Position numbers and translations under genes: made by a program
Assembly (NCBI GenBank): GCA_035512495.1
Contig: DATKDW010000007.1
Span: forward strand, 1-33,619
DNA: 33,619 bases
Direction of reading: 5' to 3'
Source of the DNA: Acidimicrobiales bacterium
GTDB lineage: Bacteria; Actinomycetota; Acidimicrobiia; Acidimicrobiales; CADCSY01
The notes under the pieces: generated by a model
What the model was told of the DNA's origin: nothing
Database searches by the model: none
What the model saw: the letters and a program-made list of their open reading frames with translations, nothing else
Shown here: piece after piece, positions 1 through 33,619 of the stretch
Layout: every line of letters starts with the position of its first letter
Position numbering within the stretch: position 1 is the stretch's first letter

Positions 1-224
1 TCACCCTCGAGCCCTGCCCCATGTGCGCCGGCGCCCTGGTTGCGGCCCGGTTGGGCACCGTCGTCTACGGCGCCGCCGACCTCAAGGCCGGCGCCGTCGG
101 ATCGCTCTACAACCTCTGCGCCGACCCTCGGCTCAACCACGAGGTGACGGTGGTGGCCGGCGTGGAGGCCGAGGCGTGCGCCGAGGCGCTGACCTCGTTC
201 TTCGCCGGACGACGCGCCCGGTAA
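1..224 (+). CDS. tadA: tRNA-specific adenosine deaminase TadA (C-terminal part)
   Basis: This is the 3' end of a gene that begins before the window. The reading frame enters at base 3 and ends at TAA 222-224. TadA converts the wobble adenosine of tRNA-Arg(ACG) to inosine in the cytoplasm. The visible part opens with the PCPMCAGA zinc-binding motif, in which the two cysteines bind the catalytic zinc. It continues through a typical deaminase tail with A-RLGTVVYGA, LYNLCADPRLNHEV and a helical end. The catalytic HAE motif lies upstream, outside the window. A tRNA-Ser gene begins 11 bases after the stop. A cytidine/guanine deaminase of the same fold is the only alternative; the NLCADPRLNHEV stretch favours TadA. 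Confidence 0.9.
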   Translation, partial: TLEPCPMCAGALVAARLGTVVYGAADLKAGAVGSLYNLCADPRLNHEVTVVAGVEAEACAEALTSFFAGRRAR

Positions 225-235
225 CCTCGGCCGCT

Positions 236-325
236 GGAGAGATGCCAGAGCGGACGAATGGGGCGGCCTCGAAAGCCGTTGTGGGTTTCGGCTCACCGTG
301 GGTTCGAATCCCACTCTCTCCGCCA
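236..325 (+). tRNA. tRNA-Ser (anticodon CGA)
   Basis: A full type II tRNA cloverleaf can be folded by eye. The acceptor stem is GGAGAGA (236-242) with TCTCTCC (315-321), followed by discriminator G322 and an encoded CCA (323-325). The anticodon stem is GCGGC (263-267) with GCCGT (275-279), and the loop CTCGAAA places anticodon CGA at 270-272, which reads UCG. A long variable arm follows, as expected for serine. The T-arm is GTGGG-TTCGAAT-CCCAC. Confidence 0.96.
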
Positions 326-357
326 GTGTGATGTCGGGACGGCGAGGTCGCCCGCTG

Positions 358-381
358 GGAGGAGGAGGAGGAGGAGGAGGA
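358..381 (+). repeat. (GGA)8 microsatellite
   Basis: Eight perfect GGA triplets lie in the 96-base gap between the tRNA-Ser and the next gene. In one plus-strand frame the run reads as eight glutamates followed by ILDTLFD and a TGA at 404-406. That frame has a stop at 329-331 and no start codon, so it is either chance or the remnant of a lost gene's C-terminus. Confidence 0.8.
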
Positions 382-421
382 GATCCTCGACACGCTCTTC
401 GACTGACCCGCCGGCGTCGGC

Positions 422-1036
422 TCAGGAGGCCTCACGCGCCCGCTGGACGCCGTCGACCCGCCGGCGGTCGAGGGTGACGAGCTCGTCGAAGGTGGCGCTG
501 TAGGCGGTGAAGAGGGCGATCATCTCGTCGGAGGGCGTGGCGCCGTCGCCGTAGTAGGAGACGGCCCACTCCTTGCCGTCGCGATGCAGCGACCAGCGGA
601 GGTCGTCGCCGGGGCGCACCACCCCGACGTCGGCCAGCAGTCGGCCGGCCTCACCGAGGAAGCGCCCGGTGGCGGCCCGGAGCCATGTCCCCCGCCGGCC
701 GCGGAGGTACTCGCCGGAGTCGATCGCGCCCCAGGCCCTGGTGCCGCGGAGGAGGTGGGCCCAGTGGTCGTCGGCGCCGAGGTGGGCTTCGACGCAGGCC
801 TCCATGTCGTCGAGCTGCTCGTCGAGGCGACGGCGGAGGTCGTCGAGCGCCGCCCGCCCCAGTGCTTCGACGCGCAGGGGGTAGCCCGCCAGCTCGGTCT
901 CCACCAGCTCGGGGAAGCGACGGCGGCCGTGCGCAGCGGCCTCCTCCAGGAAGCGACGGCGCAGGACGTCGAGGGCGCGGAGCAACTCGGCGAGCCGGTA
1001 GTCGATCTCCTCGATGGCCGGGACCGATTCGCTCAC
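422..1036 (-). CDS. Hypothetical helical protein (204 aa)
   Basis: I do not recognise this protein. Coding support comes from strong GC bias at third codon positions over 204 residues and a GTG start preceded by GAGAGGGG about 5 bases upstream. The first 100 residues are leucine-, arginine- and glutamate-rich and predicted helical, perhaps coiled coil (residues 8-85). The second half has a conserved-looking W/Y-rich segment (LRWSLHRDGKEWAVSYYGDG, about 145-165) resembling a small beta element. There is no signal peptide and no membrane segment, so it is probably cytoplasmic. It lies between the tRNA-Ser and the esterase terminator and seems to be transcribed alone. Confidence 0.6.
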   Translation of the reverse strand: MSESVPAIEEIDYRLAELLRALDVLRRRFLEEAAAHGRRRFPELVETELAGYPLRVEALGRAALDDLRRRLDEQLDDMEACVEAHLGADDHWAHLLRGTRAWGAIDSGEYLRGRRGTWLRAATGRFLGEAGRLLADVGVVRPGDDLRWSLHRDGKEWAVSYYGDGATPSDEMIALFTAYSATFDELVTLDRRRVDGVQRAREAS

Positions 1037-1133
1037 GGCACCCCTCTCGTCTCGACATCAGCCGGCTCAGGATCAGCGCACGTCGCCGTGCTACCCGACA
1101 GCACGATCCCCCGCATTGACTCACGAGAAACCT

Positions 1134-1161
1134 CCGACGGGTGGCCGCCGCCACCCGTCGG
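1134..1161 (-). terminator. Strong hairpin terminator after the esterase
   Basis: A perfect 12-bp stem, CCGACGGGTGGC (1134-1145) with GCCACCCGTCGG (1150-1161), closes a 4-base loop. It begins 9 bases after the esterase stop codon (1171-1173, minus strand). On the minus strand the hairpin is followed by AGGTTTCTCG, a short T-containing tail. This is a good intrinsic terminator for the esterase transcript. It also insulates the downstream 204-aa gene. Confidence 0.8.
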
Positions 1162-1170
1162 TCAGGTCTG

Positions 1171-3258
1171 TCAGCTGTCCGGCTCGAGGTCCACCGTCCG
1201 CTGCCGGTGGCCAAGGACGAGGGTGATGGTGACGGGGACGTCGGTCGTGATGTCGAGCTCGACGCCGAGGGGCAGGCCGGTGCTGGCCAGATCGACGGTG
1301 AGAGACGCCACGCCGCTGAGCGTGCCGGAGAGCCGGTTCTCCGGGGTGACCGGGAGGAAGGTGCGGTCCTGGCCGGTGAGCACGTGAGGTGAGGAGCCGG
1401 GCACAGCCACCGCCATCACCTCGGTCAGCTCGGGGACGCGGTTGCGCACCGCGTGGGAGGTCAGGTCGACCTCGCCGGTGACGTCCCCGTCGCCATCGGC
1501 CACCACGTCCTGCACCCAGTAGGCGCCGTCCAAGGCGGCTCCCAGCTCGGTGGCGAGGTCGCGCAGGTGGCCGATGGTTGCTACGAAGCGTTCTCCCGAT
1601 GGGGTCGCCCAGGTGTGGGGGCGGACCTTGAAGGTGACCCGCGCCGGGTCGGTGACCCGGCGGCGCCCGTGGACCCAGGTGCGCTCCCGGCTCCAGTCGT
1701 CGAGGATGGCGAAGCTGAAGTGCTCCTGTCCCGGGTGGAGGGCATAGCGGTACTCGTGTCCCAGCTCCTTGAAGCGTTCGGCCTGGCGGGTGACGCCGAG
1801 GACCGGGACCAGCTCGTCGTTGGTGCCGTGGACGATGAAGAACGGCACGTGGTTGGTGTTCTCCAGCTGGTGATAGGTGAGGCCCGGGTCGTTGGTGGTC
1901 GGGCTGCCGGTCCAGATGCCGTTGGTGGGCGGTCCCACCCACGAGACGCCGGCGGCCAGGAGCTCGGGCAGCAGCGTGCCGAGGCGGTAGGTGCCGTAGC
2001 CGCCCATGGAGTAACCCGAGGAGTAGGTGCGCTCGGGGTCGATCGTGAAGCGTCCGGTGACGTCGACCCAGGCCTCGAGGGTGTCGACGAGGGCCTCGTC
2101 GAGGTACCAGCCGCCGGTGCCGAGTGCGAGGGGCGTGATCGCCACCGCGCCGAGCCCGTCGCCCATCTGGTGGTACATGGTGCGGGAGTTGTACTGGTTG
2201 TGGATCTGGCCCAGCGAGTGAAGGATCAGGATCAGCGGCGTGGGCTCGTCGAGGTCGACGCCAGCCGGGATCCAAAGGGCATACGGCTGGTACTTCCCGC
2301 GGTAGGTGGGGAAGCCGCTGGCGTAGCCGCCGCCGAGGTCCTGGCGGCTCTCGAACACGGCGTTGTAGAGACCCGGCTCGCGGACCGGGCCTTCGACCTT
2401 GCCGTCGCGCAGTGAGGTGACGTCGAGGTCCTGGTGCATGGCGGACACGTCGCCGGAGCTGATTGCGGCGCCCTGGGCGACATCTCGGAAGTTGTCGCCG
2501 CTGGGCTCCTGGTCGTGGCTGTTGAACGCGAGGTCGATCACTCCCGCTGAGGTCCACGAGGTGTCCCCCCAGAGCCCGGCACCTGCGGTGAGGCGAAGCA
2601 CGGGGTCGTCCGCGGCGGCACCGGGCACGATGAGCTCGACGGTGTTGGCGTCGAGGTCGACGGTCGGCGTAGCGAGGGTCGTGTCCCCATCGCTGGTGGT
2701 GAGGACAGCCGAGTCGCCGTTGGGAAGCACGGTCACGAACCGCTCCCACGGCGAAGAAACGCCCGCGCCGTTGGGCCAGTCCACGGGCTCTCCGCCAGGT
2801 GAGCCAAGTGCCAGGCCGAGGACGGGGGTGTCGTGGTCCCGCAGGGTGTTGAGGGTCACCCGCACGACGAGGTCGTCATCGTCGGCCCGCGCCCGCACCT
2901 CCACGATGTCGGCGGCGTTGTCGGCCCGCTCGCCGTCGTCGTAGACGAAGTCCTGGTGGACCCACTCACCGTCGTCGTAGCGGGCGGTCCCACCGATGCC
3001 AGTCGAGCCGGCGTACCAGCCGGGCTCGGGCACCTCGAGGTCGGGGTCCTTCGGATCCTTGGGCTTGTTCGAGTGGTCGGGCTTGTTCGGACGATCGGAC
3101 GTCCCGGCGCCGGTGGGCTGCTGGTCGGCTGCCGGCGAAGCCACGACAGGGCCCGACCCGTGCTGGGGGGCGTCGGAGGCAGAGACGGCAGTCGTCAGTC
3201 CCAACAGGAGCAGCGGGGCGGTGACGGCCGCCAGCAGGCGGGGATGAGCTCGGCGCAC
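1171..3258 (-). CDS. Secreted alpha/beta-hydrolase (esterase or peptidase-like)
   Basis: A 695-residue exported protein. I chose GTG at 3256-3258 because AGGAG lies 6 bases before it and because the protein then begins with a classic signal peptide: two arginines, a hydrophobic core from about residue 8 to 24, and AVSA before the likely cleavage site. A Pro/Lys/Asp-rich linker and a beta-rich domain (about 65-270) follow. The hydrolase domain (about 300-540) has the nucleophile elbow GYSMGG (Ser417), a VHGTNDE acid (Asp481) and a GQEH histidine (His513), a complete catalytic triad. The form resembles polyhydroxybutyrate-depolymerase/esterase-D and prolyl-oligopeptidase relatives. The last 150 residues are another beta-rich region. 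The substrate cannot be told from sequence. Two palindromes lie just upstream and a strong terminator just downstream, so it looks monocistronic and regulated. Confidence 0.82.
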   Translation of the reverse strand: MRRAHPRLLAAVTAPLLLLGLTTAVSASDAPQHGSGPVVASPAADQQPTGAGTSDRPNKPDHSNKPKDPKDPDLEVPEPGWYAGSTGIGGTARYDDGEWVHQDFVYDDGERADNAADIVEVRARADDDDLVVRVTLNTLRDHDTPVLGLALGSPGGEPVDWPNGAGVSSPWERFVTVLPNGDSAVLTTSDGDTTLATPTVDLDANTVELIVPGAAADDPVLRLTAGAGLWGDTSWTSAGVIDLAFNSHDQEPSGDNFRDVAQGAAISSGDVSAMHQDLDVTSLRDGKVEGPVREPGLYNAVFESRQDLGGGYASGFPTYRGKYQPYALWIPAGVDLDEPTPLILILHSLGQIHNQYNSRTMYHQMGDGLGAVAITPLALGTGGWYLDEALVDTLEAWVDVTGRFTIDPERTYSSGYSMGGYGTYRLGTLLPELLAAGVSWVGPPTNGIWTGSPTTNDPGLTYHQLENTNHVPFFIVHGTNDELVPVLGVTRQAERFKELGHEYRYALHPGQEHFSFAILDDWSRERTWVHGRRRVTDPARVTFKVRPHTWATPSGERFVATIGHLRDLATELGAALDGAYWVQDVVADGDGDVTGEVDLTSHAVRNRVPELTEVMAVAVPGSSPHVLTGQDRTFLPVTPENRLSGTLSGVASLTVDLASTGLPLGVELDITTDVPVTITLVLGHRQRTVDLEPDS

Positions 3259-3277
3259 GAAGGGCTCCTGTGTTGTC

Positions 3278-3303
3278 CGAACCGTGCCGTTCTGCACGGT
3301 TCG
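3278..3303 (-). promoter_or_regulatory. Inverted repeat in the esterase leader (possible operator)
   Basis: Perfect 10-bp arms, CGAACCGTGC (3278-3287) and GCACGGTTCG (3294-3303), are separated by 6 bases. Looser TTGT/ACAA extensions flank them (3273-3276 and 3306-3309). The site lies 20-45 bases before the esterase GTG and just before its ribosome-binding site. It could be a repressor operator, a hairpin in the leader mRNA, or a terminator for the upstream nfo gene. There is no T tract, which argues against a terminator. Confidence 0.55.
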
Positions 3304-3323
3304 TAACAACGGTACGCAGACTA

Positions 3324-3339
3324 TTGACCCGCGGGTCAA
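3324..3339 (-). promoter_or_regulatory. 16-bp perfect palindrome (possible operator/promoter)
   Basis: TTGACCCGCGGGTCAA reads identically on both strands with no spacer. It lies 9 bases after the nfo stop codon and 66 bases before the esterase start. The palindrome has the size and symmetry of a TetR-type operator. On the minus strand TTGACC could serve as a -35 element, though I see no convincing -10 at the right distance. Confidence 0.55.
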
Positions 3340-3348
3340 GGCGAGGGC

Positions 3349-4119
3349 TCAGCCTCCGAGGCGCTCGGTGAGGAAGGCGATGTCGTCCTTGACGCCCTCA
3401 GTGGCCGTCTCGCAGATCACCGGGGCGGCGGCGGTGCGCACCACCTCGACGAGGACGTCGGGGTCGATCTTGCCGGCGCCGAGGTGTTCGTGGCGGTCGC
3501 GGCCGGAGCCGGCGGCGTCCTTGGAGTCGTTGGCGTGGACGAGGTCGATGCGCCCGGTGATGGCGAGGATGCGCTCGGCGGCGCCCACCATCTCCTCCCC
3601 GGCAGCGTGGGTGTGGCAGGTGTCGAGGCAGAACCCCACACCCATGTCGCCGATGGCGTCCCAGAGGCGGGCGATGGTGTCGAAGTGGCGGGCCATGGCG
3701 TGGTCGCCGCCGGCGGTGTTCTCGAGGTACACCGGCACCTTGGTCTCGAGGCTCTTGATGCCCTTCACCCAGCGCTCGACGCCGGCCTCGACCGTCTCGT
3801 CGGCGGTGACGTGGCCGCCGTGGACGACGACGGCCCGGGCGCCGATCTCGGCGGCGGCGTCACAGGTCTGCTGGAGGACCTTGCGGCTGGGGATGCGGAT
3901 CCGGTTGTTGGGCGACGCCAGGTTCACGATGTAGGGGGCGTGGACGTAGACGGGGATGGTGGCGTTGCGCAGGGCGTCGGCGTCGTCGCGGGGCTGGGGC
4001 TTCTTCCACCCCTGGGGGTCGGAGAGGAACAGCTGGACCGCCCCGGCGCCGGTGGCCTCGGCCACCGCCAGGGGGTCGTCGGTCTTCACGTGGGCGCCGA
4101 TGGGCGGCAGTACGGCCAT
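3349..4119 (-). CDS. nfo: Endonuclease IV (AP endonuclease)
   Basis: A 256-residue deoxyribonuclease IV that cuts DNA 5' to abasic sites in base-excision repair. All nine expected metal ligands can be placed: His60 (VYVHAPY), His100 (VVVHGGH), Glu133 (YLENTAGG), Asp166 and His169 (CLDTCHTH), His195 (LVHANDSK), Asp208 and His210 (GRDRHEHLG) and Glu237 (VICETA). The length is slightly below the usual 280. I chose ATG 4117-4119 because the protein then begins with the family-like [11 protein letters not shown] and because TACGGT lies 8 bases upstream, suggesting a leaderless message. An in-frame start at 4161 would add 14 unconserved residues. The gene is divergent from the large membrane protein gene. 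Confidence 0.95.
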
Positions 4120-4127
4120 GGATCTCG

Positions 4128-4133
4128 ACCGTA
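4128..4133 (-). promoter_or_regulatory. Putative -10 box of nfo (leaderless)
   Basis: On the minus strand TACGGT lies 8 bases before the ATG of nfo, and no Shine-Dalgarno sequence is present. That arrangement is typical of leaderless actinobacterial promoters. Confidence 0.45.
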
Positions 4134-4236
4134 CCGGGCTGGAGCTCCGGCCGCCCCGCACCCCGGCGGTCCGATCCGCCCGGTCGCGCCCCGAGAAGGG
4201 CCCTTTGGCCCCTTGTTGGGGAGGGAGGGCGCTCCG

Positions 4237-4242
4237 TAGCCT
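4237..4242 (+). promoter_or_regulatory. Putative -10 box of the flippase-PAP2-kinase gene
   Basis: TAGCCT is followed by 6 bases and then the GTG start at 4249. A possible -35, TTGTTG (4213-4218), lies 18 bases upstream of the -10. The same TAGCCT-6-start arrangement occurs before the SRPBCC gene and the tyrosine phosphatase gene. A GGGAGGGAGG stretch (4219-4230) is too far from the start to act as a ribosome-binding site. Confidence 0.5.
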
Positions 4243-4248
4243 TCGGCC

Positions 4249-7200
4249 GTGGTGGGGGTGGCTGCGGCGCAGCAGAGCTCGACGCCTGCCGAGCCCGACG
4301 ACGAGGGCAGGACGGGACGACAGCGACGGTGGGGCCGCGTGGCCGGCCGGCTCGCCAGCGCCGCGGTGGTCGCCGCCATCTTCGGGGCGATCTTCCCCAA
4401 CCTCGTCGACATCTCGGCCACCGGCGCCGTCCTCACCTCCGAGGTGTCGACCGCCGAGCTGGTGGGCCTGGCGCTGCTGACGTTGGCGTCGCTGGTGGCG
4501 TCGTTCCTGGCGCTCATGGCGGTGCTGCCCGGCCTCGATATGGTGCGAGCGGGACTGGTCAACGTCACCAGCACGTCGGTGGCCTACGCCGTGCCCGGCG
4601 GCGGGGCGGCGGCGACGGGGTTGAGCGTCGCCATGCTCCGGTCGTTCGGCTTCGGTGGGGCTGCCATCGGCCGCGCCATCCTCGTCGGCGGCTGGTGGAA
4701 CCTGGCGGTGAAGGTGGGCCTGCCCCTACTGGCGCTGGGCCTGCTGGGCGTCAGCGGTGGCGCCCGCGACGAGGTGCGCGCCGCAGCGGTGGTCGCCCTC
4801 GTCATCCTCGCCGGGCTGGTGGTCCTGGCGATCGCCGCCGCCACCGGCGAGCGCCCGGCGATTGCCGTCGTCCGGAGGGCCCTGCGGGTGGCGGCACCGG
4901 TGCTGCGGCGGGCGGGGTGGGTGCCGCCCGCCGACGTGGGCGCGAGGGTGGCAGCGTTCCGCTCCGACACCGGCGGGCTGATCCGGCGCCGCTGGATGTG
5001 GCTCACCGGCGCCACCCTCGCCTACCACCTGAGCCTCTTCGGTGTGCTGTGCATGGCGCTGGCCGCCGTGGGCGCACTGGAAGACGTGGGGGTACTGCCG
5101 GCGCTGGCGGTGTTCGCGGTGGTTCGCCAGCTCACCGCCGTGCCCGTCACCCCGGGCGGCGTCGGACTCGTCGAGCTCGGCCTGGTGGGGGGCCTCCACC
5201 TGGCGGGTGCCGGCCTCGAGGACGCCACCGCCGCGGTGTTGCTCCACCGGGGCTTCACCTACCTCCTCTACCTGCCGGCCGGCATCCCCACCTACGTCGC
5301 CTGGCTCCGGCTGCGCCGGCACGACCCGGCGCCGGTGGCCGTCGAGCCGGCCGAACGCGCCAACCGGACCGGGTGGCGGCCGGGGTGGCAGCCGGGGTGG
5401 CGGCCCCTCGAGCGTGCACGCCTCGTGGTGTCGGTCGTCGCCCTGGTCGGGCTGTGGCTGGCCGCCAGCGGCGCCCGCCCCGGCCGGCTCGAGGTCGACC
5501 TCTTCGGCCTCGTCAACCGGTTGCCCGACGCCCTCATGCCAGTGCTGTGGCCGGTGATGCAGCTGGGGTGGATCGGCGCCGCGGTGGCGTGGTCGACGGT
5601 GACGCTCGTCCGGCGGGGGCCGGGCCGGGCGGTCGCCCTCCTCGGGGCCGGGACCACGGCATGGGTGCTGGCCAAGGTGGTCAAGGACGTGGTGGGGCGG
5701 GGCCGCCCGGGGGCGCTGCTCGAGGAGGTGGTGCTCCGCGGCGACGCGCCCGTGGGCGGCCTGGGCTTCGTCGCCGGGCACACCGCGGTGGCCGCCGCCC
5801 TGGTGACGGTGGCGGCGGCCACGGCCAGGCGCCGCACCCGCTGGGTGCTGTGGGGGTTGGTGGCCCTGGTAGGCGTGGGCCGGGTCTACACCGGCGCCCA
5901 CCTCCCGCTCGACGTCGTCGCTGGCGCCGCCCTCGGCTGGGGGGTGGGCATCGCGGTGCGCTGGCTGAGCGGGACACCGGTTCGCGCCCCCAGCCCGCGG
6001 GCCGTCACCGCCGCGGTCGGGTCCCTCGGCATCGATGTCGAGGGGTTGGTGGAGCGGCGTCGGGAGCCGCCGGGGGCGGCGACGTTCGTGGGCCGCGCCA
6101 CCGACGGCCGCCGGATCTTCGTCAAGGCCATCGGCCGCGACCAGTGGGACGCGGAGGTGGGCCACCGCCTCTGGCGGCTGCTGGCGTTCCGGGAGGCGGG
6201 CGACGAGGCGCCGTTCTCCACCGCCAAACAGCAGCTCGAGCACGAGGCCTACCTGCTGGCCCTGGCCCGCGCCGCGGGGGCGAGGGTCCCCGTGGTGGTC
6301 TCCACCGTGGCGGCCGGCGCCGACTGGCTGCTGGTACTCGAAGGAGTCGACGGCACCCCCCTCGCCGAGCTTCCGGCCGAGCGATGGGACGACGAGCTCC
6401 TCGGCGCCGTGTGGCGGCAGGTGGCCCTGCTGCACCGCTCCGGGATCGCCCACCGCCAGCTTCGACCCGACCACGTCCTCGTCGACGATGACGGCCGGCC
6501 TTGGCTGGTCTCCCTGCAGTGGGCGGAGGCCGGTGCCTCGCCCGGGACCCGGGCCGCCGACACCGCCGAGCTGCTGGTCACCGCCGCTGCCGCGGTGGGG
6601 CCGGAGGTGGCGGTGGCCGCCGCCGTCGAGGGCCTTGGGCCCGCAGCGGTGGCCGAGGCCGTCCCACTCCTGCAGCCCCTCGCCCTCACCCCGCCCACCC
6701 GAGCTGCCCTCGCGAAGAGCCCGGCGCTGCTGGCGGAGGTAGCCGCAGCCGTTGCCGGCACCACCGGCTCCCCACCGGCGCTCCCCCAGCGGCTGGTCCG
6801 CCGCCCCCTCCACCCACCGACCCTGCTCGTCGCCGCCCTCGCCAGCGCCGTCGTCTACCAGGTGGTAGCGGGCGTGTCGGGGGTGAGTCAGACGGTGCGG
6901 GCCCTCGGCGGCATCGAGGCCGGCTGGCTGGTGGCCACGGTCGCGGCGGTGGTGCTGGGCTATGTCTCGGGCGCCGTTGCCCTGCTCGCCTCCTCCGGCC
7001 GCCCCCTGGCGCTGGGCCGCACCGTCGTCGCCCAGCTGGTCGGCTCGGCGGTGTCGACCACGGAGTGGCCGAGGACCGGCGCCCTCCTGGCGAGTGCCTC
7101 CTACCTGCGGGCGGTGGGCGTGGACCCGGCCCGGGCAAGAGGCGCGGCGCTGGCCACCGGCACCGCGGGGGCGGTGATCCACACTGCCGCGGTCGCCGGT

Positions 7201-10185
7201 GTGGGGGTGTGGCTGGTGGTCGCCATGCCCCGCACCGGCGGGCCGATGCAGCGGTGGCTGCCGATGGTCGCCTTCGCCGCGGCCATGGCCGTGGTCGGCG
7301 TGGTGGCCTCGGCGCCGTTGCGCCGGGTGCTGCGCGGTGGCGTGGGGTCGGCCCGGCGGGCGTTCATCGGCGTGGTGCGCGGGCCGGGCCGAGCAACGAT
7401 GCTCCTCGGCGGGGCCGCCGGGGTGACAGCCATGACCACCGCCGCGTTCCTCATGTCGCTGGCGGCGGTGGGTGGTCGGGTCTCGGTGCCGGGCGGCGTG
7501 CTGCTGTACCTCGTGGTCGCCGCCCTGGCGCCGCTCGCCCCATTCCCTGGTGGCATCGGCCTGGTCGAGCCGGCGCTGGCCGGCGGGCTCATCGCCCTCG
7601 GGGTCTCACCAGGTCAGGCGGCGAGCGGGGTGATCCTGTTCCGCCTCGTGACCTACTGGTTGCCGGTGGGCCCGGCGTGGCTGGCGCTGCGCCGCCTCCC
7701 CCTGCGCACCGACGACCGTGACCCCGCGTCCGAGGCGGGCGAGGACGACCTCGATCACGACGACGGCGACGTCGTCGCCGAGCTGGCCGGCGCGCCCGTC
7801 CCCGCCACCCGCTACTACCGCCACCCCGCCGACGCCGCGCGCGCCGTGACCGGGATCGTGCTGGGCCTGACGGTGGCGCTCTTCGCCGGCGGTGGGATGC
7901 TCCTGCCGGTCGAGGTCGACGCCTTCCGCCTGGTGAACCGCCTGCCGAGCCTGCTGTTCGCGCCGGTCAACGCCATCATGCAGGCGGGGTGGGCCGGCGC
8001 CGTGCCCCTCGCCGCCGGCGTGGCCGTCATCGCCCGCCGCCGGCGCCTCGCCCTCGACCTGCTGGTGGCGGGCCTGTCGGCGTGGCTGCTGGCCAAGGTG
8101 GTCAAGTCGCTGGCCGACCGGGGGCGCCCGGGAGCGCTGCTCGACGAGGTCGTGCTGCGAGGGGCAAGCGAGGGCGGCCTCGGGTTCGTGTCCGGCCACG
8201 CCGCGGTGGCCGCCGCCATCGCCACCGTGGCGAGCGGCCACGTTCGCCGGCCGGTGCGGTGGGCGCTGTGGGCGGTGGCGGTGGGGGTGGGCATCGGCCG
8301 GGTGTACGTGGGCGCCCACTTCCCGCTCGACGTGGTCGCCGGAGCGGCGCTCGGGTGGGCCATCGGCAGCCTCGTCCACCTGGCACGGGGCACCCCGGGG
8401 CACCTGCCGGCGCCGACCGATGTGGTGGGCGCTCTGCGAGACCTCGGGATGCGGCCCGCCGGGGCCCGGTGGGTGGCCGCCGACGCCCGGGGGTCGATCC
8501 CCTTCGAGGTGACCACCGCCGAGGGCGGGCGGCTGTTCGTCAAGGCAATGGGCCGCGACCAGCGCGACGCCGACCTGCTGTTCAAGCTGTGGCGCTTCGT
8601 CGCCTACCGGGAGACCGAGGACGAGGCGCCGTTCACCACCCCCAAGCGCCAGCTGGAGCACGAGGCATACCTGACGATGCTCGCCGCCTCCGCCGGGGCG
8701 ACGGTCCCCAAGGTGGTCTCCACCGGCGGCGACGAGGAGGGGGTCACCTACCTCGTCCTCGAGCACGTCGACGGCACGGTGCTCGCTGATCTCGGCGCCG
8801 ACTCGATCGACGACGAGCTGCTCGACCGGTTGTGGGCCCAGGTGGCGCTCCTCCACGCCGCGGGCATCGCCCACCGCGACCTTCGGGCGTCCAACGTGCT
8901 GGTCGACCCCGACGGGCAGCCGTGGCTGGTGGACTTCGGCTTCGCCGAGGCGGGCGCCGGCGACGACCGGCTCCGGCGCGACGTCGCAGAGCTGCTGGCG
9001 TCGAGCGCCTTGCTCGTTGGTGCGGAGCGGGCGGTGGGGGCCGCGGTGCGGGCGCTCGGGCCGACCCAGGCGTGGGAGGCGGCGCACTTCGTGCAGCCGT
9101 TCGTGCTGTCGCGCGCCACGCGCACCGCGGTGCGACGGCGGCCGGCGCTGCTATGGCTGCTGCGCAGCGACCTCGCCGATGCCGCCGGGCGCCCCGACCC
9201 GACGCCGGAGCGCGTCGTCCGGGTCGGGATGCCACAGCCCATGACCCTGTCGGTGATGGTCGTGGTGGCCTACGGCGTGTACCACACCCTCGTCACCGCC
9301 ACCGGGGTGCGCGACCCACTGGGCATCGTGGGCGACGGGTCGCTGCGCTGGCTGGGGATCGCTGTCTTGGGCGTGGTCGTCGGCCACCTGACCGGGGCGG
9401 CCAAGCTCATCGCCGCCGCACGTCACCACCTGGCGCTGGGTCGCACGGTGGTGGCGGTGGCGGCGGCGTCGCTCGTGGCACGGACGTCGGCGCTGGGGCT
9501 GGAGGCGCCGGGCTACACCGCCCTGTACCTCGAGCGCAGCGGCCTGCCGCGGGCCCGGGCCCGCGGCGCCGCCAACCTCGCGGTGGTGGCCGCGATGGCC
9601 GGGCGGGTGGTGGGCTGCGCGGTGGCGCTGGCACTGGCGATCACCGGGCCGGCCAGCGACGAGATCGCCGACGGCCCGTGGGAGCTGGTGGCGGCGGGCA
9701 TCGCCGTCGGCGCCCTCTTCGGGGTCGCCCCCGCCGTGATGCGACGGGCGCACCTGGTGGAGGCCATGCAGTCGCTGCCGTCACCCCGGGAGCTGACCCA
9801 CCACGTCGGGATGCTGGTGGGCCTTGTCCTCGGGGCGGCGGGCTCGACGGTTGCGTTCATGGTCTCGGCGGTGGCGGTGTGCCGGGCGGTGGGCGTCGAG
9901 CAACCCGCCGCGGTGATCGCCGCCGTGTTCCTCCTCGCCGCCGGGGCCGCGGTGCTGGCGCCCGTGCCGGGCGGGGTCGGCGTGGCCGAGGTGTTCGCCG
10001 CCTTCGGGCTCATGGTGGCGGGCACACCCACCGGGTCGGCGGTGGTCGCCGCCGTGGTGTTCCGCCTGGTGACGTTCTGGCTGCCCCTCGCCCCCGCGCT
10101 GTGGGCCAGCCGGGTGCTGCACGTGTGGGTGGCGCCGGGAGCCACCGCCGAGCGCCCGGCGACGGGCGAGCCTCAGGAGGGCTGA
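4249..10185 (+). CDS. Giant flippase-PAP2-kinase membrane protein with a duplicated module
   Basis: A single uninterrupted 1,978-residue protein. Seven domains can be seen: flippase-like (UPF0104/lysylphosphatidylglycerol-synthase membrane type, about 30-355, PGGVGLVE at 302-309), PAP2 phosphatase (about 385-570: K479-x6-R486-P487, GH at 510-511, R545-x5-H551-x3-D555), kinase-like (about 580-815), flippase (about 838-1155, PGGIGLVE at 1100-1107), PAP2 (about 1195-1375: K1286-x6-R1293-P1294, SGH1317, R1351, H1357, D1361), kinase (about 1385-1635) and flippase (about 1660-1960, PGGVGVAE at 1907-1914). The second kinase keeps Lys1432, HRD (1542-1544), Asn1549 and DFG (1562-1564). The first has HRQ (735-737), His742 and SLQ (755-757), so it should be inactive. 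Flippases 2 and 3 resemble each other more than flippase 1, pointing to duplication of a PAP2-kinase-flippase unit. By inference it moves and phosphorylates/dephosphorylates a lipid or lipid-linked sugar in the plasma membrane; the substrate is unknown. Confidence 0.88.
5371..5406 (+). repeat. Three 12-bp repeats coding [12 protein letters not shown]
   Basis: Three near-identical 12-base units encode residues 375-386 of the giant membrane protein, in the linker between flippase 1 and PAP2 domain 1. They look like the product of replication slippage. No counterpart is seen in the second linker. Confidence 0.8.
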
Positions 10186-10268
10186 GGGCCGGCGAACGAG
10201 TCCTCTGATGGCGCGGAAATGACCCTCGCCGCCCGCCGCCGCCGCACCGACCCCGAGCCGGCCGCCGC

Positions 10269-10844
10269 TCATTGACCCCGGGGCTGCTCCCCGGTGCCGG
10301 CGCCCGCCGGCCACGCCAGGCACACCAGCTCGTCGACGAGCGCCTCGATCTCGTCCATGACGCGCTCATAGTCCTTGTGCCGCGACCCGATGGGGTCAGC
10401 CACGTCGTCGTCGCCGATGTCGCCCGCCAGCTCAGACGTCCGCCGGCCGTGGCCCGCCACCGCCAGCCACTCGGCCAGGCTCTGGTCGGCTCGCCGGGGT
10501 CCCACCCGCCCGCCTCGCCGCACCAGCTCGCGCAGCGTGAAGGTGCGGGCGAAGGCGTCGTGGTCGAGCACCGCCGCCTCCCGGACGTGCTGGCGGGTCA
10601 TCCCCACCACCAGGTCGGCGTCGCCGACCATCGCCGGGGTCAGCTGCCGGCTCTGCTGCCCGGTGGGCTCGATCCCGCGGTCCCGCAGGGCCCGGTCGGT
10701 CCGCTCGTCGACCGCCACCCCGCCCTCGAGCGACCCCGCCGACGACACCGTCACCGACCCCAGCGGGGCCAGGCGGGCGCGCAGCACCGCTTCGGCGAAG
10801 GGCGACCGGCACTGGTTGCCTGTGCAGAGGACGAGGATCTCGAT
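10269..10844 (-). CDS. Low-molecular-weight protein tyrosine/arginine phosphatase, apparent ATC start
   Basis: A 191-residue cytoplasmic phosphatase if translation begins at ATC (10842-10844). The P-loop C-T-G-N-Q-C-R (Cys7 to Arg13, C-x5-R) lies at the extreme N-terminus, as in the family. The general acid is Asp150 in an ADPIG motif, and the helix KDYERVMDEIEALV follows. The usual length is about 150; here an Arg-rich insert near 105-135 and a Gly-rich tail add residues. No ATG, GTG, TTG or CTG exists between the in-frame TAG (10854-10856) and the P-loop. The first conventional start, GTG at 10787, would delete the catalytic cysteine. TAGCCT lies exactly 6 bases before ATC, which supports a leaderless ATC start. 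A sequencing error is the alternative. The gene is divergent from a GGDEF gene and convergent with the giant membrane protein. Confidence 0.85.
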   Translation of the reverse strand: MEILVLCTGNQCRSPFAEAVLRARLAPLGSVTVSSAGSLEGGVAVDERTDRALRDRGIEPTGQQSRQLTPAMVGDADLVVGMTRQHVREAAVLDHDAFARTFTLRELVRRGGRVGPRRADQSLAEWLAVAGHGRRTSELAGDIGDDDVADPIGSRHKDYERVMDEIEALVDELVCLAWPAGAGTGEQPRGQ

Positions 10845-10850
10845 CGCCTG

Positions 10851-10856
10851 AGGCTA
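10851..10856 (-). promoter_or_regulatory. Putative -10 box of the phosphatase gene
   Basis: On the minus strand TAGCCT is followed by CAGGCG and then the proposed ATC start. Box and spacing are identical to those before the genes at 4249 and 16874. The TAG of this box is also the in-frame stop that closes the phosphatase frame upstream. Confidence 0.5.
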
Positions 10857-10903
10857 CGGCCCCGGCGGACCCCGTCTGATCAGGGCGCAAAAGGTGCTTT
10901 AGG

Positions 10904-10909
10904 TACAGA
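10904..10909 (+). promoter_or_regulatory. Putative -10 box of the PAS-GGDEF gene
   Basis: TACAGA stands 6 bases before the GTG at 10916. An overlapping alternative is TAGGTA (10900-10905), 10 bases before the start. The 71-base space between the two divergent starts must hold both promoters. Confidence 0.35.
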
Positions 10910-10915
10910 GGGGCC

Positions 10916-12166
10916 GTGCCGAACAACTCGGGTGTGGAGGACAACCGCCTGCCCACCGCCACGGCCACCGCCCCGGCATCCGATCTCTTCGATCAGCTGC
11001 CCGACGCCCTCGTGGTGATCGACGGCACCGGGACCGTCACCCGTGGCAACCGTGCGGCGGAGCGGATCATGGGGCGCTCCGCCGGCGGGCTCGTCGGGAT
11101 CAACGGCTTGGACCTCGTGCACCCGGACGACTTCCACCTCGCCGCCCTCTCCCTGTCATCGGTCGAGGGCAAGGAGGTCGGCACCCCCATCGAGCTGCGC
11201 ATCGCCACCGACCACGGGTGGCGCCTCATCGAGCTGGTCGGCGCCCCCCTCGATGACGGCCACATCGTCCTGTCCATGCGGGACCTGACCGAACGGCGAC
11301 GCTGGGAGGTCGCCGGCGGCGACGTGGCCAGGTTCCGCACCTTGGTCCAGCACGCCACCAGCCTCACGATGCTCCTCGACGCCGACGGGGTGGTGACCTC
11401 GGCGTCCGGCGCCCTCAGCCGCCAGCTCGGACTCGACCCCGAGCTGGTCTGCGACCACCCGCTGGTGCAGATCGTCCACCCCGACGACCGCATCCTCGTG
11501 CGGGCCGCGATCGTCGCTGCCACCGGCAGCGACCCGGGTGCGGCGCCCACCCCCGTGGAGGCCCGCCTGTCCGGCCACGAGGGTCACGTCCCGTTCGAGC
11601 TGACGATCGTCTCCCTGCTCGACGACCCCACCGTCAGCGGCCTCGTCGTCTCGGGCCACGACATCACCCGCCTCCGCGCCGCCCAGGAGACCCTGGCCGA
11701 GCTGGCCCACTTCGACTCGCTGACCGGGCTGCCCAACCGTCGTGCGTTCGACGCCGCCCTCGAGGACCAGTGGCGGCTCACCGCGCGCGACGGCGTCGAC
11801 TCCTACGTGATCGTGGTCGACCTCGACGAGTTCAAGGAGCTCAACGACCGTCACGGCCACGCCACCGGCGACGAGGCGCTGCGACAGGTCGCCCACGCAC
11901 TGCAACGGTGCGTCCGCAGCACCGACGCCGTGGCCCGCCTCGGCGGCGACGAGTTCGGCATCATCCTCATCCGCTGCGGCGGCGAGGCCGCCGCCATCGG
12001 CTTCGCCGCCGAGCTCGACGACCGCATCAGCGAGGCGTGCAACAACCTGCCCGCGCCCCACGTCGGCCTCAGCCTCGGCTACGCCTCCCTGCGCGCCGCC
12101 GACTCGGCCCCCGCCGCCCTCCACCACGCCGACCTCGCCATGTACGCCAAGAAGCGGAGCCGGTAG
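10916..12166 (+). CDS. PAS-PAS-GGDEF diguanylate cyclase
   Basis: A 416-residue soluble enzyme expected to make cyclic di-GMP from two GTP. Two PAS sensor domains are seen (about 24-120 and 140-250), each with an HPDD motif (VHPDDF, VHPDDR). A short helical linker leads to the GGDEF domain (about 260-416). The active-site motif is intact, GGDEF at 343-347. The inhibitory RxxD site is Arg334-Asp337, five residues before it, so product inhibition is likely. The LTGLPNRRAFD and DLDEFKELND motifs are also present. There is no membrane segment and no EAL domain. The GTG start is the only one close to the putative promoter. The STAS gene follows 227 bases downstream on the same strand. Confidence 0.93.
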   Translation: MPNNSGVEDNRLPTATATAPASDLFDQLPDALVVIDGTGTVTRGNRAAERIMGRSAGGLVGINGLDLVHPDDFHLAALSLSSVEGKEVGTPIELRIATDHGWRLIELVGAPLDDGHIVLSMRDLTERRRWEVAGGDVARFRTLVQHATSLTMLLDADGVVTSASGALSRQLGLDPELVCDHPLVQIVHPDDRILVRAAIVAATGSDPGAAPTPVEARLSGHEGHVPFELTIVSLLDDPTVSGLVVSGHDITRLRAAQETLAELAHFDSLTGLPNRRAFDAALEDQWRLTARDGVDSYVIVVDLDEFKELNDRHGHATGDEALRQVAHALQRCVRSTDAVARLGGDEFGIILIRCGGEAAAIGFAAELDDRISEACNNLPAPHVGLSLGYASLRAADSAPAALHHADLAMYAKKRSR

Positions 12167-12393
12167 CGCGAGGAGACGAGGGCGCCGTCGGGGCGGCGGC
12201 CTTCGAGCGGCTGCGGGGCTCTGTGCGCCGATGACTAGGTCTGTCCGGTGTGTCCGAATGGCCCGTTGTAGCCATGGACGGCGGCGGCACGTTGGCGGAT
12301 GGTTGTTGTGTGCCTCTTGGTCCCCCTCGTCCGCTTTCACCAGCGTCGAAGGTCCAGACCGCAGGCCACATGACCGCTGATGAGGAGACCACC

Positions 12394-12717
12394 ATGACCG
12401 CCACCATGTCGACCGCTCCCACGGGAGTGCACACCATCTCCCTGACCGGAGACCTCGACTCCCGATCTGGCATCGAGGTGACCGTCCTCCTCAGGCTCAC
12501 CCAGGCACCGCACCTCTGCCTCGACGTGACCGCGGTCGGCCAGATCTACGCCGACGGGCTACGGGCCCTGATGCTGGCCACCCGCAAGGCACAACGCGGT
12601 GGCCTCGCCGTCACCGTCACCGGCGCCCGACCGACCGTTGCCCTCATGCTCTCCATGGCCGGCATCCGCAGCACCGGCGACGATCGCCGAACCGCCCACC
12701 TCGCGGTGGCCCGCTGA
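12394..12717 (+). CDS. STAS-domain anti-sigma factor antagonist-like protein
   Basis: A 107-residue single STAS domain, the type that binds RsbW/SpoIIAB anti-sigma kinases. The fold is suggested by VHTISLTGDLDSRS near the start, LCLDVTAVGQIYADGLRAL in the middle and a final VALMLSMAGI. The family's IDSSGL phosphorylation motif reads IYADGL here (Ile51 to Leu56), so the phosphorylated serine is replaced by Asp54. The protein may be locked in a phosphoserine-like state, or may use its domain for something else. ATG 12394 was chosen because GAGGAG precedes it at good spacing; an in-frame ATG at 12370 is possible. The 227 bases before it hold no gene I can support and look slightly less GC-rich than their surroundings. 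Confidence 0.78.
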   Translation: MTATMSTAPTGVHTISLTGDLDSRSGIEVTVLLRLTQAPHLCLDVTAVGQIYADGLRALMLATRKAQRGGLAVTVTGARPTVALMLSMAGIRSTGDDRRTAHLAVAR

Positions 12718-12720
12718 GGC

Positions 12721-14523
12721 TCAGAAGGGCCAGGCGAGGGGCACCACCAGCACGGTGATGCCCACCGTGGCCACCGACAGGGGCAGGCCCAGGCGGGCGA
12801 AGTCGCCGAAGCGGTAGCCGCCCATCCCGTAGACGATGGTGTTGGTCTGGTAGCCGATGGGGCTGAGGAAGCTGGCCGAGGCCCCCACGGCGATGGCCAT
12901 GGCGAAGGGGCGGCCGTCGAGTCCCGCCGCCGAGGCGGTGGCCATGCCGATCGGGAACATGAGCACCGCGGCGGCGTTGTTGGTGATCACCTCGGTGAGC
13001 AGGGTGGTGGCGAGGAGCACCCCGAGCAGCAGGCCCACGTTGCCCCAGCCACCGAAGGCGTCGACCAGGCCGCCGGCCAGCACCTCGGAGAGGCCGCTGG
13101 TGGCAAGGGCCTGGCCGATGCCGAAGCTGGCGGCGATCATCACGATCACGTCGATGTCGACCGCCGCCCGGGCCTCGGCCGGCGACAGCACCCGCAGGCC
13201 CACCATGGCGAAGCCGGCCAGCAGCGCCCCTTGGAGGATGTCGAGCCACCCGATGCCCACCACCACCAGCAGGGCCAGGATGGTCAGCTCCACCCACCGG
13301 GCCTTGTCGCGCCGTGGCGGTCCGGCCTCGTCGAGGGTGGAGACCACCAGGAAGTCGTGGTGGTCGCGCAGGCGCTTGGGCAGCCCGGCGTCGGCCAGCA
13401 CCAGCAGCACGTCGCCGGGCCGCAGGCGCACCGTGCCCAGCTTGCCGCCCACCCGCTCGCCCGCCCGGTGGATGGCCACCACCGCGGCGGCGTACTGGTT
13501 GCGGAAGTCGGCCTCCTTGAGGGTGGACCCCACCAGCGACGAGCGGGGCGCCACCACCATCTCGTGGAAGTGGCGCGACCCGTCGCCCGCGGCGGCGAAG
13601 TGGCGCTCCTCGGCCGGGACCAGGCCGGTCAGGCGGTGCAGGTCGACCACCCGGCCCACGTTGCCGGCGAAGGTCAGGCGGTCGCCCACCTCGAGCACCT
13701 CGTCGGGAGCCACCGGTGCCAGCACCCGCCCCTCGCGCTCCAGCTCCACGAGGTAGACGCCCTCGAGGTTGCGCAGGCCGCCGCCCGCCACCGTCTCGCC
13801 GTCGAGGGGGCTGCGGTCGGCCACCACCATCTCGACGGTGAACTCCCGTGAGCCCGGCCCCACCAGCTGCGGCGGGCGCCGCTCCGGCAGGAGGCGGGGG
13901 GAGGCCACCACCAGGATCACGTAGGCGACCACCGCGACCGGCACCCCCACCCGGGCGATCTCGAACAGGCCCATGGGCTCGTCGCCCGATGCCTCGAGCA
14001 GGCCCGACACGATGAGGTTGGTGGAGGTGCCGATGGCGGTGATGAGACCGCCCACGATGGCGGCGAAGCTGAGCGGCATGAGCAGGGTCGAGGCCGGCCG
14101 GCCGGTCTGGCGCGACCAGGCCACCACCCGCGGCGCCAGCATGGCCACGATGGTCGTGTTGTTGAGCAGCGCCGAGGGCACCAGGCCGGCGGGGAGGAAG
14201 CGGGCCAGCTCGGCCCGGCGCGCCCCGCCGCCGCCCCGGCCCGCCCCGCCGCTGCCCCGGCCCGCCCCGGGCAGGGTCCGGCGGGTGAGCCACTCCAGGG
14301 CGCCGGTGGCCTCCACCGCGGCGGCCACCACGTAGAGGGCGGCGACGGTGATGGGGGCGGGGTTGGAGAACCCGGAGAACGCCTGGGACGCGTCGGTCAC
14401 GCCGATGACGAACAGTGCGGTGGTGGCCCCGAGGATGGTGGCCGCCGGCGGCACCCGCTCGGTGACCAGCACCATCAGGGTCACCATCACCACGGCGAGG
14501 GTCACCCAGGCGTCGGCGGTCAC
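12721..14523 (-). CDS. SLC13/DASS-type anion transporter with two TrkA-C domains
   Basis: A 600-residue inner-membrane carrier of the divalent anion:sodium symporter type, likely for sulfate, dicarboxylate or a similar anion. Membrane helices fill residues 1-210 and about 405-600. Family signature segments are present: LLNNTTIVAML, IGTSTNLIVSG, EVITNNAAAVL and SPIGYQTNTIVYG, which form the two re-entrant SNT/TNT-like loops. Between the halves lie two regulatory RCK_C/TrkA-C domains (about 225-305 and 315-395). A Gly/Arg-rich cytoplasmic loop at about 85-103 comes from a 21-bp duplication. The GTG start lies 90 bases after the SPFH gene on the same strand. The ligand cannot be read from sequence. 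Confidence 0.88.
   Translation of the reverse strand: MTADAWVTLAVVMVTLMVLVTERVPPAATILGATTALFVIGVTDASQAFSGFSNPAPITVAALYVVAAAVEATGALEWLTRRTLPGAGRGSGGAGRGGGGARRAELARFLPAGLVPSALLNNTTIVAMLAPRVVAWSRQTGRPASTLLMPLSFAAIVGGLITAIGTSTNLIVSGLLEASGDEPMGLFEIARVGVPVAVVAYVILVVASPRLLPERRPPQLVGPGSREFTVEMVVADRSPLDGETVAGGGLRNLEGVYLVELEREGRVLAPVAPDEVLEVGDRLTFAGNVGRVVDLHRLTGLVPAEERHFAAAGDGSRHFHEMVVAPRSSLVGSTLKEADFRNQYAAAVVAIHRAGERVGGKLGTVRLRPGDVLLVLADAGLPKRLRDHHDFLVVSTLDEAGPPRRDKARWVELTILALLVVVGIGWLDILQGALLAGFAMVGLRVLSPAEARAAVDIDVIVMIAASFGIGQALATSGLSEVLAGGLVDAFGGWGNVGLLLGVLLATTLLTEVITNNAAAVLMFPIGMATASAAGLDGRPFAMAIAVGASASFLSPIGYQTNTIVYGMGGYRFGDFARLGLPLSVATVGITVLVVPLAWPF
14227..14268 (-). repeat. Two tandem 21-bp repeats in the SLC13 gene
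   Basis: Positions 14227-14247 and 14248-14268 are identical except for one base. They are in frame and encode a seven-residue Gly/Ala/Arg unit twice, in a loop between membrane helices. Replication slippage is the likely cause. Confidence 0.8.
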
Positions 14524-14613
14524 GACACGCAGTCTGCCTGCTGGCCCGCCCGGCTCGGCGACCCTCAGGACAGGGCGCCGGCTACGCCCCTACGGGCAGG
14601 GCGGCGAGGAGGT

Positions 14614-15420
14614 CTACCCCTCAGTCTGGATGCTCGGTCCTGGCGGGGTGACGTCACTGTTCTCGCCGCGGAAGGTGTCGAAGAACCTGAGCATCTCCAT
14701 CGGTACCGGGAACACGAGCGTGGAGTTGTTCTGCCCGGCGACGTCGACCATGGTCGACAGCACGCGCAGCTGCATGGCGGCGGGGTGGCGCTCGAGGATG
14801 GCGGCGGCCTCGCCCAGGTTGTCGGCCGCCTCACGCTCACCGAGGGCCTGGATCACCCGGGCCCGGCGGTCTCGCTCGGCCTGGGCCTGGCGGGCCATGG
14901 CCTGGCGCATGGAGTCGGGCAGCTCCACGTCCTTGACCTCCACCAGCGTCACCTTCACGCCCCACGGGTTGGTGAGGTCGTCGATGATCGTCTGAAGCTG
15001 GGAGTTGATCTGGTCGCGGTTGATCAGCAGCTCGTCGAGGTCGACCTGGCCGAGGATCGAGCGCAGGGTGGTCTGGGCCACCTGCGAGGTGGCGTAGCGG
15101 TAGTTCTGGATGGCCACCACCGCCTTCACCGGGTCGATCACGTTGAAGTAGGTCACCGCGTTGACCTTGATGGTCACGTTGTCCTTGGTGATCACGTCCT
15201 GGGGCGGGATGTCGGCGGTGACGGTCTGCAGGTTCACCTTCACCATGCGGTCGATGATCGGCACGATGAAGAAGAGTCCCGGTCCCTTGGCACCGGTGAC
15301 CCGGCCCAGCCGGAAGATCACCCCCCGCTCGTACTCGTCGACGATCTTGACCGCGGCCACGATGATCGCCACCACGACGAACACCGCCGCGCCGATCCCG
15401 TAGAGCAGTGCCTCATCCAT
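14614..15420 (-). CDS. SPFH/band-7 (stomatin-like) membrane protein
   Basis: A 268-residue slipin/stomatin homologue. It has one N-terminal membrane segment (about 7-25), then the SPFH domain (EYERGVIFRLGRV, GLFFIVPIIDRM, DVITKDNVTIKVNAV) and a charged helical stretch rich in Ala/Glu/Arg (about 165-215). Such proteins form large ring or cage assemblies around membrane microdomains and protease partners. Its ATG (15418-15420) overlaps the stop of the upstream NfeD gene by 8 bases, so the two are translationally coupled. That NfeD-SPFH pairing is widespread in bacteria and archaea and is used in membrane quality control. Confidence 0.95.
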   Translation of the reverse strand: MDEALLYGIGAAVFVVVAIIVAAVKIVDEYERGVIFRLGRVTGAKGPGLFFIVPIIDRMVKVNLQTVTADIPPQDVITKDNVTIKVNAVTYFNVIDPVKAVVAIQNYRYATSQVAQTTLRSILGQVDLDELLINRDQINSQLQTIIDDLTNPWGVKVTLVEVKDVELPDSMRQAMARQAQAERDRRARVIQALGEREAADNLGEAAAILERHPAAMQLRVLSTMVDVAGQNNSTLVFPVPMEMLRFFDTFRGENSDVTPPGPSIQTEG

Positions 15421-16813
15421 CGGTGTGCCTCTCCTGTTGGGTTGTCTGATCTTCGGTCGTGGGCCCAGCGGACGCGGGGCGGCCGGCGGGCGCGGGGGTG
15501 ACGTGGGTGACGACGAGCTCGAGGCCCTCCACCGCGACGACCTTCACCTCGTCGCCGGCAAAGAGGGGGGCATCGGCGCTGCGCAGCGTCCACCAGCCGC
15601 CCTCCACCAGGGCCTGGCCCTTCACGCCGTCGCCCCGGCGCACGGTGACCACCTTGCCCTCGAGCACGCCGGCGCCCGTGGTCGACGACGTACCCCGCTG
15701 GGCGCGCATGGCGAGGCGGCCTGCCACCACCACCAACCCACCCACCACCAGGGCGGTGGGCAGCAGCACGGCGATGCTCACGCCGGGAGCGGCAGCGTCG
15801 TCGAAGAGGAACACGCCGCTGAGCACCAGGGAGGCTGCGCCAAGCACGGCGAAGACCCCGATGCCGGGGGCGAACACCTCGGCGGCGAACAGCGCCACGG
15901 CCAGGGCGAGGAACAACAGGCCGGTGACGTCGACGGCAAGCACCGACAGCGAGAACATGGCCAGCACGATCAGCGACGCCCCGATGATGCCGCCGGCGCC
16001 GATGCCTGGGCTCGCCAGCTCGTAGATGACGCCGAGCGTGCCGATGCTGAGGAACAGGAAGGCCAAGTTGGGATCGGCCAGGGTCTTGAGGATGCGGCGG
16101 AACAGGCCCAAGTCGAAGGTGTCGACCGCGGCGCCGGCGGTGCGCAGGGTCACGACGGCGCCGCTGGCGAGGGTGACCTCGGTGCCGTCGACCTCGTCGA
16201 GCAGCTCGTCGAGGCTGCCGGCGATGAGGTCGACCACCCCCAGCTCGAGGGCCTCGTTGGCGCTGGCCGAGCGGCCCTTGCGGACGCTGTCGACGGCGAA
16301 ATCGACCGGGCGATCGCGGGCCTGGGCGATCGACTCGGCCAGGGCGGCAGCGTCGTTGACGATCTTGCGGGCCACGTCGCCGCCCTCCAAGTCGACCGGG
16401 GTGGCGGCGCCAATGGCGGTGCCCGGCGCCATGGCGGCGATGTGGGCGGCGTAGGTGATGATCGCCCCCGCCGAGGCGGCCCGCGCCCCCCGGGGCGCGA
16501 CGTGGACGACCACCGGCACCTCGGCCTCGAGGAAGGCGGAGGTGATCTGGCGCATCGAGGTGTCGAGCCCGCCCGGGGTGTTCATGCGCAGCACGTAGGC
16601 GTCGTAGCCCTCGTCGGTGGCCCGGGCCACGCCATCGGTGATCTGGTCGGCGGTCACCGGTCCGATCATGTCGTCAAGGGTGGTCACCAGCACGCGTGAC
16701 CGACCGTCCTGGGCCACCGCTCCGACGGCGCCGAGGACGAGGCCCGACCCCCCGAGGAGCAGGCACAGCAGCGCGGCTGGCAACAGCCGCCGGGGCCGTC
16801 GAAGGAAGGCCAT
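15413..16813 (-). CDS. NfeD-family membrane-bound serine protease
   Basis: A 466-residue long-form NfeD protein. Residues 1-34 form a signal peptide or anchor. A ClpP-class protease domain follows (about 38-225) with MNTPGGL near 77-83, catalytic Ser114 (RAASAGA) and Lys150 (GDVARKIVND), a Ser-Lys dyad. Four to five membrane helices (about 255-370) and a C-terminal NfeD OB-fold domain (about 385-450, VTVRRGDGVKGQALVEGGWWTLR) complete it. Such proteases cleave the C-terminal hydrophobic region of SPFH/stomatin partners. The partner gene overlaps its 3' end, which supports this. It starts at ATG 16811-16813, preceded by GGGG. The SRPBCC gene is divergent, 60 bases away. Confidence 0.94.
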   Translation of the reverse strand: MAFLRRPRRLLPAALLCLLLGGSGLVLGAVGAVAQDGRSRVLVTTLDDMIGPVTADQITDGVARATDEGYDAYVLRMNTPGGLDTSMRQITSAFLEAEVPVVVHVAPRGARAASAGAIITYAAHIAAMAPGTAIGAATPVDLEGGDVARKIVNDAAALAESIAQARDRPVDFAVDSVRKGRSASANEALELGVVDLIAGSLDELLDEVDGTEVTLASGAVVTLRTAGAAVDTFDLGLFRRILKTLADPNLAFLFLSIGTLGVIYELASPGIGAGGIIGASLIVLAMFSLSVLAVDVTGLLFLALAVALFAAEVFAPGIGVFAVLGAASLVLSGVFLFDDAAAPGVSIAVLLPTALVVGGLVVVAGRLAMRAQRGTSSTTGAGVLEGKVVTVRRGDGVKGQALVEGGWWTLRSADAPLFAGDEVKVVAVEGLELVVTHVTPAPAGRPASAGPTTEDQTTQQERHTDG

Positions 16814-16861
16814 CGCCCCAACAGGATGCCCGCTCGGGGTGGCGTAGGTGGGTCAACGGCG

Positions 16862-16867
16862 TAGCCT
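16862..16867 (+). promoter_or_regulatory. Putative -10 box of the SRPBCC gene
   Basis: TAGCCT is followed by CGCCCC and the ATG at 16874. No ribosome-binding site is present, so the message is probably leaderless. Box and 6-base spacing match those at 4237 and 10851. Confidence 0.55.
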
Positions 16868-16873
16868 CGCCCC

Positions 16874-17326
16874 ATGACCGACAAGCAGGTGTCCGGCACC
16901 CGGGTGATCGACGCGACGCCAGAGGCGATCTTCGCCGTCCTGGCCGACCCGACCAAGCACCCCCTCTTCGATGGCTCCGGCACGGTGCGGGAGTCCAAGT
17001 CGTCGGGTGGCGAGCGCCTCGCCATGGGATCCAAGTTCGGGATGAGCATGAAGATGGGCGTCCCCTACGGCATCACCAACACCGTGGTGGAGTTCGAGGA
17101 GGGCCGGCGCATCGCCTGGCGCCACGCTGGCCGGCACCGCTGGCGCTACGAGCTCGAGCCCGTCGACGGCGGGGCGCGGACCCAGGTGACCGAGACCTTC
17201 GACTGGGGCCCCGCGATCGCCGGCGTCACCTATCCCCTCGTCGGCATCCCCGCCAAGAACAAGAAGGCCATCGACGCCACGCTGGAGCGCCTCGACGCCA
17301 TGCTCGCCAGCGGCACCGCCGGCTGA
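16874..17326 (+). CDS. SRPBCC family protein (polyketide cyclase/START-like)
   Basis: A 150-residue single-domain protein of the helix-grip fold. It begins VSGTRVIDATPEAIFAVLAD, the usual first strand and helix of the family. VVEFEEGRRIAWRH and RWRYELEPVDGGARTQVTETFDW then form the central beta-sheet, and the long C-terminal helix is NKKAIDATLERLDAML. Family members bind small hydrophobic ligands or act as cyclases or toxins; no ligand can be named. There is no signal peptide. It is transcribed alone from a probable leaderless promoter, and it ends 40 bases before a degraded gene remnant on the other strand. Confidence 0.88.
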   Translation: MTDKQVSGTRVIDATPEAIFAVLADPTKHPLFDGSGTVRESKSSGGERLAMGSKFGMSMKMGVPYGITNTVVEFEEGRRIAWRHAGRHRWRYELEPVDGGARTQVTETFDWGPAIAGVTYPLVGIPAKNKKAIDATLERLDAMLASGTAG

Positions 17327-17366
17327 GGTTGTCGCTTGCGGCGGCCGCGACGACGGTCGCTCGCCC

Positions 17367-17471
17367 CTACTCGACGATCAGCTGGGCGAACATGCCGTGC
17401 ACGAAGTGGGGCGGGTCCCCGCCCTCGATGTGCGTGCGGCTCACTCAGCCGACCTCGAGGCTGGCGGCCAT
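17367..17471 (-). pseudogene. Remnant of a gene C-terminus (possibly a copper-binding cupredoxin)
   Basis: Minus-strand translation from 17471 reads MAASLEVG, a stop at 17445-17447, then in the same frame SRTHIEGGDPPHFVHGM, FAQLIVE and a natural stop at 17367-17369. The His-rich stretch ending in HGMFAQLIVE resembles the C-terminal end of cupredoxin or multicopper-oxidase domains, where His and Met bind copper. That likeness is from memory of the family, not from an alignment. Nothing upstream restores a full gene, because the frame runs into the alpha-galactosidase 3' end. I read it as the tail of a gene lost by deletion. A 25-residue peptide starting at GTG 17444 is a weaker alternative. 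Confidence 0.4.
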
Positions 17472-17496
17472 GCGTGTGGTGGAGGAGGTCGCGCCC

Positions 17497-19254
17497 TCAG
17501 CTCGAGCGGGTGACGACCGCGGTCGCGTCGTCAGGGTCGCCCACCAGGTGGACGGTGCCGGCGCTGAGGAGGCGGGGCGCGGCCGACGACATGAGGTCGT
17601 CGCAGCGGGGCGCGGCGCCGGCACGGGCGGCGTCGTCGGCGATCCGGCCGAGGCACACCACCTCGTCGAGCAGCTCTCGGGCGCCGTCGCCGAGCAGGGC
17701 GAGGTCGTCCGACACCAGGGCCATGCCCCCCGAGGCGCCCACCGCCAGCGCCCAGGCCCGGGCCGCGTCAGGGCCCATCCGGGTCTCGGCGGTGCGCAGC
17801 ATCACGCAGTCGGGGTCGTTGAGCCACAGCCGTCGGTGCATGAACGCCCGGGTGAGGGTGTTGACCCACGCGTTGCGGGTGGCGGGCTCCACCTCGAGGT
17901 AGCCGGGCGGGTTCCACTGGTCGTGCTGCACCTCCCACCAGGGGGCCACGTCGGCACCGATCCGCATGCCGTCGACGATGCCGACACCGACGCCGAGGGG
18001 GAGCCCACAGCCGAGGAGGAACGCCTTCTTGCCCGCCCCCCGGCGCACCGCCTCCATGCCGGCGCGGACCCGCTGGGCGGGGGTGCGCGACGGGTCGGCG
18101 AACATGCCGTCCATGGAGGGGGCGTAGGTGAAGTCGAGCTTCAGGTAGGGGAAGCCGGCGTCCACCAGGTGGGCGGCGACGCCCTCGATGTGGGCCAGCA
18201 CCTCGGGGATGGTGGTGTCGAGGGTGTGCACCTGCCCGCCCCACCCGGGGTTGACCATGCCGATGAGGGGCTTGCCGCTGGTGTGGGGGGCGATCCAGTC
18301 GGGGTGGGCGGTGGCGACCTCGGAGTCGGGCCCGACCAAGAACGGGGCCAGCCAGATGCCGGGCGTGACCCCGGCCGCCTCGATGTCGTCGGCGAGTGCG
18401 TCGAGGCTGGAGGGGAAGCGCTCGTTGGTGCGCAGCCAGTCGCCGATGTCGGCCTGGTAGCCGTCGTCGAGCTGGAAGACCTCGAAGGGCCAGTCGCCGG
18501 CCAGGGCCAGGTTGGCCCGCAGGGCGTCCTCGGAGATGTCGTGGAAGTAGTGGTACCAGGAGCACCACCCCACCTGGAAGGCGGCCCCGGTGCGAGCCAT
18601 GCCGGCCTTGCCCACGCGCGCCGCCCACGACTCGAGCAGCTCGGGGGCGCTGCCCCGGGGGCCGTCGACGACGGTCACCACGTGTAGCGGCCGCTCCTCG
18701 GCGGGCGCCAGCACCGCGCCACCGAAGAAGGCTTCGGCGGAGAGCGTCACGTGCCGGTCGTCGGTGAGCGAGGCCCGAATGGTGCCGTCGTGCTCGGTGC
18801 CGCCGAGGAAGCCGATCAGGCGCAGATCGTCGCCCACGCCGAGGTCGAGCACCGTGACCATCTCGGAGCGCAGCACGCCTTCGGCGGCCACGGTCGCGTC
18901 CGCATGGTGCATGCCCCGCACCAGAGACGGGGCGCCCATCGCCCGGGACGGGTCGGTGTCGACGCCGAGCACGGCCACGCCGGTGCGGCTCCATGACTGG
19001 TAGCCGTTGCGGAAGAAGCGGGGGGTCTCGCCGGCCGGGCCGGCGTCCCACGTCAGGCTCACGGAGGTCACGGCGAGCGGGGCGTCGGTGGTGTTGACCA
19101 CCGACCAGGCCCAGCCGTCCTTGGTCTCCTGCACGGCGACCATCAACGGACCGACCGCGGTGGTGCCCGAGCCGGTGACCGGCGCCCGATGGTGGTCGCC
19201 CTCGTCACCCGGCAGCCGGACGACCAGGTGAGGCCGTCCCAGCGAGCTCAGCAC
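17497..19254 (-). CDS. Alpha-galactosidase, GH36 (melibiase)
   Basis: A 585-residue glycoside hydrolase removing terminal alpha-galactosyl residues with retention of configuration. An N-terminal beta-sandwich (about 1-215) includes FFRNGYQSWS. The TIM-barrel follows with GWCSWYHYF and FQLDDGYQ. The nucleophile is Asp374 (YLKLDF) and the acid/base is Asp435 (GMRIGADV), both in place. A short C-terminal beta region ends the protein. There is no signal peptide, so it should act on imported oligosaccharides or on internal glycolipid or glycan. No sugar transporter or regulator lies beside it. GTG 19254 is the best start I can find, and it has no clear ribosome-binding site. GH36 includes other activities (raffinose-family and N-acetylgalactosamine enzymes). 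Confidence 0.9.
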   Translation of the reverse strand: MLSSLGRPHLVVRLPGDEGDHHRAPVTGSGTTAVGPLMVAVQETKDGWAWSVVNTTDAPLAVTSVSLTWDAGPAGETPRFFRNGYQSWSRTGVAVLGVDTDPSRAMGAPSLVRGMHHADATVAAEGVLRSEMVTVLDLGVGDDLRLIGFLGGTEHDGTIRASLTDDRHVTLSAEAFFGGAVLAPAEERPLHVVTVVDGPRGSAPELLESWAARVGKAGMARTGAAFQVGWCSWYHYFHDISEDALRANLALAGDWPFEVFQLDDGYQADIGDWLRTNERFPSSLDALADDIEAAGVTPGIWLAPFLVGPDSEVATAHPDWIAPHTSGKPLIGMVNPGWGGQVHTLDTTIPEVLAHIEGVAAHLVDAGFPYLKLDFTYAPSMDGMFADPSRTPAQRVRAGMEAVRRGAGKKAFLLGCGLPLGVGVGIVDGMRIGADVAPWWEVQHDQWNPPGYLEVEPATRNAWVNTLTRAFMHRRLWLNDPDCVMLRTAETRMGPDAARAWALAVGASGGMALVSDDLALLGDGARELLDEVVCLGRIADDAARAGAAPRCDDLMSSAAPRLLSAGTVHLVGDPDDATAVVTRSS

Positions 19255-19363
19255 GGGCGATCCGGGTTCTCATGGCGGAACCTGCCGCTTCGCGGAACAA
19301 AAGGTGTGCGAGGCGCAAGGAGGCGCCACGAGAACACGTCCGATCGGTGGGCGAGCGGCGCCA

Positions 19364-20332
19364 TCAGTGAGGGTGCGGGTGGGTGTGACCGCCGCCCGCG
19401 CTTCCGCCGCCCGCACCGCCGTCGCCCGAGCCCTTGCGGGTGTCGAACCAGCGCTGGAAGCCGGCGGCGTTGGAGTGCACGCCGTTGAGGGCCTCGAGCT
19501 TCTCGACGTGGGCGGGGTCGACGCCCTCCATGTCGTCGCCGAAGGCGTCCTCGAGGGCGGCGGCGATGTCGCGGTCCTCCCGCCACGCCTGCTCGGCCAC
19601 CGCCGCCCACCGGCGCAGGGTGCCGGCGGCTTCGTCGAGGACGCTGAGGGTGTCGGGCACCAGACCGTAGTGGGCCAGGGCGATGCCCGACGGCCGCCGC
19701 TCGGAGAACCGGTGCAACGACCCCAATGCCTGGTCGAGGTCGAAGTCGGGCGGCGGGGTGGAAGGGCGTAGCACCCCGCCGTCGGGCAGGCGCACCCCCA
19801 CGGCGTCGCCGGCGAAGAGGATCCCCGACTCGGAGTCGTGCAGGGCCAGGTGGTGCTTGGCGTGGCCGGGTGAGTCGACGGTGGTGAGGGTGCGCCCGGG
19901 GCCGATGGTGATCTCGTCGCCGTCGTCGAGGACCTTGATGCGCTCGGACGGGGTGGGGTCGAGGCGGCCGTAGAGGGTGTCGAGCAGGTCGCCGTAGACC
20001 ATGGCCGCCGATCGCACCAGCTTCTCGGGGTCGGCCAGGTGACGGGCGCCCTTCTCGTGCACGTAGACGGTGGCCTTCGGGAAGGCCCGGGCCACATCGC
20101 CCACTCCGCCGGCGTGGTCGAGGTGGATGTGGGTGACGGCCACGCCCGCCAGGTCGTCGGCGGCCACGCCGAGCTCGTCGAGGGCGGCCAGCAGGGCGGG
20201 CACCGACGACTGGCTGCCCGTCTCGACCAGCACCGGCTCCGGCCCCTCGATGAGGTAGCCGGCGGTCACCCGCTCCCACCCCCCGAGCAGCGTGTCGATC
20301 TCGATGACCCCGGGCCCGATCCGCGTCGCCAT
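19364..20332 (-). CDS. Metallo-beta-lactamase-fold hydrolase with His-rich tail
   Basis: A 322-residue MBL-fold protein. The metal-binding motif THIHLDHAGG gives His68, His70, Asp72 and His73. Later ligands appear in SPGHAKHH, in GDAVG (Asp) and in LAHYG. The C-terminal part is helical and carries SPGIALAHY-like and HVEKLEAL segments. The last 20 residues are Gly/Ser-rich and end in HTHPHPH, a likely extra metal-binding tail. The substrate is unknown; glyoxalase-II-like, lactonase and RNase-like relatives share the fold. ATG 20330-20332 was chosen because TAGCGT lies 7 bases before it. xseA starts 40 bases away on the other strand. Confidence 0.9.
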   Translation of the reverse strand: MATRIGPGVIEIDTLLGGWERVTAGYLIEGPEPVLVETGSQSSVPALLAALDELGVAADDLAGVAVTHIHLDHAGGVGDVARAFPKATVYVHEKGARHLADPEKLVRSAAMVYGDLLDTLYGRLDPTPSERIKVLDDGDEITIGPGRTLTTVDSPGHAKHHLALHDSESGILFAGDAVGVRLPDGGVLRPSTPPPDFDLDQALGSLHRFSERRPSGIALAHYGLVPDTLSVLDEAAGTLRRWAAVAEQAWREDRDIAAALEDAFGDDMEGVDPAHVEKLEALNGVHSNAAGFQRWFDTRKGSGDGGAGGGSAGGGHTHPHPH

Positions 20333-20339
20333 GGCCGCA

Positions 20340-20345
20340 ACGCTA
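20340..20345 (-). promoter_or_regulatory. Putative -10 box of the MBL-fold gene
   Basis: On the minus strand TAGCGT is followed by 7 bases and then the ATG. No Shine-Dalgarno sequence is present, again suggesting leaderless transcription. Confidence 0.5.
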
Positions 20346-20371
20346 GGCCGGGCGGCGGCCATGATGGGTGC

Positions 20372-21760
20372 GTGACCGAGACCGGCCAGGGCGCGCTCTT
20401 CGCCGAGGAGCCCACGCTCGCGGTCGGCGAGGTGGTGGCCACGCTCGCCCGGGCGGTGGCCGCCGCCTTCCCCGCCGAGGTCTGGGTCCGGGGCGAGGTT
20501 GACGGCCTGCGGGGCGCCAACGCCAACGGCCACAGCTACTTCACCCTGGGCGAGAAGGTCAGCCGCCGGGGGCCGGCCACCACGTTGGAGGCGGTGCTGC
20601 TGGCCGGCGACCGCCGCCGCATCGAGCGGACCCTGGCCGCCCACCCCGACTTCCGCCTGGCGAACGGGCTCGAGGTGCGGGTGAAGGGCCGGGTCTCGTA
20701 CCGCTTCGGCCGGGTGCGCCTGGCCATCTCCGAGATCGACCCGGTCCACACCCTCGGCCAGCTGGCCGTGGCCCGGGCCCAGGTCCTGCGGGCCCTGGCC
20801 GACGAGGGCCTGCTCGACGCCAACGCCCGCCGGCCGCTGCCCGCCGTGCCGCTGCGGGTGGGCCTGGTCACCAGCGCCGGCAGCGCGGCGTGCGAGGACG
20901 CCCTGGCCGAGCTGCGAGGAAGCGGCCTCGGGTTCAAGGTGCTGCTGGCCGACGCCCGGGTGCAGGGCGCCGAGGCCGAGAACGCCGTGCTGCGGGCCCT
21001 GCGCCTGCTCCAGCGGCGCTGCGACGTGGTGCTGCTGGTGCGCGGCGGCGGGTCGCGCACCGACCTGGCCACCTTCGACAGCGAGCGCATCGCCCGGGCG
21101 GTGGCCGCCTACCCCGTCCCGGTCATCACCGGCGTGGGCCACGAGATCGACACCAGCGTGGCCGACGAGGTGGCCCACACCGCCTGCAAGACCCCCACCG
21201 CGGCGGCCGCCCTGCTGGTCGAGGAGGTGCGCCGCGCCCTCAACCGGGTGGAGGCCGCCTGGACCGGCGTGGCCCACCAGGCGAGGGTCAGCACCGCCCT
21301 GGCCGACGAGCGCCTCGACGACCGTGCCGCCGCCCTCGCCCGCCGGGCCGTCACTGCCGCGGCGGGCCAGCGCAGCCGCCTCGACACCGCCGCCGACCGC
21401 GTCGACGTCCTCACCCGCGTCGACCTCGGCCGGGCGGCCAGCCGCCTCGACGAGGCCTTCCGCCGGATGGCGCCCGCCCGCCTCGACGCCCGCCTCCGCC
21501 GCCTTGAATCGTGGCTCCACGGCGCTGCCGGCCACCTCCGGCGCCGGGCCGCCGGGGCCACCGCCCGTCAGGCGACCGCCGTCGAGGTGCTCGCCGCCCG
21601 CGTCGACGCCGTCGACCCCGCCCGGGCCATGGCCCGGGGATGGTCGCTCACCCGCACCGCCGACGGCCGCCTGGTGCGCTCGGCGGGCGACGTGGTCCCC
21701 GGCACCCGCCTCGTCACCACCGTGGCCGACGGCACCGTCGCCTCCACGGTCGACCCGTGA
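20372..21760 (+). CDS. xseA: Exodeoxyribonuclease VII large subunit
   Basis: A 462-residue catalytic subunit of exonuclease VII, which degrades single-stranded DNA from both ends. An N-terminal OB-fold (about 10-110, VWVRGEVDGLRG and SYFTLGE) is followed by the catalytic domain with VGLVTSAGSAACED and LLVRGGGSRTDLATF. The signature GVGHEIDTSVADEVAHTACKT comes next. A long coiled-coil-like helical region (about 285-420) and the closing ARGWSLTR motif complete it. GTG 20372 begins the normal TETGQGALFAEE-type N-terminus; upstream ATGs at 20361 and 20364 run into a TGA at 20373-20375 or are out of frame. The small-subunit gene follows 25 bases downstream. Confidence 0.96.
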   Translation: MTETGQGALFAEEPTLAVGEVVATLARAVAAAFPAEVWVRGEVDGLRGANANGHSYFTLGEKVSRRGPATTLEAVLLAGDRRRIERTLAAHPDFRLANGLEVRVKGRVSYRFGRVRLAISEIDPVHTLGQLAVARAQVLRALADEGLLDANARRPLPAVPLRVGLVTSAGSAACEDALAELRGSGLGFKVLLADARVQGAEAENAVLRALRLLQRRCDVVLLVRGGGSRTDLATFDSERIARAVAAYPVPVITGVGHEIDTSVADEVAHTACKTPTAAAALLVEEVRRALNRVEAAWTGVAHQARVSTALADERLDDRAAALARRAVTAAAGQRSRLDTAADRVDVLTRVDLGRAASRLDEAFRRMAPARLDARLRRLESWLHGAAGHLRRRAAGATARQATAVEVLAARVDAVDPARAMARGWSLTRTADGRLVRSAGDVVPGTRLVTTVADGTVASTVDP

Positions 21761-21785
21761 CCGCCCGCCGTCCATACTCGGGCCC

Positions 21786-22070
21786 GTGAGCGACCCCGCC
21801 ACCCCCGACGCCGCCACCCCCGACGGCGGCCCGAACGACGACCCGAACGACGACCCGAACGACGTCAGTGGCGTGCGCTACGCCGACGCCGTCGACGAGC
21901 GCGAGGCCATCCTCACCGAGCTCGAGGACGACAGCATCGACGTCGACGTCCTCGCCACCAAGGTGGCGCGGGCCGCCGCCCTCATCCGGCTGTGCCGGTC
22001 GCGGATCAGCGAGACCCGCCTCGAGGTGGAGCGCATCGTCGCCGACCTCGACCCCGACGAGCCCAGCTGA
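21786..22070 (+). CDS. xseB: Exodeoxyribonuclease VII small subunit
   Basis: A 94-residue small subunit that binds the XseA helices. The last 60 residues form the expected two-helix domain (EREAILTELEDDSIDVDVLATKVARAAALIRLCR). The first 30 residues are an Asp/Pro/Asn-rich unstructured extension built from 12-bp repeats (PNDDPNDDPND, bases 21831-21865), unusual for the family. The GTG start follows xseA by 25 bases. CATACT lies 7 bases before it and may be an internal promoter. Confidence 0.92.
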   Translation: MSDPATPDAATPDGGPNDDPNDDPNDVSGVRYADAVDEREAILTELEDDSIDVDVLATKVARAAALIRLCRSRISETRLEVERIVADLDPDEPS

Positions 22071-22081
22071 CCCGGCTCGGC

Positions 22082-22107
22082 CAGCCGGCGGCCGGCGGGG
22101 CCGGCTG
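22082..22107 (+). terminator. GC-rich hairpin after xseB
   Basis: CAGCCGGC (22082-22089) pairs with GCCGGCTG (22100-22107) across a 10-base loop, 11 bases after the xseB stop. There is no T tract. It may be a partial terminator or an mRNA processing hairpin between xseB and the prenyl synthase gene. Confidence 0.35.
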
Positions 22108-22167
22108 CCCATGAACAGCGAGGCACCCGTATCGTTGTGCCTTCCCCCGGACGGTCAGGAGCCACCT

Positions 22168-23238
22168 GTGCAGGCGAGCACGTCGGGCACCACGGCACCC
22201 AGCAGCCTCATGGAGATCGGCCAGCGGGCCGAGCAGCGCGTCCGCACCCTGCTCGACGCCGAGGTCGCCCGATGGTCGGCCGTCGACCCCGAGCTGGCTG
22301 CCCCCATCGAGACGCTTGCCGAGCTGGTGATCGGCGGGGGCAAGCGCCTACGCCCCGCGTTCTGCCACTGGGGCCACGTCGGCGCCGGGGGCGACCCTGC
22401 CGACCCCGCGGTGGCCGACACCGGCGCCGCCCTCGAGCTGCTCCACGCCTTCGCCCTCGTCCACGACGACGTCATGGACGGCTCCGACCTCCGCCGCGGC
22501 AGGCCGGCCGCCCACCGAACGTTCATCGGCCGCCACGAGTCGGCCACCTGGAAGGGAGAGGCCCGCCGCTTCGGCGAGGGGGTGGCGATCCTCATCGGCG
22601 ACCTCGCCTTCGTCTACGCCGACCTCCTCATGGTCGATGTCCCCCGGGCCGCCCGCGAGGTCTACGACGAGCTCCGCGTCGAGCTCAACATCGGTCAGTA
22701 CCTCGACATCCTCGGCACCGCCCGCGGCAGGGTCGACCTCGCCGGCGCCCGCCGCATCGCCACCTACAAGTCGGGCAAGTACACCGTCGAGCGCCCCCTC
22801 CACATCGGCGCCGCCCTCGCCGGCCGCCTCGACGACCTCGAGGTCCCGCTCAGCGCCTACGGCCTCCCCCTCGGCGAGGCCTTCCAGCTGCGCGACGACG
22901 TGCTCGGCGCCTTCGGCGACGCCGGCGACATGGGCAAGCCCGTCGGCGACGACCTGCGGGAGGGCAAGCCCACGCCCCTGCTGGCCCTCGCCGTCGACGG
23001 TGCCGACCGGGCCCAGGCCCGGCTCCTCGACCGAGTGGGCGAGACCGACCTCACCGACGACGAGGTCGCCGACCTCCAGGAGGTGCTGGTGGCCACCGGC
23101 GCCCGCGCCGCGGTGGAGGACAGCATCACCCGCCTCACCGGCGAGGCGGTCGCCGCCATCGAGGCCTCGCCCCTCGCCGAGGAGGCCAGGGTGGCGCTCG
23201 GCGAGCTCGCCGCCTACGTCGCCTGGCGCGACCGCTGA
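22168..23238 (+). CDS. Polyprenyl diphosphate synthase
   Basis: A 356-residue trans-isoprenyl diphosphate synthase that extends allylic diphosphates with isopentenyl diphosphate for menaquinone, carotenoid or carrier-lipid chains. The IGGGKRLRP motif at 56-63 binds isopentenyl diphosphate. The first Asp-rich motif is DDVMD (100-104), followed by LRRGRPAAH. The second is DDVLG (243-247), where the last Asp of the usual DDxxD is Gly, a variant I recall as common in actinobacterial members. A GKPVGDDLREGKPTPL loop follows. Chain length cannot be predicted safely. AGGAG lies 6 bases before GTG 22168. The gene follows xseB and precedes SURF1 by 2 bases. Confidence 0.93.
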   Translation: MQASTSGTTAPSSLMEIGQRAEQRVRTLLDAEVARWSAVDPELAAPIETLAELVIGGGKRLRPAFCHWGHVGAGGDPADPAVADTGAALELLHAFALVHDDVMDGSDLRRGRPAAHRTFIGRHESATWKGEARRFGEGVAILIGDLAFVYADLLMVDVPRAAREVYDELRVELNIGQYLDILGTARGRVDLAGARRIATYKSGKYTVERPLHIGAALAGRLDDLEVPLSAYGLPLGEAFQLRDDVLGAFGDAGDMGKPVGDDLREGKPTPLLALAVDGADRAQARLLDRVGETDLTDDEVADLQEVLVATGARAAVEDSITRLTGEAVAAIEASPLAEEARVALGELAAYVAWRDR

Positions 23239-23240
23239 CC

Positions 23241-24014
23241 GTGTCCGGCCACGAGCGGCCGTTCTGGCTCCGCCCCAAGTGGGTGGTGGGCCACGTGCTG
23301 ATCGTGGTGCTGGTGATCCTCGCCATCAACCTCGGGTTCTGGCAGCTGCGCCGCCTCGACGAGCGGCAGGTGTTCAATGCCGAGGTGGCAGCCCGCACCG
23401 AGGTGGCCCCAGTGCCGATCGGCCAGCTGGTCGACCCCGATGACGGGGTGGAGGTCGGCAGCGAGGTCCGGTTCCGACGGGCCACGGCCGAGGGGGTCTA
23501 CGACCCGGAGCAGGAGGTGCTCATCCGGTCCCGGTCCCTCGACGACCGTCCCGGCCACTGGCTGGTCACGCCCCTCGCGCTCGACGACGGCACCGCGGTG
23601 GCCGTCAACCGCGGCTTCGTGCCCTTCACCAGCGAGCCGGCCATCGCCTTCGCCGCCGCCCCGCCACCGACGGGTCGGGTGGTGGTGACCGGCCTGGTGC
23701 TCGCCAGCCAGGAGCGCCAGGGCATCGGACCCACCGACCCCGCCGAGGGCAGACTCGACGCGCTGGTGCGGGTCGACCTCGGGCGCCTGGCCCAGCAGCA
23801 CGACGGCAGCGACCTGCTGCCGGTGTACCTCCAGCTCGAGACCCAGGACCCGCCCCAGGAGGGCCGCCTCCCCGTCCCCCTCCCCCCGCCGGAGCAGGGC
23901 GAGGGCAGCCACCTCGCCTATGCCGGCCAGTGGTTCCTCTTCGCCGCCGTCGGGGCCATCGGCTGGCCGGTCCTCCTGCGCCGCACCGCCCAGGAGGAGC
24001 GCCCGAGGCGCTGA
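23241..24014 (+). CDS. SURF1-family cytochrome oxidase assembly protein
   Basis: A 257-residue membrane protein of the SURF1 family, which helps insert heme a into cytochrome aa3 oxidase. It has the two expected membrane helices, one near residues 16-34 ending in NLGFWQLRRLDER and one near 228-246 in HLAYAGQWFLFAAVGAIG. The soluble extracytoplasmic domain between them contains VNRGFVP and a conserved GVYDPEQEVLIRSR. GTG 23241 lies 2 bases after the prenyl synthase stop, so translation is coupled. An oxidase role is expected of the family; no oxidase gene is in the window. Confidence 0.92.
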   Translation: MSGHERPFWLRPKWVVGHVLIVVLVILAINLGFWQLRRLDERQVFNAEVAARTEVAPVPIGQLVDPDDGVEVGSEVRFRRATAEGVYDPEQEVLIRSRSLDDRPGHWLVTPLALDDGTAVAVNRGFVPFTSEPAIAFAAAPPPTGRVVVTGLVLASQERQGIGPTDPAEGRLDALVRVDLGRLAQQHDGSDLLPVYLQLETQDPPQEGRLPVPLPPPEQGEGSHLAYAGQWFLFAAVGAIGWPVLLRRTAQEERPRR

Positions 24015-24039
24015 GCGCGAGAGCACCACCGAGTGGCGA

Positions 24040-24177
24040 GTGCTCGAGGTGACCGGCGCCGACCTCCGCGACGACCCCAACGTGGTCGGGGTGGTGCTCA
24101 ACGTCCAGGGCTGGCACCTCGGCCGTCCCGCCCCCGTCGACGGCAACGCCCAGGACCCCGCCCAGGGCATGGCCTAA
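24040..24177 (+). CDS. Possible 45-residue protein
   Basis: A short open frame with strongly GC-biased third positions begins at GTG 24040 and ends at TAA 24175-24177. It includes a hydrophobic strand-like VVGVVLNVQGWHLG. There is no obvious ribosome-binding site. The frame stays open upstream into the end of SURF1 without another start in the gap. It could be a small protein, the tail of a lost gene, or chance in this GC-rich DNA. No function can be given. Confidence 0.3.
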   Translation: MLEVTGADLRDDPNVVGVVLNVQGWHLGRPAPVDGNAQDPAQGMA

Positions 24178-24201
24178 CCCACCCCGGGGCGGAACCGGCA
24201 G

Positions 24202-27200
24202 GTGCGATGGCGCCGGCGACCGCCATGCTGGAGGGCTCTGGACGACACCTCCCTCCTCGCCGACCTCGGTGACCGCTTCCCGGCGCTGATGGTGCGCGAC
24301 GCCCATGACCTCGGGCGGAGGCTCCACCGCGCCCGCCGCCTGGGCGACCCGGGCGAGGCGCGTGCCCTCGCCGAGGCCGTCGCCGAGGCCGAGGCGCGGG
24401 TGGCGGCGCGGGCCGCGCGGGTGCCGGCGCCCACCTACCCCCAGTCGTTGCCCATCACCGAGCGCCGGGACGAGCTGGTGGCGGCCATCCGCGACCACCA
24501 GGTGCTGGTGGTTGCCGGAGAGACCGGGTCGGGCAAGTCGACCCAGCTCCCCAAGCTGTGCCTCGAGGCGGGCCGTGGCGTCCGAGGCCTGGTCGGCCAC
24601 ACCCAACCCCGCCGGCTGGCGGCCCGGACCATCAGCGAACGGGTGGCCGAGGAGCTCGGCGGCGAGGTCGGCGACGTGGTCGGCTACACGGTCCGCTTCA
24701 CCGATCGGGTGGGCGACCGCACCCTGGTCAAGGTCATGACCGACGGCATCCTGCTCGCCGAGATCCAGCGCGACCGGATGCTGCGCCGCTACGACACCCT
24801 CATCGTCGACGAGGCCCACGAGCGCAGCCTCAACATCGACTTCATCCTGGGCTACCTCAAGTCGCTGCTGCCGAAGCGCCCCGACCTCAAGGTGATCATC
24901 ACCTCGGCCACCATCGACACCGAGCGCTTCTCCGCCCACTTCGACGGGGCGCCGGTGGTGGAGGTGACGGGCCGGACCTTCCCGGTGGAGGTGCGGTACC
25001 GACCCATCGGCGAGGACCCCGACGACGACCGCGACCAGACCCAGGCCATCTGCGACGCCGTGGTCGAGCTGGGCCTGGAGAGCCCGGGCGACGTGCTGGT
25101 GTTCCTGAGCGGCGAGCGCGAGATCCGCGACACCGCCGAGGCCCTCGACCGCATGGACCTGCGCCACACCGAGGTGGTGCCCCTCTACGCCCGGCTGTCG
25201 GCCGCCGAGCAGCACCGGGTCTTCCAGCCCCACACTGGCCGGCGGGTGGTCCTGGCCACCAACGTGGCCGAGACCTCCCTCACCGTCCCCGGCATCCGCT
25301 ACGTGGTCGACCCGGGCACGGCGCGCATCTCCCGCTACAGCCGCCGCACCAAGGTGCAGCGCCTCCCCATCGAGGCGGTGTCACAGGCCTCGGCCAACCA
25401 GCGGGCGGGCCGCTGCGGCCGGGTGGCGCCGGGCACGTGCATCCGCCTCTACGCCGAGGACGACTTCCTCGCCCGGCCCGAGTTCACCGAGCCGGAGGTG
25501 CTGCGCACCAACCTGGCGTCGGTCATCCTCCAGATGACCGCCATCGGCCTCGGCGACGTGGCCGCCTTCCCCTTCGTCGAGCCCCCCGACGCCCGCGCCA
25601 TCGGCGACGGCATCGCCCTGCTCGAGGAGCTCAACGCCCTCGAGCCCGGCCGCGGCGAGGGCGGCAGGCGCCTCACCGACATCGGCCGGCGACTGGCCGC
25701 CCTCCCCCTCGACCCCCGCCTCGGGCGCATGGTCATCGAGGCCGACCGCAACGGCTGCGTGGCCGAGGTGCTGGTCATCGCCGCCGCCCTGTCCATCCAG
25801 GACCCCCGCGAGCGGCCCACCGGCAAGGAGCAGCTCGCCGCCGAGCTGCACGCCCGCTTCGCCCACGAGGCCTCCGACTTCCTCTCCTTCCTGCGCCTGT
25901 GGGACCACATCCGCGCCGAGCAGGAGGCCCGGAGCTCGAACCAGTTCCGCCGCATGTGCAAGGCCGAGTACCTCAACCACCTCCGGGTGCGCGAGTGGCA
26001 GGACGTCCACGGCCAGCTGCGGATCGTCTCGCGCTCCATCGGCATCCGCGCCACCAGCCAGCCGGCCACGCCCGACCAGGTCCACCAGTCCCTGCTGGCC
26101 GGCCTGCTGTCCCAGGTGGGGATGCGCGACGGCGAGAAGCAGGAGCTCCTCGGGGCCCGCCAGGCCCGCTTCGCCATCGCCCCCGGCTCGGCCCTCTTCA
26201 AGCGGCCGCCGCGGTGGGCCATGGTGGCGGAGCTGGTGGAGACCAACCGGTTGTGGGGCCGGGTGGCCGCCGGGATCCAACCCGAGTGGGTCGAGCGCCT
26301 GGGCGAGCACCTGGCCAAGCGCAGCCACGGCGAACCGGTGTGGGACGCTCCCCGCGGGGCGGCCATGGTCAACGAGCGGGTCACGGTGTTCGGCCTGCCC
26401 GTGATCGAGGCGCGCCGCATCCCCTACGGGCACGTCGACCCACAGGCCGCCCGCGACATGTTCCTGCACCACGCCCTGGTGGAGGGCGACTGGGACACCC
26501 ACCACGCCGTGCTCGCAGCCAACCGCAAGCTGGTGGAGGAGATCCGCGCCCTCGAGGACCGGGCCCGGCGGCGCGACATCCTCGTGGACCACGACGCCCT
26601 CTTCTCGCTCTACGACCGCCGGGTGGGCGAGGACGTCACCTCGGGCCGCCACTTCGACACGTGGTGGAAGCAGACCCGCCAGCACACCCCCGACCTCCTC
26701 ACCTTCACTGCCGAAGACCTGATCGACCCCGCCGCCGGCGACGTCAGCGCCGAGGCCTTCCCCGAGGTGTGGCAGCAGGGCGAGCTGGTGCTGCCGCTCG
26801 CCTACGAGTTCGAGCCCACCGCCGAGCTCGACGGCGTGACGGTCGACATCGCCCTGAGGTTGATCGACCGCGTGGCCCCAGTGGGCTTCGACTGGCAGGT
26901 GCCGGGCCTGCGCGAGGAGCTCGTCACCGCCCTCGTCCGCTCGCTGCCCAAGGGCCTGCGCCGCCAGCTCATCCCGGCCACCGACCACGCCCAGGCCTTC
27001 CTCGCCGTCGCCACGCCCGGCCACGGCTCGCTCCTCGAGGTCCTGGCGCGCCACCTCGGCCAGACCATCGGCGAAGCCGTGGTGCCGGGCGACTTCGACC
27101 TCGAGCGTGTCCCCGACCACCTGCGGATGACGTTCCGGGTGGTCAGCGCCCGCGGTCGCCCCCTGGCGTGGAGCAAGGACCTCGTGGCCCTGCGACGCCA

Positions 27201-28098
27201 CCTGCAGGACAAGCTCCGGGCGAGCGCCTCGGAGGCCGCCAGCGCCGTGGAGCGGTCAGGCCTCACCTCGTGGACGGTGGGGACGCTGCCCCGGCGGGTC
27301 GAGCTGGAGACGGCGGGCCACCGGGTCACCGCCCACCCGGCCCTGGTGGACGAGGGCGACACCGTCGCCGTGCGGACCTTCGCCACCGCCGGCGAGGCCG
27401 ACCGGGCCATGTGGGCCGGCACCCGGCGACTGCTCCGCCTCACCGCCGGCTCACCGGCCGGGGCGTTGCAACGGCTCCTGCGCAACGAGACGAAGCTGGC
27501 GCTGGCGCTTGCCCCGTACGCGTCGAGCGCCGAGGTCCTCGACGACTGCACCACGGCGGCCCTCGACCGGCTCCTGGCCGACGCCGGTGGGCCGGCCTGG
27601 GACGAAGCCGGCTGGACGACGCTGGAGGCCGCGGTGCGCGACCGCCTCCCCCGCACGACCGTGGCGGTGGCGGTGCTGGCCGGGCGCATCCTGGCCGCCG
27701 CCCACACCGTGCAGCAGCGGGTGGACTCGCTGGTGGCGCCGGCGGTGCAGCCCGCCCTGGCCGACATCTCCACCCAGGTCGCCCGCCTCGTCCACCCCGG
27801 CTTCGTCGCCGCCACCGGAGCCAAGCGCCTCGCCGACGTGGCCCGCTACCTCGAAGCGGTCGACCGCCGGCTCGACAAGCTGGTTCGTGACCCCCACCGC
27901 GACCGGGCGCTGATGCAGCGGGTGCAGCGGGTCGAAGACGCCTACGAGGAGCTGCGGGGTCGCCGAGGCGGGCCCGAGGTGGCCGAGGTCCGCTGGATGG
28001 TCGAGGAGCTCCGGGTGAGCCTCTTCGCCCAGGCGGTGGGCACCCCCCGACCTGTCAGCGAGGAGCGGGTGCGGCGCGCCATCGACGCACTGGGCTGA
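24202..28098 (+). CDS. hrpA: HrpA-type DEAH-box RNA helicase
   Basis: A 1,298-residue helicase, the usual HrpA size (about 1,300). Motifs are GETGSGKST (Lys112), DEAH at 203-206 within VDEAHER, ITSATID, and QRAGRCGR at 400-407. After the two RecA domains come the winged-helix/HA2 and OB-fold regions, then a long C-terminal domain (about 650-1298) typical of bacterial HrpA. Such helicases resolve stalled ribosomes or structured RNA. The start is uncertain. GTG 24202 has no ribosome-binding site, CTG 24238 follows GGAGGG at too short a spacing, and ATG 24289 would cut into the conserved N-terminal LMVRDAHDLGRRLH segment. Confidence 0.93.
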   Translation: MRWRRRPPCWRALDDTSLLADLGDRFPALMVRDAHDLGRRLHRARRLGDPGEARALAEAVAEAEARVAARAARVPAPTYPQSLPITERRDELVAAIRDHQVLVVAGETGSGKSTQLPKLCLEAGRGVRGLVGHTQPRRLAARTISERVAEELGGEVGDVVGYTVRFTDRVGDRTLVKVMTDGILLAEIQRDRMLRRYDTLIVDEAHERSLNIDFILGYLKSLLPKRPDLKVIITSATIDTERFSAHFDGAPVVEVTGRTFPVEVRYRPIGEDPDDDRDQTQAICDAVVELGLESPGDVLVFLSGEREIRDTAEALDRMDLRHTEVVPLYARLSAAEQHRVFQPHTGRRVVLATNVAETSLTVPGIRYVVDPGTARISRYSRRTKVQRLPIEAVSQASANQRAGRCGRVAPGTCIRLYAEDDFLARPEFTEPEVLRTNLASVILQMTAIGLGDVAAFPFVEPPDARAIGDGIALLEELNALEPGRGEGGRRLTDIGRRLAALPLDPRLGRMVIEADRNGCVAEVLVIAAALSIQDPRERPTGKEQLAAELHARFAHEASDFLSFLRLWDHIRAEQEARSSNQFRRMCKAEYLNHLRVREWQDVHGQLRIVSRSIGIRATSQPATPDQVHQSLLAGLLSQVGMRDGEKQELLGARQARFAIAPGSALFKRPPRWAMVAELVETNRLWGRVAAGIQPEWVERLGEHLAKRSHGEPVWDAPRGAAMVNERVTVFGLPVIEARRIPYGHVDPQAARDMFLHHALVEGDWDTHHAVLAANRKLVEEIRALEDRARRRDILVDHDALFSLYDRRVGEDVTSGRHFDTWWKQTRQHTPDLLTFTAEDLIDPAAGDVSAEAFPEVWQQGELVLPLAYEFEPTAELDGVTVDIALRLIDRVAPVGFDWQVPGLREELVTALVRSLPKGLRRQLIPATDHAQAFLAVATPGHGSLLEVLARHLGQTIGEAVVPGDFDLERVPDHLRMTFRVVSARGRPLAWSKDLVALRRHLQDKLRASASEAASAVERSGLTSWTVGTLPRRVELETAGHRVTAHPALVDEGDTVAVRTFATAGEADRAMWAGTRRLLRLTAGSPAGALQRLLRNETKLALALAPYASSAEVLDDCTTAALDRLLADAGGPAWDEAGWTTLEAAVRDRLPRTTVAVAVLAGRILAAAHTVQQRVDSLVAPAVQPALADISTQVARLVHPGFVAATGAKRLADVARYLEAVDRRLDKLVRDPHRDRALMQRVQRVEDAYEELRGRRGGPEVAEVRWMVEELRVSLFAQAVGTPRPVSEERVRRAIDALG

Positions 28099-28113
28099 CC
28101 CGCGACGGGCGGG

Positions 28114-28542
28114 CTACCAGAGCAGCGTGCGAAGGTCGCCCACGGCCTGGACGGCCAGGAGGACCAGGATGCCGCCGCCGATGGCGGTGTAGCCCCAGCG
28201 CATGCGGTGGTCGGCCGCCCAGAAGCGGCGCATCGAGACGATGATGGCCACGGTGGACACCAGGCCCACGGTGATGCCCAGGAGGGGCCCGACGGCCCCG
28301 GTGAGGCCGAGCACGGGACCGGCGATCGGCAGCAGCACGTAGGTCAGCAGGCAGCGCACGGTAGAGACCGCCAGCGAGGCGCTGAACGCGTTGCGGGCCG
28401 ACGACAGGCTGCTGCGAGGGCCCCCCACGGGGACCCGCAGGAGGCGGCGCACGAAGGCGTCGGCCGGGGGAACCGCGATGGTGGCGGCGACGGCAGGCGG
28501 CGCATCGAGGTCGTCGGGCCGGACGGCCACCGAGTGCTCCAT
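28114..28542 (-). CDS. Conserved-type small membrane protein (142 aa)
   Basis: A membrane protein with three probable helices (about 55-75, 80-100 and 118-136) after a charged N-terminal tail. The sequence RNAFSASLAVSTVRCLLTY is followed by a GLTGAVGPLLGITVGLVSTVA segment, then RRFWAADHRMRWGY. This pattern reminds me of a widespread actinobacterial membrane family of unknown function, but I cannot name it. ATG 28540-28542 has TACGAT 8 bases upstream and no ribosome-binding site. The gene converges on hrpA, leaving 15 bases between the two stop codons. Confidence 0.75.
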   Translation of the reverse strand: MEHSVAVRPDDLDAPPAVAATIAVPPADAFVRRLLRVPVGGPRSSLSSARNAFSASLAVSTVRCLLTYVLLPIAGPVLGLTGAVGPLLGITVGLVSTVAIIVSMRRFWAADHRMRWGYTAIGGGILVLLAVQAVGDLRTLLW

Positions 28543-28550
28543 GGCGCCCG

Positions 28551-28556
28551 ATCGTA
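28551..28556 (-). promoter_or_regulatory. Putative -10 box of the 142-aa membrane protein gene
   Basis: On the minus strand TACGAT lies 8 bases before the ATG, with no ribosome-binding site in between. It fits the leaderless pattern seen at several other genes here. Confidence 0.4.
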
Positions 28557-28658
28557 CGTGCCGCTCCGGCCAACGGGGAATCGGGCGGTGCCCCCGGTGT
28601 CGCCCGCGCGCCGGCGCGAGTTGCGCCGGCCGGCGTCACCGGGGCTGAATGGCCGACC

Positions 28659-29153
28659 ATGGAACGGATCATCCAGCTCCTCGCCCACAACGAGCGGTAC
28701 GCGGACGCCCGCGCCAACGTGACGAGCCCCCGCCCCGACCTCAAGCTGGCCGTGGTGACGTGCATGGACGCCCGCATCGACGTGTTCGCCGCGCTGGGGC
28801 TCCACCTCGGCGAGGCCCACGTGCTCCGAAACGGCGGCGGTCGGGTGACCCCCGACGTCCTGCGGAGCCTGGCGGTCGCCACCCACCTGCTCGGGGTGGA
28901 GACCGTGGTCGTGATGCAGCACACCCGCTGCGGCCTGGCCGGCGTGACCGACGAGGAGCTGCGCAAGGTCACCGGCGCCGACCTGGGGTTCCTCCCCTTC
29001 GACGACCACGACGTGGCCCTCCGGGAGGACCTCGAGATCCTCACCACCACCCCCTACCTGAAGACCCTGAAGGTCATCGCCGGGTTCGTCTACGACGTCG
29101 ACACCGGCCGGGTCGACGAGCTCGTCGAGTGGGAGCGCACCCCCGAGGACTGA
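28659..29153 (+). CDS. Beta-class carbonic anhydrase
   Basis: A 164-residue zinc enzyme that interconverts carbon dioxide and bicarbonate in the cytoplasm. Zinc ligands are Cys35 (TCMDAR), His88 and Cys91 (MQHTRCG). The Asp37-Arg39 pair is in place. The VLRNGGGRVTPDVLRSL segment is also typical. The short form without an N-terminal extension resembles the Rv1284 type of Mycobacterium. The start ATG has no clear ribosome-binding site. It is divergent from the small membrane protein, and the PAS-GGDEF gene follows 65 bases later. Confidence 0.94.
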   Translation: MERIIQLLAHNERYADARANVTSPRPDLKLAVVTCMDARIDVFAALGLHLGEAHVLRNGGGRVTPDVLRSLAVATHLLGVETVVVMQHTRCGLAGVTDEELRKVTGADLGFLPFDDHDVALREDLEILTTTPYLKTLKVIAGFVYDVDTGRVDELVEWERTPED

Positions 29154-29218
29154 ACGCCTCGGCCGAACCTCAAGATCTGCCCGATCCGCCCGATAGGTGA
29201 AGAAGGAACGGAGGAGGC

Positions 29219-30904
29219 ATGGCCGAGCACGAACTGCGGGACAAGGCGCTGCGGGCGCTGCTCGTGCAGTACCCCGACGCCCTGGTGGGCGGCATCCGCG
29301 AGGACGGGCTCTTCGTCCCCCTCCCGCCGAGCGTGCCCGTCGCCGGACACCGCTCCCCCCAGGCCCGGTCGGCCCTCGACCTCGTCCACCCCGGCGACCG
29401 GGCCAAGGTGATCTCGGGGTGGGAGCAGGCACGGGACGACGGCGACTCCGAGGGTGAGGGTGTGGGCCAGATGGTGGTGAGGATGGCCGGAGACACCGAC
29501 GCCCGCGGCATCATCCACATCGCCGACGTCCGGGCCACCCATGGGGTCCGGGTGGCGGTGATCGTGCCCCTCGACGACGACGGCACGGGCCCCCTCGACG
29601 ACGCGGCGGCGATCGAGTCGCCACCGCCCCGCCTGGTGCGGACCCACAAGGACGGGCTGGCGGTGCTCGTCCACGTCGAGCCCGAGATCATGGAGATACT
29701 GGGGTGGGAACCGTCGGAGCTGCTCGGACGACGCATGCTCGATCTCATCCACCCCGACGACCATGAGACGGCCATCAACGCCTGGATGGAGCTGCTCGCC
29801 AAGCCGGGCAGCACCAACCGGATACGGGCCCGCCACCAGCACCGTGACGGCCGGTGGGTGTGGGTCGAGATCTCCAACCGGAACCTCCTCGAGGACCCCG
29901 ACGCCGGCTACGTCGACAGCGAGATGCTCGACATCTCCGAGGAGATGGGCGCCCTCGACGCGCTGCGCGCCAGCGAGCAGCTCCTCCGGCGCCTCGCCGG
30001 CGCCCTCCCCGTTGGGGTGGTGCACCTCGACCCGGACCAGCGCCTGGTGTACGCCAACGAGAAGCTGCACCAGATCGTCGGCGCCAGCCCCGCGCGCCTG
30101 CCGCGACGCCTGAGCGAGTGCGCGGTGGAACAGGACGTCCTCGACGCCGCCCTCGGCGACGCCCTCGCCGGCACCGACGTCGACGTCGAGCTGCACATCG
30201 ACCCCTTCGACGGTGGCCCGCGCCGGCGCTGCACCATCGCCCTGCGGGCCCTCACCACCGACGAGGGCGTCGTCACCGGCGCGGTGGGCTGCGTCACCGA
30301 CGTGACCGACGCGTCGCGCATGCGGGCCGAGCTCGAGTACCGGGCCATGACCGACGAGCTCACCGGCTGCGTGAACCGGGCCACGGCCATGGCCGCCCTC
30401 GACCGAGCCCTCGAGTCCTCCGCCGGCGACACCGCGGTGGTCTTCGTCGACCTCGACCGGTTCAAGGCCGTCAACGACCGCTTCGGCCATGCCGTTGGCG
30501 ACGGCCTGCTGGCGGCCATCGCCGCCCGTATCCGGGCGGTCGTCCGCGCCGGCGACGTCGTGGGCCGCGTCGGCGGCGACGAGTTCCTCATCGTGTGCCC
30601 GAACGTGGCCGACCGCGCCCACGGGATGGCCCTCGCCGAGCGGGTGGTCGAGGCCATCGCTCGGCCGTTCTCGATCGAGGGCGTCAAGGTCCACACCAGC
30701 GCCAGCGTGGGGCTCGCCTGGGCGGCCGACGCCGAGGACGCCGACGCCCTCATCGCCCGTGCCGATGACGCCATGTACCGATCCAAGCGTGCGGGCGGCC
30801 GCCGGGCCGTCCTCGCCGAGACGGCCGACTCGGGCGTCACGATCGTCGACGAGCTCGGTCCCCACCTGGAGCGACTCCACAGGCCCGGGAGCTCTACCCG
30901 CTGA
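29219..30904 (+). CDS. Multi-PAS GGDEF diguanylate cyclase
   Basis: A 561-residue cyclic di-GMP synthase. The N-terminal region (about 1-135) looks like a divergent PAS-type domain with DLVHPGDR. A clearer PAS follows (about 140-255, LIHPDDH and DGRWVWVEIS), then a third (about 258-372). The GGDEF domain (about 375-540) has LTGCVNRATAM, DLDRFKAVNDRFGH and intact GGDEF at 452-456. The inhibitory RxxD site is Arg443-Asp446, five residues before it. There is no membrane segment and no EAL domain. GGAGGAGG just before ATG 29219 is a strong ribosome-binding site, unlike the leaderless neighbours. Confidence 0.93.
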   Translation: MAEHELRDKALRALLVQYPDALVGGIREDGLFVPLPPSVPVAGHRSPQARSALDLVHPGDRAKVISGWEQARDDGDSEGEGVGQMVVRMAGDTDARGIIHIADVRATHGVRVAVIVPLDDDGTGPLDDAAAIESPPPRLVRTHKDGLAVLVHVEPEIMEILGWEPSELLGRRMLDLIHPDDHETAINAWMELLAKPGSTNRIRARHQHRDGRWVWVEISNRNLLEDPDAGYVDSEMLDISEEMGALDALRASEQLLRRLAGALPVGVVHLDPDQRLVYANEKLHQIVGASPARLPRRLSECAVEQDVLDAALGDALAGTDVDVELHIDPFDGGPRRRCTIALRALTTDEGVVTGAVGCVTDVTDASRMRAELEYRAMTDELTGCVNRATAMAALDRALESSAGDTAVVFVDLDRFKAVNDRFGHAVGDGLLAAIAARIRAVVRAGDVVGRVGGDEFLIVCPNVADRAHGMALAERVVEAIARPFSIEGVKVHTSASVGLAWAADAEDADALIARADDAMYRSKRAGGRRAVLAETADSGVTIVDELGPHLERLHRPGSSTR

Positions 30905-31032
30905 GGGCCCGGCCGCCCCTCCACCGCTGCTCGCGGTCGGGGTCGTGACCTTCGACCCTGCCCGGCGACCTGCCCGTGGGCGCACCATGGGTCCGACGGC
31001 ACAGGGCCGTCCGCCAGACACGAGAGGCAGCG

Positions 31033-31491
31033 ATGACCAGACGCTCGTCCGACACCACGGCCCCCACGGTCGGCGCCGACGGCCTCGAGGTGCTCGAGCG
31101 GGCGCACTGCATGGAGCTGCTCGCCAACCACCGGGTGGGCCGGGTGGCGGTGGAGGTGGCCGACGACTCACCCCTGGTGGTGCCGGTCAACTACCTGCTC
31201 GATGGCGAGGCGATCGTGTTCCGAACGGACATGGGGGCCAAGGTGCGGGCGCTGCGCCAGGGCCCCGTCAGCTTCCAGATCGACGAGATCGACCCGTACC
31301 ACCAGACGGGCTGGAGCGTGCTCGTGCGCGGGGTCGCCTACGAGGCAACCGGCGCCGAGGTCGCACACCTGCTGGTCGAGCCCTGGGCGCCCGGGGACAA
31401 GGAGCGGTGGATCCGCATCGTGCCCGCCACCGTCACCGGTCGGCGGATCCGCCTCACCGGGTCGCCGGTCGACGACCGCGGGTACCGCTGA
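31033..31491 (+). CDS. Pyridoxamine 5'-phosphate oxidase-like flavin-binding protein
   Basis: A 152-residue split-barrel protein of the Pyridox_ox_2/PPOX type, which binds FMN or F420. Typical features are LLANHRVGRVAV, LVVPVNYLLDGEAIVFRTD and GWSVLVRGVA, followed by RWIRIVPATVTGRRI. The substrate is unknown; relatives are heme, nitroreductase-like or stress-related proteins. ATG 31033 was chosen for AGAGG 6 bases upstream. An in-frame ATG at 30976 would add 19 residues with no conserved content. It converges with the GAF-ATPase gene, and the two stop codons lie 16 bases apart. Confidence 0.88.
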   Translation: MTRRSSDTTAPTVGADGLEVLERAHCMELLANHRVGRVAVEVADDSPLVVPVNYLLDGEAIVFRTDMGAKVRALRQGPVSFQIDEIDPYHQTGWSVLVRGVAYEATGAEVAHLLVEPWAPGDKERWIRIVPATVTGRRIRLTGSPVDDRGYR

Positions 31492-31507
31492 CCCGACGGC
31501 GGCGCGG

Positions 31508-33055
31508 TCAGAGCCGGTCCAGCGCCTCGCTGACCAGGCGACCGAGCGCTTCGAGCACCTCGATCTCGTCGGGGCCGAAGGTCCGAGACTCGCGGAAGCC
31601 GATGGCCAGCGCTCCCCTGGTCGTGTCGCTGCGCACCGGGACGACCGCCAGGGCCTCGCTGTCGATCCGGGGGCTGTCGAGGAAGACCGGGAACCGGGCG
31701 ACGAGCTCGTCACCGGTCCGGAGGTAGACACCCCGGCCGGTCCGGATGACCTCACCCGCTGGGGTGTCGTCGGTGATGGGGAAGGTGGCCCAACGGCCGC
31801 GCACGTCGTCCTCGTAGTTCACTGCGGCAACCAGCTCGACGGTGACGCCGTCGGGGGCGAGGATGCACAGCGACCCGTCGACGGCGCCCATGTCGTCACC
31901 GGCCGCCACAAGGGCCTCGGCGACCTGGCGGTGGTCGGTGGCGGCCCTCAGGGCCACTCGTGCGACAGCGAGCCAGCCTCCGTCGGTCACGCCGGGCACC
32001 GCCGCCGCGGCCACCGCCGCGCTCGCAAGGCGGGCCGCGGCCGCCACCGCCGGGTCGTCGGCCGGCACGACAGGGAAGGGGCAGGGCGTCGGGGGAGCCC
32101 CCCCGACCTGGCGACCGATCTCGTCGACCGCCCACCGACGGAACGCCATGATCTCCGACGGCGGGGCCAGGCACAGGAGCTCGCCGCGGACCGAGAGCTC
32201 GGTGATGCGCTCGAGGACGTCGAGGAAGCCCCGCAGCACCTCGACCCCGACGGGGCTGACCGGGAAGGAGACGTCGAGAAGCCGCTCGTGGCGCTCCACT
32301 GCCGCCCTGGCCGCCACACGGAACGGGTCGCGCACCTCCGCGGTCAAGGTCACGAACCGGGAGGCCACGTCGACGATGTCGGGTGGGAGCGAGGAGGGAA
32401 GGGAGGTGACGGCGAGCTCCCGGACGAGGTCGTCGAGCTGGGCGGCGGCGGTCAGCACGAGGCGCACGGGCACGCCGGGCACCCTGACCACCGTGCCGGA
32501 CGGCGTCCCTGTCGGCGCACCCGCCGTCGGCGCCTCCGCCGCCTCCGTCTGGCCCTCACCGCCGGTGGCCAGCTCCGCCCACACGACCTTGCCATCGCCG
32601 GAGACCTCGGCCCCCCAGCGGTCCGACACGGCCTCGACGACCGTCATCCCCCGGCCCGTCATGGTCTCCACGTCGAGGTCGGTGAGGCCGCCGGCGAGGT
32701 CGTCGACGTCGTCGAGCTGGAGCAGCTCGAGAAGCCCGGTACCGGAGGTGACCGGCATGCGGTCGGCGACCTCGTCCCGGACCTCGATGCGCACACCGAT
32801 GCCGGTCGGCCCGATGGCGATCTCGATGTCGCTACCGGTGTGGATCACGGCGTTCGTTACAAGCTCGGAGAGGAGCAGCTCGACGTCGTCGAGCAGGTGG
32901 CCACAGCCGAGCTCGTCGAGCACCTCCCGCGCCCAGCGGCGGGCGGTGGCGATGGCCGCTGCGCCCTCGGCGGCGGCGATGGCGAGGCTGGCGGCGGGCG
33001 AGGGCTTCCGACCGCGAGCCGGTCGCCCTCGCTCGTCGTGATCCTCGTGCGCCAC
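31508..33055 (-). CDS. RsbW-like ATPase fused to a GAF domain
   Basis: A 515-residue soluble regulator. Residues about 25-165 form a histidine-kinase-type ATPase of the SpoIIAB/RsbW anti-sigma class: the N box is ELVTNAVIHTG with Asn68, then VRDEV with Asp94, and the glycine-rich box GRGMTVVEAVSDRWG (134-148). A middle helical region (about 190-340) has no clear fold. The C-terminal GAF sensor domain (about 345-515) includes SLCILAPDG and the closing ALAIGFRESRTFGPDEIEVLEALGRLV. No PP2C phosphatase domain is present. It probably controls a sigma factor or STAS partner in response to a GAF ligand, by inference. GTG 33055 follows GGAGGCGAG. Confidence 0.85.
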   Translation of the reverse strand: MAHEDHDERGRPARGRKPSPAASLAIAAAEGAAAIATARRWAREVLDELGCGHLLDDVELLLSELVTNAVIHTGSDIEIAIGPTGIGVRIEVRDEVADRMPVTSGTGLLELLQLDDVDDLAGGLTDLDVETMTGRGMTVVEAVSDRWGAEVSGDGKVVWAELATGGEGQTEAAEAPTAGAPTGTPSGTVVRVPGVPVRLVLTAAAQLDDLVRELAVTSLPSSLPPDIVDVASRFVTLTAEVRDPFRVAARAAVERHERLLDVSFPVSPVGVEVLRGFLDVLERITELSVRGELLCLAPPSEIMAFRRWAVDEIGRQVGGAPPTPCPFPVVPADDPAVAAAARLASAAVAAAAVPGVTDGGWLAVARVALRAATDHRQVAEALVAAGDDMGAVDGSLCILAPDGVTVELVAAVNYEDDVRGRWATFPITDDTPAGEVIRTGRGVYLRTGDELVARFPVFLDSPRIDSEALAVVPVRSDTTRGALAIGFRESRTFGPDEIEVLEALGRLVSEALDRL

Positions 33056-33164
33056 CTCGCCTCCTCAACGCTGCGCGCAGGTGCCACGACTCTAGGCCGG
33101 TGTCGATTGTAAACCCTCCGCGGTACGAGCGCGCCTGCAGCTCGAAGAGCGCGGCGATCCTGAC

Positions 33165-33619
33165 CTAGCCGCTCCCTGGATACGAGTCGGGATCGCGTGG
33201 GTCGGTGCCGTGGGCCTCTTCCTTCTTGTTGCTGTAGCCGTCACCGTCGATGTCGGGGTCACACGCGTCGCCCCTGCCGTCGCCATCCATGTCGGCCTGA
33301 TCGGGGTTGTGGTGCTTGGGGCAGTTGTCGAGGTGGTCGGAGATGCCGTCGCCGTCGCGGTCGCGGTCCGGGCTGCCGCCGCCCTTGCCGGCCGTGACGG
33401 TCCGGGTCTCCGTGGCGACGACCTCGCCGTCGTCCTCCCACCTGATGTCCAGCTCGTGGGTGCCCCGGGGCAGCTCCACCGTGATGGCGAAGTCACCGGA
33501 GCCGTAGGCGGTGTCGATGGCCTGGCTGCCGACGACTGCGCCGTCCACGTAGATCCGGACGTGCTCCGTGGCGACGGGACAGCCGTCGGTGCCGTCGCCG
33601 GTCGCGTCCTGGCAGTCGT
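33165..33619 (-). CDS. C-terminus of a secreted protein with thrombospondin type-3 repeats
   Basis: The gene continues beyond the right end of the window; 151 residues are visible. [15 protein letters not shown] stretch comes first, then a beta-rich segment ([13 protein letters not shown] through [11 protein letters not shown]). Calcium-binding Asp repeats follow: [28 protein letters not shown] and [12 protein letters not shown]. The protein ends DPDSYPGSG. These repeats are those of thrombospondin type-3 and OmpA-like extracellular proteins, so it should be exported and bind calcium at the cell surface. The role is unknown because the N-terminus is missing. It is co-directional with the GAF-ATPase gene, 109 bases upstream of it. 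Confidence 0.85.

Follow-up and report, generated by a model that had tools for sequence, protein, structure and literature searches.

A single gene in the genome of an Acidimicrobiales bacterium encodes a real and unusual fusion of known domain types, in which three flippase domains (F1 to F3), two PAP2 phosphatase domains (P1 and P2) and two kinase domains (K1 and K2) lie on one chain. The arrangement is partly conserved in culturable actinomycetes, and its residues predict one live and one dead phosphatase-kinase (P-K) module. The protein looks like an undescribed lipid-handling machine. Tentatively, and with somewhat less than even confidence, we propose that its seven domains work on a phosphorylated lipid as one membrane-bound machine, driven by the one live catalytic module. 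The gene was analyzed within a DNA stretch of 33,619 nucleotides, hereafter called the window.

Domain layout and catalytic residues

The open reading frame has no internal stops over its 1,978 codons, counted from a GTG start. Codon-position GC content is coding-like in 20 of 20 blocks of 100 codons (GC3 0.90-0.98, GC2 0.43-0.64), and because composition does not shift at the domain joints, we see no frame break at any junction. Pfam profiles recognize PAP2 twice (2.9e-30; 105.1 bits for the protein), LPG_synthase_TM (PF03706) three times (1.6e-20; 74.2 bits against a gathering score of 33.4) and kinase stretches, one by Pkinase (3.3e-12) and several by APH/Kdo. The original prediction, made from the DNA letters alone, had placed these domains on one chain in the order F1-P1-K1-F2-P2-K2-F3. 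The profiles and the unbroken frame agree with that order, and the PAP2, flippase and kinase assignments all match their families.

Self-comparison likewise bears out the proposed homology of the repeats. P1 and P2 are 53% identical (Z 41.8 versus shuffles) and K1 and K2 are 51% identical (Z 58.7). F2 and F3 share 36% identity (Z 21.3), and F1 resembles F2 (Z 7.2) and F3 (Z 2.0) far more weakly than these two resemble each other. The words said to be shared by the repeats, [14 protein letters not shown] and [21 protein letters not shown], are indeed present, and LALGRTVV and FRLVTxWLPxxPA occur in F2 and F3 and are absent from F1.

Table 1. Coordinates of the fused gene and its domains in the window.
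Feature	Position (nt)	Strand	Residues	Remarks
Full ORF, F1-P1-K1-F2-P2-K2-F3	4249..10185	+		GTG start, 1,978 aa, one open frame
F1, LPG_synthase_TM/MprF-type flippase domain	4330..5328	+	28-360	Pfam, MprF-like model, tree
P1, PAP2 domain	5410..5976	+	388-576	motif-2 Ser to Ala509 (nt 5773-5775)
K1, predicted pseudokinase	5977..6768	+	577-840	residue losses, kinase fold retained in the model
F2, flippase domain	6781..7713	+	845-1155	Pfam, self-comparison, F tree
P2, PAP2 domain	7816..8391	+	1190-1381	three motifs intact
K2, kinase domain	8392..9213	+	1382-1655	catalytic residues intact
F3, flippase domain	9226..10128	+	1660-1960	orthologous to the C-terminal F domain in Actinomadura

The second P-K unit carries a complete catalytic complement. 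The motifs of P2 are K1286-x6-R1293-P1294, S1315-G-H1317 and R1351-x5-H1357-x3-D1361, and every checked residue of KX6RP, SGH and RX5HX3D is intact in all eight fused proteins, which comprise the window protein and the orthologues described below. K2 (K1432, E1470, D1544, N1549 and D1562) reads HRDLRASNV...VDFG, and its Lys, Glu, HRD Asp, Asn and DFG Asp are kept in the same eight proteins. Altogether, 14 of 14 catalytic positions of unit 2 are invariant across the set.

P1 reads AGH where P2 reads SGH, and the motif-2 Ser is Ala in each of the eight proteins. Further P1 losses, all in Actinomadura/Spirillospora, remove the C1 Lys in three proteins and the C3 Arg in one. P1 therefore fails the catalytic PAP2 motif set, yet it is a PAP2 homologue by sequence. 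In lipid phosphate phosphatases, loss of the motif-2 Ser usually cripples activity, and this residue is present in every P domain scored intact among 116 single-unit relatives; P1 may nonetheless retain activity with Ala at this position. K1 of the window protein reads HRQ...DHV...SLQ in place of HRD...N...DFG, the changes being HRD to HRQ (Q737, nt 6457-6459), Asn to H742, and DFG to SLQ (S755, nt 6511-6519). The DFG Asp is missing from K1 in all eight fused proteins, the HRD Asp and the Asn are also missing in the window K1, and K1 of A. formosensis has lost its C-lobe. The modeled K1 nevertheless keeps a kinase fold (Bud32/PRPK, Z about 17), and K1 is under purifying selection among Actinomadura (dN/dS 0.23-0.45). 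Because catalytic residues are lost while K1 stays under constraint, we read unit 1 (P1-K1) as most probably a copy kept without catalytic function, not as a second cycle.

These residue states bear on the possibility that the chain carries two full phosphatase-kinase-flippase cycles, as two P and two K domains recognizable by sequence might suggest. We consider this very improbable, since the key residues just listed are absent from P1 and K1, every fused orthologue shows the same DFG and Ser losses, and one orthologue no longer has a complete K1. The two kinases of the original prediction thus stand as folds and not as a pair of catalysts, and its two working phosphatase-kinase pairs fall with the loss of key unit 1 residues from all eight proteins. 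On residue state, we reject two working P-K modules on one chain.

Fused orthologues, relatives and the origin of the chain

A scan of 84,980 species genomes, with an alignment of five close units as the query, reveals seven isolate genomes in which a single open reading frame encodes a colinear F1-P1-K1-P2-K2-F3 chain that aligns along its whole length with the window protein. The carriers are Actinomadura macra, A. formosensis, A. geliboluensis, A. chibensis, A. bangladeshensis, Actinomadura sp. 6K520 and Spirillospora albida. These chains of roughly 1,500-1,600 aa lack only F2, and their P2 domains are 67-72% identical to that of the window. In a narrower set of 59 relatives, 198 genomes of the class and 198 of the phylum, no second genome with two P-K units was found; one long frame (1,259 aa, genome G092) holds one unit only, preceded by an apparent non-coding overrun.

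The window genome is a draft of 97 contigs, and its long frame might in principle be an assembly or frameshift artefact that joins separate genes, an outcome that the original prediction had itself named as grounds for refutation. This is exceedingly unlikely, as frame and codon composition are continuous across the joints, the repeats are just ~50% identical, and colinear fused frames occur in seven independent isolates. Moreover, the contig also carries an HrpA-like helicase gene with 72-81% identity to genes of same-family genomes, which assigns the contig to the window genome. For the six shared domains the isolate chains lead us to reject a join altogether, and F2 at its position is known from the window genome alone, that is, from one assembly. 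In another genome of the same family (G004), an F1 piece (L034, G004:C188) and a P-K-F piece (L035, G004:C283) both lie at contig ends and adjoin apparent IS3-type transposase ends, as though a fused gene had been disrupted by inserted elements.

Phylogenetic trees support the earlier proposal of a P-K-F duplication joined to a more ancient F1. In the P-K tree, every unit 1 and unit 2 sequence falls in a single clade (98/96), which also contains the single unit of G004. Window unit 2 groups with its Actinomadura counterpart (93/77); the unit 1 sequences fall outside this pair with weak mutual support (61/20). A P-K duplication private to the window lineage is not the best tree, although the AU test does not reject it (p = 0.219), and the shared P1 Ser-to-Ala change argues for a common unit 1 across the fused proteins. 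In the F tree, window F1 and Actinomadura F1 group together (100/95) among stand-alone F genes (99/97) and are split from F2/F3 (100/100), such that F1 is not closer to F2 than F3 is. F2, F3, Actinomadura F3 and the G004 F domain form one clade (100/99) within the P-K-F proteins, with window F2 and G004 F branching together at its base. It is therefore as likely that the Actinomadura line lost F2 as that the window genome alone gained it by duplication.

The single-unit relatives anticipated earlier also exist, as separate F1, PAP2 and P-K-F genes. F1 is a neighboring gene oriented divergently to P-K in three genomes (G003, G280 and G389), the gene order in Geodermatophilaceae is P*K-F1-PAP2, and Mycolicibacterium and Nocardia carry a stand-alone PAP2 followed by P-K-F. 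As read from the sequences, the fusion is one of already-neighboring genes: F1 and P-K-F would have been joined, and the P-K-F unit duplicated.

P-K-F proteins of ~800-1,000 aa are widespread among Actinomycetota, occur also in Saccharibacteria, and are annotated 'lysylphosphatidylglycerol synthase domain-containing protein'. Among the 116 single-unit proteins, 97 have a degenerate P and 58 a degenerate K, whereas both are intact in 16, which come mainly from Nocardia/Mycolicibacterium, G256, G274 and Saccharibacteria. Window unit 2 belongs to this intact minority; every P and K catalytic residue is kept in it, in Actinomadura unit 2, and in Nocardia, Mycolicibacterium, G256 and G274. Because so many relatives have a degenerate P, and half a degenerate K, catalysis is not what the P-K-F family as a whole conserves. 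We also considered whether a stand-alone PAP2 compensates for a degenerate P and rejected the idea, since a PAP2 gene lies nearby in 15 of 47 degenerate cases versus 8 of 14 intact ones, which amounts to no association. In M. gilvum and several Nocardia, the P-K-F gene adjoins a stand-alone PAP2 gene.

Such widespread degeneracy in a chain that is kept could mean that K and P are mainly regulatory, with lipid catalysis secondary or absent, and that lipid scrambling by the F domains is gated by the kinase folds through ATP sensing or protein phosphorylation. A K1 that is dead yet constrained would fit this reading, and the stress and dormancy neighbors described below would suit energy sensing. 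However, the unit 2 clade keeps all P and K catalytic residues, which is hard to explain without catalysis, and we regard a mainly regulatory protein as unlikely.

Further P-K(-F) proteins are seen in Saccharibacteria or other metagenome-assembled genomes (L142:6962-11695, L143, L150, L158 and L162); L142 has two adjacent P-K-F genes, with P and K motifs intact in one. A second paralogue of 620-670 aa, PAP2-like plus kinase without F, lies beside F1 genes (L033:6882-8744, and similarly in G005, G008-G011, L169, L170 and L173). Its kinase keeps HRD/N and has DVAF in place of DFG.

Proposed mechanism and gene neighborhoods

It is established for both families that PAP2 enzymes act outside the cytoplasm and that kinases draw on cytoplasmic ATP; P2, F and K2 could therefore dephosphorylate, move and rephosphorylate a lipid. 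We favor a module of this kind, with regulatory copies attached. Given the known topology of PAP2 enzymes, P2 would take the phosphate off a lipid at the extracytoplasmic face, and the MprF-type F domains would carry the lipid between leaflets. K2, with its Bud32/Kdo-kinase-like fold, would then re-add the phosphate at the cytoplasmic face in a coupled step, or might instead phosphorylate another lipid or a glycan head group there. The non-catalytic P1-K1 copy may scaffold or sense, perhaps a nucleotide or lipid, and F1 and F2 may add translocation paths.

The likeliest substrate would be a polyprenyl (pyro)phosphate or a glycolipid carrier, used in a specialized envelope process linked to stress or dormancy. 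The window genome also encodes a UppP phosphatase and a PopT/DUF368 translocase, and general undecaprenyl-phosphate recycling is therefore unlikely to depend on the fused protein. In its boldest form, the proposal becomes a one-polypeptide lipid-phosphate cycle with a built-in pseudo-phosphatase/pseudokinase regulator that recycles or remodels a lipid carrier in Actinomycetota dormancy, which we consider doubtful, and appreciably less probable than the general scheme.

The proposed link to dormancy comes from gene neighborhoods in Actinomadura and Nocardia. These loci include genes for CtpF-type P-type cation ATPases, HypF/HypD, pyruvate formate-lyase-like, universal stress, CBS-BON, nitroreductase, S30AE and LuxR response-regulator proteins, and CtpF-, Acg-, Hrp1- and TAG-synthase-like genes are among the neighbors. 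The DosR regulon of M. tuberculosis includes universal stress proteins, ctpF, acg, hrp1 and tgs1 (PMC4090907). A universal stress gene is present in 10 of 16 Actinomadura/Nocardia loci, compared with 0.83 expected from own-genome density, a statistic that treats related genomes as independent and whose probability is indicative only. DosR boxes upstream number 12 against 8.1 expected in the Actinomadura group, and 12 against 6.7 in the Nocardia group.

Around the window's own fused gene, whose neighbors encode an S9 peptidase, a TIM-barrel protein, an LMW phosphatase and a GGDEF protein, dormancy-type or lipid-related genes were not seen. The window holds two PAS-GGDEF diguanylate-cyclase genes (10916-12166 and 29219-30904) and, near the contig end, a minus-strand frame with thrombospondin type-3 repeats (33165-33548). 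In three Actinomadura genomes, the gene directly upstream of the fused one, with a 4 bp overlap or a 3 bp gap, encodes a polysaccharide-deacetylase protein some 530-560 aa long (L127:4139-5818, L128:2987-4579 and L129:2934-4520). A P-type ATPase with a fused C-terminal hemerythrin domain also occurs upstream (L127:763-4116 and L130:571-2889).

In A. formosensis, the start of a WS/DGAT TAG-synthase gene lies 24 bp downstream of the fused gene, and two Nocardia P-K-F genes have further WS/DGAT matches nearby. These genes raise the possibility that the substrate is phosphatidic acid/diacylglycerol (PA/DAG) and that the protein controls the PA-DAG-TAG branch in hypoxic non-growth: P2 would make DAG at the outer face, F would return it, and K2 or the neighboring WS/DGAT would use it. 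The presence of tgs1 in the DosR regulon (PMC4090907) is in keeping with this, as is the description in PMC8225852 of mycobacterial phosphatidic-acid phosphatases that supply DAG for TAG. However, just one of the seven fused loci has an adjacent WS/DGAT gene, SepP (66.5 bits) and not PgpB (24.0 bits) is the best NCBIfam relative of P2, with both below cut-off, and neither Pfam nor NCBIfam matches K to a diacylglycerol-kinase family. A PA/DAG substrate therefore seems improbable to us, and we retain the polyprenyl or glycolipid carrier as the favored candidate.

Predicted folds and relation to known protein families

The unit-2 model (pLDDT 83.6) places K2 closest to Bud32/PRPK (Z 17.2, rmsd 3.2 Å, 199 residues), followed by WaaP (Z 14.3, rmsd 3.8 Å, 193 residues); the structure-match list of this model, which includes F3, is filled by kinases. 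In the F1-P1-K1 model (pLDDT 72), the P1 part is unreliable at about 30-60. F1 matches the MprF proteins of P. aeruginosa (9j8s; Z 23.4, rmsd 3.8 Å, 291 residues) and R. etli (7f47; Z 20.7). P. aeruginosa MprF is reported to be a promiscuous lipid scramblase that does not need an external energy source (PMC11980842).

We found no description of a PAP2-kinase-flippase combination in the open-access literature. The PAP2-kinase-MprF flippase family is thus widespread, seemingly undescribed and hidden under uninformative annotation, and opposing phosphatase and kinase domains plus flippases on one chain are conserved in culturable isolates. If the live module acts as we infer, a membrane lipid would be dephosphorylated, flipped and rephosphorylated by one enzyme, and the protein would offer a way to study how non-growing actinomycetes handle their lipid carriers. 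A clear mutational test is offered by the duplicated modules, one live and one dead.

F1 of the window protein shares with MprF the flippase fold, and all three F domains match PF03706, but the protein lacks the aminoacyl-PG synthase domain and reaches 70 of the 600 bits of the NF033480 equivalog cut-off. P2 has the KX6RP, SGH and RX5HX3D motifs of PAP2-type undecaprenyl-diphosphatases, yet it sits in a multidomain chain and falls short of the equivalog cut-offs for the undecaprenyl-diphosphatase SepP (NF047884; 250 bits) and for PgpB (261 bits). K2, with its Lys, Glu, HRD, Asn and DFG, resembles Bud32/PRPK, Kdo kinase and WaaP in fold, but it follows a PAP2 domain on a membrane chain, and the window kinase scores 82.5 of the 125 bits required for the Bud32/KEOPS equivalog (TIGR03724). 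Closer likenesses are found in the P-K-F proteins of the Mycolicibacterium gilvum plasmid pMSPYR101 (WP_013470206.1) and of Nocardia, which have the same order of PAP2, Bud32/Kdo-like kinase and LPG_synthase_TM domains and, like window unit 2, intact P and K motifs. Unlike the window protein, they comprise one unit of about 800-850 aa, with neither F1 nor a second copy. The Actinomadura/Spirillospora fused chains share six colinear domains, a live unit 2 and a degenerate unit 1 with the window protein.
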